DNA from: Comamonadaceae bacterium
GTDB taxonomy: Bacteria; Pseudomonadota; Gammaproteobacteria; Burkholderiales; Burkholderiaceae_C
NCBI GenBank assembly: GCA_027488735.1
Contig: JAIYBB010000012.1
Coordinates: forward strand, 1 to 64,000
Direction of reading: 5' to 3'
DNA length: 64,000 bases
Each line of letters begins with the position of its first letter. Position 1 is the first letter of the stretch. Below are positions 1-64,000 of the stretch, piece after piece. The position numbers and the translations under genes are program-made. The notes beneath the pieces are model-generated. The model ran no database searches. It was not told the origin of the DNA and worked only from the letters and a program-made list of their open reading frames with translations.

Positions 1-47
1 AATTCAAGCAATCCATCAGGATCAATCTCAGGAAGCAGTCCAGGCAT
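1..47 (-). CDS. Class V aminotransferase, N-terminal fragment (runs off the window)
   Basis: A minus-strand ATG at 45-47 is preceded by GGAG about seven bases upstream and opens MPGLLPEIDPDGLLE before the window edge. From memory this opening resembles class V aminotransferases annotated as alanine-glyoxylate aminotransferase family proteins in Comamonadaceae. Only 15 codons are visible, so the reading frame and Shine-Dalgarno match are the direct evidence and the family name is tentative. Confidence 0.45.
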   Translation of the reverse strand, partial: MPGLLPEIDPDGLLE

Positions 48-74
48 GAAATAACTCCGGTAGGTGTAAATTAA

Positions 75-151
75 TGGGGTGGCTGATGGGGCTCGAACCC
101 ACGACAACAGGAATCACAATCCTGGACTCTACCAACTGAGCTACAGCCACC
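75..151 (-). tRNA. tRNA-His (GTG)
   Basis: The minus strand folds as a full cloverleaf. The 7-bp acceptor stem is GTGGCTG/CAGCCAC, with the extra 5' G (position -1) opposite a C discriminator that marks histidine tRNAs. The D-arm is GCTCAGTTGGTAGAGT, the anticodon loop carries GTG, the T-arm contains GGTTCGAGCC, and CCA is encoded. It lies 41 bases beyond the ppiD stop and may be cotranscribed with ppiD. Confidence 0.97.
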
Positions 152-192
152 ACAAATCCATTATAACTATCAAACAACTCTGGACATACCCA

Positions 193-2109
193 CTATTTGT
201 TTGGATTTACTTTGTCAGGTGCCGCCTGCTTGAAAGACACTTTTAAAATGTCTTTTAAGTAACTGAAGTAAGCCAGATTTTCAGCCGTCGACCAAGACTT
301 GATGAATCTTTGTTGGAGCTCAGGCGATTTCGTCGGGTTATTTGCTGAAGCCATCATTTTGTTGACCTTCACAATGCCATAACCTTTTGCCCCTAAGTCC
401 ACGCCAAGCAACTGAGGCAATTTGTCTGGATTAGCTCGCATGGCCTCGTCAACCAAATTTCCAGGAAGCTTCAAATTTTGGTCCCTGCTCAAAACCACGG
501 CGGCTTGCAGCTCTGCTTTCTCCGGTGATTTTTTCCAAAGCTCCAATTTTGTGGCACCGTCCTTCTTAGCCAAACCTAGGGCTTTTTCGTTAAGCACTGT
601 TTGAACCAGCACAGGCTTGATATCGTCGAAATTCAAGAAGTTTGCTGGGTAATGTTTGGTGACACGAACAGACATCAGTGTGTTGGGAGCTATTTCAATG
701 GCCTCTGAATTTTTAAGTCCCTTGATACTTTCAGAAGAAAAAACAGTCTTGAGTACATTTGAATTGGCCCATGCTGATTTTGGGTCTGAGTTGCTGTCTT
801 TGGTAACCGCCGATGCTGACTGAATATCCAATTTCAGTTTGTCGGAGACAGACTTGAAACTATCAGCTTGCTCGTAAACCAAGTTGGTGAATTGCTCAGC
901 AATCTCGGCATACTTCTTTTGTGCCAATTGCTTTTTTAATTCAGACTCCAAGCCACTGCGCATTTGGGCGAAATTGGCCGCAGCAGCTGACTTGATGTCG
1001 ATCAGTTGAATGATGTGGAATCCAAAATCAGATTGAACCAACCCGCTGATCTCACCTTTTTTCAAATTAAAAGCTACATCTTCAAATGGCTTAACCATGG
1101 CGCCACGGGCGAAGAAGCCGAGATCACCTCCATTGGCGGCAGAGCCAGGATCTTGAGAATTTTTCTTCGCAACATCCGCGAATTGAGCAGGCGATTTCTT
1201 CACCAAATCAAGCAGCAACATAGCCTTTTCTTTGGCTTTTGCCTTGTCAGCGTCATTCATTTCCTTGGGTGCATTGATCAAAATATGACTAGCTCTACGT
1301 TCTTCTTTGGCCGCGAGGTTAGTTTGGTTTTGATCAAAATAGCTCTTGAGTTCAGACTCACTGACAACGATAGTTTTTTCAATCGATTCCTGACTTAACA
1401 CCACATATTCAATATCCACAGACTCGAGTGATTTGAATTCTTCCTTGTGCTCGTTGAAATACTTAAGAACTTCCTCGTCTGTTGGCTTAGCCTCAGCCAA
1501 ATAATCAGACGCAGAAAAAATTGCCATTTGAACTTCCCTTTGCTGATAGAAAGCGTCTAGAGCTACTTCCATTTGCCCGGGAAAAGCGAGGCTACTTTGT
1601 GTAACTGCAGTCACTACCTGTTTGACTGCAACATCAGAACGCATACGATTTTCAAAAATCTCTGGCGTCATTCCTTGAGAAGCGAGCAACTGACGGTACT
1701 TCTCCAGATCCAAACTGCCATCAGGTTTTTTAATGGCCGAAAGAACTTCCATTTCTGCAATAGATTGGGCAACTTTTTGGTCCGATACGTTCAAGTTGAG
1801 TTTTCTTGCGCTGGCCTCTAACACCCGCGATTGAACCAATCTTTCCAGCACACCGTATTTGATAGCAGGTGTGTCAAACATGCTGACGTCAATATTTGGC
1901 ATCGAAGAGCGCATGCGAGAAACTTCACTCTCGTGGGACTTCTCCCACTCTTCTTTGGATATATCAACGCCGTCTACAGACGCAACAACCTCGCCTTTCT
2001 CATTGGATCCTTTGTAGCCTTCAATGCCGAACAGAACAAAAGAGGGAAAAATAAGAATAATCAGCAGGATCTGCATGATTTTTTTATGGTGGCGGATGAA
2101 ATCGAACAT
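193..2109 (-). CDS. ppiD: Peptidyl-prolyl cis-trans isomerase PpiD (periplasmic folding chaperone)
   Basis: This 638-residue protein is anchored by one N-terminal transmembrane segment (about residues 12-30), with the rest periplasmic. A SurA-N-like chaperone region (about 35-200) precedes a parvulin domain at about 265-375, recognisable from the ASHIL strand and the GGDLGFF and PFEDVAF motifs. A long C-terminal helical region follows, as in PpiD/SurA-like chaperones. PpiD acts at the Sec translocon exit on newly translocated outer-membrane and periplasmic proteins. Its length fits the family. A strong terminator separates it from the upstream HU/tRNA-Val unit, so it probably has its own promoter or depends on readthrough. 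Confidence 0.93.
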   Translation of the reverse strand: MFDFIRHHKKIMQILLIILIFPSFVLFGIEGYKGSNEKGEVVASVDGVDISKEEWEKSHESEVSRMRSSMPNIDVSMFDTPAIKYGVLERLVQSRVLEASARKLNLNVSDQKVAQSIAEMEVLSAIKKPDGSLDLEKYRQLLASQGMTPEIFENRMRSDVAVKQVVTAVTQSSLAFPGQMEVALDAFYQQREVQMAIFSASDYLAEAKPTDEEVLKYFNEHKEEFKSLESVDIEYVVLSQESIEKTIVVSESELKSYFDQNQTNLAAKEERRASHILINAPKEMNDADKAKAKEKAMLLLDLVKKSPAQFADVAKKNSQDPGSAANGGDLGFFARGAMVKPFEDVAFNLKKGEISGLVQSDFGFHIIQLIDIKSAAAANFAQMRSGLESELKKQLAQKKYAEIAEQFTNLVYEQADSFKSVSDKLKLDIQSASAVTKDSNSDPKSAWANSNVLKTVFSSESIKGLKNSEAIEIAPNTLMSVRVTKHYPANFLNFDDIKPVLVQTVLNEKALGLAKKDGATKLELWKKSPEKAELQAAVVLSRDQNLKLPGNLVDEAMRANPDKLPQLLGVDLGAKGYGIVKVNKMMASANNPTKSPELQQRFIKSWSTAENLAYFSYLKDILKVSFKQAAPDKVNPNK

Positions 2110-2122
2110 GGCTTAGTTGAAT

Positions 2123-2153
2123 AAAAAAAAGAAAAGGCGAACACTGTTCGCCT
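2123..2153 (-). terminator. Rho-independent terminator after hup/tRNA-Val
   Basis: Read on the minus strand, a 7-bp stem AGGCGAA/TTCGCCT with a 5-base loop is followed by TTTCTTTTTTTT. It lies 9 bases beyond the tRNA-Val CCA end and ends the hup-tRNA-Val transcript before ppiD. Confidence 0.85.
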
Positions 2154-2161
2154 GAATGGTT

Positions 2162-2237
2162 TGGTGGGTGCTGACGGTCTCGAACCGCCGACCTACGCCG
2201 TGTAAAGGCGCCGCTCTACCAACTGAGCTAAGCACCC
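2162..2237 (-). tRNA. tRNA-Val (TAC)
   Basis: Minus-strand cloverleaf with acceptor stem GGGTGCT/AGCACCC, discriminator A and encoded CCA. The D-arm is GCTCAGTTGGTAGAGC, the anticodon loop is TTTACAC (anticodon TAC), and the T-arm contains GGTTCGAGACC. It lies 15 bases after the HU stop and is probably processed from the HU transcript. Confidence 0.97.
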
Positions 2238-2252
2238 CACCGAATCTTCAAA

Positions 2253-2525
2253 TCAGTTCAAAGCGTCTTTCAACGCTTTGCCAGGACGAAACTTTGGCAC
2301 AGAAGCAGCTTTGATTGTAATAGCAGCACCCGTGGCAGGATTTCTGCCGCTTCTTTCCGCACGCTTTGACACTTCGAATGTACCAAAACCAACCAAAGAA
2401 ACAGAGTCTCCCTTTTTCAAAGCAGCTGTGATGGAATCGATTGTTGATTCAAGTGCGCGAGTTGCCGCAGCTTTTGAGATGTCTGCATCTGCAGCAATGT
2501 GTTCAATAAGTTCAGATTTATTCAC
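2253..2525 (-). CDS. hupB: DNA-binding protein HU
   Basis: A 90-residue histone-like protein of normal HU length. It begins [10 protein letters not shown], has the GFGTFEV turn, and carries the arm motif RNPATG followed by [15 protein letters not shown] dimers bend and compact DNA. I chose a GTG start at 2523-2525 because GAGGGGA sits about five bases upstream and the family begins M-N-K-S-E-L. Longer in-frame readings add 51 residues unlike any HU. The 190-base gap upstream, before pgsA, should hold its promoter. tRNA-Val follows directly. Confidence 0.95.
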
Positions 2526-2717
2526 AAAATTCCCCTCGACATAAGGCGTGTTTAGGTAGGTTGATAGGTTGACAAAATTTTTGAGCAGACAACAAATTGC
2601 GGGTAGTTTTAGAGAATTTTCGCAAGACACGCACGTTCTAAAAAGATACGCATGTGCTACCCAATGAAGTATGCTCAACGGCTATTCTAGTGGGTTTCAG
2701 TCGCTCATAGAAAAGAA

Positions 2718-3284
2718 CTACTTGGCATTTGCCTTGATGAATGGAATAGCTTTTTTCAAATAAAAAACCATAGATCCAATGGTGAGTATGGCTGCAATCC
2801 ATATCAGTACCCCGCCCCAATAGCTGGTTGAAATATGACCAAAAAGTACACCGTCATAAATTAAAAATGGAATGGCTATCATTTGGACAGTTGTCTTTAG
2901 CTTGCCAATCATATGGACCGCCACCGTTTTATTTGCACCTATTTGCGCCATCCATTCTCGAAGAGAAGAAATAGCAATTTCCCTTCCTATGATCAATAAG
3001 GCCACAGTGACACCCACCCGGCCTAAATCTACGAGCACCAGCAAGCTCGCGCAGACAAGAAATTTATCAGCAACTGGGTCCAAAAAAGCACCAAAGGCCG
3101 ATGTCTGATTTAACTTTCTGGCCAAAAATCCGTCAAGCCAATCTGTCAATGCAAAAAGAACAAACATCACAGTCGCAATCAAATTGCGAGTGCTTATGTC
3201 AAGTGGCCATTGAAATACCCAAACCAGCAAAGGAATTGCAACGATTCGAGTCCACGTCATGAGGTTGGGTAAATTGAAGAACAT
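2718..3284 (-). CDS. pgsA: CDP-diacylglycerol-glycerol-3-phosphate 3-phosphatidyltransferase
   Basis: PgsA makes phosphatidylglycerophosphate from CDP-diacylglycerol and glycerol-3-phosphate, the committed step to phosphatidylglycerol and cardiolipin in the inner membrane. The 188-residue protein has several hydrophobic helices. Around residues 49-75 it has an exact CDP-alcohol phosphatidyltransferase signature, D-x2-D-G-x2-A-R-x8-G-x3-D-x3-D. Its start lies three bases after the dnaE stop, so it is almost certainly translated from the dnaE message. Length is typical. Confidence 0.95.
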   Translation of the reverse strand: MFFNLPNLMTWTRIVAIPLLVWVFQWPLDISTRNLIATVMFVLFALTDWLDGFLARKLNQTSAFGAFLDPVADKFLVCASLLVLVDLGRVGVTVALLIIGREIAISSLREWMAQIGANKTVAVHMIGKLKTTVQMIAIPFLIYDGVLFGHISTSYWGGVLIWIAAILTIGSMVFYLKKAIPFIKANAK

Positions 3285-3287
3285 GGG

Positions 3288-6200
3288 TTACTCGTAAACA
3301 ACCATTGATTCAACCGCAGAGGTTTTCAACTTTAAGTTCAAGAGCAGTTCGTCGGTTGGATAAAACTGTGCTTTTCCACCCAATTGAATTTCCGCCTCCC
3401 CTTTTAAAGTCTTGACATGTAAGCGAACACCTAGCCTGTGCGGATGTGAAGGAAGACCAATGGATAAGGGTTGATGAATTTGCTCTTTTAGAAAATTTGT
3501 CAATGCATGGGTAGGTTTTTGTAAATACAGTTTTACATACTTACCAAAGCGGCATCTTGCTTGAGGCAAGTCCATGGCATCTATCAAGCCCAAGCGAATA
3601 CCACCGCTTCTTCTGTCACTTTGAATTTTGACAAGGGCAACCAACACCTGATCCTCTTTGATCAGCGTTTTATGTTTAGAAAAAACTGATTCGTCCGATG
3701 TAATTTCTAATGCAGTGCTTCCATCATCCAAAATAAAAATATGCAGACGTCCTTTGGCTGTGTTGATTGTTCGTTCAGATCGAACAATTCCCGCTACCCA
3801 TACTGGATCCCGACTTTCTCTCAGTTCAGCAAGAGATGTTTTGACAAAGCATCGAACTTCCTCTTGCACTTCGTCAAAAAGATGCCCTGATAAATGAAAG
3901 CCAATTGCAGACTTTTCATAGGTGAGTTTTTCCCTGGCGCCCCAGTCAACTTGGCTGACCATCAAAGGCTCATTGGCACTAGACCCGTGTTCATCGGCGA
4001 GGTCAAACAATCCGGATTGAAGGATGTGACTTTCTTGCGAACTGGCATAGTCAAATGCTAAGGCAACAGATGCAATGAGCTCATGTCGATTGCCCCAAAT
4101 AGCATCAAATGCACCGGCCTTTATCAAGGCTTCAACAGCACGTTTGTTTATGCGATTACGGTCAACCCTGGCGCAAAAATCAAACAGGCTTTTAAATGGA
4201 CCACCACTTATCCGAGCTTCACAAATGGCTTCAATCGCGGATTGACCGGTTCCTTTGACAGCACCTAGGCCGTAACGAATAGATTTGGGTGTTACGGGTG
4301 AAAATCGATATTCACCTAAATTTATATCTGGGCTTTCGAAAGACAAGCCCATTTCAAGTGCGTCATCGAAAAGAATTTTTAATTTATCTGTGTCATCCAT
4401 CTCAACGCTCATATTGGCGCTGTAAAACTCGGCAGGGAAATGTACCTTTATCCAAGCTGTGTGATAAGCAAGTAAAGAATACGCGGCTGCATGCGATTTG
4501 TTAAATCCATACCCCGCAAACTCCTCCATCAAATCAAATATAGCGTCTGCTTGATTATTTGAAATTTGATTTTTCGCAGCACCCTCTCTGAAAATTGAGC
4601 GGTGCAGTGCCATCTCATCCGCCTTTTTCTTGCCCATGGCACGACGAAGTAAATCTGCACCTCCCAAAGAATAGCCTCCAAGAACCTGAGCGATTTGCAT
4701 CACTTGCTCTTGGTAAACCATGATGCCGTATGTTTCCGAAAGAATGGGTTCGGCCAATGGATGAGGATAGTTGACAGTTTCTCTTGCGTGTTTGCGGGCA
4801 ACAAAACTAGGGATCAAGCTCATTGGCCCGGGTCGAAATAAGGCATTCAAGACAATCAGATCTTCAAGCCTGCTGGGTTTGGCGTCTCGCAACATGGCTT
4901 GCATGCCACGACTTTCAAATTGGAAAACAGCTTCTGTTTTACCTCTTGAAAATAAATCATAAGTAGCGACATCATCCAGTGCAATCGATTCATAATTGAA
5001 AGATGAATGCTCAGGATAGCGAGTGATGATCAGATTTTTTGCCTGCTCCAAAATGGTTAATGTGGCCAAACCTAAAAAGTCAAATTTCACCAAGCCAATG
5101 GACTCAACATCGTCTTTGTCAAACTGACTGACAGCTGCTGGACTGCCAGGCTGCTGATAAAGCGGGCAAAAATCAGTCAATTGCCCAGGGGCGATCAGCA
5201 CGCCACCCGCATGCATGCCAATATTTCGCGTCAAGCCTTCTAATTTTTGAGCCAAATTCAAGAGAATTTTGACTTCGTCTTCCTGCTCGTAACGCTTGGC
5301 AAGCACCGGCTCTTGTGCCATCGCCAATGCAATGGTCATAGGTTGTCCGGGTTTATTGGGGATTAACTTAGACAGCCCCTCGCAAAATGTGTAGCTCATA
5401 TCAAGGGTACGGCCAACATCTCGAATGGCAGCCCGGGCTGCCATGGTGCCAAAAGTCACAATTTGACTAACCGCATCCCGGCCATATTGAGTTTTCACAT
5501 AGTCAATAACCCTGTCTCGGTTGAGTTGACAAAAATCAATATCAAAATCCGGCATGGACACCCGCTCGGGATTCAAAAATCTTTCAAACAGCAAGTTGTA
5601 TTGAAGGGGGTCCAGATCTGTGATGTTTAAAGCGTATGCCACCAAAGAACCCGCGCCAGAACCACGACCGGGCCCAACGGGACAGCCGTTATTTTTGGCC
5701 CAATTGATAAAGTCACTGACGATTAAAAAGTATCCCGGAAAACCCATTTTCAAAATCGTCTCAATTTCAAAATCCAGCCTGTCTATATAAGTCTGGTGTT
5801 TTGAATGCCGGATAGCTTCATCTGGATAGAGATGAGCCAATCTGTTTTCTAAGCCCGCGTGAGACACTTCTTTGAAATAGGTTTCTACAGGTGTGGAAAC
5901 CCCATTGACCACTGGCGTGGGAAAAGCTGGAAGTTGTGGCTTGCCCAGGATCAGGCTTAAATTACAACGAGTTGCGATTTCCAAACTGTTGGTCACGGCA
6001 GATGGAATGTCGACAAACATTTCCAGCATGTCGGATTGGTTTAAAAAATATTGTTGCCTCGTAAACCGCTTGAGCCGTTTAGGATTGCCTAAGATCTCAC
6101 CATTGGCAATGCATACCCTTGCCTCGTGCGCTTCAAAATCTACGGGTTCTGAATATTGAATCGCATGTGTTGCAACCACTGGCAATTGAAGTTGTGACGC

Positions 6201-6758
6201 CAATTCAAGAGCATTAGAAATGTATGACTCATCATCCGCTCTTCCACAACGTTGTAGTTCGATATAGAAACGATCTTTGAATACTTGCGCAGCATCTAGT
6301 GCCAAAGCATGCGCACGGTGGGTATTGCCAGCTTTTAATGATTGTCCAATGGGGCCTTGCTGCGCGCCTGAAAGCAAAATCAGCCCTTCAGATAGTTCGC
6401 ACAACGTATTCCAACCAATACTCGGCTGAAGCGCTCCCTTTGGGTTGGCCCAGAGCTGCGTGAGTATTTGAGAGAGATTGTGATAGCCTGAATCATCTTT
6501 CACCAAAAGAATGACTTTGGCAATGTCTGAGGAGGGTTCATCATCACCCCAAGAAATTGTGACTTCGCTTCCCAAAATAGGCTTGATGCCGGCCTTGCGA
6601 CATGCGGTGTAAAACTTGACCGCCGCGAAAAGATTGTTGATATCTGTGATCGCTAGGGCCTGTTGCCCGTCAGCAAGTGCTTTGGCTACTACATCGTCTA
6701 TTCTGCATGTGCCGTCGGTGACGGAGTATTCAGAATGGAGTCGCAGGTGAGTAAACAT
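3288..6758 (-). CDS. dnaE: DNA polymerase III subunit alpha
   Basis: This is the replicative polymerase catalytic subunit, 1156 residues, typical of the proteobacterial DnaE1 class. An N-terminal PHP domain (FTHLRLHSEYSV opening) leads into the family C polymerase core. The GPGRGSGAGSLVAYAL stretch and the metal-binding PDFDIDF motif (about residue 400) are visible. A YGFNKSHAAAYS helix-hairpin-helix region follows, with a C-terminal OB-fold around VWVAGIVRSERT. The gene precedes and nearly abuts pgsA. The trxA promoter lies in the 90-base divergent gap. Confidence 0.97.
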   Translation of the reverse strand: MFTHLRLHSEYSVTDGTCRIDDVVAKALADGQQALAITDINNLFAAVKFYTACRKAGIKPILGSEVTISWGDDEPSSDIAKVILLVKDDSGYHNLSQILTQLWANPKGALQPSIGWNTLCELSEGLILLSGAQQGPIGQSLKAGNTHRAHALALDAAQVFKDRFYIELQRCGRADDESYISNALELASQLQLPVVATHAIQYSEPVDFEAHEARVCIANGEILGNPKRLKRFTRQQYFLNQSDMLEMFVDIPSAVTNSLEIATRCNLSLILGKPQLPAFPTPVVNGVSTPVETYFKEVSHAGLENRLAHLYPDEAIRHSKHQTYIDRLDFEIETILKMGFPGYFLIVSDFINWAKNNGCPVGPGRGSGAGSLVAYALNITDLDPLQYNLLFERFLNPERVSMPDFDIDFCQLNRDRVIDYVKTQYGRDAVSQIVTFGTMAARAAIRDVGRTLDMSYTFCEGLSKLIPNKPGQPMTIALAMAQEPVLAKRYEQEDEVKILLNLAQKLEGLTRNIGMHAGGVLIAPGQLTDFCPLYQQPGSPAAVSQFDKDDVESIGLVKFDFLGLATLTILEQAKNLIITRYPEHSSFNYESIALDDVATYDLFSRGKTEAVFQFESRGMQAMLRDAKPSRLEDLIVLNALFRPGPMSLIPSFVARKHARETVNYPHPLAEPILSETYGIMVYQEQVMQIAQVLGGYSLGGADLLRRAMGKKKADEMALHRSIFREGAAKNQISNNQADAIFDLMEEFAGYGFNKSHAAAYSLLAYHTAWIKVHFPAEFYSANMSVEMDDTDKLKILFDDALEMGLSFESPDINLGEYRFSPVTPKSIRYGLGAVKGTGQSAIEAICEARISGGPFKSLFDFCARVDRNRINKRAVEALIKAGAFDAIWGNRHELIASVALAFDYASSQESHILQSGLFDLADEHGSSANEPLMVSQVDWGAREKLTYEKSAIGFHLSGHLFDEVQEEVRCFVKTSLAELRESRDPVWVAGIVRSERTINTAKGRLHIFILDDGSTALEITSDESVFSKHKTLIKEDQVLVALVKIQSDRRSGGIRLGLIDAMDLPQARCRFGKYVKLYLQKPTHALTNFLKEQIHQPLSIGLPSHPHRLGVRLHVKTLKGEAEIQLGGKAQFYPTDELLLNLKLKTSAVESMVVYE

Positions 6759-6848
6759 TGACCCATTCTAAATAAAGAATCAGGGCAAATCACAGCCATA
6801 TTTTCCCATGAGCGAATTCACATAAAATACACACAAAGGAAAAAAATC

Positions 6849-7181
6849 ATGGCCAATGAACTTATTCAACACATTACCGACAGCAATTTCGAGTCTTTCG
6901 TTATTGAATCCAAAGACACCGTGCTTGTCGATTTTTGGGCTGAGTGGTGCGGACCTTGCAAAATGATTGCACCTGTTTTGGACGAAGCAGCTGACACTTA
7001 CAAGGGAAAGTTGCACATCGCCAAGATGAATGTCGATGAAAACAGGGATATTCCTGCCAAATTTGGCATCCGCGGTATCCCCACTTTGATGCTCTTCAAA
7101 GACGGCCAATTGGCGGCCACCAAAGTCGGCGCTGTGAACAAGGCCCAACTCAATGAGTTCATTCAACAACAACTGGCTTGA
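6849..7181 (+). CDS. trxA: Thioredoxin
   Basis: A 110-residue cytoplasmic thioredoxin with the active site WAEWCGPCK (about residues 30-38), the cis-proline region RGIPTL and a normal fold length. It reduces protein disulfides. It would also supply reductant to the APS reductase encoded at 44.4 kb, since that enzyme class uses thioredoxin or glutaredoxin. AAAGGA lies eight bases before the ATG. It is divergent from dnaE and followed by its own hairpin terminator. Confidence 0.97.
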   Translation: MANELIQHITDSNFESFVIESKDTVLVDFWAEWCGPCKMIAPVLDEAADTYKGKLHIAKMNVDENRDIPAKFGIRGIPTLMLFKDGQLAATKVGAVNKAQLNEFIQQQLA

Positions 7182-7206
7182 TGTATTCTATTTAATACAT
7201 TTTTTT
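7181..7206 (+). terminator. Probable intrinsic terminator after trxA
   Basis: A 7-bp AT-rich stem ATGTATT/AATACAT with a 6-base loop begins on the last base of the trxA stop codon and is followed by six T residues. The stem is weak, so termination may be partial. Confidence 0.6.
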
Positions 7207-7327
7207 CGTGTCATAATGAGTTTTATGACCTAGTGCTGATTTCTTTTCTGTGCCTACGGTCTCTCACAGCAGGCTCTCTGTCTGCATATCCCCCTCTTAA
7301 AGAACGAACTCCTCAAGGAGTACCCCT

Positions 7328-8590
7328 ATGCATCTGAATGAACTCAAAGCTCTTCACGTGTCTGAAGTATTGAAACAAGCTGAAGAACTTGAAATTGAGA
7401 ATACCGGGCGAATGCGCAAACAAGAGTTGATGTTTGCGATCATTAAAAAACGGGCGCGTGCCGGGGAACAGGTATTTGCAGATGGCGTGTTGGAAATTTT
7501 GCCTGATGGCTTTGGTTTTTTAAGAAGCCCTGACACCAGTTACACGGCCAGCACCGACGATATTTACATCAGCCCCAGCCAAGTTCGACGCTTCAATTTA
7601 CACACCGGCGACATGATCGAAGGCGAGGTACGTATTCCCAAAGATGGAGAGCGTTACTTTGCACTGACAAAATTAGACCAAGTCAATGGCGACCTGCCCG
7701 AAAACAACAAGCACAAGGTCATGTTCGAAAACTTGACGCCGCTGTTTCCAAAAGAACAAATGCGTCTCGAGCGTGACATCAAGGGCGAAGAAAACATCAC
7801 CGGTCGAATCATTGACATCATTGCGCCTATCGGTAAGGGTCAGCGCGCATTGCTGGTGGCGCCACCCAAAAGCGGCAAAACCGTCATGATGCAACACATT
7901 GCACATGCCATTTCTGCGAACTATCCTGATAGTCATGTCATGGTTTTATTGGTCGATGAACGTCCGGAAGAAGTGACTGAAATGCAACGCAGTGTCAAAG
8001 GTGAGGTGATTGCATCCACGTTTGACGAACCTGCAGCACGACATGTTCACGTGGCAGAAATGGTGATTGAGCGGGCGAAGCGTTTGGTTGAACTCAAAAA
8101 AGATGTTGTCATATTGCTTGACTCCATCACACGGTTGGCCCGGGCATACAACAATGTTGTTCCAAGCTCAGGCAAAGTGCTCACCGGTGGTGTTGATTCA
8201 AATGCATTGCAGCGACCAAAACGTTTTTTCGGTGCAGCTCGCAAAGTTGAAGAAGGTGGCTCATTGACCATCATTGCAACAGCTTTGATCGATACTGGCA
8301 GTCGCATGGACGAAGTGATCTTTGAAGAATTCAAAGGTACTGGCAATTGCGAAATCCACTTAGATCGCCGTTTGTATGAAAAACGCGTGTTCCCTGCCAT
8401 CCAACTCAACCGAAGCGGCACCAGGCGCGAAGAATTGCTCTTGAGCCCTGAAATACTTCAAAAATCCAGAATACTAAGACAATTTATATACAACTTGGAT
8501 GAAATTGAATCCATGGAGTTAATGCTCAAAAATATGAAGGCCACAAAGACAAACGTTGACTTCTTTGATTTGATGAGAAGAGGCGGCTAA
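7328..8590 (+). CDS. rho: Transcription termination factor Rho
   Basis: The 420-residue hexameric RNA helicase that ends untranslated transcripts. A Rho N-terminal helical domain (MHLNELKAL...) precedes the cold-shock/S1-like RNA-binding domain with GFGFLRSP. The RecA-like ATPase carries Walker A PPKSGKT (about residues 180) and Walker [11 protein letters not shown]. Length is exactly typical. The start has CAAGGAG nine bases upstream. A leader of about 120 bases separates it from the trxA terminator, in line with the long, often autoregulated rho leaders known in proteobacteria. Confidence 0.98.
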
Positions 8591-8670
8591 GGACTTTAGG
8601 GCATAATAGTAGGCTCACGAAAAGTGCAAGAGATAGGCTCTTGTGGCTCTCGAATTGATAAGGAATCACC

Positions 8671-8928
8671 ATGAAAGCAGGCATTCACCCCGAATATCGC
8701 GACGTTTGTTTCGTTGATTTATCAAATGGCTTCAAATTTGTCACACGCACATGTGCCAATACAAAAGAAACCATCAAAATGGATGACGGACGCGAACTGC
8801 CGCTCTACAAGTTAGACACTTCTAGCGAATCACATCCCTTCTACACTGGCACTCAAAAATCAGTGGACACCATGGGTGGACGTGTTGAGAGATTCCGTAA
8901 CAAATATGGCAAGACAACCGCCAAGTAA
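8671..8928 (+). CDS. rpmE2: Large ribosomal subunit protein bL31 type B
   Basis: An 85-residue L31 paralogue of the zinc-independent class. It opens [12 protein letters not shown] and ends with [12 protein letters not shown]. It lacks the CxxC zinc ligands of the C+ form and has only isolated cysteines. Type B L31 sits at the subunit bridge and often replaces the zinc form during zinc limitation. The rho-rpmE order is common in Burkholderiales. It is followed at once by a strong terminator. Confidence 0.95.
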
Positions 8929-8945
8929 TTTCGGCCTGTCTCTTA

Positions 8946-8973
8946 AAAAGCAGCTGTTTCAGCTGCTTTTTTT
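8946..8973 (+). terminator. Rho-independent terminator after rpmE2
   Basis: AAAAGCAGCTG, a 3-base loop and CAGCTGCTTTT form a stem of up to 11 bp, running into a T tract (seven consecutive T residues). It lies 17 bases after the L31 stop. Confidence 0.92.
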
Positions 8974-9010
8974 ATTTCTGCACATCCAATTTGCCTGACG
9001 CCAAACATCA

Positions 9011-10699
9011 ATGAAAACACCCTCGCCGGCCATCATCTCAAACCTTGCTGTGCGACGCATGCCAAGGTATTGGTTGGTATTGCTGTGTGTTGTTTACGTG
9101 TTCATAGGATCATTTGATCGAGGTCCCTGGAAAAGCATGGACTTGACATCGCTCGGCTACATGCTCAGTTTGGTCAAGGGTGAAAGTGATATTTTGCATT
9201 TGCAATTGGCAGGCATAGCCCCAGAATTGGACGCATTGCTTCCCTACTGGGTGGGCATGCTTGCTATTAAAACATTGAGTGGATTACCCGCCGATTTAGC
9301 AGCACGCCTGACCTTTTCAATGCTGAGTTTATTGGGCATGTTTTGTTTATGGCAGGGTATTTATTTCTTGGCCAGAAATCCACACGCACAACCTGTTGTT
9401 TTTGCATTTGGCGGGGAGGCCAACCCAAAGGATTATGCAAGAGCAATCGCAGATGGCGGATTGCTCGCTTATGTCGCTTGTTTGGGATTGGCCCTGCCTA
9501 GCCATGAAATCACTCCCATGGCCTTTCAACTGCAATTGGTTTGTATTTTGTTTGCAGGTGCTGCCTGTATGCATTTTTATCCGGGTAAAGGTTTGGCTGG
9601 CATATGTGTAAGCACGCTATTGCTGACACTCAGCGGTGCCCCAACTTTGGCAACCCTGCTCCTAGCTGGCGTTTGTTTGATGTGGCAACGAAACCCCCAA
9701 GCCAATAAATGGCAAATCTTGACCTTGATCGGCACCCTGATCGGTATCGTTTGCATCAATTTTTATTTCGATCTTTGGAAATGGCGTGTCGTTGATTTCC
9801 TTCAATTCAATGCGAAATTTAAAGAAAATATTGAACTCTTGCTCTGGTTCTTATGGCCCGCTTGGCCTCTGGCAGCTTGGACATTATGGAAATGGCGAGG
9901 CCACTGGCGTCATCAAGTCTGGACCCAGCACCTCACACTGCCTGTTTTTTTATTTGTTGTAACTTTACTTGCAAGTGTGTTGACCTCCAATGCCGACAGA
10001 ACCCTGCTACTTGTTTTGCCCAGCATTGCTGCACTGGCGGCTTTTTCATTGCCCACACTCAGACGCTCGGTAGCGGCCCTGGTGGATTGGTTTACTTTGA
10101 TTTTTTTTACCACTTGCGCAATAGCAATTTGGGGGGTGTGGCTGTCTCTAGAAACTGGCATTCCAGCACAGCCAGCCAGCAATGTTTATAGGCTTGTGCC
10201 CGGTTATGTTTACGAATTCAACCTACTTGCATTGATTATTGCGATCGCTGTTAGTTTAATTTGGCTCAAAATCATCACGTGGCGTGTTGGACGTCACCCT
10301 TCAGCCATTTGGAAGAGTCTGGTGCTGCCCGCTACCGGAGTTGTGCTTTGCTGGGTTCTTTTGATGACCCTTTGGCTACCCTTTTTAGACCATGCTATGA
10401 ACTACAAAGCATGGACCTTGCAATTGAAACAAGTTATTGGTGACGAGAAATGTGTGGCATTTTCTAAATTGGATCGCCACCAAATTGCTGGATTTTCATT
10501 TCACGGCAACATCACTTTCGAACCCCTGCGAAATGACATCCAATGCAAATGGTTGCTTAACAAACCCCAGTCATATGATTCAAGTATTTTGACAATTGCC
10601 TCGGACAAGTGGCATTTCATTAAAACTATTCAACGTCCCGGCGATAAAAACGACACCGTACAAATCTATCAACGCATCGAATCATTCCAGCATGACTGA
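9011..10699 (+). CDS. Polytopic membrane protein, possible GT-C fold glycosyltransferase
   Basis: A 562-residue integral membrane protein with roughly 11-13 hydrophobic helices and a soluble C-terminal tail of about 90 residues. The first periplasmic loop carries an acidic motif (FDRGPWKSMDLTS) just after helix 1. This is the position where ArnT/PMT-like GT-C glycosyltransferases place their catalytic acid. That comparison is the only functional clue, so the call is an inference. The last 8 bases overlap the start of the MATE gene, implying translational coupling. There is no sign of decay. Confidence 0.5.
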   Translation: MKTPSPAIISNLAVRRMPRYWLVLLCVVYVFIGSFDRGPWKSMDLTSLGYMLSLVKGESDILHLQLAGIAPELDALLPYWVGMLAIKTLSGLPADLAARLTFSMLSLLGMFCLWQGIYFLARNPHAQPVVFAFGGEANPKDYARAIADGGLLAYVACLGLALPSHEITPMAFQLQLVCILFAGAACMHFYPGKGLAGICVSTLLLTLSGAPTLATLLLAGVCLMWQRNPQANKWQILTLIGTLIGIVCINFYFDLWKWRVVDFLQFNAKFKENIELLLWFLWPAWPLAAWTLWKWRGHWRHQVWTQHLTLPVFLFVVTLLASVLTSNADRTLLLVLPSIAALAAFSLPTLRRSVAALVDWFTLIFFTTCAIAIWGVWLSLETGIPAQPASNVYRLVPGYVYEFNLLALIIAIAVSLIWLKIITWRVGRHPSAIWKSLVLPATGVVLCWVLLMTLWLPFLDHAMNYKAWTLQLKQVIGDEKCVAFSKLDRHQIAGFSFHGNITFEPLRNDIQCKWLLNKPQSYDSSILTIASDKWHFIKTIQRPGDKNDTVQIYQRIESFQHD

Positions 10700-12035
10700 A
10701 AGAAAAACCATACTTAAACATGCGGGAACTGTCCTGGTGGGTCAACTCGCAGTTGTTGCATTTGGGGTCACAGACACCATCATCGCTGGCCGATATGATC
10801 CTCAAGCACTTGCTGTGTTATCTATCAGTTCAGCCATTTATGTGACTGTTTACGTGACTCTGATCGGCGTTATACAAGCATTGCTGCCTATGTTCGCCGA
10901 ACTCTATGGTGGCAAGAAATTTTCTGCTGTTGGCGAACTGCTCAGGCAGTCTCTCTATGTTTGGGCGATATTGTCAGTGGTGGGCGGTTTGGTATTGCTA
11001 TCGCCGTATTTTTTAATGCAGTCAACTCAGGTGCCAGTCTCTGTTCAGGCAGATGCGCAGTCCTATTTGGGTATCTTGGCGGCAGCTTTGCCAGCTGCAT
11101 TATTTTTCAGACTCTACAGCTCATTGAATCAAAGCATAGGCAAACCCAGACTCGTTACTTGGATTCAAATAGCTGCCTTGCTTTGCAAAATTCCTTTGTC
11201 GATTGTGCTTACCTTTGGTACCAATGACACCAATGGCATGGGCATTGCCGGATGTGCCTTGGCCACCGTCATCGTAAGTTATGTCATGTGCATGATCGCT
11301 TTGACTCTTCTTTGGAAAAGCGATATCTACGAGAAATTTGAAATCTGGAAACCCATGGCTAAGCCTGATACCGAAAAAATCAAACAGATGGCCAAGTTAG
11401 GTATTCCCAATGGTTTGAGTGTTTTGGTTGAAGTGAGCTCTTTCACTCTGATGGCCTTATTTATTGCCAGGCAAGGAACTATGGCCACAGCCAGTCACCA
11501 AATTGCAGCCAATATGACTGCACTGCTCTACATGATCCCATTGTCCTTCTCAATTGCCATCAGTGCTCGACTGAGTTATTGGATTGGCGCGGCAAATTAT
11601 CAAAATATGCGCTCAGTGCTGGTCATCGGTTTTCAATTGATTGCAGTTGAGGCGCTATTGATGGCATGCCTTCTCTTTACCTTTTCTGAAGAGATTGCGA
11701 TGGTCTATGCAAAAGATGATCAAGTTGCAAAAATTTCTGCCCAATTGCTTTTTTTGGTCGGTTTTTACCACATAGGAGATGCACTGCAAACTTTGTGCTT
11801 TTTTGTATTGCGAAGTTTCAAAGTTACTTTTTTACCGATGCTGGTTTATGCGTCTATGCTTTGGGGAGTAGGGTTGAGCGGTGGTTATCTGCTGGCGTAT
11901 GAAGGCATTGGTAGCTTCAGCGCAACCCAATCGCCTGCAGCGTTTTGGCAAATGAGTGTGGTGGCTCTGGGATTGGTATGTGCAGGATTGTTTCTATTGA
12001 TTGCGCGTGTTTTAAGAGATCCTAAATACCGTTGA
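10692..12035 (+). CDS. MATE family efflux transporter
   Basis: A 447-residue multidrug and toxin extrusion family antiporter with about 12 helices in two homologous halves. It begins TERKTILKHAGTVLVGQ, and the family-typical APALYFRLYSSL-like region appears as PAALFFRLYSSLNQ. Such proteins export cationic drugs or metabolites in exchange for H+ or Na+. I chose the ATG at 10692, which overlaps the upstream stop by 8 bases, over a start 96 bases earlier that would lie inside the upstream gene. The 3' end overlaps phoR tail to tail by 14 bases. Confidence 0.9.
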   Translation: MTERKTILKHAGTVLVGQLAVVAFGVTDTIIAGRYDPQALAVLSISSAIYVTVYVTLIGVIQALLPMFAELYGGKKFSAVGELLRQSLYVWAILSVVGGLVLLSPYFLMQSTQVPVSVQADAQSYLGILAAALPAALFFRLYSSLNQSIGKPRLVTWIQIAALLCKIPLSIVLTFGTNDTNGMGIAGCALATVIVSYVMCMIALTLLWKSDIYEKFEIWKPMAKPDTEKIKQMAKLGIPNGLSVLVEVSSFTLMALFIARQGTMATASHQIAANMTALLYMIPLSFSIAISARLSYWIGAANYQNMRSVLVIGFQLIAVEALLMACLLFTFSEEIAMVYAKDDQVAKISAQLLFLVGFYHIGDALQTLCFFVLRSFKVTFLPMLVYASMLWGVGLSGGYLLAYEGIGSFSATQSPAAFWQMSVVALGLVCAGLFLLIARVLRDPKYR

Positions 12036-13401
12036 CAGACTCGACATGGGCTTGCTTATTCACCGCGCGCAATCTGTGCATTGGGAACAGCAATGAAAAT
12101 TTTGAGCCCACATTGATTTTGCTTTCTATCTCCATCACGCCTTCGTGTCGTTGAATCACATGCTTCACAATGGCTAAGCCCAAACCCGTTCCTCCTGTGT
12201 CCCTTGAACGACTGCGGTCGATCCTGTAGAAACGCTCGGACAGTCGGGCAAAGTGTTCTGGCGCAATACCCGGACCAGAATCAGTGACACTGAAGACACC
12301 GCCCAGATCAGTTGTTTTCCAATGCACAGTGATAGTGCCGCCAGCCGGCGTATAGCGAATTGCGTTACTGATTAAATTTGAAAAGGCACTCATCAACTCA
12401 GAAGCTGAACCAGAAATTTCCATTCCAGCATCATGATCAGTCAACTGAAAGTCTATGCGCTGACGGTCATTCATCAAAGGATGTAATTTGACAGACAAAC
12501 CCACAGCCTCCTCCTCGATTTGTTCGAGGATTTTCTTGATGGAGACCCATGCATGCTGACCAGGCAAATGTCTTCCTTCAATTCTGGACAGAACAAGCAA
12601 ATCATCGACGAGTGATTTCAATCTAAATGCCTGATTAGCCATCAAGGTTAAGTATTTTTCTTGTTCTTCTTTTGATAAAGGCAGTGTTTGCAATGTTTCT
12701 ATAAAACCAGCAAGCACCGTCAGTGGCGTGCGAATTTCATGCGAAACATTGGCTACAAAATCTCTACGCATGGTTTCAGATTGCTCAATCAAAGTGACAT
12801 CACGAGACAATAAAAGCATTCTTCCGTCACCATATGGGAAGAGTTGAACACCGACTTTGTGAGGACTGTCGATACGATGGTCTCTGCCTTCGATAATGAC
12901 CTCATGATCAAATGATTTTGAATTGACATAGTTACTGAAAATTGGATTTCGCAACATGTTTCCAATCAGTTGCTGCAAATCAAGCTTGGGGTCTAAGCCC
13001 AGATGTTCAGAAGCAGTCTGGTTGCTCCATTGAATTCGGGTTTCGCTGTCCAAAATAATCACACCATGTGGTGAGGCTTGAATTGCCGCCAAAAATTGGC
13101 GCAAACTCTCTTCACTGACGAGTCTTTGTGATTCTTTATTCTTGACCAATCGGATAATCCGGTCTGCGGCGCTTTCCCAAAATGCGCTGTGCTCTTTATT
13201 GCTGTCTAAGACAGGTTTCTGTAGCCACTTTAAAAAATTTTCTGCTTGCCAACTTGAAATGAGGTGAGCGCAAGACAAGCTCACCAGCATTCCCACATAC
13301 ATAAACTCAAAGTAATGCTGTGAATTGGGGGAGATAAGAAAACCTAGCGCTGCCCCGATGGACAACCAAAACACCAGAAGAAAAATTCTGCCCAGCATCA
13401 A
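12022..13401 (-). CDS. phoR: Phosphate regulon sensor histidine kinase PhoR
   Basis: A 459-residue membrane kinase that senses the PstSCAB/PhoU state and phosphorylates PhoB. It has two N-terminal membrane helices (about 5-45) and a PAS domain at about 105-210 (SPHGVIILDSETRIQWSN). The H-box VSHEIRTPL (His about 220) is followed by the N-box NAIRYTP, DSGPGI and GGTGLGL of the ATPase domain. It is the last gene of the pst-pho operon, 21 bases after phoB, and converges with the MATE gene. Confidence 0.96.
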   Translation of the reverse strand: MMLGRIFLLVFWLSIGAALGFLISPNSQHYFEFMYVGMLVSLSCAHLISSWQAENFLKWLQKPVLDSNKEHSAFWESAADRIIRLVKNKESQRLVSEESLRQFLAAIQASPHGVIILDSETRIQWSNQTASEHLGLDPKLDLQQLIGNMLRNPIFSNYVNSKSFDHEVIIEGRDHRIDSPHKVGVQLFPYGDGRMLLLSRDVTLIEQSETMRRDFVANVSHEIRTPLTVLAGFIETLQTLPLSKEEQEKYLTLMANQAFRLKSLVDDLLVLSRIEGRHLPGQHAWVSIKKILEQIEEEAVGLSVKLHPLMNDRQRIDFQLTDHDAGMEISGSASELMSAFSNLISNAIRYTPAGGTITVHWKTTDLGGVFSVTDSGPGIAPEHFARLSERFYRIDRSRSRDTGGTGLGLAIVKHVIQRHEGVMEIESKINVGSKFSLLFPMHRLRAVNKQAHVESVNGI

Positions 13402-13422
13402 AATATCACTGAATACGCATCA

Positions 13423-14112
13423 TCAGGATTGGTTATTGAAACGATAGCCAACACCTCTAACAGTTTCAATCATTGCACCAGCCTCACCCAGGGCTTCGCG
13501 CAGTCGTTTCACATGAACGTCAACCGTACGTTCTTCGATGAAAACATGGTCTCCCCAAACCTTATCCAGCAATTGAGAACGGGAATGAACCCTCTCTGTG
13601 TGGTGCATCAAGAAATTGAGTAATTTAAATTCCGTAGGGCCCATTTTGAGGGGCTCGCCCGCAAACGTGACTCGGTGTGTCGCGCCATCCAGTTGCAGTT
13701 GTCCGATCGTGACAGCATCTTCGGCTTGCTGAGGTGCACGCCGACGCAAAACTGATCTAATCCTTGCCATCAGTTCTTGCGTAGAAAAAGGCTTGGTGAT
13801 GTAATCATCCGCACCTGCATCCAAGCCAGAAATCTTATCCGCTTCTTCGCTTTTGGCAGTCAAAAATAAAATGGGTATTGATTTGGTTCTGGAGTCATTT
13901 CGCCATTTTCTTGCCCAGTAAACACCGCTTTGACCAGGCAACATCCAGTCCAGCAAAATCACATCTGGCAAGACTTCATCAATGGCCTTTTGTGCCTTTT
14001 CACCATCATCAACCCAAGTGGGCGACAAACCATTGTGGCGAAGATTTACAGTGATCAGTTCTGCAATCGAAGGCTCATCCTCAACAATCAAAACTTTTGG
14101 AAGATGTCTCAT
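13423..14112 (-). CDS. phoB: Phosphate regulon response regulator PhoB
   Basis: A 229-residue OmpR/PhoB-class regulator. The receiver domain has the acidic pair VEDE, the phospho-acceptor aspartate in VILLDWMLPG (about 55) and the K in TKPF. The C-terminal winged helix ends RTVDVHVKRLREAL...VRGVGYRF. It activates promoters with Pho boxes, probably including the one upstream of pstS in this window. It sits between phoU and phoR, 5 bases after phoU. Confidence 0.97.
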   Translation of the reverse strand: MRHLPKVLIVEDEPSIAELITVNLRHNGLSPTWVDDGEKAQKAIDEVLPDVILLDWMLPGQSGVYWARKWRNDSRTKSIPILFLTAKSEEADKISGLDAGADDYITKPFSTQELMARIRSVLRRRAPQQAEDAVTIGQLQLDGATHRVTFAGEPLKMGPTEFKLLNFLMHHTERVHSRSQLLDKVWGDHVFIEERTVDVHVKRLREALGEAGAMIETVRGVGYRFNNQS

Positions 14113-14117
14113 TGTTT

Positions 14118-14819
14118 CTATTGCAAAGTAGACTCTATATGCTCCATAGACGTGTGACGAACGTCTTCGCCCTTCACGATATAGATGATTAATTCAGCAA
14201 TATTTTTTGCATGGTCCCCGATCCGCTCAAGCGCTTTGGCGACGAAGAGTAAATCCAAGCTTGAACTGATGGTCCGTGGGTCTTCCATCATGTAGGTGAT
14301 CAATTTGCGGACAAAACCATCAAATTCTTTGTCGATCAAATCATCTTCTTTCAAGATGGCAAGCGCAGTGGAAGTGTCAAGTCGAGCAAATGCATCCAGC
14401 GCTTTTCTCAACAAACTGCTTGCCATTTCAGTGGTCAATCGCAATTCTGAAGAAGGCAATGATCTGAACCCACCATTACTGATCATAGACTTGACCATCC
14501 GAGCAATTTTGTTGGCTTCGTCACCCGCTCTTTCAAGATTGGCCGTGGCTTTAGAAATGGCCATCAGCAATCGCAGATCTTTGGCTGTTGGCTGACGCCT
14601 TGCAATGATTGTTGACAACTCGCGATCAATTTCAATTTCCATTGAATTGACTTGGTTCTCTGTATTGATTACTTGATCGGCAACCTCTTCAACAAACAAA
14701 GACAGAGCATAGACTGCTTGCTGAATCTGTGATTCAACCAACCCACCCATTTCCATCAGGCGGGAAGAAACAGTGTTGAGTTCGTGGTCAAACTGCGAAG
14801 ATAAATGTTTATCAGGCAT
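14118..14819 (-). CDS. phoU: Phosphate transport system regulator PhoU
   Basis: A 233-residue all-helical protein with two PhoU repeats (about residues 10-110 and 120-215). Conserved E/D clusters include RAGDEANKIA and RIGDHAKNIAE, which bind metal clusters. PhoU couples PstB to PhoR and damps the regulon when phosphate is ample. It follows pstB by 23 bases in the same operon. Length is typical. Confidence 0.96.
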   Translation of the reverse strand: MPDKHLSSQFDHELNTVSSRLMEMGGLVESQIQQAVYALSLFVEEVADQVINTENQVNSMEIEIDRELSTIIARRQPTAKDLRLLMAISKATANLERAGDEANKIARMVKSMISNGGFRSLPSSELRLTTEMASSLLRKALDAFARLDTSTALAILKEDDLIDKEFDGFVRKLITYMMEDPRTISSSLDLLFVAKALERIGDHAKNIAELIIYIVKGEDVRHTSMEHIESTLQ

Positions 14820-14842
14820 GGTATTCCTTTGATTCGATCGGA

Positions 14843-15622
14843 TCAGCCAAAACGGCCAGTGATGTAGTCTTCAGTTTCTTTGCGATGAGGCTTTAAAAAA
14901 ATCTGATCTGTTGCACCAAATTCGATCAAGCTGCCAAGATACATGTATGCAGTGAAATCTGACACTCGGGCTGCTTGTTGCATATTGTGGGTAACAATGG
15001 CAACAGTGTAGTCCTGCTTGAGTTCAGTGATTAGCTCTTCGACTTTAGCGGTTGAAATAGGGTCTAAAGCGGAGGTGGGCTCATCGAGCAAAATCACTTT
15101 GGGCTTTACCGCCACTGAACGAGCGATACACAAACGTTGTTGTTGTCCGCCAGACAAGGAAAGTCCGCTGACATTGAGCTTGTCTTTGACTTCATTCCAA
15201 ATGGCACCTTTGGTCAAAGCCCATTCAACACGGTCGTCCATTTCAGAGCGACTTAATTTTTCATACAGCCTGATGCCAAAAGCAATATTGTCGTAAATAG
15301 ACATTGGAAAAGGCGTTGGCTTTTGGAAAACCATGCCCACCTGTGCACGCAACAAATTAAGGTCTTGGTTTTTATCAAGAATATTTGAACCGTACAGTCG
15401 TATTTCACCTTCAGCACGTTGGCCAGGGTAAAGGCTGTACATGCGGTTCAAGGTACGCAACAAGGTTGATTTACCGCAACCAGAAGGACCAATAAAGGCA
15501 GTGACTTTGTGTTCGGCAATATCAAGATTCACGTCTTTGAGACCTTGAAACTTGTCATAGAAAAAATTGAGATTTCGAATTTCAATCGAATTGTTCAGGG
15601 CTGATGGAGAGTCAATCGACAT
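14843..15622 (-). CDS. pstB: Phosphate ABC transporter ATP-binding protein PstB
   Basis: A 259-residue ATPase of the high-affinity phosphate importer. Walker [10 protein letters not shown], signature LSGGQQQR and Walker [13 protein letters not shown] are intact, and the protein ends [11 protein letters not shown] as PstB proteins do. I chose the ATG at 15620-15622 ([11 protein letters not shown]), which gives the family length and lies 17 bases from the pstA stop. A reading 40 codons longer would overlap pstA. Confidence 0.96.
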
Positions 15623-15639
15623 ATGAGAACCTTTTAAAT

Positions 15640-16491
15640 TCAAACTTTTACTTTTTCGCGAAACATGACCCGGGCGATGATGTTCAAAAACAGCACAGCC
15701 AACGTGATGATCAGTGCACCACCCCAAGCCAGGTGAATCCAATTTTCATACGGGCTCATGGCGAACTGAAAAATCACCACGGGAAGATTCGCCATGGGTG
15801 CAGACATGTTGGTGCTGAAGAATTGATTGTTGAGTGCGGTAAAAAGCAGTGGCGCGGTCTCACCACTGATGCGTGCAATTGCCAAAAGAATTCCCGTCAT
15901 CACACCACTCTTGGCAGCCCTTAAGGTAACCATGACGGAAACTTTCCAGCGAGGTGCGCCAAGTGCAAATGCTGCTTCTCTCAAACTACCTGGAACTAGG
16001 CGCAAAATATTTTCAGTGGTCCGCATGACAACAGGTATGGCAATCAATGACAAGGCCATGCTTCCGGCATACCCTGAGAAATTCCCCACTGTTGCAACTG
16101 CCACGGCATAAACGAACAGACCAAGCACAATGGAAGGTGCCGACAACATGATGTCAGTGACGAAGCGAGTTAATTCAGCTGTTTTACTGCTGTCGCCGTA
16201 TTCAGTCAGGTAGATGCCCGCCAAAATACCTACCGGGGTAGATACCAAGACCGACAAACTCACAATCATCAAACTACCAACGATGGCATTGCGTAATCCG
16301 CCACCTTCAGAGCCCGGTGCAGGAGTGTCTTTGGTAAACAGTGATAACTGGAGTGCATCAAATCCGTTCGACAACAGAACAAATAAAATCCATACCAACG
16401 CAACCAAACCAACTGTCATGGCAAGCATTGATAACGTCAAACCTACAATGTTCGACCGCTTGCGACTCAGGTATAGATCAGATGAGTTCAT
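15640..16491 (-). CDS. pstA: Phosphate ABC transporter permease PstA
   Basis: A 283-residue inner-membrane permease with six predicted helices. The EAA loop reads [22 protein letters not shown], contacting PstB. It pairs with PstC to form the phosphate channel. It lies 49 bases after pstC in the same operon, and its length is normal. Confidence 0.95.
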
Positions 16492-16540
16492 GAGTTTGAT
16501 GTTTTAAGAAAAAAGAGATTGAAGTCTGAGGTCACAACCG

Positions 16541-17566
16541 TCAAAAGCCTTTGGCTTTTTCGGCACGGTTGATCATCCACTTGGCAATGAACAAAACCAC
16601 AAAAGTGATACAGAACAAAAGAAAGCCCAAAGCAAATAAAGTATTGAAATGCAAACCGCCAGCTTCTCCAAACTCGTTGGCCAAGACCGAGGCAATGGAC
16701 GTCCCAGGAGAAAAAAGAGAGGTGGGCAGTCGGTTGGCATTGCCGATGACAAAAGTGACCGCCATCGTTTCGCCCAATGCACGGCCCAATCCGAGCATGA
16801 TTCCGCCAATCACGCCTTTTTGCGTGTACGGCAAAACTACTTTTCTCACAACTTCCCAAGTCGTGCATCCGAGACCATAAGCTGACTCACGCAATATAGG
16901 TGGCGTTATTTCAAACACATCGCGCATGACGGCTGCAACAAAAGGCAAAACCATGAATGCCAAAATAATGCCAGCAGCCAAAATTCCCAAACCGGTAATA
17001 GCCCCACCAAACAACCAACCTACCAAAGGTAAACCACCCAAAACCGACTGAAGCGGGACTTGCAAAAAATCTGCATAGATAGGCGCAAAAACAAACAGGC
17101 CGAACATTCCATAAATGATTGAAGGAATGGCTGCCAATAATTCAATGGCAGTTCCAAGTGGTCTGCGTAACCAAAGAGGGCAAGTTTCCGTTAGGAATAA
17201 TGCGATGCCAAAAGCCAAGGGGATCGAGATCAGCATGGCAATGCCAGCACTCAATACTGTTCCCACAATGGAGATTGCAGCGCCGAATTCTTCGTTGACG
17301 ATGTCCCATTCAACGTACCATAAAAAATGCAAGCCGAACTTTGTGAATGTCGGTAATGCATTGTAAAAAAGAGAAATAATAATTCCGGCAAGTGCAAATA
17401 AAACAAGCAAAGAAAAAGATTGCGTTAGCCGATGAAAAACTAAATCTTGTAAGTGCAATTTGCCAGCTATCGATTTCCTTCGAGCAACAAGCAACTCGCT
17501 AACCTGGGATTCAGCGGTATCGTTAGGTGTTGAGTGGGGTAATGTCATGGTTCTATCATTCATCAT
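16541..17566 (-). CDS. pstC: Phosphate ABC transporter permease PstC
   Basis: A 341-residue permease partner of PstA. It has a longer cytoplasmic N-terminus (about 50 residues), six helices, and an EAA loop reading ESAYGLGCTTWEVVRKVVLP. It is separated from pstS by 102 bases containing an 11-bp hairpin, which may reduce expression of the membrane genes relative to the binding protein. Confidence 0.95.
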   Translation of the reverse strand: MMNDRTMTLPHSTPNDTAESQVSELLVARRKSIAGKLHLQDLVFHRLTQSFSLLVLFALAGIIISLFYNALPTFTKFGLHFLWYVEWDIVNEEFGAAISIVGTVLSAGIAMLISIPLAFGIALFLTETCPLWLRRPLGTAIELLAAIPSIIYGMFGLFVFAPIYADFLQVPLQSVLGGLPLVGWLFGGAITGLGILAAGIILAFMVLPFVAAVMRDVFEITPPILRESAYGLGCTTWEVVRKVVLPYTQKGVIGGIMLGLGRALGETMAVTFVIGNANRLPTSLFSPGTSIASVLANEFGEAGGLHFNTLFALGFLLFCITFVVLFIAKWMINRAEKAKGF

Positions 17567-17606
17567 AGCTGCCCAAACTTACGCAAAAAGCCGGTAAAGA
17601 AGTCGG

Positions 17607-17641
17607 TTGCCATCTGTATCTTGTGAGGACACAGATGGCAA
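17607..17641 (-). other. Intercistronic hairpin between pstS and pstC
   Basis: A perfect 11-bp inverted repeat TTGCCATCTGT/ACAGATGGCAA with a 13-base loop lies 27 bases after the pstS stop. No T tract follows, so it looks like an mRNA-stabilising or attenuating hairpin rather than a full terminator. Confidence 0.65.
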
Positions 17642-17668
17642 GAATCAGCGATCAAATTACTCTAAAAA

Positions 17669-18688
17669 TTATTTCTGGATTTGAGACCACACACGTTCGC
17701 GGATTTGTTTGGTCAAAGCGTCTGGCAACGGAACATACTCAAGTTCCAAAGCCATTTTCTTTCCGTTCTTGAATGACCAATCGAAAAATTTCAAAACTTC
17801 AGCGGACTGTGCTTTGTCTGTAGGTGATTTGTACATCAGGATGAAAGATGCAGTAGTCACTGGATATGATTTAGCGCCAGGTTGATTGACGATTGACAAT
17901 CCCATGCCTGGTACGCTGAACCAATCAGCGCCAGCAGCAGCAGCTGAAAATGTCTCGTCGTCTGGCATGACGTAGTTACCGTCTTTGTTCATGAGTTGCA
18001 TGACTGCGATGTTGTTGCGTTTTGCGTATGCATACTCAACATAACCCAAACTGTTTTTGATTCGGTTCACGTTTGCAGCCACACCTTCATTGCCCTTACC
18101 GCCCACTGATGTAGGTGCTGGCCATTTGACAGCTGCACCACGACCCACGGTGTTGAGCCAATCAGGGCTCACAGAAGACAAGTAATCGGTCCAATTGAAA
18201 GTTGTGCCCGAACCATCTGCGCGATGAACGATGGTAATGGGTGCATCAGGCAATTTTTTGCCGGGGTTGAGCTCAACAATTTTGGGGTCATTCCACTTGC
18301 TGATTTTTCCCATGAACATGTCGGCCAACACGGGACCTGTGACTCTTAGATCGCCCTTGCGCAAGCCATCAACGTTGAAAACCGGAACAGTGCCGCCGAT
18401 AATGGCAGGAAATTGAACCATGCCTTCTTTGTCCAACTCAGCGCCGGTCAAAGGAGCATCCGTCGCACCAAATGCAACGGTCTTGGCTTTGATTTGGCGA
18501 ATACCGCCAGAAGAGCCAATGGATTGGTAATTCAAACCAATATCCGTTTGAACTTTGTAAGCCTCAGCCCATTTTGCATAGATGGGGAATGGAAATGTAG
18601 CGCCAGCACCAGTGATGTCAGCGGCAGCGGATGAAAACGACACGATCGCAGTCGCGACTGCCGTAATTACGATTCTTGAAAAATTCAC
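17669..18688 (-). CDS. pstS: Phosphate ABC transporter substrate-binding protein PstS
   Basis: The periplasmic phosphate-binding protein, 339 residues. A Sec signal peptide of about 24 residues ends near SSAAADI. The ligand-site motifs GAGATFPFP, YQSIGSSGG and RADGSGTT follow. I chose a GTG start at 18686-18688 because AAGGAG lies seven bases upstream and the signal peptide then begins directly. The longer reading adds 12 residues without a ribosome site. It is the first gene of pstSCAB-phoUBR, under a Pho-box promoter. Confidence 0.95.
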   Translation of the reverse strand: MNFSRIVITAVATAIVSFSSAAADITGAGATFPFPIYAKWAEAYKVQTDIGLNYQSIGSSGGIRQIKAKTVAFGATDAPLTGAELDKEGMVQFPAIIGGTVPVFNVDGLRKGDLRVTGPVLADMFMGKISKWNDPKIVELNPGKKLPDAPITIVHRADGSGTTFNWTDYLSSVSPDWLNTVGRGAAVKWPAPTSVGGKGNEGVAANVNRIKNSLGYVEYAYAKRNNIAVMQLMNKDGNYVMPDDETFSAAAAGADWFSVPGMGLSIVNQPGAKSYPVTTASFILMYKSPTDKAQSAEVLKFFDWSFKNGKKMALELEYVPLPDALTKQIRERVWSQIQK

Positions 18689-18739
18689 AAGCACTCCTTG
18701 AAGAAAAAATAATCTATAAAACACCCAAACTCACTAAAG

Positions 18740-18773
18740 AATGTAGGCTTTGAATATGACAATTCCATGTCAT
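18740..18773 (-). promoter_or_regulatory. Pho box and -10 element upstream of pstS
   Basis: On the minus strand two 7-base repeats ATGACAT and TTGTCAT, four bases apart, match the PhoB consensus CTGTCAT-n4-CTGTCAT in 5 and 6 of 7 positions. Ten bases further lies TACATT as a -10 element, the spacing expected when a Pho box replaces -35. The pstS start follows 51 bases after the -10. ppx begins on the other side of the same divergent gap. Confidence 0.7.
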
Positions 18774-18878
18774 TTGTCGAACTATCAACGAACGAGTTGC
18801 TGTATAGAATAATCGGTGATTTAATTCAATTACGCTTAATATATAACTAATTATGATTCTTTATTTAACTTCTACCGT

Positions 18879-20408
18879 ATGCAAATCCTGGCTACGCACT
18901 CTATGAAAAATGGTACTTTGCTGGCAGCGATCGATCTTGGGTCCAACAGTTTTCGCTTGGAAATATGCCGCTTCAACAACGGTTTATTTCAACGCTACGA
19001 GTATTTGAAAGAAGCGGTCAGGCAAGGCAGCGGCTTGGATCAAGACCGCAATTTAAGTCACGCCTCTATGGAAAAAGGCTGGGAATGCCTGGCGCGGTTT
19101 GCAGAAAAACTTTCTGGCTTCAATCGCTCACAAGTGCGCGCGGTGGCCACTCAAACCCTCAGAGAGGCCAGAAACGCACAATTATTTTTAGACAAAGCGC
19201 ATCAAATCCTAGGCTTTCCTATTGAAGTGGTTTCTGGTCGTGAAGAGGCGCGATTGATTTACCAAGGCGTGGCACATTTACTGCCGCCTTCAGACGAGCG
19301 AAGGTTGGTGATTGACATAGGTGGACGGTCGACGGAGTTCATCATTGGCCAAAACAAAAATGCCTTGCAACTGGAGTCATATCGGCTGGGCAGTGTTGCC
19401 TCAAGCATGAAATATTTCTCCCATGGTGAATTCACCGCACTGGCCTTTCAAAAGGCAGAGGTGGCCGCCAAAGCGGTTCTCGATGAGGCTTTGCCTATTT
19501 TTGGCAAAGATGCTTGGGACATCGCCTACGGATCCTCCGGCACGGTAAGTGCCGTCTCAGAAGTATTGGTGCAAGCCGGTTGGCCGGCCGACCGCGTCAC
19601 CAAAGAAGGGATTGCTTGGCTCAAAGCCCAACTGATTCGTATCGGTCATATTGACAAACTCAAACTGGATGGCCTCAAAGAAGAGCGCAAATCAGTCATC
19701 GGCGGTGGCCTCAGCGTGCTTGCAGCTTTGCTGGATTTGTTCAGTATTGAGGAATTGATGGTCACACCGGGTGCATTGCGCCACGGCGTTTTATACGACT
19801 TGCTTGACCGAGAAGATGAATCCAAAGACACCCGGGCTTTGACCGTTTCAGGACTGCGAAAAGCATTTCAAGCAGATTCTGCGCAAGCACACAGAGTCAG
19901 CAAAATTGCCTGTGACTTTTTAAAAAAATTACAAACCCACGAAGAAGGAAGTTCTGAATGGACACGGTTGCAAAAAAAGCTTAGCTGGGCAGCCCAATTG
20001 CATGAGATCGGCAACGTTATTTCTCACACCGACTCGCACAAACACGGCGCATATATTCTAGAAAATACCGATACCCCGGGCTTTGCCAAGCATGAATTGC
20101 ACAGGCTCAGCTTATTGGTGCTGGGTCACAAAGGCAAACTTCGAAAATTAGACATAGACTTCGAAGATGAGCACCTGATTTACCAATTGCTTAGCTTGCG
20201 TTTAGCCGTTATTTTGTGTCATGCAAGACGTGATCCAGAGCACAGTTCGGTACTGCTTGAAAAATCAAAACATATTGCCAGATGCTTTGAATTAAGCATA
20301 CAACCGCTGTGGGCGCAGCGGTTTCCTCAGTCCAACCATTTACTTCTTCAAGAAGCGATCGCCTGGCAAAAAACCAGTTGGAAATTAAGAATTACCCCAG
20401 CAGCTTAA
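18879..20408 (+). CDS. ppx: Exopolyphosphatase (Ppx/GppA family)
   Basis: A 509-residue actin-fold phosphohydrolase that removes terminal phosphate from polyphosphate, and possibly pppGpp. The phosphate loops AIDLGSNSFRLE (about 16-28), DIGGRSTEF and YGSSGTVSAVSE are present. The C-terminal half is an HD-like helical domain with HEIG and SHTDSHKH. The start is uncertain between 18879 and an ATG at 18903, since neither has a clear ribosome site. It is divergent from the pst operon, which fits polyphosphate as the phosphate reserve. Confidence 0.92.
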   Translation: MQILATHSMKNGTLLAAIDLGSNSFRLEICRFNNGLFQRYEYLKEAVRQGSGLDQDRNLSHASMEKGWECLARFAEKLSGFNRSQVRAVATQTLREARNAQLFLDKAHQILGFPIEVVSGREEARLIYQGVAHLLPPSDERRLVIDIGGRSTEFIIGQNKNALQLESYRLGSVASSMKYFSHGEFTALAFQKAEVAAKAVLDEALPIFGKDAWDIAYGSSGTVSAVSEVLVQAGWPADRVTKEGIAWLKAQLIRIGHIDKLKLDGLKEERKSVIGGGLSVLAALLDLFSIEELMVTPGALRHGVLYDLLDREDESKDTRALTVSGLRKAFQADSAQAHRVSKIACDFLKKLQTHEEGSSEWTRLQKKLSWAAQLHEIGNVISHTDSHKHGAYILENTDTPGFAKHELHRLSLLVLGHKGKLRKLDIDFEDEHLIYQLLSLRLAVILCHARRDPEHSSVLLEKSKHIARCFELSIQPLWAQRFPQSNHLLLQEAIAWQKTSWKLRITPAA

Positions 20409-21538
20409 CGAACCACTGCAAGATTGATTTTGCTTCCACCCTTATAGCTGTAGAGGGTGAGCGCACCATTTTTGACATCGCCTTTTTCATCAAACCCGAT
20501 GTCGCCAGTGACTCCTTTGTAATCCGAGGTTTTGGCAAGCACAGGCAGGTATTTGGCAGGGTCAGATGAATTGGCCTTCACCATGGCAGCCACCATGACA
20601 TTGACCGCGTCATACACATAAGGCGCATAAAGTTGGACATCAGTGTTGAAGCGTTTTTTGTACTTGGCCTTGAAGTCATTCAGCACTTTTTCCTGAGGCC
20701 CTTCCACGCCACCTGCCTCAGCACAAAAGACCTGATTGTCGACAATGGTCTCGCCCGACAGTTTGAATAATGCACCGGTGCAAATGCCATCGCCTCCCAT
20801 TAATTTGGCATTCAAGCCCAAGGCTTTCATTTGCTTGATCATCGGCCCGGCCACGGCATCCATGCCACCAAAGAAAATAGCGTCAGGCTTTTTGCCCTTG
20901 ATAGTGGTCAAGATAGCGGTGAAGTCGGTCGCCTTGTCTGTGGTGAATTCACGGCCAACAATGGTGGCTCCTGCCGCCTTGGCAGCCTTTTGAAACTCGT
21001 CAGCAACTCCCTGTCCATAAGCAGTTCGATCGTCAATGACAGCGATGTTTTTGGCACCCAATTTTTGAACCGCGTAACGGCCTAATGTGCCGCCCAAATG
21101 AACGTCGTCAGCCACCACGCGGAAAGTGGTTTTATAGCCTTGTCTTGTGTATTTAGGGTTGGTAGCCGATGGAGAGATTTGCGGAATGCCGGCATCGCTG
21201 TAAATTTTTGACGCGGGAATAGAAGTGCCTGAATTCAAGTGACCCACCACACCGCTGACTTTTTGGTCGGCCAACTTTTGCGCGGCAGCTGCACCTTGCT
21301 TAGGGTCGGCAGCATCGTCTTCTGCCAGCAATTCAAATTTAACTTTCTTGCCGCCAATGGAAATACCTTTGGCGTTCAATTCCTCAATCGCCAACCGCGC
21401 GCCGTATTCATTGTCTTTTCCAAGGTGGGCAATAGCGCCGCTCATGGGTGCGACATGACCAATTTTGACGACTTCCTGTGCAAATGCCGCACCTGAAAAT
21501 GCGACAGCCAACGTGACCAAAGAGAGTTGTTGTTTCAA
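20405..21538 (-). CDS. Branched-chain amino acid ABC transporter substrate-binding protein (LivJ/LivK type)
   Basis: A 377-residue periplasmic binding protein, type I fold. A signal peptide (LVTLAVAFSGAAFA) is followed by VVKIGHVAPMSGAIAHLGKDNEYG, characteristic of the LIV family. It probably binds leucine, isoleucine, valine or a related amino acid. The start is TTG at 21536-21538, supported by AGGAG six bases upstream. No permease or ATPase genes are adjacent, so it must serve a transporter encoded elsewhere. It overlaps the ppx 3' end by 4 bases, tail to tail. Confidence 0.9.
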   Translation of the reverse strand: MKQQLSLVTLAVAFSGAAFAQEVVKIGHVAPMSGAIAHLGKDNEYGARLAIEELNAKGISIGGKKVKFELLAEDDAADPKQGAAAAQKLADQKVSGVVGHLNSGTSIPASKIYSDAGIPQISPSATNPKYTRQGYKTTFRVVADDVHLGGTLGRYAVQKLGAKNIAVIDDRTAYGQGVADEFQKAAKAAGATIVGREFTTDKATDFTAILTTIKGKKPDAIFFGGMDAVAGPMIKQMKALGLNAKLMGGDGICTGALFKLSGETIVDNQVFCAEAGGVEGPQEKVLNDFKAKYKKRFNTDVQLYAPYVYDAVNVMVAAMVKANSSDPAKYLPVLAKTSDYKGVTGDIGFDEKGDVKNGALTLYSYKGGSKINLAVVR

Positions 21539-21668
21539 AATAAGCTCCTGAGTTGAATGAGAAATATGAAGAGATAGTAATTAATTTTTGACCATAAAGT
21601 CAATAGAAATAAACCTGCAACATCACCACACAGTCCCTTACCTTGCAAAAAATGCTGGCCTTGGGGAA

Positions 21669-21935
21669 CTATTCAATTTTGGGTTCGTGTTCTTTTAGCA
21701 CTTGGTCAACAGCATCTCGAATCAAGTCTGGCATCATTTCAGCAATACGCAGTTGAACTTTTTCAATCACTTCGTTAGCCAATGCGTCATGAACATGCTT
21801 GCTTTCCATTGCTTCTTTGATTTGTAACTTTTGGCTCCACGGCAGCACGGCCGGTCGCAACGATTCGTTGACCTGAATCACCTCGGTCAGCAAAGGCACT
21901 GGGATCAGCGGCGGCGACGTTGGATGTTGTGTCAC
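21669..21935 (-). CDS. Conserved hypothetical protein downstream of holC
   Basis: An 88-residue acidic, helical protein starting at GTG, whose first four bases overlap the holC stop (GTGA), a sign of translational coupling. The C-terminal half (VIEKVQLRIAEMMPDLIRDAV) is predicted to be an amphipathic helix. I recognise no domain. The tight coupling and intact frame support it as a real gene, perhaps linked to the replication clamp loader or to PepA expression. Confidence 0.7.
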   Translation of the reverse strand: MTQHPTSPPLIPVPLLTEVIQVNESLRPAVLPWSQKLQIKEAMESKHVHDALANEVIEKVQLRIAEMMPDLIRDAVDQVLKEHEPKIE

Positions 21936-22378
21936 GTGGCAACTGCTTTGGCGCTGAGATCGTGCCTTTGCAAGGGGTAGCCACGGTCTGCGTAATGTTT
22001 CCAGCGAATACGCGCTTGGGACTTGTCTTGCTCGTCGTTAGTGACGATCTCAATGATTCTTTCAAAAGCCTCAAATCCCTTGACCAATTCGTGACCCAAA
22101 TTAAGCAGTACATGGTGATGTGGCAATGCGCTGGGCAATTCATCTTTCATCACCAGCACCACGGGACTGTGGGCCAATGTGTCATCTTGCCCACCATGCA
22201 CGCAATGGGGAATGAATGACGTGGGACTGAATGACCACAAAGCCGCGTCCAAAGCTGTCAAAAGCTGACTGTCACCTGCTACCACCACCTTCGCAGAATT
22301 AGCCACCGCTTTCCTCAGAAGCCGACAAGCGTAATCCAGCTTATCTGCGGCATTGAAATGGAAGGCAACTTCTGTCAT
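21932..22378 (-). CDS. holC: DNA polymerase III subunit chi
   Basis: A 148-residue chi subunit that links the clamp loader (through psi) to single-strand binding protein. It begins TEVAFHFNAADKLDYACRLLRKA, with the family pattern of one beta strand and a cysteine-containing helix, and continues VVAGDSQLLTALDAALW and FIPH. It follows pepA by 13 bases, the pepA-holC order common in proteobacteria. Confidence 0.93.
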   Translation of the reverse strand: MTEVAFHFNAADKLDYACRLLRKAVANSAKVVVAGDSQLLTALDAALWSFSPTSFIPHCVHGGQDDTLAHSPVVLVMKDELPSALPHHHVLLNLGHELVKGFEAFERIIEIVTNDEQDKSQARIRWKHYADRGYPLQRHDLSAKAVAT

Positions 22379-22391
22379 CTTTGGATGAGCC

Positions 22392-23867
22392 TTATTTTTT
22401 TACCCGGCGACTAGACGCTGTCGTTGCGGGTTTTCCAACCTGCCCCACCAAATAGGCCAGCAATGCCGGCACAGGCCTACCGGTGGCGCCCTTGGCAGCT
22501 CCGCTTTTCCAAGCGGTGCCAGCAATGTCCAAATGAGCCCAAGGGAAATCTTTGGCAAAGCGCTGCAAGAATTTGGCAGCTGTGACTGAACCCGCCGCGC
22601 GGTCTGCCACATTGGCCACGTCGGCGAAATTGGATTTCAAACCTTCAGCGTATTCATCGTCAAGCGGCATGCGCCAACACAGGTCAAGACTGCGCTCGCC
22701 TGCGGCCAGCAATTGAGACGCGAGTGTTTCATCCGTGGCATACAAACCGCTGCGCAAATGTCCCAAGGCAATCACACATGCGCCTGTCAAGGTTGCAATG
22801 TCAATCACGGCACTGGGCTTGAACCGTTTGGCATAGGTCAAGGCATCGCAAAGAACCAAACGGCCTTCGGCATCGGTGTTTAAGATTTCGATGGTCTGAC
22901 CACTCATGCTGGTCACCACATCACCCGGTTTGAGGGCTTTGCCACCGGGCATGTTTTCACAGGCCGGAATCAATCCCACCACATTGATGGCGGGCTTTAA
23001 ATGGGCCAAAGCTTCAAATGTTCCCAAGACACTGGCGGCACCGCACATGTCAAATTTCATTTCATCCATGCCGGGACCAGGCTTGAGAGAAATACCGCCT
23101 GTGTCAAATGTGATGCCCTTGCCAACTAACACCACGGGGGCTTGAGAAGCGGCGGCGCCTTTGTAGTGCAACACGATGAATCTCAAGGGCTCGGCAGATG
23201 CCTGCGCCACAGCTGCAAAAGAGCCCATGCCTAAACGCAAGACCTCTTTAAGTCCCAACACTTCGCAGGACACTTTGGGATGCTTGGACAAGGCTTTGGC
23301 TGCTTGGGCCAGCAGATCGGGCGTGGCGTGGTTAGCAGGCCGGTTGCCCCATTCGCGGGCCAAGGCAACACCTGCAACCTGGGCGCAAGCCATGGCAAAC
23401 GCAGGCTCAGCAAGTTTGGCATCGGGCACGCCCAGTGTTACTTTGGAAATAAGCGATGCTTTGGCGCTAGGTTTTGTTGCTGTATAGACATAAGCCGCGT
23501 CCGCCGCCGCTTGCGCCGCCACCACCAAGTGCGGTGTGTGGCTGTCTTGCAAACAAATGGATACCTTGGCGGATTTGGACTTCTTGATAGATTGAACGGC
23601 CAAAGTGACCGCTTGACGTACATCCTGCGCCCGCCCTTGGCCGGTACCAGCAAACACCAAGCGCTGGGTTTTCAAACCAGGGGGCTTCCACCAGAGCATG
23701 CATTGTCCGGCGGCAGAGTCGAAGTCCCCGGATTTTTCGGCCTGCGCCAGCATGGTGGCCAATAAACCTGTGGTCTTGTCTTGTTTCTGAGAAACTAAGA
23801 CGATCAATGCATCTGTCTGTAGGGATGCCGCTTGTGCCCATGTGAGCGTTTGAAGTTCCAAGTTCAT
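22392..23867 (-). CDS. pepA: Leucyl aminopeptidase PepA (M17)
   Basis: A 491-residue cytosolic metallo-aminopeptidase. The M17 core has the metal/catalytic Lys-Asp region GKGITFDTGGISLKP (about 255-270), MKFDMCGAA and the signature NTDAEGRL. The N-terminal macro-like domain is present. Hexamers release N-terminal leucine and other residues, and PepA can also bind DNA in some species. It starts 26 bases from lptF on the opposite strand, the same arrangement as in E. coli and many Burkholderiales. Confidence 0.96.
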   Translation of the reverse strand: MNLELQTLTWAQAASLQTDALIVLVSQKQDKTTGLLATMLAQAEKSGDFDSAAGQCMLWWKPPGLKTQRLVFAGTGQGRAQDVRQAVTLAVQSIKKSKSAKVSICLQDSHTPHLVVAAQAAADAAYVYTATKPSAKASLISKVTLGVPDAKLAEPAFAMACAQVAGVALAREWGNRPANHATPDLLAQAAKALSKHPKVSCEVLGLKEVLRLGMGSFAAVAQASAEPLRFIVLHYKGAAASQAPVVLVGKGITFDTGGISLKPGPGMDEMKFDMCGAASVLGTFEALAHLKPAINVVGLIPACENMPGGKALKPGDVVTSMSGQTIEILNTDAEGRLVLCDALTYAKRFKPSAVIDIATLTGACVIALGHLRSGLYATDETLASQLLAAGERSLDLCWRMPLDDEYAEGLKSNFADVANVADRAAGSVTAAKFLQRFAKDFPWAHLDIAGTAWKSGAAKGATGRPVPALLAYLVGQVGKPATTASSRRVKK

Positions 23868-23893
23868 AATCAGCCTTTTAAATACCTGCTTGC

Positions 23894-25000
23894 ATGTTAT
23901 TCGATTCCTCTTTTCGACAAGAACTGGCCAGATATTTCTGGGCGACGCTGGTGGTTTTGACCATCATCGTGATCACCGTGTGGCTGATTCGGACTTTTGG
24001 CGAAGCGTCTATTGGTCGGTTCAATCCGCAAGACGTTGGTATTGTCTTGGGCTACACCGCCATGAGCAATTTACATTCGCTGCTGACACTGAGCCTTTAT
24101 ATAGCCTTGGTGTCGACCGTATCGCGTATGTACGCTGACAGCGAAATGGTGATTTGGCAAGCCAGTGGCCAAAGCGTGCTGTCCCTATTGACCCCTGCCC
24201 TGCGGTTTTCATGGCCGTGGTTGATCACCATCACTGCGCTCTCCTTGATGGCGTGGCCCTGGTCGAATATGCAAATCCGCGAAATGAAGGAGCGCTACGA
24301 AAAGCGAGGTGATCTAGAGCGCATCAAGCCTGGTCAGTTTCAGGAATCTGCCGATGGGAAAAGGGTGTTCTTCATTGACAATTCCAGTGTTGCTGAAAAA
24401 ACAGGCAACCGAATATTCGTGGTTTCCAACGAAAACAACACCCAATCGATAGTGACCGCACAAACAGGCATCATTGAAACACGGGAACGCGATCGGTTCT
24501 TCATTTTGTCTAACGGCCAACGGATTGAAATCAAGCCAGATAAAAACGAATTCAAACTGATTGAATTTGAAACACATGCCTCCAAAATCGACACTATTCC
24601 GCCCCAACTCAGCTCTGCGGATGCCCAATCCATGCAACCACTTGCGTTGCTGGCCGCACCAACTGCGGTGAATATGGGTGAACTGGGCTGGCGCATAGGC
24701 ATGGCCATCGCAGCATTCAACTTGGTCATTCTTGCAATTGCTATTCCATTTATCAACCCGCGCAGCGGTCGTTCGGGTTCCCTCATCGTGACCGTGATCA
24801 GTTTCTTCACCTACTACAACCTGGTCAACATGAGTAAGTATTGGGTCGCTGGCGGCAAACTCAGCCTGCCCGTCATGTTGGTCGCTCTGCATTTGCCTGT
24901 GTTGTTGGTGTCGCTGTTGATTCTTTATTGGCGACAGCAGCAAGGCCTGGTGTTTGCCAAACCGCGCAAAACCATGGTTTCTCAAGCGGTCCAAGTATGA
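23894..25000 (+). CDS. lptF: LPS export ABC transporter permease LptF
   Basis: A 368-residue inner-membrane permease of the LptB2FG lipopolysaccharide extractor. Three N-terminal helices, a periplasmic beta-jellyroll (about 130-270) and three C-terminal helices follow the LptF/LptG plan. It begins LFDSSFRQELARYF. The stop overlaps the lptG start in ATGA, so both are translated together. It is divergent from pepA. Confidence 0.95.
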   Translation: MLFDSSFRQELARYFWATLVVLTIIVITVWLIRTFGEASIGRFNPQDVGIVLGYTAMSNLHSLLTLSLYIALVSTVSRMYADSEMVIWQASGQSVLSLLTPALRFSWPWLITITALSLMAWPWSNMQIREMKERYEKRGDLERIKPGQFQESADGKRVFFIDNSSVAEKTGNRIFVVSNENNTQSIVTAQTGIIETRERDRFFILSNGQRIEIKPDKNEFKLIEFETHASKIDTIPPQLSSADAQSMQPLALLAAPTAVNMGELGWRIGMAIAAFNLVILAIAIPFINPRSGRSGSLIVTVISFFTYYNLVNMSKYWVAGGKLSLPVMLVALHLPVLLVSLLILYWRQQQGLVFAKPRKTMVSQAVQV

Positions 25001-26103
25001 AAACCATTCGCCGGATGATTTACCGCGAGGTACTGCAAAAAGTGGGTTTTACAACCTTGGGCTTTATTGGCTTGTTTTTTTTCTTTGACACGATTGATGA
25101 ATTGAAAATGGTGGGGCAAGGTCCGCAAGGCGCCTATTCTTTCCGCCATGCCATGTGGTACGTGGTGCTGATGGTGCCAAACCATCTCTACGAATTACTG
25201 CCTATTACCGTGCTGATCGGCACTATTTTTGTGATGGCCAGATTGGCCCAAAGCTCTGAGTTCACTATCTTGAGAACCAGTGGCTTAGGGCCTCTCAAAG
25301 CTTTGCGGATATTGCTTGAAATTGGTTTGATTTTTATGTTGGCAGCCTTCGTGGTGGGCGACTACCTCACACCGGCGAGCAGTCGGCAAGCGCAATTGCT
25401 AAAAGCCAGGTATCTGGGACTAACCATCACCAGCGGCTCATCGGGTGCATGGCTGAAAGAAAACAAGTCAGATTCATCAAGCATTGTGAATGTCTTGGCG
25501 CTCAGCCGCGACGGACAACTTGGCTCGATTCGAATTTTTGAATTCAACACCGCCGGAAAACTCACCTCCATATTGCATGCTTCCTCTGGAAAGTTCCTAA
25601 GTTCCAAGGACGCTTGGCTGTTGAGCGATGTGGTGAAAGACACATTTAACGATGCCCTAGACAGTAACCTAGAGCGAAGCACCTACCCCATTTTGAAATG
25701 GCCCAATGCCTTGACAGAGGACATGGTGTCTGTCGCGTTGCTCAAACCCGAACGCATGGCGACTTGGGATTTATTCAAATATATCAACCATTTGAAGCGA
25801 AACGACCAAGCGTCCCAGCGCTATGAAATCGATTTCTGGAAAAAAGTGTTTTACCCCATGAGTTGCATTGTGATGGTCATACTGGCCTTGCCATTTGCCT
25901 ATCTACATTTGCGCAATGCCAATATGAACACCATGGTGTTTTTTGGCGTCGTCATCGGCATCACCTTTGTTTTGATCAATAACCTGTTCGGCTTTATCGG
26001 TAACCTCAATAGTTGGCCGCCTTGGTTGGCTGCTGCTACGCCGGGACTGGTTTTCACTGCGGGTTCGCTGGCGGCATTTGCCAGACTGGTATGGCGGCAT
26101 TGA
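24997..26103 (+). CDS. lptG: LPS export ABC transporter permease LptG
   Basis: A 368-residue partner of LptF with the same helix-jellyroll-helix layout. It begins KTIRRMIYREVLQKVGF. I chose the ATG at 24997 overlapping the lptF stop. A start 156 bases earlier would lie inside lptF. Together with LptB, LptC and LptA (not in this window) it drives LPS to the outer membrane. Confidence 0.95.
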   Translation: MKTIRRMIYREVLQKVGFTTLGFIGLFFFFDTIDELKMVGQGPQGAYSFRHAMWYVVLMVPNHLYELLPITVLIGTIFVMARLAQSSEFTILRTSGLGPLKALRILLEIGLIFMLAAFVVGDYLTPASSRQAQLLKARYLGLTITSGSSGAWLKENKSDSSSIVNVLALSRDGQLGSIRIFEFNTAGKLTSILHASSGKFLSSKDAWLLSDVVKDTFNDALDSNLERSTYPILKWPNALTEDMVSVALLKPERMATWDLFKYINHLKRNDQASQRYEIDFWKKVFYPMSCIVMVILALPFAYLHLRNANMNTMVFFGVVIGITFVLINNLFGFIGNLNSWPPWLAAATPGLVFTAGSLAAFARLVWRH

Positions 26104-26459
26104 TGAAAGCCATCGTATTGTTCGCCCATGGTTCACGCGATCCGCACTGGCATTTGCCCATGGTCGCGGTGAAAGAGCGCATCGCCCATTCGCACCCGGA
26201 TGCTCTGGTGGCCTGTGCCTATTTGGAATTAAGCACGCCAGACTTAGCAACGGCTGTTGCTTCTTTTTCCAGCCAAGGCGTCACAGATATTCGCGTGGTA
26301 CCCATGTTTTTGGGTGTTGGTAAGCATGTCCGACACGATCTGCCACTCATGATGGATGAGTTAAAGAGCCAATACCCAGATATTCATTTTGAATGCATGC
26401 AGGCGGTTGGCGAGCATCCCGAACTGCTTGACCTGTTGGCCAAAATTGCATGGGCTTGA
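26103..26459 (+). CDS. cbiX: Sirohydrochlorin chelatase, small CbiX type
   Basis: A 118-residue single-domain class II chelatase. The metal-site histidines appear in FAHGSRDP (His about 9) and GKHVRHDLP (about 74-79). Family members insert Co2+ or Fe2+ into sirohydrochlorin. Siroheme is needed by the CysI encoded at 42.2 kb, so an iron-inserting role is likely here, though that is inference. The ATG overlaps the lptG stop in TGATG. A start four codons earlier inside lptG is possible. Confidence 0.85.
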   Translation: MKAIVLFAHGSRDPHWHLPMVAVKERIAHSHPDALVACAYLELSTPDLATAVASFSSQGVTDIRVVPMFLGVGKHVRHDLPLMMDELKSQYPDIHFECMQAVGEHPELLDLLAKIAWA

Positions 26460-26580
26460 GGCGCGTCTGCGTCATCACTCAAATAGTTTTTTGATCAGGG
26501 ATTGAGGGGAGATTTAGCGAAAACCCGCGCCTAAATCCGCTCAGAAGGCATAATGAATTCTTCTCTTATATGAATTTGTT

Positions 26581-27501
26581 ATGAACCTGCATCAATTCCG
26601 CTTTGTCCAAGAAGCCGTCAAACGCAACCTGAACCTGACCGAAGTAGCTAAATCGCTGCACACATCGCAGCCAGGTGTGTCCAAAGCTATTTTGGAATTG
26701 GAAGAAGAACTGGGCATAGAGATTTTTGGTCGCCACGGCAAACGCTTGAAGCGAGTGACCGAACCGGGCGAGCATGTACTGAAAAGCATAGACATCATTT
26801 TGAGAGAGGTGAACAACCTCAAGCGCATTGGCGAGCAATACAGCGCGCAAGACTCGGGTACCTTGTCTATTGCCACCACCCACACGCAGGCGCGCTACGT
26901 GCTGCCGCTGCCAGTCGCGCAATTGCGCAGCGCCTACCCGAACGTGAACATCAGCCTGCACCAAGGCGCGCCGGACCAGGTCGCGCGCATGGTGTTGGAT
27001 GAAACCGCAGAAATCGGCATTGCGACCGAGTCTTTGTCGGATTACCCCGAGCTGATCACCCTGCCCTGTTACGAGTGGGAACACGTGCTGGTGCTGCCCA
27101 AAGACCATCCGCTGGCATCTGTGACTGAATTGCAACTCAGCGATTTAGCGAATGAGCCCATCATCACTTACCACCCGTCGTTCACAGGCCGCACCCGCAT
27201 CGACAAAGCGTTCGCCGCCCAACACCTGACGCCGCGCATTGCGTTGGAAGCCATTGACTCAGACGTGATCAAAACCTATGTGCGCCTTGGCATGGGCGTG
27301 GGCATCGTCGCCGAGATGGCGGTGCGCGACATCACCGACGAAGACCTGTTGGTGCGCCCTGCCGGGCATTTGTTCGGTCGCAACTTGGCGCGGATCGCGT
27401 TCAAAAAACAGGCGTATTTGAGGCAGTTCGTGTTCGAGTTTGCGCAGTTGCTCAACCCGGAGTTGAATGCGGCGAGGATTGCGGAGTCGATGGGGAATTG
27501 A
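26581..27501 (+). CDS. cysB: LysR-type regulator CysB (sulfur assimilation activator)
   Basis: A 306-residue LysR protein with the CysB/Cbl-type start NLHQFRFVQEAVKRNLNLTEVAKSLHTSQPGVSKAI (helix-turn-helix about 19-38). The effector domain includes TTHTQARYVLP and ITYHPSFTGR, where CysB binds N-acetylserine or sulfate. It activates sulfate uptake and reduction genes, and the two sulfur operons at 36-47 kb are the obvious targets. The 120-base upstream gap should hold its promoter. Confidence 0.93.
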   Translation: MNLHQFRFVQEAVKRNLNLTEVAKSLHTSQPGVSKAILELEEELGIEIFGRHGKRLKRVTEPGEHVLKSIDIILREVNNLKRIGEQYSAQDSGTLSIATTHTQARYVLPLPVAQLRSAYPNVNISLHQGAPDQVARMVLDETAEIGIATESLSDYPELITLPCYEWEHVLVLPKDHPLASVTELQLSDLANEPIITYHPSFTGRTRIDKAFAAQHLTPRIALEAIDSDVIKTYVRLGMGVGIVAEMAVRDITDEDLLVRPAGHLFGRNLARIAFKKQAYLRQFVFEFAQLLNPELNAARIAESMGN

Positions 27502-27596
27502 TCAGCAAAGCTCATTGATTCAGGTGCGCCCACACCATCTAGCTAATACTCACAGGCCTTTCATAAAGAAGTGAGTCTGCGCTAAAAAGCCTTAGC

Positions 27597-30500
27597 TCAG
27601 TGCGAAAGCTGAGCCCATACTTTTTCCAACCGCTTCACACTCACTGGCTGCGGCGTTCTCAGTTCTTGCGCAAAAAAGCTGACGCGCAGTTCCTCCAATA
27701 GCCACCTGAACTCCAGCATGCGCGCGTCGGTCTGGCCTTTGCGCTCAGCCACCAGCCGCCAGTACTTTTGCTCCAGCGGTTTCAGCTCGGTCAATCGCTG
27801 TGCGTCACGCGCAGGGTCGGCGCGGTATTTTTCCAGCCGCAAGCTGATGGCTTTCAAGTAGCGCGCGCCATGTTGTAACTGCGGCCACGGGGTGGCAGCC
27901 AGAAAGTTTTTCGGCAACAAGCGTTGCAGTTGCTGGGTGCAGTCGGCTGTAGCATCCGGTGCGTTTTTCGTGTCTTTGATTTTTCGCTGCGCCTGCGCAA
28001 ATTCGCTCAGCACGCCCAGCGCCAAGCGCGCCACTTCGTTGGCTATCAAGGTCAAGCGCCCGCGCCCCTCGTCAATGCGGCGCTTGAAGCTGGCTTCATC
28101 GTTCGGCAAGGGTTCGAGCAAAAACGCGCGGTCTAACGCCACGTCAACGATTTGCGCTTTCAACTCGTCGGCGCTTCCCAACTGCATATAGGCCACGGCC
28201 ATTTTTTGCATATCGGGAATATTTTTCTCAAGGTACTTGAGCGCGTCTTTGATTTGCAATGCAAACAAGCGGCGCAGTCCGGCGCGGTTTTTGGCGGCAG
28301 CGACATCGGGCTCGTCAAACACTTCGATACTGACCGCGTCGCCCAAGTCGACTAAGGCGGGGAAACCGATGAGGCTTTGTCCGCCTTTGCTGATTTCCAT
28401 CAGTTCAGGGAGCTCGCCGAAGGACCAGGTGGTGTGGCGTTGCGGGGTAATGGCTTTCTTCAAAAAATTGGGGTCAGAGCCCTCAGCGAAATTGGTGTCA
28501 GAGCCCGAGTTTTGCTTTGCAAAATCGGGATCTGACCCCAAATTCGCGTCCCTGCTCGAACTCTTGGGAAAATCGGGATCTGACCCCAATTTCTCAGCAG
28601 GAGAAGCCAACTTCAAACCGGCCAACGCCTGAAACGCGCCTCTGGCCTTAGAGCCCAATTCCGCTTTCAACGCGCCCAGGTTTCTGCCCTGCCCCAGTTG
28701 CCTTCCGTGTTCGTCCACCACACGAAAGTTCATGAAGAAATGCGCGCTCAACATATCTAGCTTGAAGTCTGTTCGTTTGATGTCCAGGCTGGTTTCATCA
28801 CGGGCTTTTTTCAACAACACGTCGGTCAAACCGCCCGAACCAAACACCTCGGGCGCAGACAACTCAACAGCCAAGCGCGCGGCGCTCTCAGGCAGCGGCA
28901 CAAACCGGCTGCGCGGTCGCTGCGGCAGGCTTTTCAGCAACGCTTGTATCTTGTCTTTCAACATGCCGGGCACCAGCCACTCTGCGCGTTCTTCGCTCAC
29001 CTGGTTCAACACAAACAAAGGCACGGTCACGGTCACGCCGTCTTTGGTGTCGCCCGGCGCGTGCAAATATTGCGCGGCGCAATCCACACCGCCTAAACGC
29101 ACCATCTTCGGAAACGCCTGCGCGGTGATGCCCACGGCTTCGTGCCGCATCAGCGATTCGCGCGTCATCAGCAAGGGTTCGCTGTTGTCGCCAGCTTCGC
29201 GACGACGGCGGCTCTCGTCTCGGTGCCAGCGCTCCAAGCCTTTGCAATTGCACACATCCTCAGGCAACCACTGTTCGTAAAACGCCTGAATCATGCTGTC
29301 GTCCACCAACACGTCTTGACGGCGCGACTTGTGTTCCAAGTCCATCACTTGCGCGATGAGTTTTTTATTCGCTGCCATGAACGGCAACTCGGTTTGCCAC
29401 TGCGCTTCCACCAAGGCTTGCTGTATGAATATTTGCCGGGCCAGCACCGGGTCGGCTTTGGCAAACGGCACTTTGCGTCCGCTGTAAATCACCAAGCCAT
29501 AAAGCGTAGCCCGCTCGAACGCCACCACATCGCCGTGCTTGGCTTCCCAATGCGGGTCGAGCAATTGTTTTTTCAGCAAATGCGCGCCGGCCTGCTCCAG
29601 CCACACGGGTTCGATGTTGGCAATGCCGCGCCCGAACAAACGCGTGGTCTCCACCAACTCGGCGCAGACCAACCACTTGCCGGGTTTCTTCTTCAAATGC
29701 ACGCCCGGGTGGCGGTAAAACTTGATGCCGCGCGCGCCCAAGTAAATGTCTTCTTCGTCTTGCCTGCAGCCTATGTTGCCGAGCAGCCCGGTCAACATGG
29801 ATTGGTGCAATTGTTCGTAGCTGGCAGGCTTGTCGTTCATCGCCCAGCGCTGCTCGTTCACCACGGTCAAAAGTTGCGAATGCACATCACGCCACTCGCG
29901 CCAACGTCGTATGTTGATGAAGTTTTGCCGCAACAGGTTTTCATGCTGGCGGTTGCTGAGTTTGTGTGTCGCACCAGTTGCGCTGGAAGGCCCATGGCTT
30001 GGGGCTTGCTTGGCTTGCACTGGTGAAGTTTTGCTAGCAGCAGCTTCTGTTTGGACCGTGGATGCGCTGCCGCCGCCACGCGAAGCTTCCAGCCATTCCC
30101 ACAAGCGCAAATAGCCGCTGAATTCGCTTTTGTCGTCTTTGAATTTCGCATGCGCTTGATCGGCTTGTGTTTGCGCTTGCAGCGGTCGATCGCGCACATC
30201 TTGCACACTCAGCGCCGAGGCGATGATGAGCACCTCTCTCAACGAGTGCAACTCTCGCGCCGCCAAAATCATGCGCGCCACACGCGGGTCCAAAGGCAAT
30301 TTGGCCAATGTTTTGCCTATGGGCGTGAGGCTGTTGTCCTCATACACGGCGCCCAATTCGGTAAGCAATTGAAAACCATCGGCAATGGCCTTGGGGCGCG
30401 GCGCTTCCAGAAACGGAAAGTCGGCCACGTCGCCTAAATGCAGCGACATCATGCGCAAGATCACCCCGGCCAGCGAACTGCGCAATATTTCCGGCTCGGT

Positions 30501-31742
30501 GAAACGCGGTCTGCCGTTGAAATCTTTTTCGTCGTACAAGCGAATGCAAATACCGTCTGCGACACGGCCACAGCGACCGGCTCGCTGGTTCGCTGCCGAT
30601 TGGCTGATCGGCTCGACCAGCAACTGCTCTACCTTGCTGCGAAAACTGTAACGCTTGACGCGCGCCAGACCCGCGTCGATGACAAAACGAATGCCCGGCA
30701 CTGTCAGCGAGGTTTCGGCGACGTTGGTGGCCAGCACGATACGCGGTGCGCCACCGGTCTCAAACACGCGCTCTTGCTCGGCTTGCGTGAGCCGCGCGAA
30801 CAGCGGCAGCACGTCCACGTGGCGGGTGTATGCGTTGTGCGACAAGTGACCGCGCAAGTGTTCGGCGGCTTCGCGTATCTCGCGCTCGCCCGGCAAAAAC
30901 ACCAGAATGTCGCCGCGCGGCGAGCCGCTCCACAGTTCATCTACGGCATCTGATATGGCGTTGCCTGTGTCGTATTCGCGGCTTTCTTCCCAAGGGCGGT
31001 AACGCATTTCCACCGGGAAGGTGCGGCCTGAGACCATCAGCACCGGCGCCGGTCCTTTGGCGCTGGCGAAATGCTGTGAAAAGCGATCGGCATCGATCGT
31101 GGCCGAGGTGATGATGATTTTTAAATCGGGGCGGCGTGGCAATATTTGCTTGAGATAACCCAGCAAGAAGTCAATGTTCAGACTGCGTTCGTGCGCCTCG
31201 TCAATGATCAGCGTGTCATAGGCCAGCAGCAAGGGATCGGTTTGCGTCTCGGCCAGCAAGATGCCGTCGGTCATCAGCTTGACCGAAGCGTCGCGCGACA
31301 ACTTGTCTTGGAAACGCACTTTGTAACCGACCACGTCGCCTAAGGGTGTTTTCAGCTCCTCGGCGATACGTTTGGCCACCGAGGTGGCGGCAATGCGGCG
31401 GGGTTGCGTGTGGCCGATGATTTGGCGGCGTTTGCGTAAATTAGTGTCAGAGCCCGAGAAATTGGGGTCAGATACCGATTTTGTTTGCTTCGCAAAAAAA
31501 TCGGTATCTGACCCCAATTTCTCTATCGCCCAACCACCTCGCCCCAAAGCCAGTGCCATTTTGGGTAATTGCGTGGTTTTGCCCGAACCGGTTTCGCCGC
31601 AAACAATGACCACCTGATGCGCTTGAATCGCCGACATGATGTCGTCGCGGCGGACACTGACCGGCAGGTCCTCGGGGAATTCAATCGTTGGGCGTGGGTT
31701 TGGCGATGTCACGGAGAATATTATCCCACGACACATATTCAC
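27597..31742 (-). CDS. hrpA: ATP-dependent RNA helicase HrpA with in-frame repeat insertions
   Basis: A 1381-residue DEAH-box helicase, against roughly 1300 in E. coli. Walker A GETGSGKTT lies at 49-57, Ia GHTQPRR at about 110-116, DEAH near 170 (IIDEAHERSLN) and QRAGRCGR near 390. The HA2/OB region and the long HrpA-specific C-terminal domain (ending KVWAQLSH) follow. HrpA rescues stalled ribosomes and remodels mRNA. Two segments rich in G-S-D-P/T-x-F, at about 75-102 and 1047-1093, are encoded by REP-like palindromes. The GTG start at 31740-31742 lacks a clear ribosome site, so a GTG ten codons later is also possible. Its 5' end abuts the toxin-antitoxin promoter. Confidence 0.93.
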   Translation of the reverse strand: MNMCRGIIFSVTSPNPRPTIEFPEDLPVSVRRDDIMSAIQAHQVVIVCGETGSGKTTQLPKMALALGRGGWAIEKLGSDTDFFAKQTKSVSDPNFSGSDTNLRKRRQIIGHTQPRRIAATSVAKRIAEELKTPLGDVVGYKVRFQDKLSRDASVKLMTDGILLAETQTDPLLLAYDTLIIDEAHERSLNIDFLLGYLKQILPRRPDLKIIITSATIDADRFSQHFASAKGPAPVLMVSGRTFPVEMRYRPWEESREYDTGNAISDAVDELWSGSPRGDILVFLPGEREIREAAEHLRGHLSHNAYTRHVDVLPLFARLTQAEQERVFETGGAPRIVLATNVAETSLTVPGIRFVIDAGLARVKRYSFRSKVEQLLVEPISQSAANQRAGRCGRVADGICIRLYDEKDFNGRPRFTEPEILRSSLAGVILRMMSLHLGDVADFPFLEAPRPKAIADGFQLLTELGAVYEDNSLTPIGKTLAKLPLDPRVARMILAARELHSLREVLIIASALSVQDVRDRPLQAQTQADQAHAKFKDDKSEFSGYLRLWEWLEASRGGGSASTVQTEAAASKTSPVQAKQAPSHGPSSATGATHKLSNRQHENLLRQNFINIRRWREWRDVHSQLLTVVNEQRWAMNDKPASYEQLHQSMLTGLLGNIGCRQDEEDIYLGARGIKFYRHPGVHLKKKPGKWLVCAELVETTRLFGRGIANIEPVWLEQAGAHLLKKQLLDPHWEAKHGDVVAFERATLYGLVIYSGRKVPFAKADPVLARQIFIQQALVEAQWQTELPFMAANKKLIAQVMDLEHKSRRQDVLVDDSMIQAFYEQWLPEDVCNCKGLERWHRDESRRRREAGDNSEPLLMTRESLMRHEAVGITAQAFPKMVRLGGVDCAAQYLHAPGDTKDGVTVTVPLFVLNQVSEERAEWLVPGMLKDKIQALLKSLPQRPRSRFVPLPESAARLAVELSAPEVFGSGGLTDVLLKKARDETSLDIKRTDFKLDMLSAHFFMNFRVVDEHGRQLGQGRNLGALKAELGSKARGAFQALAGLKLASPAEKLGSDPDFPKSSSRDANLGSDPDFAKQNSGSDTNFAEGSDPNFLKKAITPQRHTTWSFGELPELMEISKGGQSLIGFPALVDLGDAVSIEVFDEPDVAAAKNRAGLRRLFALQIKDALKYLEKNIPDMQKMAVAYMQLGSADELKAQIVDVALDRAFLLEPLPNDEASFKRRIDEGRGRLTLIANEVARLALGVLSEFAQAQRKIKDTKNAPDATADCTQQLQRLLPKNFLAATPWPQLQHGARYLKAISLRLEKYRADPARDAQRLTELKPLEQKYWRLVAERKGQTDARMLEFRWLLEELRVSFFAQELRTPQPVSVKRLEKVWAQLSH
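28462..28595. repeat. Cluster of four REP-like units inside hrpA (C-terminal part)
   Basis: Four related units of about 20-28 bases: two read ATTGGGGTCAGAGCCC or ATTGGTGTCAGAGCCC on the plus strand, and two read ATCGGGATCTGACCCCAA in inverse orientation. The inner pair forms an imperfect hairpin around TTTTGCTTTGCAAAA. All keep the hrpA frame open and encode LGSDPDF, SGSDTNF and EGSDPNF. Confidence 0.9.
31438..31523. repeat. REPIN-like palindrome inside hrpA (helicase core)
   Basis: A single degenerate unit (ATTAGTGTCAGAGCCC) is followed by a perfect 27-bp inverted repeat with arms at 31456-31482 and 31497-31523. The 14-base centre itself contains TTTGC-TTC-GCAAA. It falls between the Walker A and Ia coding regions and adds about 30 residues in frame. 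Confidence 0.92.
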
Positions 31743-31765
31743 GTGCTACACTAGTTCACATGAAT
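31737..31765 (+). promoter_or_regulatory. Toxin-antitoxin promoter with palindromic operator
   Basis: ATTCACGTG and CACATGAAT form an inverted repeat (8 of 9 matched) with an 11-base spacer. The spacer contains an extended -10, TGCTACACT. The start codon of the antitoxin lies 33 bases after the -10. An operator overlapping -10 is the usual design for autorepression by a ribbon-helix-helix antitoxin. The repeat's left arm also touches the hrpA start. Confidence 0.6.
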
Positions 31766-31784
31766 CTGTGAGCGGAGTAACAAC

Positions 31785-32048
31785 ATGGCCAATCTCACCA
31801 TTTCCCTGGACGAAAACCTCGTCAAACAAGCGCGCATCAAAGCCATACAAGAAGGCACCTCGCTCAGCGCCAAGGTGCGCGAAATGCTGGCGGCTTATGT
31901 GCGGCAAGATGCACCCTTAAAAGCTGCAGTCATCCCCAAGCTGCCTACTGGCGGAAGTGGCGGCCTGATGCCGGGTATAGACCCTAGCAGCAACCGATCC
32001 TTTTATGATGCCATGGATGCCGACGTAGACATGCTGAAGCTCAAATGA
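31785..32048 (+). CDS. Ribbon-helix-helix antitoxin (VapB-like)
   Basis: An 87-residue protein. The first 45 residues (ANLTISLDENLVKQARIKAI...REMLAAYV) match the beta-strand plus two-helix DNA-binding fold of CopG/RHH antitoxins. The C-terminal 40 residues, rich in Gly, Pro and Asp, would wrap the toxin. The stop overlaps the toxin start by 4 bases. GCGGAG stands upstream of the ATG. It would neutralise the PIN toxin and repress its own promoter at 31737-31765. Confidence 0.88.
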   Translation: MANLTISLDENLVKQARIKAIQEGTSLSAKVREMLAAYVRQDAPLKAAVIPKLPTGGSGGLMPGIDPSSNRSFYDAMDADVDMLKLK

Positions 32049-32488
32049 CTCCAGATGTGAATGTGCTCGTTGCGGCCATGCGACTGGATCATCCTCACCA
32101 CGCCATTGCTTACAACCACTTGCAATCGGAATTAAAGAAAGCCTCACTGCGGCCAAACAATATATCCGTCGTGTTGCTTGGGGTTGTAGTGGCTGGCTTT
32201 ATTCGCGTCGTGACCAACCGAAAAATATTCCAATTGCCAAGCAGCTTGAATCAAGCCATCGAATTCATAGACACCTTGCTTCTATCACCCGGCGTAGCAT
32301 TTCAAAGTGCAGGAAGTCAGTGGCCCGGCTTCAAAGACTTGTACCTGAACGCTGAAATCAGTCCCGACTCAGCCACCGATATGTGGATCGCCGCATCCGC
32401 ATTGCAGTCGGGTGAAATACTGCATACATTTGACCGCGATTTCAAAAAAATCCTGCCCGCCGAACACCTTTACCTCGTGAGCCGCTAA
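32045..32488 (+). CDS. PIN-domain ribonuclease toxin (VapC-like)
   Basis: A 147-residue PIN domain. The first catalytic Asp is in TPDVNVLVAA (residue 4), and later acidic residues are in SATDMWIAA and HTFDRDF. The central block AGFIRVVTNRKIF resembles the VapC subfamily whose members read GFxRxxTNPRxF, where the usual mid-domain Glu is not obvious. Such toxins cleave tRNA or rRNA when the antitoxin is degraded. It overlaps the antitoxin gene in ATGA. argA begins 3 bases after it. Confidence 0.88.
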   Translation: MTPDVNVLVAAMRLDHPHHAIAYNHLQSELKKASLRPNNISVVLLGVVVAGFIRVVTNRKIFQLPSSLNQAIEFIDTLLLSPGVAFQSAGSQWPGFKDLYLNAEISPDSATDMWIAASALQSGEILHTFDRDFKKILPAEHLYLVSR

Positions 32489-32491
32489 CCC

Positions 32492-33847
32492 ATGTCCACA
32501 GTTTTCAATTTCACCTTCGTCCCCTGGTTCCGCTCGGTCGCGCCCTACATACACATGCACCGTGGCAAAACTTTTGTGGTTGCCATTTCAGGGGAAGCGA
32601 TAGAGGCCGGGAAATTGCCCAGTCTGGTGCAAGACCTGGCCATGATCCAAAGCATGGGTGTGAAAGTGGTGCTGGTGCACGGCTTTCGCCCGCAGGTGAA
32701 TGAGCAACTCAAAGCCAAAGGCCATGCGCCTAAATACTCACACGGCATTCGCATCACCGACAGCGTAGCGCTGGACTGCGCGCAAGAGGCTGCAGGACAA
32801 CTGCGTTATGAAATTGAAGCCGCGTTCAGCCAAGGGCTGCCGAACACGCCGATGGCAGGTGCGACCATTCGCGTCATCTCGGGCAACTTCATCACGGCCA
32901 GGCCTGTGGGCATCGTCGATGGTGTGGATTTTCAGCACTCAGGTCTGGTGCGCAAAGTCGATGTGTCTGGTATCAGCAAAACGCTGAGTTTGGGCGCGAT
33001 GGTGTTGTTGTCACCGTTTGGTTTTTCACCAACTGGTGAAGCGTTCAACCTGACCATGGAAGAAGTCGCCACCTCGGTGGCCATTGCCTTGCAGGCTGAC
33101 AAACTCATCTTTGTGACTGAGGTGCCTGGCATTCGTCTCAAACCCTTTGAAGCAGTCAGCGATGACAATCCGATTGACACAGAAATGCCGTTAGAAGTGG
33201 CCGAGCGCTTACTGGCTCAATCTCCTCCAGCCCAAACTCCCACCGATATTGCGTTCTACCTGCAACACTGCGTGAAAGCCTGCAAAGGCGGTGTAGAACG
33301 TAGCCATATCTTGCCATTCGCAGTGGATGGAGTGCTGTTGCTTGAAATCTACGTGCATGACGGCATCGGCACCATGGTGGTGGACGAACGACTCGAGAGT
33401 TTGCGAGAAGCCACACCAGATGACTTAGGCGGCATATTGCAACTGATTGAGCCCTTTGAAAACGATGGTACCTTGGTGCGCCGTGAACGCACCGAAATTG
33501 AACGCGATATTGGCAACTACACAGTCATCGAACACGACAGCGTGATATTTGGTTGTGCCGCGATTTATGCCTATCCTGAAAACAAAACCGCAGAAATGGC
33601 GGCATTGACCGTGTCACCGCATTCACAAGGCCAAGGTGACGGGGAAAAATTGCTGCGTCGCATCGAGCAGCGCGCCAGGCACATGGGGTTGGAAAGTATT
33701 TTTGTATTAACCACCCGCACCATGCACTGGTTTTTAAAACGCGGCTTTGTACAAGTACCTATCGATTGGTTACCTCAAGCGCGCTTGGGTAAATACAGCC
33801 CCGACCGCAAGAGCGTTGTGTTGGTCAAACGCCTGCCCTTGAACTGA
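32492..33847 (+). CDS. argA: Amino-acid N-acetyltransferase (N-acetylglutamate synthase)
   Basis: A 451-residue classical ArgA. An N-terminal amino acid kinase-like domain (about 20-290; VHGFRPQVNEQL) holds the arginine feedback site, and a C-terminal GNAT domain (about 305-445; LTVSPHSQGQGDGEKLLRRIEQ) binds acetyl-CoA. It catalyses the first step of arginine synthesis from glutamate. It starts 3 bases after the toxin gene, an accidental-looking insertion of the toxin-antitoxin pair just upstream of a core gene. Confidence 0.95.
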   Translation: MSTVFNFTFVPWFRSVAPYIHMHRGKTFVVAISGEAIEAGKLPSLVQDLAMIQSMGVKVVLVHGFRPQVNEQLKAKGHAPKYSHGIRITDSVALDCAQEAAGQLRYEIEAAFSQGLPNTPMAGATIRVISGNFITARPVGIVDGVDFQHSGLVRKVDVSGISKTLSLGAMVLLSPFGFSPTGEAFNLTMEEVATSVAIALQADKLIFVTEVPGIRLKPFEAVSDDNPIDTEMPLEVAERLLAQSPPAQTPTDIAFYLQHCVKACKGGVERSHILPFAVDGVLLLEIYVHDGIGTMVVDERLESLREATPDDLGGILQLIEPFENDGTLVRRERTEIERDIGNYTVIEHDSVIFGCAAIYAYPENKTAEMAALTVSPHSQGQGDGEKLLRRIEQRARHMGLESIFVLTTRTMHWFLKRGFVQVPIDWLPQARLGKYSPDRKSVVLVKRLPLN

Positions 33848-33885
33848 AACGTAGCAACAGACAGGCCTCGATACATTGGATGGCG

Positions 33886-34440
33886 CTAGGGTGATCGTTG
33901 AAAATGATCGTCGTTAGCGGCTTGGGTGTGCTGGCCCAATTTGCGCCAAACCACAGCAAGCAACCAAATAGCCATTCCAAGAAACACAAGAAACGTCCAG
34001 TTGGCAATGGAGCCACCTAAAAAAGTCCAATCGATTTTGGTGCAATCACCACTGCCCCTGAAGATCAACGGAATGGTGCGTTGCAGAGGAAACGCTTCTA
34101 TCATGCCGTAGAAGTCCCGACCGCAACTGACAATATTCGGAGGGTACCACTGCAGCCAAGACTGGCGCGCGGCAACAAATGCGCCAAAGCCTGCAGAAAG
34201 CACACCGGCTACCACCAACGCTTGCCCCGCTTTTTTGTGGGTAACCACCGATCCAATCACTGCTATCAAGGCGAGAACCGTCATCGCGTAGCGCTGCACG
34301 ATGCACATGGGACAAGGTTCCAAGCCAACCACATGCTGCAAATACAAAGCAAAGCCCAGTGGCCCGACACACCCCAAAAGCAACAATACCCAACCCTGCC
34401 GAGCGGTCATCAGTTTCAAAAATTTCAAAGGCGTGGCCAT
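33886..34440 (-). CDS. dsbB: Disulfide bond formation protein DsbB
   Basis: A 184-residue four-helix inner-membrane protein that reoxidises DsbA using quinone. The first periplasmic loop has [13 protein letters not shown] (the C-x2-C pair), and the second holds the other cysteine pair (SCGRD and SGDCTK). I chose the ATG at 34438-34440 (ATPLKFLKL), preceded by AAGGA. A longer reading adds 17 residues without a ribosome site. It converges with argA. Confidence 0.94.
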
Positions 34441-34576
34441 AAAAAATTCCTTAAGTGCATGCAAGTCTAGCCAGTTTCGAGGCAACCGCATGGTGTTTGG
34501 TCTGATGGGTGACTGGCGGCAGGGGATTCAAAGCTTGCTACAGTCACGGCTTTGTCTGACATACGCGAGGAATTAC

Positions 34577-34852
34577 ATGGTACGCACCGTTCACTGCATC
34601 AAACTTGAAAAAGAAGCCGAAGGCTTGGATTTCGCGCCCTATCCTGGTGAGTTGGGCAAACGCATTTGGGAAAACGTCAGCAAGGACGCTTGGGCCGCAT
34701 GGCTGAAACACCAAACCATGTTGGTCAATGAAAACCGATTGAATCTTGCCGATTTACGCGCACGCCAATACCTGGCCCGTCAAATGGAAAACCATTTCTT
34801 CGGCGATGGAGCCGATGCTGCACAAGGCTACGTACCTCCGCCTGCCGCCTGA
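34577..34852 (+). CDS. yggX: Probable Fe(2+)-trafficking protein YggX
   Basis: A 91-residue small basic protein beginning [23 protein letters not shown] and containing [28 protein letters not shown], the conserved YggX core. It protects Fe-S clusters and labile iron under oxidative stress. I chose the ATG at 34577, with GAGGAA seven bases upstream. An open frame reaching back to 34301 overlaps dsbB antisense and is not needed. It stands 15 bases before the next gene. Confidence 0.95.
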
Positions 34853-34867
34853 TTTTTTTTCGAAGCG

Positions 34868-36067
34868 ATGGAAGCGGACAAGCGTTGCATCGTCATCGGT
34901 GGTGGCATTGCAGGTGCTGCTTGTGCACGCGCCTTGGCAGACCGTGGTTGGCATGTCAAAGTCTTGGACACCGCGCCTGAGCCCTGTGCCGCTGCGTCTG
35001 GTGTGCCACTTGGCGTGGTGTCTTGCCATGCATCGCCAGATGACAACCTGTTGTCCCAGTTGACACGTGCTGGCATGCAGTACACGCTGGCGTTTGCCCG
35101 CAAGCATTTGATAGAGGGCCAAGACTGGTCTCCCACTGGTGTGCTTGAACGTCGACTTGCAGACACCGACCACCCGAAAAAGCCTTGGCAAGAACCGACC
35201 GCGGAAAGCGTGTGGTTCTCGCATGTGCAATTGGCTAAGGCAGAGCAACTCAGTGCCGCTGGTTTGAACAGCGACAACTCGCAAGACCTGTGGCAACCAC
35301 AAGGCGCATGGATCAAACCACTGGCACTGGTTCGTGCGCTTTTGAGCCATGACAACATTCAATTCTTGGGATTGCATGAAGTAGAGAGCATGCAAAAAAG
35401 CCCTGCCACTGGTGAATGGCAATTGCGCATCAAGCACCATATTTCCATCCCCAGCATGGGAAGCTCGCACACTTACACCAGCGAAACCGCGCCACATATT
35501 GTCTTGGCCACGGGTGCACAAACCCCAGATTTTTTGAACCAAGTTCTGTACGAGCCACACATGGGTTTGCACCCTATTTCTGGCCAAGTGTCATGGGGCT
35601 TGCATACACATGTACACGAGCCACTGCCGCCTTTTGCTGTCAATGGACATGGCAGCTTTGTGGCACATGTACCCACCGCAAATGGCAAAGCCTGGTATAG
35701 CGGCGCGACCTTTGAGCGCAACAACGCATCCACCATGCACAGCGTACAAGCCCACGCACACAACCAACAACGACTTACACAGTTATTGCCCCAAGCCGCG
35801 CAAGCATTGCATGCGCAATGGAGCAGCAACAGCGAACTGCATGCGTGGGTTGGCGTACGTTGCGCATCGGTCAACCGCTTACCGAAAGTTGGTCCGTTGG
35901 ATGAAAAACGCTTGGCAGGTGTGCATATGTTGTCTGCCCTTGGTTCCCGAGGATTGACAACTGCCTTGTTGTGCGCTGAATACGTGGCCGACCAAATAGA
36001 GGGCCGCCCGCTTACTGCTTCAGAAGCACTTTCCAAGGCCATGCAGTGTGATTTAGAAAACGCATAA
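34868..36067 (+). CDS. Stand-alone MnmC-type FAD-dependent oxidoreductase domain
   Basis: A 399-residue DAO-family flavoprotein with the Rossmann motif VIGGGIAGAACARAL (about 9-23). The segment ASGVPLGVVSCHASPDDNLLSQLTRAGMQYTL closely follows the C-terminal half of MnmC, which converts cmnm5s2U to nm5s2U at the tRNA wobble base. The N-terminal methyltransferase half (MnmC1/MnmD) is absent here. It lies 15 bases after yggX, probably in one operon. A different amine oxidase role cannot be excluded. Confidence 0.75.
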   Translation: MEADKRCIVIGGGIAGAACARALADRGWHVKVLDTAPEPCAAASGVPLGVVSCHASPDDNLLSQLTRAGMQYTLAFARKHLIEGQDWSPTGVLERRLADTDHPKKPWQEPTAESVWFSHVQLAKAEQLSAAGLNSDNSQDLWQPQGAWIKPLALVRALLSHDNIQFLGLHEVESMQKSPATGEWQLRIKHHISIPSMGSSHTYTSETAPHIVLATGAQTPDFLNQVLYEPHMGLHPISGQVSWGLHTHVHEPLPPFAVNGHGSFVAHVPTANGKAWYSGATFERNNASTMHSVQAHAHNQQRLTQLLPQAAQALHAQWSSNSELHAWVGVRCASVNRLPKVGPLDEKRLAGVHMLSALGSRGLTTALLCAEYVADQIEGRPLTASEALSKAMQCDLENA

Positions 36068-36153
36068 AAAAACGCAGCCCTTTCGAACTGCATCCAAAAA
36101 ATCTCTTTGATATAAATTTTTAAAGCAAGCGTGTGGGGTTTTGATAAAGACCA

Positions 36154-37170
36154 TCAGCGCTTGATTGATTGAGAAATTTGGTCGTACGCCGCTCCATCGG
36201 CGAAATGCTCTTCATTGGCTTTGCCCCAGCCACCAAAGGCTTTTTCAATCGTGAACAAAGGCAGCTTGGGTAATGTTTTTTCAAACTTTGCCTTGATCTT
36301 TTCGTTGATCGGCCGGTAAAAGTTTTTGGCAGCGATCTCTTGACCTTCATCGCTGTATAAGTACTGCAAATAGGCTTCGGCCACTTTGCGGGTACCTTTG
36401 CGATCAACGTTTTTATCGACCACTGTCACCGGTGGCTCAGCCAGAATGCTGATGGATGGATAAACAATATCCACCTTAGAACCGAATTCTTTTTCTAGCA
36501 AATACGCTTCGTTTTCCCAAGAAATAAACACATCGCCTTGGTTACGCTGGGCAAAAGTCACAGAAGAACCGCGTGCACCGGAGTCAAGAATTGGCACGTT
36601 GGTAAACAACTTGGTGACGAATTCTTTGGCCTTGGCGTCGCCACCGTATTTGCGTTTGGCAAACTCCCAAGCGGCCAAATAATTCCAACGCGCTCCACCA
36701 GAGGTTTTGGGGTTAGGTGTGATGACTTTGATACCAGGCTTGATCAAATCGTCCCAATCTTTGATGCCTTTGGGGTTGCCTTGACGCACAACCAAAACAA
36801 TGGTGGACGTATACGGCGAAGAGTTGTGTGGCAAACGCTTTTGCCAGTTAGGTGGAATCAAGAACGCTTGCTTATTCAATGCATCCACATCACCGGCCAA
36901 AGCCAGTGTCACCACATCTGCATCCAAGCCGTCAATCACTGAGCGTGCTTGTTTGCCAGACCCTCCGTGCGATTGTTTGATGGTGACATCTTGCCCGGTG
37001 GTAGATTTCCACTGCTTGGCGAAAGCGGCATTGAACTCGACATACAACTCACGAGTCGGGTCGTATGACACATTCAACAAGCTCACTGGGCTTTGTGCAT
37101 AGCTAATGAGCGCAATGGCAGAGAACAGCCCCGCGAAAATGTTCTTTGTCAATAAACGTCTGTTCTTCAT
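36154..37170 (-). CDS. sbp: Sulfate ABC transporter substrate-binding protein (second copy)
   Basis: A 338-residue periplasmic sulfate-binding protein. A signal peptide (about 1-26) is followed by [13 protein letters not shown] and [24 protein letters not shown], typical of Sbp/CysP. It lies downstream of cysA after a 193-base gap with its own palindrome, so it can be expressed separately. It shares the same family pattern with the copy at 40160-41161 but differs clearly in sequence, so it is an old paralogue rather than a recent duplication. Confidence 0.93.
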
Positions 37171-37274
37171 TTCAATCCTTCAAATTCAATGCAATATGTC
37201 AGTGAAGGAATTGTGAAATTTCTTTGCAAAAAAGGGAACAACAGTTTTATTACTAGCTCATCACGTATGTGTCT

Positions 37275-37297
37275 TAAGCTAAAAACTCATTAGCTTA
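37275..37297. promoter_or_regulatory. Palindrome upstream of the second sbp gene
   Basis: A perfect 8-bp inverted repeat TAAGCTAA/TTAGCTTA with a 7-base spacer sits 105 bases upstream of the sbp start at 37170, in the cysA-sbp gap. Dyad spacing and position fit a LysR-type (CysB) or other activator site; no direct proof. Confidence 0.45.
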
Positions 37298-37363
37298 TGC
37301 ATCGAATTCCAGATAAAAATATATATCGAAGTCGCATGCAAGATACATATGATGTGCCAGGTT

Positions 37364-38371
37364 TTAAGCCACAAACACTTGAGACTTACGCGGCGTCAAT
37401 ACAAGCAACTCGCCTTCCACATAATGTTGTTCTCTGAATTCACTGGCTGGCATTTCAGCTTCAATGATGTCAGGCGTTGAACTGTCATCGTTTGACACCA
37501 ATTCAAGCCTGGCCATCGAGCCCACAACCAAAAAACGCTCCAAACGCGCAATGATGCCGGTGTCACCCGCAGAGTAGCGCCGTACATCCAAATCGTGGGG
37601 ACGAATATAGGTGTGCGTTTCACCTTCGTTGTTTCGTCCTTTGAATAAATTCACGTCACCTAAAAAACCATATACAAATGGATTGGCCGGGTGGTCCCAG
37701 ACTTGTTGAGGTGATCCAACTTGCTCTACCCTGCCCGCATTCATCAGGACCACTCGATCAGCAACCTCCAAGGCTTCTTCCTGATCGTGGGTGACAAAAA
37801 TACTGGTGACGTCTAATTCTTCATGAAGTCGACGCAACCAGCGACGCAAGTCTTTGCGGACCTTGGCATCCAAGGCACCAAAAGGTTCATCCAACAACAA
37901 CACACGCGGCTCGACAGCCAAGGCTCTGGCCAAAGCAATCCGCTGACGCTGACCGCCGGAGAGTTGCGATGGATATCTGTCACCCAACCAATCGAGTTGC
38001 ACCAAATTCAATAAATCATGGACTTTCTTTTGAATGGTTTTTTCATTAGGTCGTGTTTTTCTGGGGCGCACTCTCAGGCCAAACGCCACATTTTCAAAAA
38101 CCGTCATGTGTCGAAACAAAGCGTAATGTTGAAAAACGAAACCCACTTGTCTTTCTCTGACATGCAAATGGGTGGTGTCTTCGCCACTGAACGCAATCGA
38201 ACCTTGGTCTGGTGTCTCCAGCCCGGCAATGATGCGAAGAAGCGTGGTTTTTCCGCAGCCAGAGGGACCCAGTAACGCCACCAACTCGCCAGAGGCGATG
38301 TCTAAATTGACTTGGAGCAAGGCTTGAAAATCGCCAAATCGCTTGCTGATGTTTCTGATTTCAATACTCAT
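37364..38371 (-). CDS. cysA: Sulfate/thiosulfate ABC transporter ATP-binding protein CysA
   Basis: A 335-residue ATPase with Walker [10 protein letters not shown] (about 34-42), signature LSGGQRQR and Walker [17 protein letters not shown]. The C-terminal TOBE-like regulatory domain starts near IRPHDLDV. It powers sulfate import with CysT and CysW. It is 16 bases downstream of cysW. Length is slightly short of enteric CysA but complete. Confidence 0.95.
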
Positions 38372-38387
38372 GGGGTGATCCGGTGAT

Positions 38388-39299
38388 TTATTTCAAAGAA
38401 GTTGTAACGCGCACAGGGCGCTCGGGCGAAAGTGTCGCCAGTTCGGCCATCAGTCGCTGCTGCTTCCACTCGACCACCGACTTGATCACCAGCGTGACCA
38501 ATGCCAGTAAAGCCAACAACGAAGCGACAGAAAAAGCGGCCACCGATTGGTATTCGTTATACAAAATTTCCACATGCAGTGGCATGGTGTTCGTTTGTCC
38601 GCGAATATGACCTGACACCACAGACACTGCACCGAATTCGCCCATGGCTCTGGCGTTACACAAAATGACGCCATACAACAAACCCCATTTGATATTGGGT
38701 AATGTCACGCGCCAAAAAATCTGCCATCCACTGGCGCCGAGCACCATGGCCGCCTGTTCTTCTTCGTTGCCCTGCGCTTGCATGAGCGGAATCAGTTCAC
38801 GGGCTACGAAAGGAAACGTGACGAATACCGTCGCCAACACCATGCCCGGCACAGCAAAAATGATTTTGATGTCGTTTGCTTGTAACCAGGGCCCAAACCA
38901 ACCTTGCGCACCGAATACAAGGACATAAATCAAACCAGCCACCACAGGAGACACTGAAAATGGCAGATCAACCAACGTGGTCAACAAGGCCTTGCCGCGA
39001 AATTCAAATTTGGCAATGGCCCACGCCGCACAGACACCAAACACCAAATTCAAGGGCACGGAAATAGCGGTGATCAGCAGGGTAAGTTTGATCGCAGCCA
39101 AGGCATCAGGCTCTTGAAAAGAACTGAAAAATGCCTCATGGCCTTTTCGCAAAGCCTCGGTAAACACAGCGGCCAATGGCAGCACTAAAAATAAGGTGAC
39201 AAAAATCAGAGCAATCGCAATCAGTATGCGCTGTAACCACAGCGGCTCACCCGTGCTGTGTGCAGAGTGAACAGGCGCAGTGTGTTGAACCGAACTCAT
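38388..39299 (-). CDS. cysW: Sulfate ABC transporter permease CysW
   Basis: A 303-residue permease with six helices and the EAA loop [28 protein letters not shown] chose the ATG at 39297-39299 ([11 protein letters not shown]), whose ATGA overlaps the cysT stop. A reading 25 codons longer would run inside cysT. It forms the sulfate channel with CysT. Confidence 0.94.
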
Positions 39300-40159
39300 G
39301 ATGCAGCCCCGGACCTGGAACGCTGCCAAGCTTGAAGCCCGTTGATCAACAACAGCATGGCGAATGCCGCGCATAACATCACAAGCGCCACGGCGGTTGC
39401 GCCTGCATAGTCGTACTGTTCCAATTTGCTGATGATGATGAGTGGTGTGATTTCAGAAACCATAGGCATATTTCCAGCGATGAAAATCACCGATCCGTAT
39501 TCGCCAATGGCACGTGCAAATGCCATGGCAAAACCAGTCAGCAAGGCAGGCATAAGCGCAGGAAAAATCACCCGGCTAAAAGTTTGCCTGCGGGATGCGC
39601 CAAGACAGGTCGCCGCCTCCTCAAGTTCTTTCTCAATGTCTTCTAGGATGGGTTGAACCGTACGCACCACAAAAGGCAAGCCAATGAAAATCAAGGCGAT
39701 CAAAATACCATTTCGGTTGAAAGCCAACTGAATGCCGAGCGGCTCAAAATACTGTCCAATCCAACCGTTACCTGCCAGTAGCGCGGTCAGTGAAATGCCT
39801 GCAACTGCAGTGGGCAAGGCAAAAGGCAAATCTACCAAGGCGTCAACTATTTTTTTACCAAAAAATTGGTAACGCACCAGCACCCATGCCAGCAACAAAC
39901 CGAAAAACGCATTCACTGTCGCGGCGATCAAAGAAGCGCCTATGGTCAATTTGTACGAAGCAACAACCCGAGGCGCAGTGACTGCCTCCCAAAATTGCTC
40001 ACCAGTCAAATTCAAGGTTTTAAATACCAAGGCAGACAAGGGGATCAACACAATCAAACTCAAATACACCAGCGTGAAGCCCAGCGTGATGTGAAAGCCA
40101 GGCAACACACGGGCAGGTTGATGCTGCTGTTTGAACAACGACAGATTCAATGTATTCAT
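39296..40159 (-). CDS. cysT: Sulfate ABC transporter permease CysT (CysU)
   Basis: A 287-residue six-helix permease. The EAA loop reads [28 protein letters not shown]. It directly abuts the upstream sbp gene (no gap) and overlaps cysW by 4 bases, so sbp-cysT-cysW-cysA is a translationally coupled operon. Confidence 0.95.
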
Positions 40160-41161
40160 TCAACGGACCGTGTACAGTTTGTCGAAAAAACCACCGTCAT
40201 TGAAATGTATTTTTTGTGCTTCAGTCATAGAGCCAAAAAAATCTGAGACCTGAAACAGTGTGATGGGCTTGAATTGCTGAGAATATTTTTTCAGCACTTG
40301 CATATGGCGCGGGCGCATCGCATGTTTGGCGGCAATTTCCTGCGCCTCCTCGCTGTACAAATAATCCAAGTAGGCTTTGGCTAATTCACCGTTGCCTTTT
40401 TTGGCAGTGCTGCGCTCCACCACTGCGACGGGGTTCTCAGACAAGATACTGATAGCGGGGTAAATAGCATCAACTTTGCCAATGCCAAATTCTTTGTCCA
40501 CAGACAGAACTTCAGATTCAAATGTGATGAGCACATCACCGATATTGCGTTGCAAGAAAACATTGGTGGCATCTCTGCCACCCTTGGCCAGCACAGGCAC
40601 ATTGGCATAGAGTTTTTTCACATAGGCTTGTGCATCAGCGTCGGAACCGCCTTTTTTGCGCACCTGGCCCCAAGCCGCCAAATAAGCCATTCGCCCATTT
40701 CCTCCAGTTTTGGGGTTGACCAAAATGACCTGAACGCCTGGCTTGATCAAATCGTCCCAATCTTTGATGCCCTTAGGGTTGCCGTTTCGGGTCAAGAACA
40801 ACATGGTTGAAGTTGTTGGTGAAGCATTGTTGGGGAATTTTTTGTTCCAATCTTTGGACACCACGCCGGTGCCCGCCAAAAAATCAATGTCGGAGGCCGT
40901 GTTCATGGTCACCACATCGGCATCTAAACCGTCATTGACCGCCCTGGCTTGGGCACTTGATCCACCATGCGATTGATCTATCTTGACATCAATGGACTTG
41001 GTTTTTTTGTAATGTGCAACAAATGCAGCGTTGTAATCTTTGTAAAACTCACGCGATACATCGTAGGAAACATTGAGCAAAGTTTGTGCATTGGCCATGA
41101 TTGATACAAAGAACACACCACCAAATAAGACCTGCTGCGCCAGAAGCTTTTTAGAAAACAT
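40160..41161 (-). CDS. sbp: Sulfate ABC transporter substrate-binding protein (first copy)
   Basis: A 333-residue periplasmic protein with a signal peptide (about 1-25; FFVSIMANA). LLNVSYDVSREFYKDYN and [21 protein letters not shown] are the sulfate-ligand motifs. It is the first gene of the import operon, divergent from tauE. Having a second Sbp at the other end of the operon suggests two ligands or affinities (sulfate, thiosulfate, possibly sulfonates). Confidence 0.94.
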   Translation of the reverse strand: MFSKKLLAQQVLFGGVFFVSIMANAQTLLNVSYDVSREFYKDYNAAFVAHYKKTKSIDVKIDQSHGGSSAQARAVNDGLDADVVTMNTASDIDFLAGTGVVSKDWNKKFPNNASPTTSTMLFLTRNGNPKGIKDWDDLIKPGVQVILVNPKTGGNGRMAYLAAWGQVRKKGGSDADAQAYVKKLYANVPVLAKGGRDATNVFLQRNIGDVLITFESEVLSVDKEFGIGKVDAIYPAISILSENPVAVVERSTAKKGNGELAKAYLDYLYSEEAQEIAAKHAMRPRHMQVLKKYSQQFKPITLFQVSDFFGSMTEAQKIHFNDGGFFDKLYTVR

Positions 41162-41235
41162 ATGTCATTCATCCCAAGTTTGAAAAAATGGATTGTTATC
41201 TTTGTGTGCGGTTTTGCCAAAGATTCTTTGGTTGT

Positions 41236-41338
41236 TTGCTTATTCCAAATGGCATAGATACTTTGAATCACTGAGCTGTCCATTGGATTACAGCCCATTA
41301 GACCGAATACACATTTGCTTATATCGAATTTGCATATA
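41236..41338. promoter_or_regulatory. Divergent sulfur promoter region with paired TTGCTTAT elements
   Basis: The 233-base gap between sbp and tauE holds two similar elements at 41236-41258 and 41315-41338. Both start TTGCTTAT and continue with AA(A)T...GCATA, the second 79 bases after the first. One sits nearer each operon. They are candidates for CysB-type activator sites. I see no clear -35/-10 pair, in keeping with an activated promoter. Confidence 0.4.
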
Positions 41339-41394
41339 TGTCCAACTAAAAAATAGTTTGCTTGCTTGCCTCCCTTGCCTATAGTTAGCTGCTC

Positions 41395-42195
41395 ATGGAA
41401 AATTTCTCATTCGCTTTTGTGCTCGCCGGGTTTGTTGTCGGCGTGATCGTAGGCCTGACAGGAGTCGGCGGCGGCTCTTTGATGACACCTTTGCTGATCT
41501 TCGGATTCGGCATCAAGCCTGCGTTTGCAGTCGGCACCGATTTGCTTTTTGCAGCAGCTACCAAATTCGGTGGCTTGCTCAATTTCGCTCGTCAACGCAT
41601 CATTCCTTGGCGTGTGGTGTTCAGTCTCAGTTTGGGCAGCGTGCCAGCCGCGCTCATCACGCTGGCGGCGTTGCACTATTTCGGCACATCCAATCCCACG
41701 GTGCAACATGCCATCACATTCTCATTGGGCATTGCCTTGTTGTTGACAGCGGCAGCCACACTTTACAAAGCCATACGCGGTCCTTTGCGACGCCAAGACA
41801 GCGCTCAAGATGAAGAGCAAACGCCCGCAGACACCACAAGCCATCCCTGGATGCCTGTGGTGTTCGGTGCGCTCATCGGTGTATTGGTCACGCTCACATC
41901 GGTGGGTGCCGGTGCCATCGGTGTCACTGTGTTGATGTTGCTTTACCCGCAGCTTCCCTTACCGCGCATCGTCGCTGCCGACATTGCGTATGCCGTGCCA
42001 CTCACGCTGGTCGCCGGTTTGGGTCACGCCTCCCTCGGTACGGTGGACTGGAGCCTGTTGGGCATGTTGCTCATCGGTTCCTTGCCCGGCATTTGGTTGG
42101 GCTCCCACTTGGTCACCCGAGTGCCTGAGCGTTTTATCCGTTCCGCCCTGTCTGTTTTGCTGGCTTGGGCCGGCACCAAATTGATTTTGATCTGA
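41395..42195 (+). CDS. TauE/SafE family sulfite or sulfonate-related anion exporter
   Basis: A 266-residue membrane protein with about eight helices and two repeated GxTGVGGG-type motifs (GLTGVGGGSLMTPLL near 18-32 and TLTSVGAGAIGVTVL near 165). Family members move sulfite, sulfoacetate or other organosulfur anions. Located 6 bases before the sulfite reductase gene, it may vent excess sulfite or import sulfur oxyanions. Direction is not knowable from sequence. Confidence 0.85.
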   Translation: MENFSFAFVLAGFVVGVIVGLTGVGGGSLMTPLLIFGFGIKPAFAVGTDLLFAAATKFGGLLNFARQRIIPWRVVFSLSLGSVPAALITLAALHYFGTSNPTVQHAITFSLGIALLLTAAATLYKAIRGPLRRQDSAQDEEQTPADTTSHPWMPVVFGALIGVLVTLTSVGAGAIGVTVLMLLYPQLPLPRIVAADIAYAVPLTLVAGLGHASLGTVDWSLLGMLLIGSLPGIWLGSHLVTRVPERFIRSALSVLLAWAGTKLILI

Positions 42196-42201
42196 CACAC
42201 C

Positions 42202-44004
42202 ATGTACCAATACACCGATTTCGATAAACGATTTGTCAAAGAACGCGCCGCGCAATACCGCGACCAGTTAGAGCGCAACCTCAGTGGCCGCTTGAGCGAC
42301 GAAGAGTTTCGTCCGCTGCGCTTGCAAAACGGCTGGTATGTGCAACGCTACGCACCTATGTTGCGCGTGGCTGTGCCCTACGGCGAACTCAACAGCGCAC
42401 AACTGCGTGTGTTGGCCACGATTGCGCGCGACTACGACACACCCGAGCCGGGTTTGTTTGAGCGCGCACAAACCACACAAGACGCGATCGGTGGTATTGC
42501 CGCTCCGGCGTTGACGAAAAATTACGCGCATTTCACCACCCGTCAAAACCTGCAATACAACTGGATTCCGCTGCACAAAAGCGCAGATGTCATGGACTTG
42601 CTGGCCAGCGTGAACATGCACGGCATTCAAACCAGCGGCAACTGCATTCGCAACATCACCAGCGATGAGCGCGCCGGTGTGGCGGTAGATGAAATTGTGG
42701 ACCCGCGCCCGTTTGCCGAAATTCTGCGCCAATGGAGCACGCTGCATCCCGAGTTCGCGTTTCTGCCGCGCAAATTCAAAATCGCGATCAGCGGTGCCCG
42801 CGATGATCGCGCTGCCACCGCTTGGCACGATGTGGGTTTGCATATGCAACGCAATGCATCAGGTGAAGTTGGTTTTCGCGTCATGGTGGGTGGCGGCATG
42901 GGGCGCACGCCCATCACAGCCAGTGTGATCCGTGAGTTTTTGCCTTGGAACCAGATTTTGAATTTTTTAGAAGCCGTGGTGCGTGTCTACAACCGCTGGG
43001 GCCGGCGCGACAATATTTACAAAGCGCGCATCAAAATTTTGGTGAAAGCCGAAGGCCCGCGCTACAAAGAAGAAGTCGAAGCCGAATACCAGCGCATCCT
43101 CACACAAGACGGTGCGCCGCACACCATCACTCAGGCTGAGTTTGACCGGGTGCAAGCTTGTTTTGCGCCTCCGGTGCTGGCTGCTCACAACGGTGTGTCT
43201 GCTGAGGCTATTCACACGCAACTGACCCAAGCTGCAGACAACAACAAAGACTTTGCACGCTGGCTGCAACAAAATGTGGCCGCACACCGTGACCCGCATT
43301 TGCGCGTTGTTACCCTTTCTTTCAAACGACTCGGTCAAGCGCCCGGCGACGCCACCGCAGATCAGTTGGATGCTGCTGCAGTTTTGGCAGACCGATTTTC
43401 TGCCGGTGAAGCCCGGGTCAGCCACGATCAAAACTTGGTCTTGCCATGGGTGGCTGCGCAAGACTTGCCAGCGCTTTACGAGCAAGCCAAATCACTGGGA
43501 TTGGCCAAACCCAATATCCGCATGTTGACCGACATGATTGCCTGCCCCGGCGGCGACTATTGCTCCTTAGCCAATGCGCGTTCGCTGCCTGTCTCAGCCG
43601 CGATCAGCGAGCGCTATCAGGATCTGGACGAATTGTTTGATTTGGGTGAAATTGATTTGCACATCAGCGGTTGTATCAACTCCTGCGGTCACCACCACAG
43701 CGGCCACATCGGTATTTTGGGTGTGGATAAAGACGGCAAGGAATGGTACCAAGTGACGTTGGGCGGCTCTGACGGCTCTGAACTCAGTGGCGCACCCAAG
43801 GCCGGTAAAGTGGTTGGGCCCTCGTTTTCATCTGCCGAAGTGGTGGATGTGATTGAAGCGGTTTTACAGGTTTACACAGACCAAAAAAACCATGGCGAAA
43901 CCTTTATCGATGCGGTCAACCGCATTGGTATCGATCCTTTCAAACTCGCCGCCAATGCTGCCCGTCACTCCTCGGACGATGAAGCCTTGAGCACCATCGA
44001 TTGA
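42202..44004 (+). CDS. cysI: Assimilatory sulfite (nitrite/sulfite) reductase hemoprotein CysI
   Basis: A 600-residue siroheme/[4Fe-4S] reductase with the duplicated ferredoxin-like half-domains of the family. Cluster ligands are visible as CPGGDYC (C-x5-C, about 450) and CINSCGHH (C-x3-C, about 490). It reduces sulfite to sulfide with six electrons. The operon gives it no CysJ flavoprotein; DUF934 follows, and a ferredoxin plus reductase lie downstream, pointing to ferredoxin as donor. Siroheme could be completed by the CbiX at 26.1 kb. Confidence 0.94.
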   Translation: MYQYTDFDKRFVKERAAQYRDQLERNLSGRLSDEEFRPLRLQNGWYVQRYAPMLRVAVPYGELNSAQLRVLATIARDYDTPEPGLFERAQTTQDAIGGIAAPALTKNYAHFTTRQNLQYNWIPLHKSADVMDLLASVNMHGIQTSGNCIRNITSDERAGVAVDEIVDPRPFAEILRQWSTLHPEFAFLPRKFKIAISGARDDRAATAWHDVGLHMQRNASGEVGFRVMVGGGMGRTPITASVIREFLPWNQILNFLEAVVRVYNRWGRRDNIYKARIKILVKAEGPRYKEEVEAEYQRILTQDGAPHTITQAEFDRVQACFAPPVLAAHNGVSAEAIHTQLTQAADNNKDFARWLQQNVAAHRDPHLRVVTLSFKRLGQAPGDATADQLDAAAVLADRFSAGEARVSHDQNLVLPWVAAQDLPALYEQAKSLGLAKPNIRMLTDMIACPGGDYCSLANARSLPVSAAISERYQDLDELFDLGEIDLHISGCINSCGHHHSGHIGILGVDKDGKEWYQVTLGGSDGSELSGAPKAGKVVGPSFSSAEVVDVIEAVLQVYTDQKNHGETFIDAVNRIGIDPFKLAANAARHSSDDEALSTID

Positions 44005-44013
44005 AAGCTCAAT

Positions 44014-44385
44014 ATGCAACTGATTTCACACACAGAACACACGACCTTGACGCACGACCATCTGCTGACATTGCCCAATGACGCCGACCCTACGCAACAG
44101 TCACTGCAAGACGTGCAAACCATTGAACTGCATTTCCCCAAATTCACCGACGGCCGCGCCTTCAGCCAAGCCTTGATGCTGCGTCGCCGTTGCGGATTCA
44201 AGGGCGACATACGCGCCACCGGCGATGTGCTGATCGATCAACTCAGCCAAATGCAACGCTGCGGTTTTTCCAGCGCGGTGTTGCGCGCCGACCAGGACAT
44301 CGCCAAGGGAAGAGAATTGCTCTCTCACTTCAGCGCTTTTTACCAAGGCGATGTGACACAGCCCCAACCTTTGTTTGCAAGATGA
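44014..44385 (+). CDS. DUF934 family protein of the sulfite reduction operon
   Basis: A 123-residue protein with the DUF934 hallmark FPKFTDGRAFSQALMLRRRCGFKG (split motif FTDGR and LRxRxGF) and GDVLIDQLSQMQRCGF. The family almost always sits between cysI and cysH in proteobacteria and is thought to take part in sulfite reduction, though its biochemical role is unproven. The stop overlaps the cysH start in ATGA. Confidence 0.9.
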   Translation: MQLISHTEHTTLTHDHLLTLPNDADPTQQSLQDVQTIELHFPKFTDGRAFSQALMLRRRCGFKGDIRATGDVLIDQLSQMQRCGFSSAVLRADQDIAKGRELLSHFSAFYQGDVTQPQPLFAR

Positions 44386-45113
44386 AACCTTTTCCCAAAG
44401 CCACCGAACTGCACGCCAAAGCCAGCGCCACATTCGCTGACAAACTGGCTGCCTCTCAGGCACAACTCAAAGCTGCAGCGCTTGAACTGCAACCGTTGAA
44501 GCAAGCCTCCAGCCTAGGCGCTGAAGACGTGGTCATCACCCACCTCATCAACAGCTTGCAATTGGATATTCCTGTGTTTGTGCTGGAAACCGGCGCATTG
44601 CACAGCGACACGCTGGCGTTGCTCGAGCGCTTGCAGGCCCATTCGCGCGCACCTGTGCAGGTGTACCGCCCGCAGCACGAAGCCGTCATCGCTTTTGTCA
44701 AACAACCGGGTCAGCAAGCCATTTATGAAAGCATGGCCAACCGCAAAGCCTGTTGCGGCATACGCAAGCTCGAACCCTTGGGTCGCGCTTTGCAAGGTCA
44801 AAAAGCTTGGATCACCGGTTTGCGCCGCGAACAATCGCAAGCGCGCGCCGAAGTGTCCGCGCAAGAAGCTGATGTGACCAACGGTTTACCCATCATCAAA
44901 CTCAACCCACTGGTCGATTGGACATGGGGCGATGTTTGGCATTACATCGCCACACACCAAGTGGACTACAACCCGCTGCATGACCAGTTTTTCCCCAGCA
45001 TTGGTTGCGCGCCTTGCACCCGAGCCATTAGCCTTGGCGAAGATTTCCGTGCCGGACGTTGGTGGTGGGAAGATGAGACCGCCAAGGAATGCGGCTTGCA
45101 TGTCAAGGCTTGA
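44382..45113 (+). CDS. cysH: Adenylylsulfate (APS) reductase CysH, Fe-S type
   Basis: A 243-residue PAPS/APS reductase. The cluster cysteines KACCGIRK (CC, about 120) and GCAPCTRA (C-x2-C, about 205) are both present, the mark of the [4Fe-4S] form that reduces APS directly. PAPS-specific enzymes lack them. This agrees with the absence of an APS kinase gene (cysC) nearby. Thioredoxin supplies electrons. I chose the ATG at 44382; earlier starts overlap DUF934. Confidence 0.93.
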   Translation: MKPFPKATELHAKASATFADKLAASQAQLKAAALELQPLKQASSLGAEDVVITHLINSLQLDIPVFVLETGALHSDTLALLERLQAHSRAPVQVYRPQHEAVIAFVKQPGQQAIYESMANRKACCGIRKLEPLGRALQGQKAWITGLRREQSQARAEVSAQEADVTNGLPIIKLNPLVDWTWGDVWHYIATHQVDYNPLHDQFFPSIGCAPCTRAISLGEDFRAGRWWWEDETAKECGLHVKA

Positions 45114-45143
45114 TGGCCTTTACAAAAATTGAACGAGAAGAAC

Positions 45144-46073
45144 ATGAACGCCAGAATACCCACAGAGTTGCACCACTTGAGCAACGCCCACTTAGACGCA
45201 CTGGAAGAAGAAACTATTTTCATCCTGCGCGAAGTCGCTGCTGCGTTTGAGCGCCCCACCCTGCTTTTTTCGGGCGGCAAAGATTCATTGGTGATGTTGA
45301 AATGCGCCGAGAAAGCCTTTGGCGTCGGTCGCATCCCTTACCCGCTGTTGATGATTGACACCGGCCACAACTTCCCTGAAGTCACAGACTTTCGCGACCT
45401 GCGCGCCAAAGAGTTGGGTGCCGAATTGATCGTTCGCAGTGTCGAAGACTCCATGAAACGCGGAACTGTTCGCTTGGCGCGTCCAGACGAATCGCGCAAT
45501 GTGCACCAATCGGTCACGCTGCTTGAAGCGATTGATGAATTCCGCTTTGATGCTCTCATTGGCGGCGCGCGCCGCGACGAAGAAAAAGCCCGCGCCAAAG
45601 AGCGCATCTTCAGCCACCGCGACAGTTTTGGTCAGTGGCAACCCAAATCGCAACGGCCTGAACTTTGGAATTTGTTCAACACGCGCTTGCACCCGGGCGA
45701 GCATTTCCGCGTCTTTCCCATTTCCAACTGGACCGAGTTGGATGTGTGGCAATACATTGCGCGCGAAAACATTGCGCTGCCTTCGCTTTACTACACACAC
45801 ACGCGAGACGTGATCGAGCGCAAAGGTTTGCTGGTGCCTGTGACCCACATGACACCGCCTCGCGACGGCGAAACCGTGCAACAACGCCAGGTTCGTTTTC
45901 GCACTGTCGGCGACATCACTTGCACCTGCCCTGTGGAGAGCACCGCGGCCACACCGGACGATATCGTCATTGAAACACTGGCCGCTGATGTCAGCGAACG
46001 CGGCGCCACCCGCATGGACGACCAGACCTCGGACGCCTCCATGGAAAAACGCAAAAAAGAGGGCTACTTCTGA
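45144..46073 (+). CDS. cysD: Sulfate adenylyltransferase subunit 2 CysD
   Basis: A 309-residue N-type ATP pyrophosphatase with the P-loop FSGGKDSLVML (about 43-53) and the C-terminal QRKKEGYF-like end KRKKEGYF. With CysN it makes APS from ATP and sulfate. I chose the ATG at 45144, with GAGAAG upstream, over a TTG five codons earlier. It overlaps cysN in TGATG. Confidence 0.95.
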   Translation: MNARIPTELHHLSNAHLDALEEETIFILREVAAAFERPTLLFSGGKDSLVMLKCAEKAFGVGRIPYPLLMIDTGHNFPEVTDFRDLRAKELGAELIVRSVEDSMKRGTVRLARPDESRNVHQSVTLLEAIDEFRFDALIGGARRDEEKARAKERIFSHRDSFGQWQPKSQRPELWNLFNTRLHPGEHFRVFPISNWTELDVWQYIARENIALPSLYYTHTRDVIERKGLLVPVTHMTPPRDGETVQQRQVRFRTVGDITCTCPVESTAATPDDIVIETLAADVSERGATRMDDQTSDASMEKRKKEGYF

Positions 46074-47347
46074 TGAACACCCAAACCTCTACCCGCCCCG
46101 CCCTGAAATTCATCACCTGCGGCTCTGTGGACGATGGCAAGTCCACGCTCATTGGCCGTTTATTGGTCGACTCCAAATCCGTATTGCAAGACCATTTGGC
46201 CGGCGTGCAACGCCAAGGCGAAACTGACCTGGCATTGCTGACCGACGGTTTGTCTGCCGAGCGCGAACAAGGCATCACCATTGACGTGGCTTACCGCTAT
46301 TTCAGCACCGAGTCACGCAAATTCATCATCGGCGACTCGCCCGGCCACGAGCAATACACACGCAACATGGTCACTGCGGCTTCCAGCGCAGACGCGGCCG
46401 TGGTGTTGGTGGACGCGACCAAGCTCGATTGGTCAAACCAAGGTTTCAACTTGCTGCCGCAAACCCGCAGACACAGTTTGTTGCTCAAACTTTTGCGCGT
46501 GCCATCCATCGTGTTTGCCATCAATAAACTCGATGCGATTGAAGACGCTGCCACCGCGTTTGTGAACATTGCCCAGGCATTGCAAAGCTTTGCCGACGAG
46601 GCCGGTATCGACATCACGGCCACCGTGCCGGTGTCAGCACTCAAAGGCTGGAACGTGGTCAATCCGCAGCCTGATTGGTGCAATTACAGCGGCCCCAGCT
46701 TGTTGCAACTGTTGGAGAGCTTGCCTGTCACGGCATTTGAAGAAGACGCTGAGTTGGCGTTCGCCGTGCAGTGGGTGGAAAAATTTCACGACAGCGCCGA
46801 CACCTCCAAAGGCAGACGCGTGTATTGGGGACGGGTCGGCACAGGTGTGGCGCGCGCAGGTGACAGCATTCGTGTGTTTCCCAGCGGCCAGACAGCCCTC
46901 ATCAAAGAAGTGCTCAGCAGCGTGCGTCAGCCCGCCGATATTGCAGCCGGACACAGCGCAGGTTTGGTGCTGGACCGTGAAGTCGATGTGTCTCGTGGCG
47001 ACTGGGTGCTCGCGCAAACGCATGAAGCACAAGCGCAAAACACATTGAATGTCACGCTGGCCTGGCTTGATGATGAGCCCTTGGTAGCGGGTCGTGTTTA
47101 CTGGGCGCTGCATGGGCACCGTTGGGTCAAAGCCAAAGTGGTTCGCATCCTGCACCGCCTTGACGTCAATACCTTGCAGGAAATGGACGCGGCCGAGTTG
47201 CCGCCCAACGCCATCGGCCATGTGCAACTGAGTTTGCAGCAACCCTTGGTCACATTGCCATTTGAAAGATCACGCAGCTTGGGTTCACTGGTGCTGGTCG
47301 ACACCGCCACCCACAAAACTTCTGCAGCTGTCATGGTCAGAGAGTAA
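46073..47347 (+). CDS. cysN: Sulfate adenylyltransferase subunit 1 CysN (GTPase)
   Basis: A 424-residue EF-Tu-like GTPase that drives APS formation by CysD. G1 GSVDDGKST (about 17-25), G3 DSPGHEQYTRNM and G4 NKLD are intact, followed by two beta-barrel domains. It ends without a CysC domain, unlike the CysNC fusions of some proteobacteria, again suggesting that PAPS is not made for assimilation here. It closes the reductive operon, and the ferredoxin gene begins 68 bases later. Confidence 0.95.
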   Translation: MNTQTSTRPALKFITCGSVDDGKSTLIGRLLVDSKSVLQDHLAGVQRQGETDLALLTDGLSAEREQGITIDVAYRYFSTESRKFIIGDSPGHEQYTRNMVTAASSADAAVVLVDATKLDWSNQGFNLLPQTRRHSLLLKLLRVPSIVFAINKLDAIEDAATAFVNIAQALQSFADEAGIDITATVPVSALKGWNVVNPQPDWCNYSGPSLLQLLESLPVTAFEEDAELAFAVQWVEKFHDSADTSKGRRVYWGRVGTGVARAGDSIRVFPSGQTALIKEVLSSVRQPADIAAGHSAGLVLDREVDVSRGDWVLAQTHEAQAQNTLNVTLAWLDDEPLVAGRVYWALHGHRWVKAKVVRILHRLDVNTLQEMDAAELPPNAIGHVQLSLQQPLVTLPFERSRSLGSLVLVDTATHKTSAAVMVRE

Positions 47348-47415
47348 CCCGCGCCTTGCCCTAAAATGCCTTTTCCCGTGGCCATTTCGCCCGATTGATC
47401 AACACTTGAATCACC

Positions 47416-47742
47416 ATGACCCACGTTGTTACCGAAGCCTGTATCCGCTGCAAATACACCGACTGCGTGGACGTCTGTCCCGTCGATTGTTTCCGTGAAG
47501 GTCCCAATTTTTTAACGATTGATCCGGACGAATGCATCGACTGCGCGGTCTGCATCCCCGAGTGCCCAGTCAACGCCATTTATGCCGAAGAAGACGTGCC
47601 CGCTGACCAGCAGCACATGGTGGCTTTGAATGTGGAACTCGCCCGCATCGGCTGGCCCAGCATCACCAAACGCAAAACCCCTTTGGCAGATGCTGACGAC
47701 TGGAAAGACAAGACCGGCAAGTTGTCCGAGCTGAGCCGCTGA
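47416..47742 (+). CDS. fdxA: 7Fe ferredoxin FdxA
   Basis: A 108-residue [3Fe-4S][4Fe-4S] ferredoxin of the Azotobacter FdI type. The ligand runs are [18 protein letters not shown] and [12 protein letters not shown], with a C-terminal extension of about 45 residues ending [11 protein letters not shown]. It lies 68 bases after cysN and 25 before a ferredoxin-NADP reductase. It can plausibly relay electrons to CysI, though FdxA is also found far from sulfur genes in many species. Confidence 0.95.
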
Positions 47743-47767
47743 TCTCAAAGGGCTCAGACAAAACGCC

Positions 47768-48805
47768 ATGAGCTCAACTTCCCCACCCATTGAAACAGAA
47801 GCACTGGTCATCGGTGCAGGACCGGTTGGTTTGTTTCAAGTGTTTGAACTTGGTCTGCAAGAAATTCAAGCGCATGTGGTTGATGTGCTGCCCTACGTCG
47901 GCGGCCAATGCATGGCGCTTTACGCTGACAAACCTATTTACGATATTCCTGGATTACCGCATTGCACCGGACGCGAGCTGATTGAGCGGCTGCAGCAGCA
48001 AGCCTCACCGTTCAAACCGGTGTTTCATTTGAACCAACTCATTCATAGCGTGCAGCAGCAAGCTGATAAGCGCTGGCTGGTTGGCACATCCTCAGATGCA
48101 ACTTTCTTGGCTAAAACCGTGTTTATCGCCGCCGGTGTCGGCGCATTCACTCCACGCAAATTGGCTTTGCCCGAGTTAGACGCTTTTGAGGGCAAGCAGG
48201 TGTTTTACACGGCTAGCGATCGGCCAGACTTGCAAGGTAAGCATGTGGTGGTGATCGGTGGTGAAGAGGAGGCTTTGCAGTCAGCGCTTGACGCGGTAAG
48301 TTTGAAAGCGCGCAGCGTGACACTTGTTCACAGACGCGGCACATTGGATGGCAGTGAAGCGTTACTAAAGCAGTTTCACTCATGCGTGAGCGAGCAAAAA
48401 ATCCAATTCATCACCGCGCAAATCACGCACACCGAATCCTCAAACCATGAACTGACCGGTTTGCAACTTCAATTGATTGACGGCAGTACCCGGCAAGTCA
48501 ATTGTGATCTGTTGTTGATTCAACTCGGCTTATCGCCTCAACTCGGCCCGCTGGCCGATTGGGGACTGGACATGGCTCGCAAACAACTGAGTGTCAACAC
48601 CGAAGACTTCAGCACCAGTGCGCCCGGCATTTTTGCGGTCGGGGACATCAACACTTACCCGGGCAAACGCAAACTCATCGTCAGCGGATTCCACGAAGCC
48701 ACACTGGCCGCATTCGGTGCGGCCGCTTATTCGCGCCCCGGCCAGAAAATCCCGCTGGAATACACCACGGCTTCCCCGCGCTTGCACCGCCTGCTGGGTG
48801 TTTGA
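47768..48805 (+). CDS. Ferredoxin-NADP reductase, thioredoxin-reductase-like type
   Basis: A 345-residue flavoprotein of the TrxB-like FNR class without redox CxxC. The FAD motif VIGAGPVGLF (about 11-20), GGQCMALYADKPIYDIPGLP and the second FAD motif GIFAVGDINTYPGK are intact. The expected NADPH motif GGGDSA reads GGEEEA here (about 161-166), which may change nucleotide binding, while the HRR phosphate contact is kept. It probably passes electrons to the adjacent FdxA. A TPP riboswitch follows its stop. Confidence 0.88.
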   Translation: MSSTSPPIETEALVIGAGPVGLFQVFELGLQEIQAHVVDVLPYVGGQCMALYADKPIYDIPGLPHCTGRELIERLQQQASPFKPVFHLNQLIHSVQQQADKRWLVGTSSDATFLAKTVFIAAGVGAFTPRKLALPELDAFEGKQVFYTASDRPDLQGKHVVVIGGEEEALQSALDAVSLKARSVTLVHRRGTLDGSEALLKQFHSCVSEQKIQFITAQITHTESSNHELTGLQLQLIDGSTRQVNCDLLLIQLGLSPQLGPLADWGLDMARKQLSVNTEDFSTSAPGIFAVGDINTYPGKRKLIVSGFHEATLAAFGAAAYSRPGQKIPLEYTTASPRLHRLLGV

Positions 48806-48855
48806 CCCAAGCGCGAATTGCTTGAAGGCATAATGCAGATTCTTGTCAGATGACA

Positions 48856-48945
48856 AGTCCGCTGGGGGTGCTGAGGTTTTCACAAACCAAGGCTGAGAAA
48901 GTCCCTTTGAACCTGATTGAGGTAATCCTCGCGCAGGGAAGCACG
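48856..48945 (+). ncRNA. TPP riboswitch (THI element)
   Basis: The conserved THI-box cores appear in order: GGGGGTGC near 48864, GGCTGAGA at 48891-48898, CCTTTGAACCTGAT near 48903-48917, GGTAAT, then GCGCAGGGAA. It precedes the CytX-type transporter by about 70 bases. Beyond it, TGCCAT (48990-48995) can pair with ATGGCA (49013-49018), which includes the start codon, suggesting translational control. Confidence 0.93.
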
Positions 48946-49012
48946 GCCAACAAGGACAAACTGTTCATGCTCCCTAGGCCTCGCCGAACTGCCATTCTTT
49001 TTTGGAAAACAG

Positions 49013-50275
49013 ATGGCAAACACCACGCACAATGAATCCCTGACACCCATCGGTCCCACCGAACGCGTCTTCACTTGGTACTCACACGCGTCGCTTTGGT
49101 TCAGCTTGGGCGTCGGACTGCTTGTCATGCAGGTCGGTGCTTACTTGGTTCCTCGCTTGGGCACGCAAGAAGCCCTTTTGGTCACCATCGTGGGTTCCAT
49201 CGTGGGCGCGGGCTTGCTTGCTTGGGTAGCCAAAGTGGGTTGCGACACTGGCTTGTCTAGCGCAGGTCTCATGCACCAAGTGTTTGGCAGCAGTTTTGCG
49301 CGGTTGCCGGTGATGCTCAATATTGTTCAATTGATCGGATGGACCACGTTTGAGTTGGTGATCATGCGCGAAGGTACGCTGGCCATGACAAATGCCACGC
49401 ATTGGTCTGCCCCCTATGCGGCGACTTTGCTCTGGGGTGGCGTGTTGGTGTTGCTGATGACCGGTTCCATGCTGGGTTTGGTCAGGAACTTTCTCAGCAA
49501 ATTTGGTTTGCCACTGGTGGTGTTGTCGCTGGTGTGGTTGAGTTGGCAATTCATCGGCATGTTGCAAGCCCAAGGTTGGGAGGCTTTCTGGCACAAACCC
49601 GGTAACGAAGAAAAAAGTTACATGATCAGCATGGAGTTGGTGATTGCCATGCCTGTGTCGTGGTTGCCTTTGATTGCGGACTACGCGCGTTTTGGCAAGA
49701 ACAGCCGCTCGGCCATGACTGGCAGTTGGCTCGGCTACGCATTGGCCAATATCTGGTGTTATGCATTGGGCGTGATGGTGATCAGTGTGTCAGCGCCTGA
49801 TGCCAATTTGGTCAACACTTTGTTGCTGGCGCAAGGTGGCCTGCTTGCCTTGGGTCTGATCTTGCTGGATGAACTCGACAATGCCTACGGCGATACATAC
49901 AGCGCATCTGTCAACAGCCACAGTATTTTTTCGGGCACCAGTACCAAGCGTTGGGGCATCTTGATCGCGGTGCTGTGCACGGGTTTGGCCATGGTGTTGC
50001 CCATGCACAGTCTTGAACCTTTCCTGTTGACCTTGAGTTCAGTCTTCTTGCCACTGTTTGGCGTGATTCTGGGTCGCATGGGTTTTGGCTACAGCAGCAC
50101 GATGACATCTAAGGTGGACATAAAAGCCGTGTTGTCGTGGTTGGCAGGCATTGCGCTGTACCAACTGTGCATGCAATTTGAATCGCCATGGGGCTCTGCA
50201 CTGCCGAGTTTGATGTTGACTTTGTTGCTGGGCAGGCTGACCCGCCCCGTCAACTCAAAGGCTTCAATTGCATAA
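49013..50275 (+). CDS. cytX: NCS1-family transporter, probable hydroxymethylpyrimidine permease CytX
   Basis: A 420-residue permease with about 12 helices and the NCS1 nucleobase-transporter layout. The TPP riboswitch directly upstream and the thiamine genes downstream support uptake of hydroxymethylpyrimidine (HMP) or another thiamine precursor, the role assigned to riboswitch-linked CytX. The ATG has GGA 7-9 bases upstream. The 3' end overlaps thiD by 26 bases, tail to tail. Confidence 0.88.
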   Translation: MANTTHNESLTPIGPTERVFTWYSHASLWFSLGVGLLVMQVGAYLVPRLGTQEALLVTIVGSIVGAGLLAWVAKVGCDTGLSSAGLMHQVFGSSFARLPVMLNIVQLIGWTTFELVIMREGTLAMTNATHWSAPYAATLLWGGVLVLLMTGSMLGLVRNFLSKFGLPLVVLSLVWLSWQFIGMLQAQGWEAFWHKPGNEEKSYMISMELVIAMPVSWLPLIADYARFGKNSRSAMTGSWLGYALANIWCYALGVMVISVSAPDANLVNTLLLAQGGLLALGLILLDELDNAYGDTYSASVNSHSIFSGTSTKRWGILIAVLCTGLAMVLPMHSLEPFLLTLSSVFLPLFGVILGRMGFGYSSTMTSKVDIKAVLSWLAGIALYQLCMQFESPWGSALPSLMLTLLLGRLTRPVNSKASIA

Positions 50276-51104
50276 GCACTGGCTCAAACCCATGGTTCAA
50301 GGGGCCGTGACCTTCGCCGGTTTTCACGCTGGCACCATCGGCAATCGCACGGCGAATGAACGCGCGTGCCGCCGCCACCGCGTCAGCCATGGTTTTGCCC
50401 GAGGCCAAATGAGCTGCAATCGCAGAAGACAAACTGCAACCGGTGCCATGCACATTGCGGCTGTGAATGCGGGTCGCTTCAAACACGACGGCATCACTGC
50501 CAGGAGTTTGCAACACATCGCACAACACATCGCCGGGCAAATGGCCACCCTTGAGCAAAACGGCTTTCGCGCCCATCTCAAGCAATGCCTGAGCCGCGTT
50601 ATGCAATTGATCAACAGCGGTCAAGGGTTGTTGCAACAACAGCGAAGCTTCATCCAAATTGGGCGTGACCAATTGCACGCGCGGGAACAATTCTTTGACC
50701 AACACCGACACAGTTTCTTCGGCGATCAAGCGGTCGCCACTGGTGGCCACCATCACCGGATCGAGCACCACCTGCTTCAAGCCGTAATGGTCGATGGCCC
50801 ACGCGACGACTTCAACCACTTCTGGCGAATGCAACATGCCGATCTTGACCGCGTCCACGCCGATATCGTCCAGCACCGATTGCAATTGCGCTTTCAAAAA
50901 ACTGGCCGGCACGCCATGAATCGCTTGCACGCCAGTGGTGTTTTGCGCGGTCAACGCGGTGATGGCTGTCATGCCGTAACAACCCAACGCAGAAAAAGTT
51001 TTCAAATCGGCTTGAATGCCAGCGCCGCCGCCGCTGTCAGACCCGGCGATGCTGAGCACGCGGGCATATTGATGAGTGAATGCAATGTCGTTCATGGTTT
51101 GCAT
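50250..51104 (-). CDS. thiD: Hydroxymethylpyrimidine/phosphomethylpyrimidine kinase ThiD
   Basis: A 284-residue ribokinase-like kinase acting on HMP and HMP-P. SIAGSDSGGGAGIQADLKTF (about 20-39) is the substrate loop, and GTGCSLSSAIAAHLA near 235 holds the catalytic Asp/anion-hole region of the fold. The start is uncertain between ATG 51104 and ATG 51095; neither has a strong ribosome site, and a much longer reading overlaps thiO. It is divergent from thiO by about 43 bases and converges with cytX. Confidence 0.93.
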   Translation of the reverse strand: MQTMNDIAFTHQYARVLSIAGSDSGGGAGIQADLKTFSALGCYGMTAITALTAQNTTGVQAIHGVPASFLKAQLQSVLDDIGVDAVKIGMLHSPEVVEVVAWAIDHYGLKQVVLDPVMVATSGDRLIAEETVSVLVKELFPRVQLVTPNLDEASLLLQQPLTAVDQLHNAAQALLEMGAKAVLLKGGHLPGDVLCDVLQTPGSDAVVFEATRIHSRNVHGTGCSLSSAIAAHLASGKTMADAVAAARAFIRRAIADGASVKTGEGHGPLNHGFEPVLMQLKPLS

Positions 51105-51147
51105 TATCTGCAAACTTTCACACGGCCTGACTGCACAGCAGAAAAAA

Positions 51148-52230
51148 ATGGTGACTAAACCCATGCATTGCATCGTATGGGGCGCCGGATTGATGGGGCG
51201 GTTACTGGCGCATTCGCTTGCACAAGCTGGGCACAAGGTTCAAATTTATGATGCGGCAGATCCGCAAGGCAATGGTTCTGCGGCGCGAATAGCTGCCTCC
51301 ATGCTGGCCCCTTTGGCAGAATCTGCGATCACCGAATGGCCCGTGGTGCAAATGGGGCAGTACAGTCTTGAGCGTTGGCCTGCTTTGATTCAAGAATTAC
51401 CTGCACCTGTGTTCTTCCAGCAAGAAGGCAGCTTGTTGCTTTGGCACCGGCAAGATGCATTGCAAGCCAAAACGCTCGTGGATAAGTTGTATGTCAATAG
51501 CAAACAATTGCCTGATGCATGCACACCTGTGTCGATCAATGCAGACCAACTGATTGAACTCGAACCGGAACTCGGTGGCAAATTTCAACAAGGCCTGCTG
51601 CTGCCTCGTGAGGGGCAATTAGACAATCGTCAGTTGCTAGACGCCTTGCTGCAATCGTTACAAAAATACAAAGTCGATATCCATTGGCATTCAGCCCTCT
51701 CCATGGCGGATGTACAAAACATGGCCTGCAACGGTGTGGATTGGGTGTTTGATTGTCGTGGCACAGGCGCAAAAGCTGACTGGCAACAAGTACGCGGTGT
51801 CAGAGGAGAAGTCGTTCGTTTGCATGCCCCCCATGTGAATATTCACCGGCCCGTCAGGCTAATGCATCCACGCTACCCTTTGTACATTGCCCCCAAGCCC
51901 GACCAGGTGTATGTGATTGGCGCCACTGAAATAGAAAGTAACGATACATCGCCTGCGAGTGTGCGCTCTACGCTGGAATTGCTCAGCGCTGCTTACAGCT
52001 TGCATTCAGGATTTGCTGAAGCGCGGATTCTGGAGATCAATACACAATTGCGACCTGCCCTGAACCATAACTTGCCGGGCATTCGCCAATCTTCACCGCG
52101 CCTGTTACAGATCAACGGTTTGTATCGCCATGGATTCTTGGTTGCCCCGGCCATGCTTGATGCTGTATTGGGATGGATACATGGCGACACCACATTGGCC
52201 GAACGCTTTCAACTGCTTCAGGATGCATGA
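51148..52230 (+). CDS. thiO: Glycine oxidase ThiO
   Basis: A 360-residue FAD-dependent DAO-family oxidase. The dinucleotide motif VWGAGLMGRLLAHSLAQAG opens the protein, and SAARIAASMLAPLAE and a C-terminal INGLYRHGFLVAPAM (FAD/substrate site) are typical of ThiO. It converts glycine to dehydroglycine for thiazole assembly with ThiS and ThiG. An alternative ATG at 51163 would drop five residues. It is first in thiO-thiS-thiG-thiE. Confidence 0.9.
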   Translation: MVTKPMHCIVWGAGLMGRLLAHSLAQAGHKVQIYDAADPQGNGSAARIAASMLAPLAESAITEWPVVQMGQYSLERWPALIQELPAPVFFQQEGSLLLWHRQDALQAKTLVDKLYVNSKQLPDACTPVSINADQLIELEPELGGKFQQGLLLPREGQLDNRQLLDALLQSLQKYKVDIHWHSALSMADVQNMACNGVDWVFDCRGTGAKADWQQVRGVRGEVVRLHAPHVNIHRPVRLMHPRYPLYIAPKPDQVYVIGATEIESNDTSPASVRSTLELLSAAYSLHSGFAEARILEINTQLRPALNHNLPGIRQSSPRLLQINGLYRHGFLVAPAMLDAVLGWIHGDTTLAERFQLLQDA

Positions 52231-52231
52231 C

Positions 52232-52444
52232 ATGACCTCCCCATGTATTCAAGTGTGGATCAATCAAGTCAGTACCGAACTGAATACGCCGGCAGTCCTG
52301 TCAGACGCGATTGCCGCAGCAAATGTCAAGCCGCCTTTTGCGGCGGCGGTCAACATGCAGTTCGTTCCCAAAAAAAACCATGCCCATCACCTTTTGCAGG
52401 CTGGTGACAAAATTGAATTGATCGTCCCAGTCACAGGAGGATAG
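52232..52444 (+). CDS. thiS: Sulfur carrier protein ThiS
   Basis: A 70-residue beta-grasp protein ending in the Gly-Gly tail (IVPVTGG) that is adenylylated and loaded with sulfur. FAAAVNMQFVPKK and GDKIELIVP follow the family pattern. It starts one base after the thiO stop and ends one base before the thiG start. It gives sulfur to ThiG. Confidence 0.94.
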   Translation: MTSPCIQVWINQVSTELNTPAVLSDAIAAANVKPPFAAAVNMQFVPKKNHAHHLLQAGDKIELIVPVTGG

Positions 52445-52445
52445 T

Positions 52446-53240
52446 TTGCACACACCCATTGATCCGTTGATTTTGTACGGCGAAGTTTTTCACAGCCGCT
52501 TATTGCTTGGCACTTCGCGCTACCCGTCACCACAAGTGTTAGCAGATGCCGTCAAAGCTTCTCAACCCGCCATGCTCACGGCTTCGTTGCGTCGACAGAC
52601 AGCGCATGCCGATACCTCTCCTGCATTTTGGAATTTACTCAAGGACATGAAAGTTCCGGTGCTGCCCAACACAGCCGGTTGTCACAGTGTGCAAGAGGTC
52701 ATCACCACGGCTGAAATGGCGCGCGAAGTGTTTGAGACCGATTGGCTCAAACTTGAATTGATTGGCGATGATTACAGCTTGCAACCCGACACCTTGAACT
52801 TACCCGCAGCAGCCGATCATTTGGTCAAAGCAGGCTTCAAGGTATTGCCCTACTGCACTGAAGATTTGGTGCTTTGCCAAAAGCTTGTTGATGTGGGTTG
52901 TCAGGCGGTCATGCCATGGGCTGCACCTATTGGCACGGGACAGGGCCCTGTCAATCCGTATGCCATGCGATTGTTGCGCGAGCGCTTGCAAGTGCCTTTG
53001 ATCGTTGATGCGGGTCTGGGTGTTCCGTCGCATGCCTGCCAAGTCATGGAATGGGGCTACGACGCCGTGTTGTTAAATACCGCTGTGGCTTTGGCACACA
53101 GCCCCATTGGCATGGCGCAAGCCTTCGCGCATGCTGTTGTGGCAGGCAGGCAAGCATTTTTGGGCGGCGCCATGCAGGCCCAAACATCGGCACAGGCCAG
53201 CACCCCTTTGATCGGCACTCCTTTTTGGCACCAAGCATGA
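52446..53240 (+). CDS. thiG: Thiazole synthase ThiG
   Basis: A 264-residue TIM-barrel enzyme that joins deoxyxylulose phosphate, dehydroglycine and ThiS-thiocarboxylate. LLLGTSRYPS, LPNTAGCHSVQEV and the Schiff-base lysine in DWLKLELIGDD are present, with PIGTGQGPVNP and VDAGLGVPSHA at the phosphate site. The start is TTG at 52446-52448, firmly supported by AGGAGG five bases upstream. Its stop overlaps the thiE start in ATGA. Confidence 0.95.
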   Translation: MHTPIDPLILYGEVFHSRLLLGTSRYPSPQVLADAVKASQPAMLTASLRRQTAHADTSPAFWNLLKDMKVPVLPNTAGCHSVQEVITTAEMAREVFETDWLKLELIGDDYSLQPDTLNLPAAADHLVKAGFKVLPYCTEDLVLCQKLVDVGCQAVMPWAAPIGTGQGPVNPYAMRLLRERLQVPLIVDAGLGVPSHACQVMEWGYDAVLLNTAVALAHSPIGMAQAFAHAVVAGRQAFLGGAMQAQTSAQASTPLIGTPFWHQA

Positions 53241-54202
53241 ACACACTTTCAAAAGACACACACGATTTGGCAATGGCTGTGGTCGAGCGATTCAAAGATT
53301 TACATGCCGGTGAACCGGCCACCTGGGAGTCGTTGGCAAATGCTGTACCCACACAGATTGCAGGCACAGTTTTCGAAGCAATGTGGTGTGGCGCGAGATT
53401 GCTGGGTTTTGTTCCGCAAGACGCAGACTGCATCGCACATGCGTGGCAAGCGCAAACCGAACGAACCGGAAATTTTGATGCCACGTGTTGGCCTTGTGAG
53501 GCGCAAGATTTTTCCCTGCCATCGGCTTCGGGAAACCATGCCTTTGCACCCTGTCCTTTATCTCTGGGTGTTTATGCGGTACTGCCTGACGCGCAATGGG
53601 TGGCACGCATGGTGGATCTAGGTGTGCCTACCGTGCAATTACGTTTCAAGTCTGACGATGCCAAAGCGATTCAACAAGAGGTACTGGCCGCCGTCAAAGC
53701 CGTTGAAGGAAGTAGCTCCCACTTGTTCATCAATGACCATTGGCAATGCGCGATTGATGCTGGCGCCTATGGTGTGCACTTGGGTCAAGAGGACATGGAG
53801 ATAGCTTCGCTCGACACCATACGTTCAGCGGGTTTGCGACTGGGTCTGAGTTCACACGGTTATGCCGAAATGATCAAAGCCTGCGCGTTTCAACCCAGTT
53901 ATTTGGCGCTAGGTGCAGTTTTTCCAACCACGCTCAAACGCATGGCCACAGCCCCGCAAGGATTGGGGCGACTTGCCATGTATGCCCGACTGATGCGAGG
54001 ACGCTCGCTGGTCGCCATTGGTGGTATCGATCTAGAACGCTTGCCTGCGGTGATGACAACCGGTGTGGGTTCTGTGGCGTTTGTTCGGGCCATCACCGCG
54101 GCTAAAGATGTGCCACAAGCGGTTGAAGAATTACAGACCTGCTTAAGCAGCCATCTTCAAAACGCAGACTCAAACAAGATAACGAATCATGGGGCTTTAT
54201 GA
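53237..54202 (+). CDS. thiE: Thiamine-phosphate synthase ThiE with N-terminal extension
   Basis: A 321-residue protein against about 210 for usual ThiE. Residues about 114-315 hold the TIM barrel: VPTVQLRFK, the SHLFINDHWQ loop, AYGVHLGQEDM, LSSHG and VAIGGI. The first 110 residues (with WCGARLLGF, CWPCEAQDF) match nothing I know and contain four cysteines, two as C-x2-C (CWPC). ThiE couples HMP-PP with the thiazole phosphate. It ends the thiOSGE operon and overlaps nagK by 6 bases, tail to tail. Confidence 0.88.
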   Translation: MNTLSKDTHDLAMAVVERFKDLHAGEPATWESLANAVPTQIAGTVFEAMWCGARLLGFVPQDADCIAHAWQAQTERTGNFDATCWPCEAQDFSLPSASGNHAFAPCPLSLGVYAVLPDAQWVARMVDLGVPTVQLRFKSDDAKAIQQEVLAAVKAVEGSSSHLFINDHWQCAIDAGAYGVHLGQEDMEIASLDTIRSAGLRLGLSSHGYAEMIKACAFQPSYLALGAVFPTTLKRMATAPQGLGRLAMYARLMRGRSLVAIGGIDLERLPAVMTTGVGSVAFVRAITAAKDVPQAVEELQTCLSSHLQNADSNKITNHGAL

Positions 54203-54889
54203 GATGTCCAGCGCCACCTCAGCCACATCTTGCACCCGCCCCGTGATGCGGTCGCCAGCAACCACCGGCCCAACGCCTTCTGGTGTGCCTGTATAGATCA
54301 GATCACCGGCTTGCAGATGATAAAAAAGGGAAAGGTCAGCAATGATTTCCCTGACATTCCAAATCAATTTATTCACATCAGAGGACTGCTTGGTCTGTCC
54401 ATTGACCTCCAGCGAAATAGCACCGCTGTCAATGATCTTCTCTGGCATAGGAACTATTTCACTGCATACCGATCCATGCTCAATGTCCTTGCCCAAATCC
54501 CATGGCCGCCCTTTGTCGCGGGCAAGCAATTGCAAATCGCGACGGGTCATGTCCAGACCTGCTGCATAACCATAAATCAATTCATGCGCCCGCTCTTGAC
54601 TGACACGGAATCCGGCTTTGCCTATGGCCACCACCATCTCCATCTCGAAATGGTAATTCTGTGTCTCGGATGGATAAGGCACTTTGGCGCCACTTTGCAC
54701 AAGCGCTTGTGTCGCCTTGGTGAAGTAAAAAGGTCGTTCAGTCGATTTGTCTACAGGCTTTCCCATCTCTAGGGCATGCGCGTGGTAATTGCGTCCGACA
54801 AAAAACAATCGCTGCACCGCAAACCGTGCGCTGATACCTTTGATCGGCAAGGAAATAGTAGCGGGTGGAGGAAAAATATAAACGGCCAT
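54197..54889 (-). CDS. nagK: Fumarylpyruvate hydrolase (NagK-like, FAH family)
   Basis: A 230-residue fumarylacetoacetate hydrolase family enzyme. FFVGRNYHAHALEMG, the metal-site E-x-E in HFEMEMVVAIG, the Asp in GLDMTRRDLQ and YTGTPEGVGPV define it. It splits fumarylpyruvate into fumarate and pyruvate, the last step of the gentisate route. I chose the ATG at 54887-54889, with GGA upstream. It is 30 bases after the gentisate dioxygenase gene. Confidence 0.9.
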   Translation of the reverse strand: MAVYIFPPPATISLPIKGISARFAVQRLFFVGRNYHAHALEMGKPVDKSTERPFYFTKATQALVQSGAKVPYPSETQNYHFEMEMVVAIGKAGFRVSQERAHELIYGYAAGLDMTRRDLQLLARDKGRPWDLGKDIEHGSVCSEIVPMPEKIIDSGAISLEVNGQTKQSSDVNKLIWNVREIIADLSLFYHLQAGDLIYTGTPEGVGPVVAGDRITGRVQDVAEVALDIS

Positions 54890-54919
54890 GGTGGATTCCA
54901 ATCAATGAAAAAAATAGAT

Positions 54920-55960
54920 TCAACCGCGGTTCTCGTAGACACCGAGTTTTCGGTGCAACGGGGACTCATCAGCTATGAATAAAAAGGCTGGTCGCTGTGA
55001 ATTCAGATTGACCAAAGTCACAGCTTCGTAGCCTGGTGCGCAGCAAGTATCGGCTTCAAGCAAATGAAATTGGCTGTTGACGATATGCGTTTGCACTTCA
55101 CCTTCAATCACATGAAACACTTGGGCAGGTGAACGTGCAGGCAAGCGAAGCGACTGACCCGGGCGCAACATCAACGCATAAAAACCCAAGATATTTTCTG
55201 CATCACTTCCGGTTTCCGGGTTGGTGTACGTGACTTGAACCTGTTCGATAGCGGGATCATCCGCAGCCAACGCTTGTAATGCAGCTTTTGCATCTGTCCA
55301 TGCATAACGCAACATCGGGTAGGCTTTTTTGCTGCGCTCAAACACCTTTGTTGGAACGACTCCCCCATGGGCGTATTGCTTGTCACCGCGACCCGTTACG
55401 ACGGTTTGAGGCTTGCCATTCACATGGTAGGAGGCCTCCATGTAGTAGACCAACGGAAGGTCCAGTACATCCAACCAAATGACGGGCTCGGTCCCATCAT
55501 GGCCATGCTCATGCCATAACCCTGTGGGTGTCAGTATCAAGTCACCTCTTTGCATAGGGCATTTTTCACCGTCCACCGTGGTGTATGCGCCCTCGCCCTC
55601 CACAATCATTCGTACCGCATTAGGGGTATGCCTGTGACTCGGTGCCCATTCACCGGGCAGCAGCAACTGCATACCTAAGTAGATGGCAGAACTGGCTTGC
55701 ATCTTGTCTAAACCATGACCTGGATTGGCCAGCACCAGCACACGTCGTTCGGCTTTTTCAATCGGGGTCAGTTCCCCGGCTTTAAGAAGCAAGGGCTTGA
55801 TCGATTGGTATGGCCAGTGGATCGGACGTGTTTGACGCGTCGGAATATTCGCAGGCAACACACCACGCAAGCTTGGCCACAAAGGGACCAAGTTCAAATC
55901 CCGTAAATTTTGAACATAGTCCGCCGGTAAATCTTCTAAACGACCAAGTTCTTGGGTCAT
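54920..55960 (-). CDS. nagI: Gentisate 1,2-dioxygenase
   Basis: A 346-residue bicupin dioxygenase that opens gentisate to maleylpyruvate. The iron site is in the N-terminal cupin, [19 protein letters not shown] (about 100), followed by [20 protein letters not shown]. The second cupin runs from about 245. I chose the ATG at 55958-55960, which overlaps the ferredoxin stop (ATGA). An ATG four codons earlier is also possible. Confidence 0.93.
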
Positions 55961-56268
55961 AACTTCACCCATATTCTTGATTGGTCTATACGCACTGGGT
56001 AGGTGCGGATGTTTTCTGTCAATGGCGCACACAAGGCTTTACCGGTGCACACATCGAAACGACCTTGGTGCAAAGGACATTCAATTTCTCGCCCCTCCAA
56101 AAAACCATCGCTCATACGGGCTGCACCATGGGTGCACAGGTTGTCGGTTGCAAAAACTTCACCTTCCACTTCGTAAAGTGCAATTTCTTTGCCGCTCACC
56201 ATCACTGCAGTGACATCGCCTTGCGGCACAGCGTCGGCAGCCAATACGTCAATCCATGTATCAGTCAT
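55957..56268 (-). CDS. nagAb: Rieske ferredoxin component of salicylate 5-hydroxylase
   Basis: A 103-residue Rieske [2Fe-2S] ferredoxin. The ligands are C-T-H (about 44-46) and C-P-L-H (about 63-66), spaced by 16 residues. It carries electrons from the reductase NagAa to the oxygenase NagGH. The ATG at 56266-56268 has AAGGAA upstream. It lies between nagH (10 bases) and nagI (4-base overlap). Confidence 0.93.
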
Positions 56269-56278
56269 ATGTATTTCC

Positions 56279-56758
56279 TTAAATGGGATAGATGATGGAG
56301 TTGGCAATCATTTCGCTGTCATAGACGCACAAGCGTGATTGGAATTTCAACCCTTGGCTGGTGCGAACAATGTAGTCTCGGTAAAAACCTACGGACAAAA
56401 TGGTTGAGTCGCCATCAAATTTGGTTCGAATGACGGTGTAGTTGGCTTCTGAGTGAATCCGGCTCGCATCGTCTTCAACCGACAAAACTCTGGGGGTGCC
56501 GACAATATGGCGTTGATAGTAAGGATCGTGATACAAAGTTTCCTTCACGCCGTAGACACGGTCTTTGATCATGTCTCGGCTTTCTAAGGCCAGCAAACAC
56601 AAGGGCAGACCTTGTTCGAAATTCTCTCGGGGTTGCAGCCGGTATGTGCCATCTTCCAAAAAGAAGTCTGGCCATTTTTCCCATTCCTCAGAATCACACA
56701 CCATCGCGTAATCGCTGTAGAAGTTCAAGAGTTCGAAATAGGTTTTGAAATCCATCAT
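56279..56758 (-). CDS. nagH: Salicylate 5-hydroxylase small oxygenase subunit
   Basis: A 159-residue beta subunit of a ring-hydroxylating oxygenase, with the cone-shaped NTF2-like fold. It begins [19 protein letters not shown] and contains [18 protein letters not shown] and FYRDYIV. It is a structural partner of NagG. The ATG at 56756-56758 has GGGAG eight bases upstream. A second ATG follows directly. Confidence 0.92.
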
Positions 56759-56760
56759 GA

Positions 56761-58020
56761 TCACTCTCCCATCACCTGACGCCAATATTTGTACATCCCG
56801 CGAATCAATGTTTCAGTAACCATGTGGTCTGTGTCGCCCACCTCATATCCACCCATTTCAACCACGGTGCGGTGCGAGGGTTTTTGTTCAAACCCTTCTT
56901 GTGACCATTCAATCACTTCCCCATCGTCTGCAGACACAAATCCTGCGGGACCAAACAAATTGGCTTGTATCAAACGGCGCTGCACCATCTCAGGGGTGTC
57001 GTCGGAAAATCCAAAATGTGTCCAGACAAAATCAAACGAGCCATGCCCATTGGGCTGAATGTGACGGGTGGAGACACTGTTGACCTGTTGCTGGATGATC
57101 AGGCTTGGGAAAATAGTGGTCATCACAGCGGTGGGGCCGTTCCACCAGGCTTCAGGGACGATGTCCAGCAAGCGCATATCGTTGAGTGTCATCTTTTCCT
57201 TGAAGCTGTCCACACCGCTGACCACGTCTTCATTATTTCCACCCTGCCCTCGGGTTGAAATCATGGCGGCATGGCGAAAGTGCTCGTCCATTTTCAATTC
57301 GGATTTATTGTCAGCTCGCCAAAGACCAAAGGTAGAAAACCACGTGTGCAACAAGCCCGGGTGATACGGGTCTTTGATATTCTCTTGCATCAACTTCCAA
57401 TTGCCGGGAATTCTTTGGCGTCGATATCCCAACACCTTGAGAGCTCGACCGTTGAATGTACGGTCAAAGTAACCCAATATGGTTGGGCCTAAAAATGCTT
57501 CTAAAGGCTCTATGTCATGGTCGAAAGAAGCAAACACCACTCCACCTCGACTTGCTACTTTGAGTTTGGTTAATCCATGCTCTTCAACTTTGAAATCCTT
57601 GGGCATGCCGCCATTTATTTTTCCATCTTGTTTCACGCCGCGCCGAAAAGGCACGCCTTGCAAATCACCTTTTACGCTGTAATTCCACTGATGATAGGGA
57701 CAGAAAAAATCTTTGGCATTGCCGTGGCGCTCGCGACAAAAACGCATGCCACGATGGGCACATACATTTTCAATCACGTTGATGCTGCCGTCCGGGTCTC
57801 TCACCATGATCACCGAGCGTTCGCCAACCACAGTGCGACGGAAATCACCCGGGTTGGGAATTTCGGCCTCTAAGCCCACATAACACCAATGCCCGTTGTA
57901 AAAAAATTTGTCCAATTCCTTTTTATACAAATCTTCACGCGTGTATGCCCAAAACGGAATGCGACTGGTACCTTCGCCTTCCCACTTCGGGTCTTTAGGG
58001 AATACGCTGGTTGTTGTCAT
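56761..58020 (-). CDS. nagG: Salicylate 5-hydroxylase large oxygenase subunit
   Basis: A 419-residue Rieske non-heme iron oxygenase. The Rieske ligands are C-A-H (about 79-81) and C-P-Y-H, spaced by 17. The mononuclear iron site [12 protein letters not shown] (D-x2-H-x4-H) sits near 205. It resembles NagG of Ralstonia U2, which makes gentisate from salicylate. The ATG at 58018-58020 has AAGGAG upstream. A substrate other than salicylate (a related hydroxybenzoate or aminobenzoate) remains possible. Confidence 0.9.
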
Positions 58021-58042
58021 GACAAATCTCCTTGGTTCAATG

Positions 58043-59029
58043 TCAAATGCCAGAGGGGTAAAACGCATCGGCATGGATTTTTTCAAACGGCATGCCCAGT
58101 TGACGGCCCAACTGATTCAACGCTTCAACCATGGCCGGTGCGCCACAAAAATAGCCCATGAAATCGTTGAGCTGTGAAAAATCTTGGGCAATCGCATCTG
58201 TCACCAAGCCGCTGCGCATACCGGCTATCGTTGGACCCGTCGCCACCACCACATGCAACTTCAAGTCCCCATGCACAGCAGCCAGTTGCTCAAGCCGCCT
58301 TAAATCAAACACGTCTTCTTGGCTGCGTATTCCAAAATACACATGAATCGGGTTGCGCATATTGGCCGCCATGGCACCACGTACGATCGACACTATGGGC
58401 GCAATGCCCGTGCCACCACCCACACAAAGCATGGGGCCAGTGTGTTTTTGCCGCAGATAGGCAGTGCCCAACGGTCCACTGATTCGCACCGAATCGCCAA
58501 CTGCCAAAGTTGAAAAAACGTAATCAGTGACTCGGCCGCCAGGGACTAAACGAATTTGAAATTCCATCTCATCGTCGCCTGGCAAACCTGCCCATGAGTA
58601 AGGCCGTATGTGCTCAGGGGTAAATTGCAATGACGCGTACTGACCCGGCGAAAACACCAAAGGCTTTGAAGGTTTGAGTCGCAAGCGTTTGATGTCATGG
58701 GTCAATGGCTCGATTGAAACAACAGTGCCTTTGATGATTTTTGCTGGGTGTACCAGCACCTCGTCCATGTCAGGTATGGAAATGGTGCAACTGTCCGTCA
58801 GTATTGATTGGCAAGCCAACACATAAGGGTCTTTGTCTAACCGGGGATGACCAACCTCCGGCCCACTGTGGCGAACCGAGCCTTGTGTGACTTTACAGCG
58901 GCAGGTACCGCAACGACCGGACATGCAGCTGTAGGAAATCGGAACGGCATTCTCTCGCAGCACATCCAACAGGTTTTGACCGGTTTGAATCTGCAAACGC
59001 AAGTTTAGAGGGTTGACCAGCAGTTCCAT
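58043..59029 (-). CDS. nagAa: Ferredoxin reductase component of salicylate 5-hydroxylase
   Basis: A 328-residue electron-entry protein. An N-terminal plant-type [2Fe-2S] domain ([13 protein letters not shown], later LACQ) is followed by an FAD domain (RPYSWAG) and an NAD domain (GGTGIAPI). It feeds NagAb. It is the first gene of the operon; the ATG at 59027-59029 has AAGGA upstream. It is divergent from the LysR gene. Confidence 0.92.
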
Positions 59030-59106
59030 GTGATAGAAATATCCTTGATGGGTGCCATTGTCTGAAACCAAGTTTTATAAGTAAACACCTAAATTCATAT
59101 AGACTG

Positions 59107-59123
59107 TATTCATTTTGTGAATA
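59107..59123. promoter_or_regulatory. Candidate NahR/NagR operator in the divergent promoter
   Basis: TATTCA-TTTTG-TGAATA is a perfect 6-bp dyad of the LysR T-N11-A form. The half-site ATTCA and the TGA of the other arm resemble the NahR consensus ATTCAC...TGAT, recalled from the naphthalene operons. It lies 12 bases before the regulator start and 77 bases from nagAa. Confidence 0.5.
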
Positions 59124-59135
59124 GTTGTTTTGACT

Positions 59136-60038
59136 ATGGATCTCAAGCAAATTGACCTCAATCTGTTGGTGGTGTTCAACCAATTGCTGCTGAACCGCAG
59201 CGTTTCTGTCAGCGCCGACAAACTGGGCTTGTCGCAGCCGGCGGTCAGCAATGCACTTAAGAGATTGAGAAGCTTGCTCAAAGATGACTTGTTTGTGCGT
59301 ACGTCCCGGGGAATGGAGCCAACACCATACGCCATGAACCTGATTGAGCCCGTGGGCTATGCCTTGGGAATGTTGGAAACCGCTTTGAATCAACGAGACA
59401 GTTTTGACCCAGTCTCCAGCGACCGCACTTTTACCTTGGCCATCACAGATATTGGTGAAATTTATTTTATGCCGACATTGATGGAGATGCTTGCGCGCTT
59501 GGCCCCCAAAATAAAAATCAGCACCCTCAGACACCACAACGGTCACCTGAGCGATGACATGGCAGCAGGCGAAGTGGACTTGGCCATAGGATTATTGCCA
59601 AGTCTGACCACAGGTTTTTTTCAGAGGCGATTGTTCAAACAGCGCTATGTGTGCATGTTTCGACAAGGACACCCCGCAGCAAGCAACCCAATCACCTTGG
59701 CGCAATACAAATCACTTCCGCATGTGGGCATCATGTCTGAAAATACGGGACATGGGGAGCTGGTTGAATGGTTGGAGAAAAAAAACATCCACCGTCCCAT
59801 TCAATTGCACGTTCCCCACTTTGTGGCTGTCGGTCATATCCTGCACAGTTCGGATCTGATTGCCACCGTGCCAGAACGATTCGCACAAAAATGCGAACAA
59901 CCTTTTCAATTAGAGACTTCCCCGTTACCTTTCAAATTGCCCGAAATTGCAATCAATTTGTTTTGGCATGCCAAATACAACCGCGAACCCGCCAATATGT
60001 GGATGCGTCAACGGATAGTGGAATTGTTCAGTGAATAA
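59136..60038 (+). CDS. nagR: LysR-type regulator of the gentisate operon (NagR/NahR-like)
   Basis: A 300-residue LysR protein. It begins MDLKQIDLNLLVVFNQLL with the helix-turn-helix SADKLGLSQPAVSNALKRLR (about 31-50), like NahR/NagR. The effector domain runs to VELFSE. NagR activates the nag operon with salicylate as inducer. I chose the ATG at 59136; a TTG two codons earlier is less likely. The adjacent operon and the palindrome between support autoregulated divergent control. Confidence 0.88.
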   Translation: MDLKQIDLNLLVVFNQLLLNRSVSVSADKLGLSQPAVSNALKRLRSLLKDDLFVRTSRGMEPTPYAMNLIEPVGYALGMLETALNQRDSFDPVSSDRTFTLAITDIGEIYFMPTLMEMLARLAPKIKISTLRHHNGHLSDDMAAGEVDLAIGLLPSLTTGFFQRRLFKQRYVCMFRQGHPAASNPITLAQYKSLPHVGIMSENTGHGELVEWLEKKNIHRPIQLHVPHFVAVGHILHSSDLIATVPERFAQKCEQPFQLETSPLPFKLPEIAINLFWHAKYNREPANMWMRQRIVELFSE

Positions 60039-60117
60039 GATTAGCCTGACAACAAGCCAACTAAGCGTTGATCACTCACGCATTTAAGACGTGATTGCGA
60101 TGCGTGAAACACGCAGG

Positions 60118-60321
60118 TTACTTTTTCAATTGGACGGCAAACGACAACCAACCGATCATCAAACCAATGATGATGGACACCAAGGTGTGCGCGGTTGAAG
60201 AAAGTGCTGCACTTGCCGGCAGTATCAAATGGACAGCTAATGCAATGCTGGCGACCATACCGATGAAACCAGCAAATTTAGAGATGGTGTCCTTGACATC
60301 GTGAGGGGCAGGAAAAAACAT
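60118..60321 (-). CDS. Small membrane protein of unknown function
   Basis: A 67-residue protein with two predicted helices (about 16-37 and 44-63), short loops, and ends PHDVKD and QLKK. The ATG has AAGGA eight bases upstream, so translation is likely. I recognise no family. It converges with nagR across an 80-base gap that holds a 6-bp hairpin (TGCGTG-AAA-CACGCA). Confidence 0.6.
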   Translation of the reverse strand: MFFPAPHDVKDTISKFAGFIGMVASIALAVHLILPASAALSSTAHTLVSIIIGLMIGWLSFAVQLKK

Positions 60322-60517
60322 GACGGCATCCTTTCAGAATGAACAATTAACATAGCAATCACAACAAGTTTTCTATCAGTGTCGCGAACCCCGCAAACGG
60401 CGGAACGATAAAACAATACACGAACGTTTAAACCTAGGGTTATCACCTATAAACGATAGCGGCTTTAGAAAAGAATCCAGTTTTTTGTTGGCGCACTCAT
60501 CCTTAAACTCTCAAAAC

Positions 60518-60724
60518 ATGAAAAAAGCAATTGGCTACTTTCTCCTCGTCTTGTCATTCATCACTTGGGGGGCGATTGCCCTGGTTCCTTTTTTGGATTT
60601 ATCGATCGGGATAGCTACGGCTTACACAACAGGTCTTTTAATCATTGGAGAAATTGCATTTTTCTTAAGTATAGTTTTGCTTGGGAAAGATTTTTTAATG
60701 AAAATTAAAAAGTTTTGGGTCTAG
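60518..60724 (+). CDS. Transporter-suffix-domain small membrane protein
   Basis: A 68-residue protein of two helices beginning KKAIGYFLLVLSFITWGAI and ending LGKDFLMKIKKFW. It resembles the small transporter suffix domain proteins seen alone or at the end of transporters. The start at 60518 is chosen by similarity; upstream codons from 60485 are probably untranslated. No clear ribosome site. The next 253 bases to tRNA-Asn hold only a promoter candidate. Confidence 0.65.
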   Translation: MKKAIGYFLLVLSFITWGAIALVPFLDLSIGIATAYTTGLLIIGEIAFFLSIVLLGKDFLMKIKKFWV

Positions 60725-60864
60725 TTGAATTTTTTTCGAAAGCAACGGGATTGACATCACTTCACATGCCCATGCACAGTGATTGACAAAGGCTAACCCC
60801 CAATGACTCCACTGGAAACCTTGCTGATTGATTGATTACTTTTTGACATGGAAACTCAGCAAAT

Positions 60865-60893
60865 TCAGGGGCTCAAAAATTATTTGCTACAAT
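60865..60893 (+). promoter_or_regulatory. Possible promoter for tRNA-Asn
   Basis: An extended -10 TGCTACAAT (TG at 60885-60886, hexamer at 60888-60893) lies 84 bases before tRNA-Asn. The -35 position (TTCAGG or TCAGGG) is poor. It is the only convincing promoter-like element in the 60725-60977 gap. Confidence 0.4.
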
Positions 60894-60977
60894 GTTTCAT
60901 TGACGAAATGTGCGGGAGTCAACCCATAAAGGTGACACCCCTCAAGCATGTTTCTAGTTGGAAAAAACCGAATACAT

Positions 60978-61053
60978 TCCTCGATAGCTCAGTCGGTAGA
61001 GCGCCGGACTGTTAATCCGTAGGTCCCTGGTTCGAGCCCAGGTCGAGGAGCCA
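60978..61053 (+). tRNA. tRNA-Asn (GTT)
   Basis: Cloverleaf with acceptor TCCTCGA/TCGAGGA, discriminator G and encoded CCA. The D-arm is GCTCAGTCGGTAGAGC, the anticodon loop is CTGTTAA (GTT), and the T-arm is CTGG-TTCGAGC-CCAG. A terminator follows and phage-like genes begin about 150 bases beyond, as at a tRNA integration site. Confidence 0.97.
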
Positions 61054-61061
61054 AGAACGAC

Positions 61062-61090
61062 GGGCCTTGCAGCGATGCAAGGCCCTTTTT
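61062..61090 (+). terminator. Rho-independent terminator after tRNA-Asn
   Basis: A perfect 10-bp stem GGGCCTTGCA/TGCAAGGCCC with a GCGA loop is followed by five T residues, then CTTT. It begins 9 bases after the tRNA. Confidence 0.95.
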
Positions 61091-61111
61091 CTTTGCCTCG
61101 ATTTTTCAGCG

Positions 61112-61148
61112 GTAAGCACCCCTGTAAGCAGTTTTTAAAGGGTAAGCA
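61112..61148. repeat. Three direct GTAAGCA repeats beside tRNA-Asn
   Basis: GTAAGCA occurs at 61112-61118, 61124-61130 and 61142-61148, with starts 12 and 18 bases apart. The repeats lie between the tRNA terminator and the terminator of the phage genes. They could be integrase arm-type sites of an attachment region; this is inferred from position only. Confidence 0.5.
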
Positions 61149-61155
61149 AATAACT

Positions 61156-61179
61156 AAAAAACCCGGCGCACAGGCCGGG
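61156..61179 (-). terminator. Rho-independent terminator of the phage lysis genes
   Basis: On the minus strand CCCGGC, a 6-base loop and GCCGGG are followed by six T residues. It lies 33 bases beyond the endolysin stop and closes the minus-strand phage transcript. Confidence 0.9.
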
Positions 61180-61211
61180 GGTAAAGATGCCACAAATGGC
61201 AACTGCAATTC

Positions 61212-61652
61212 TTAAGCAAAAGCTCGGGTACCAGACTTATCAATGATCAACGCCTGACCTCTTGCAACAGCAACAGGTGTGTTGGGTATTGAGACGTGCG
61301 TCCACCCTCCCCCAGTCGGTGTGGCAAATTCGCGGATGACTTGGTCGTACGGCAAATCTGAGTCAATGATTGCTCTGACCACCTCGTCCGGCGTCATACC
61401 AATGACCCTGATGTCGGCTGCACACCCAAGTCGGTGCTGAGAGGTGTCTTTTGAACCTACCGCATCGTTAACCGCTTTAGAGCGGAACGCACTTGAGACC
61501 AGAATTGGCCGGGCCAAAAGATCACGGACTTGCTCAAGGAACTCAGCCAATCGGTAAAGGTTTTTAATTTCTGTTTCATTAGGTATGTTCTCCAGATCGC
61601 GGTGATCCGTGTGGGTTAGCTCAGCCAAGGTGAAGTTGGGCGACAAGTTCAT
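61212..61652 (-). CDS. Phage endolysin, M15 family D-Ala-D-Ala peptidase
   Basis: A 146-residue zinc peptidase of the M15A/YcbK-like type. The zinc site SQHRLGCAAD (S-x-H-x2-G-x-A-x-D, about 78-88) and the third ligand in WTHVSI (about 122) are intact. It cleaves the peptidoglycan stem or cross-bridge. I chose the ATG at 61650-61652, which overlaps the holin stop (ATGA), the usual holin-endolysin coupling. A longer reading would run inside the holin gene. Confidence 0.88.
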   Translation of the reverse strand: MNLSPNFTLAELTHTDHRDLENIPNETEIKNLYRLAEFLEQVRDLLARPILVSSAFRSKAVNDAVGSKDTSQHRLGCAADIRVIGMTPDEVVRAIIDSDLPYDQVIREFATPTGGGWTHVSIPNTPVAVARGQALIIDKSGTRAFA

Positions 61653-62143
61653 TTCGCTGGGGTCGAGTTGTGGATCAACTTGTCTTTGGCCTGTGAGCCA
61701 GCGGATGAGCCAAAGTAAAAAGCAATGATTCCCGTCCAAGCTGTTCCCAAACTGCCCAGCATCAGCATCAACGCATCCGATGTCTTGAAGTGATCAGTCA
61801 TCAGACCAACCAAGATGCCAAAAAATCCAACGGTGACCATGATTGCCATTGCACCGGGGAGCCATGACTGTGTTGCCACCTGCATCTCACGGGCAGATTT
61901 ACGGTCATCAACCGCCAGCTTCTCAAAGTCCAGACCCAATTCCTGTGCTCTCGCGGCCATTGCAATCTCAGCGGCTTTAATCTGGGCGATCTGATCGGCC
62001 GTGAGCTTGCCGTCAGCAATGGTTTTGTTGACGTCTTTGGGGTCAATGCCAATGGCTTTGCTTACAGCATCCACGGCCAGACCGGCCAGTGGGCCCCCTA
62101 GAGCACTGGCGATAGTTGGTGCAATTGAGCGCAGCCAATCCAT
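61649..62143 (-). CDS. Phage holin-like membrane protein
   Basis: A 164-residue protein. A soluble amphipathic half (about 1-85; DPKDVNKTIADGKLTADQIAQIKAAE) precedes two strong helices (about 95-117 and 122-146) and a basic tail. This layout is common among prophage holins of the 3TM or related families in proteobacteria. It overlaps the endolysin gene by 4 bases. It would time lysis by letting the endolysin out. The call rests on layout and neighbours. Confidence 0.75.
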   Translation of the reverse strand: MDWLRSIAPTIASALGGPLAGLAVDAVSKAIGIDPKDVNKTIADGKLTADQIAQIKAAEIAMAARAQELGLDFEKLAVDDRKSAREMQVATQSWLPGAMAIMVTVGFFGILVGLMTDHFKTSDALMLMLGSLGTAWTGIIAFYFGSSAGSQAKDKLIHNSTPAK

Positions 62144-62252
62144 AAGGACCCCACTTAGAATGATCAGAGTGGTAGCTTAAATTTGTAAGCTGGGGTTATG
62201 CGTACCTTAAGTCAAACGCACAATATAAAGCTCTAAGTTATTAAGGAATTTT

Positions 62253-63149
62253 TCAATAACAATTTGTGTTCAAAGTTGTCCCATACTTTGTAGTAGTGCA
62301 ATTTGACTGTAATCGAATAGTTTGGGGTTGTCGAGCGTTTACAGCATTCATATAAGCAGACCAAGCAACCAAACTATTTTGCACCTGTTGTTGGGCTATT
62401 TCAGTTTGTTTTAATTGAATGTCTCTATCTGCCAATAATATTGCTTGCCTGTAGTCTCGCTCTGCGGACAGAATATTTTTAGTAATTTCATATCGTCTTT
62501 GTGCAAACTCACCGTATGTCATTTTTTGCTGATACAAAGCAACGATTAGTTCTGAAATACTTGCTGTCAATTTCGATTGAAAAGACTTGATTTGCTCTGT
62601 ATATGTCTTTTGTAATGCAGTTCCAAAATTAGGCTCATTGCTCTTTAACCGGTTGAACTTGGCAATACATTCTTCGCGAAGTTTTGCCCATTTACCAATA
62701 GCTTCAACTTCCATCGCACTTGGAAAATTATCATTGGTAGCTAAATCAAATGGTACCGCTTCTTCATTCGCTAATTTGAAAAGCTGAACTTTGGAGCGAA
62801 TAATATCTAAGTCTTTAATTTGTAAATTCTTTTCACACTCAACCTGAACATCTTTGTAGGCTTCAGCACTTTGGCCGCAAGCGAAAGTAATTGTTGATTT
62901 TTGAGGTGACCAGCCAACAACACCATCTCTTTTTTCATCGATAAAGTAATAGGACTGTCCATTTTTTGAACAAAACTCATTTGCTTTCGCTATTGCATCA
63001 GTTTGTGCTCTAGTCCAACTTCCATTTAGGGATCCATACTGTGCAGTAGATGAATAGGTGTCATTAGGGTTTTTTATTATTTCTCCTGTACCACACGCAG
63101 ACAGCATCAAAACAAAAGAAGCGTAGATAAGATATGTAGTTTTTTTCAT
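62253..63149 (-). CDS. Predicted lipoprotein in the phage lysis region
   Basis: A 298-residue protein with a lipoprotein signal (lipobox LSAC, Cys about 19). The N-terminal domain holds FCSKNGQSYYF and ITFACGQ with paired cysteines. A long coiled-coil-like helical region (about 180-265; RDYRQAILLADRDIQLKQTEIAQQQ) and a C-terminal CTTTKYGTTLNTNCY motif follow. DNA here is visibly AT-richer than the flanking lysis genes, which suggests a moron. Function unknown; surface or exclusion roles are speculative. Confidence 0.7.
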   Translation of the reverse strand: MKKTTYLIYASFVLMLSACGTGEIIKNPNDTYSSTAQYGSLNGSWTRAQTDAIAKANEFCSKNGQSYYFIDEKRDGVVGWSPQKSTITFACGQSAEAYKDVQVECEKNLQIKDLDIIRSKVQLFKLANEEAVPFDLATNDNFPSAMEVEAIGKWAKLREECIAKFNRLKSNEPNFGTALQKTYTEQIKSFQSKLTASISELIVALYQQKMTYGEFAQRRYEITKNILSAERDYRQAILLADRDIQLKQTEIAQQQVQNSLVAWSAYMNAVNARQPQTIRLQSNCTTTKYGTTLNTNCY

Positions 63150-63223
63150 ATGCTTTCCTTTTGATTTCTTATTTATTTATTTCAGAGACTATCGGTATTG
63201 TAAGTGACGACTAAATATTTTCC

Positions 63224-63520
63224 TTAATTTCCCTCGCGATGCTTTTGCTCAACTTCACGCCTGAGCCTCTCTAACTTCTCAAGCTGAGCTTTTACTTCGT
63301 ACTTGGCCTCAAGTACATCCAAATAAAGAATACCAAGCAACGGCAGGAGTAATGCAAAAACAATAACCATAGAAATGAGGGCTATCAGAAACCCCACTTC
63401 GCTATTCTCATCTGGCGAATTGCGAGGAACAGCAGGTGGAGGTATGTAGTAACTATCAGGACTGCTCCGATTATTAGCGCCCTGTCTTGCAGCCGGTTTA
63501 GCAGTCTTCGCCGTTGCCAT
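63224..63520 (-). CDS. Small phage membrane protein with coiled-coil tail
   Basis: A 98-residue protein. A basic N-terminus (ATAKTAKPAARQGANNRS) and proline stretch lead to one strong helix (about 43-68). A charged coiled-coil tail (EAKYEVKAQLEKLERLRREVEQ) follows. Its first 136 bases overlap the 3' end of the upstream gene in another frame. One transmembrane segment with a coiled-coil tail recalls i-spanins, but I cannot show homology. Confidence 0.65.
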   Translation of the reverse strand: MATAKTAKPAARQGANNRSSPDSYYIPPPAVPRNSPDENSEVGFLIALISMVIVFALLLPLLGILYLDVLEAKYEVKAQLEKLERLRREVEQKHREGN

Positions 63521-63924
63521 AAGGCCACCCTTTCCTTAGCCTCTTGAGCCAGTCTCTCCTGTTCTTGCTCGGCTTGAAGTCTTTCAAACTCTTCTTGAAA
63601 CCGCGACCAGACCGCACCAAGCGCGGGATCAACTCCATAGATCAACAACTCTCTCAACTCAGTGGCTTGACGCTCCAACTCCATCTCTTGGAAGATGTTG
63701 TCGAGGGCTTGCGCTTTTAGTGACTTGCCTTTTGGTGGGTTTTTTCTTTGCTCAACCGCTGCGGCTTTGACCTGCTCATGAGCATCAAAGAATTTGCCGA
63801 TGTGACCGGAGATTTCCATTGTGATGGAGGTGACATCGTTGGCAACTGCCTTAGCCTCTTGGTACAGCGACACGCCTTGCTTGATAGCCGCGATCGCTGC
63901 GAGTGCCAGTGTGAAAGGATCAAT
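63385..63924 (-). CDS. Phage protein with C-terminal membrane helix, apparent ATT start
   Basis: A protein of 179 residues if it starts at ATT 63922-63924, or 162 from the GTG at 63871-63873. ATT has AGGAG six bases upstream and would give (M)DPFTLALAAIAAIKQG before VSLYQEAK, an opening I recall from phage proteins starting M-I-D-P. The GTG has no usable ribosome site. A charged coiled-coil (about 95-140 of the long form; ERLQAEQEQERLAQEAKE) precedes a terminal helix (IIGAVLIVTTYLHLLFLAI). Confidence 0.65.
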   Translation of the reverse strand: MDPFTLALAAIAAIKQGVSLYQEAKAVANDVTSITMEISGHIGKFFDAHEQVKAAAVEQRKNPPKGKSLKAQALDNIFQEMELERQATELRELLIYGVDPALGAVWSRFQEEFERLQAEQEQERLAQEAKERVALWQRRRLLNRLQDRALIIGAVLIVTTYLHLLFLAIRQMRIAKWGF

Positions 63925-63933
63925 TTCACACTC

Positions 63934-64000
63934 CTACTTGACTATGTTCACAATTCGAGAATCGTCTTCCAAAGCAATGAATTCATGGCTTTGGTCGGTC
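63934..64000 (-). CDS. C-terminal end of a further phage-region gene (partial)
   Basis: The minus strand is open from the window edge to TAG at 63934-63936, encoding HEFIALEDDSRIVNIVK at its end, a protein-like sequence. The stop codon overlaps the AGGAG that serves the next gene. Only 21 codons are visible, so no function can be assigned. Confidence 0.45.
   Translation of the reverse strand, partial: TDQSHEFIALEDDSRIVNIVK

Follow-up and report, generated by a model that had tools for sequence, protein, structure and literature searches.

The hrpA gene and its repeat-bearing loops

The window, a 64,000-nt stretch of a contig from a Comamonadaceae bacterium, carries on its minus strand the gene for the ATP-dependent RNA helicase HrpA, whose product scored 1454.2 bits against TIGR01967 (cut-off 722.75). 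The palindrome at 31438-31523 in this gene is a two-unit REPIN with a degenerate third unit, lying in frame. We also detected a second cluster of four REP units in hrpA (28465-28595, residues about 1053-1100), which was absent from the sequence-only reading of this DNA. The features are as follows.

27597..31742, minus strand: hrpA, ATP-dependent RNA helicase HrpA, 1381 aa, host of the insertions (TIGR01967)
31425..31535, minus strand: loop A, residues 70-106, between the Walker A helix and motif Ia, with the REP-derived insert (alignment)
31438..31458, plus strand: third REP unit of site A, degenerate (direct-repeat family D2; PWM 18.1 bits)
31456..31485, plus strand: arm 1 of the site A REPIN, REP unit (inverted-repeat search; PWM 36.6 bits)
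31494..31523, minus strand: arm 2 of the site A REPIN, REP unit (inverted-repeat search; PWM 36.6 bits)
29964..30077, minus strand: loop C, residues about 556-593 (alignment; pLDDT)
28431..28619, minus strand: loop B, site of the second REP cluster, spanning residues about 1042-1104 (alignment; RNA fold)
28465..28485, plus strand: outer REP unit of site B (direct-repeat family D2; PWM)
28489..28544, minus strand: 56-bp stop-free coding REPIN of site B, NLGSDPDFAKQNSGSDTN (sub-type search)
28563..28595, minus strand: outer REP unit of site B, read as KLGSDPDF (repeat families D3 and I5; PWM)

The sequence-only reading had described a perfect 27-nt inverted repeat with a degenerate third unit inside the open hrpA frame, and each element of that description holds: arm 31456-31482 is the exact reverse complement of arm 31497-31523, 31438-31458 is a member of family D2, and the ORF at 27597-31742 stays open through the palindrome. 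The inverted repeat can be extended to 30 nt (31456-31485 and 31494-31523; 97% complementary, 8-nt spacer). The RNA of 31430-31530 was predicted to fold at -53.3 kcal/mol (z = -11.8; 0 of 200 shuffles equally good), which places a hairpin near codon 75 of the hrpA mRNA, and that of site B (28460-28600) at -71.2 kcal/mol (z = -7.1). In an alignment with E. coli HrpA, for which a structure has been solved, 2 residues stand opposite the 37 of loop A. Residues 1-760 were also modelled; the predicted structure, which is of moderate quality (mean pLDDT 56.7) and served for loop confidence only, gave pLDDT values below 50 for residues 69-105 and 558-592, as for several other segments. Loop C contains no REP in this genome, and some relatives carry REPs there in other frames.

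Adjoining hrpA on the plus strand, an ORF at 31786-32048 and another from about 32045 onward resemble, by eye, a ribbon-helix-helix-like and a PIN-like protein, and look like a small toxin-antitoxin pair. A 113-nt repeat (36722-36834 and 40725-40837; 72% identity), whose first copy lies in a substrate-binding-protein-like ORF (by eye), probably reflects paralogous genes.

The REP family and its RAYT gene

The sequence-only reading had proposed a genome-wide search for the repeat, and the REP core TTGGGGTCAGA was found in 34 copies in the 2.5-Mb genome, with 0 for a reversed control. With the longer unit (up to 2 mismatches), the genome gave 56 matches and the control 2; some of the 56 are one palindrome counted from both strands. 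From 30 aligned copies we derived a consensus unit, the imperfect palindrome (T/A)AATTGGGGTCAGA(T/C)NCC(A/G)ATT, in which neither a terminal GTAG nor a terminal CGTC tetranucleotide is present. A position weight matrix was built on 29 of the 30 fetched copies, leaving out a core match in a lysine/alanine-rich ORF (L025) that looks like chance. At a threshold of at least 14 bits, the matrix gave 196 matches in HrpA ORFs and 0.8 per codon-shuffled set, the 196 being counted on both strands without de-duplication in 61 genus and 65 named ORFs that are partly the same genes. Taken with the exact arms and the 34 cores against none in the reversed control, this excess rules out a chance repeat.

A single match to PF01797 (Y1-type transposase) was identified in the genome. 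Its 232-aa product scored 81.1 bits against NF047646 (REP-associated tyrosine transposase), narrowly above the cut-off of 80, and contains HVH and Y motifs by eye. One REP lies about 45 bp downstream of this RAYT gene, and further REPs lie upstream, past a thioredoxin-like ORF (by eye). The link to REP-type transposases that the sequence-only reading had suggested agrees with the protein match and with the repeats on both sides of the gene. The copies beside the RAYT gene and the in-frame copies in hrpA belong to one DNA family, and the interpretation of the palindrome as a REPIN is supported. Within the genus, PF01797 was matched in 47 of 61 genomes, with a single match in 41 of the 47.

Exact REP units number 29 in this genome, including 4 in hrpA and 2 in metG. 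Sixteen other genomes hold 100 further exact copies (1-17 each), of which 22 are in hrpA, 6 in metG, 1 in icmF and 71 elsewhere, so that, over all 17 genomes, an in-frame position within a gene is taken by 35 of the 129 exact units (26 in hrpA, 8 in metG and 1 in icmF). Copy number is therefore in the tens, against the hundreds usual for REPs, and two genomes (G003 and G056) have just two exact copies each, one beside the RAYT gene and one in hrpA. For the 71 copies elsewhere (60 stretches, 69 clusters, 16 genomes), a crude in-frame test, which recognised 2 of 3 known sites of our own genome, called none of the 69 in frame; in 7, the flanks looked coding and shared one phase but were separated by a stop. 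Long open frames running through REPs elsewhere looked, by eye, to lie upstream of the start codon or antisense. In this genome, a 467-aa ORF at C9:142579 (L296) takes its stop codon from a REP at its 3' end (RLKKLGSDTN, then stop). A plasmid or phage vehicle was considered and rejected, as the site B REPIN had no match in the one plasmid collection searched and the site A REPIN had none in the one phage collection searched.

Loops, reading frames and turnover of HrpA inserts

The hosts are freshwater Limnohabitans-like Comamonadaceae. An hrpA search matched 58 of 61 genus genomes, 55 of which were analysed (G013, G033 and G060 were left out), with loop A visible in the hrpA fragments of 51 genomes, loop C in 46 and loop B in 43. 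We found 71 REP units (PWM at least 14 bits) in 23 of the 55 genomes, every one inside these three loops, which, inserts included, make up 15.8 of 197.8 kb (8% of the gene). Loop A holds 36 units, loop B 30 (near residue 1050) and loop C 5 (near residue 570); 68 were placed by anchors, and the other 3 are in loop A of G055, where the contig starts inside the loop. Loop A measures 15-65 residues where a REP is present and 4-39 where there is none, and several of its REP-bearing copies are single or decayed units. The comparison with relatives suggested by the sequence-only reading showed that their HrpA proteins lack the loop A insert or have a shorter or different one.

The same DNA unit is translated in several ways. 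The 71 units use four of the six possible frames: (+0) in 33 cases, (-2) in 30, (+1) in 4 and (-1) in 4, read as KLGSD(P/T)DF, SGSDPNF, IGVRSQL-like and NRDLTPI-like peptides, respectively. The (+2) frame (NGGQIPI) was seen in one Rhodoferax (L181), and the sixth frame, TCTGACCCC with an obligatory TGA, in 0 of the 71 genus HrpA units. Loop C of three genomes (G010, G040 and G056) holds units of the extragenic type, whose terminal TAA goes unread in the frames used. As one DNA unit yields different peptides, protein-level homology is excluded as the cause in place of DNA insertion. In line with this, the insert was not encountered without its palindrome in distant HrpA proteins, the finding that the sequence-only reading had named as contrary to a DNA origin: loops without units differ, and the unit recurs in other frames.

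Across eight species pairs, dN/dS was 0.033-0.073 for the hrpA core and 0.213-0.723 for loops A and B, whose alignment is uncertain. The strong purifying selection on the core argues that the gene is needed and translated, which rules out a pseudogene or an untranslated hrpA. On these substitution rates the loops are loosely constrained, and from the open frames and the constraint we infer that the insert is translated. Domestication of the palindrome as a linker, which the sequence-only reading suggested, is at most a possibility, given the rapid evolution of the loop and the absence of the insert from many relatives.

Changes in REP presence were counted on a quick tree built from 54 HrpA cores, with the loop columns left out. 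Their minimum number was 10 for loop A (present in 18 of 51 genomes), 5 for loop B (12 of 43) and 4 for loop C (4 of 46). A fewest-changes count cannot separate gain from loss, so an old insertion with repeated loss or remodelling may explain part of this pattern. The variable dinucleotide of the hrpA copies was found among the other copies of the same genome in 17 of 26 cases, against 7.1 after shuffling (p = 0.0005), and 11 of 19 distinct variants matched their own genome, against 4.7 (p = 0.001); 9 of the 26 hrpA copies were without their own genome's variant, and the shuffle test ignores phylogeny. Moreover, the site A REPIN shows 0-1 differences in 62 bp among four genomes (G000, G023, G035 and G044), with a core pS of 0.335 between G000 and G044 and 0.536 between G000 and G023; the probability of no synonymous change in the element is about 0.005 and 5e-5 for these pairs. 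Such near-identity would fit recent replacement of the whole element at once, or selection acting on the hairpin.

A different repeat, GTCATTGCGAGCGAAGCGAAGCAATC (palindromic by eye), fills loop B or C of four genomes (G006, G024, G036 and G038; L066, L082, L112 and L111) with a VIASEAKQS-type peptide. Two distinct repeat sequences in the same HrpA loops favour permissive loops over a special role of one peptide. An HSERSEEAQ stretch in the uvrA of G058 (L102) is somewhat similar to the VIASEAKQS repeat.

Other host genes and explanation of the inserts

The element is also open in frame in genes other than hrpA, namely metG, uvrA, icmF and, as a single REP unit, lipB (G022). In-frame copies occur in metG of eight genomes (G000, G007, G015, G021, G023, G035, G044 and G069), in uvrA-like genes of six (G004, G048, G056, G058, G059 and G077; site visible in 78 of 84 genomes) and in icmF of three (G013, G021 and G079). 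In this genome the metG insert lies between the anticodon-binding and tRNA-binding domains. One member of each host gene was identified by family models and the others by sequence likeness, and the analysis leaves out the second element of G425 (C16) and a longer uvrA match in G068. In two further similar stretches, a REP is open within one ORF in G051 (L231) and interrupted in G022 (L281); the 963-aa ORF of G051 had no Pfam or NCBIfam match, may be spurious and was left out of the counts.

A stop-free sub-type of 56 bp, encoding KLGSDPDFA(K/Q)QNSGSDPN or a variant, was sought with the inner part of the 56-bp REPIN in 84 genus genomes. It was found at 38 places, 4 of which lacked the REP core and were attributed to chance; the remaining 34 were all in frame (34/34; hrpA, 23; metG, 5; uvrA, 4; icmF, 2), some of them decayed. 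None was found outside genes in the 84 genomes searched, and none of 16 extragenic REPINs had this structure. The stop-free arm GGGGTCAGANNCCGA(T/G)TTT occurred at 92 places in 61 genomes (43 exact, 49 with one mismatch). All 43 exact arms lie in hrpA, metG, uvrA, icmF or lipB, as do 28 of the 49 one-mismatch arms; the other 21 are mostly at gene edges or intergenic, with a few running into ORF starts, which indicates that near-relatives of the stop-free arm exist elsewhere.

Beyond the genus, 9 of 399 family genomes searched (6 of them of the genus) were matched, comprising 2 genus members and 7 genomes in five other genera. Four of the other genera carry the element in the reading frame of MmeI-type DNA methyltransferase genes (L396, L398, L401 and L404), where it is read as GSDPDFAQQNSGSDP or a near variant; these genes are a possible vehicle between genera. 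At L397, L402 and L403 the match is to a variant (GACCACG) that is situated either at the end of an ORF or not within any long ORF, so confinement to coding frames is a feature of the genus, as far as searched, and not of the family. We offer only tentatively, at slightly less than even odds, the stronger proposal that one REPIN lineage now lives obligately in coding frames. Its 56-bp element, free of stops and symmetric between strands, would always encode the same GSDP peptide, copy itself between permissive loops of a handful of nucleotide-handling proteins (HrpA, UvrA, MetG and IcmF, possibly with MmeI-type methyltransferases as vehicle between genera) and be without extragenic copies in the genus.

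Our main reading, to which we assign a probability of roughly 0.85, is that RAYT-linked REPINs insert into, or convert between, permissive protein loops and persist there as nearly neutral, translated selfish DNA. In this reading the palindrome is a REPIN of the genome's own RAYT-linked REP family, situated in a variable and probably disordered HrpA loop. The element is apparently mobile, and its copies may be spread by the RAYT, the putative mobilising enzyme, or by gene conversion between copies. Their survival would be limited to places where folding tolerates a hydrophilic G-S-D-P peptide about 20-40 residues long, and the copies that persist would be nearly neutral selfish DNA and not a functional domain. 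Both strands of the imperfect palindrome read GSD(P/T) in the favoured frames, so that either orientation, or any dimer, gives a similar linker, and this symmetry would pre-adapt the REP unit to coding frames. A selfish DNA element thus seems to have been built into its host's own proteins as a floppy loop.

Three other explanations were weighed. A single ancient insertion into hrpA, inherited vertically and then remodelled or lost after mobility had ended, would account for the loop flanks common to several clades (GGW or SW before, KPKRRQ after). We consider it improbable, because the same 56-bp unit is present in three other genes, many hrpA variants match other copies of their own genome, and units occupy three loops in several frames; furthermore, the insert is present in G043, whereas in the closely related G001 and G009 the loop is 5 residues long.

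Alternatively, the hairpin may be kept for a function, slowing or stalling ribosomes early in the mRNA so that HrpA feeds back on its own message. E. coli HrpA rescues collided ribosomes (Campbell et al. 2025, as cited in PMC13159725), and this role, the great predicted stability of the hairpin near codon 75 and the near-identity of the site A REPIN between four species that have diverged strongly at synonymous sites all speak for the idea. Against it, a loop A REP is present in just 18 of 51 genomes, several of which have one unit only or decayed ones, the element also occurs in metG, uvrA and icmF, and other hrpA copies lie 3 kb downstream, which together make such a role very unlikely. That so strong a hairpin occurs in the mRNA of a helicase with this E. 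coli relative is part of what makes the locus of interest.

The least probable explanation, that the GSDP-rich peptide is a selected functional module such as an RNA- or protein-binding linker, draws on the shared peptide frame of most hrpA, metG, uvrA and icmF copies and of the MmeI-type proteins, but is opposed by the IGVRSQL, NRDLTPI or NGGQIPI readings of the same DNA in hrpA, by the contrast in dN/dS between loops and core, by the many relatives without the peptide and by the VIASEAKQS repeat that fills the same loops.

REPIN/RAYT systems have reportedly been described by Bertels and Rainey and by Nunvar, and the study of intragenic GTAG/CGTC REPs is said to be that of Di Nocera. The family described here shares with known REPIN/RAYT systems the inverse pairing of short palindromic units and a Y1-type transposase gene bordered by the repeat (PMC3116915 and PMC2817692). 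It differs in that no GTAG is found at the unit's end and in its location: described REPs are mostly extragenic, with 14 of the 1,067 most-abundant 16-mers of SBW25 overlapping genes (PMC3116915), whereas the proportion of exact units in frame in genes here is the 35 of 129 given above.

Intragenic REPs are already known. GTAG/CGTC REPs and their dimers, contributing 20-30 aa, lie in uvrA, RNA helicases, tRNA synthetases and other genes, as in our genomes, with flexible linkers or loops proposed as the tolerated places; a site is shared in Xanthomonas recB, and the sites are otherwise different (PMC3733652). By comparison, the present REPs belong to another family without the GTAG/CGTC tag, the same loops are reoccupied genus-wide, and frame use and constraint have been measured. 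Rickettsia palindromic elements, given as about 150 bp long and from Rickettsia, are palindromic mobile elements that are translated in frame in unrelated genes (PMC10969869 and PMC3733652). The elements here are apparently mobile palindromes, open in frame in unrelated genes and putatively translated; by description they differ in being 56-62 bp long and RAYT-linked and in having extragenic relatives in the same genome. The best reading, by analogy, would be that the coding REPIN works like a Rickettsia palindromic element and is not to be filed as one. The open-access literature searched yielded no description of in-frame copies of this REP family, including in Limnohabitans. As far as that literature goes, what is new is another REP family, the reoccupation of three loops over a genus, the measurement of frame use and constraint, and a stop-free sub-type that is coding-only in the genus.

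These observations make the intragenic life of REP-type elements as selfish DNA measurable, since dozens of related genomes share the loops, the units are read in several frames, close relatives differ in whether a site is empty or filled, and there is one candidate transposase. They also show that linkers in housekeeping enzymes arise repeatedly from repeat DNA.

Two further variable places were noted in HrpA. Longer insertions occur near residue 228 in L109, L110, L068 and L104 (G049, G057, G008 and G058) and near residue 275 in L071, L107, L084 and L097, measuring 33 and 57-72 residues, respectively, without a REP match at threshold; the former contains GGSDPHE, perhaps a decayed REP unit. 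Finally, two MAG records titled Bordetella parapertussis and Rickettsia typhi (L148 and L152) carry HrpA sequences 83-84% identical (best segment) to the Limnohabitans-like HrpA of the window, and these titles look wrong.
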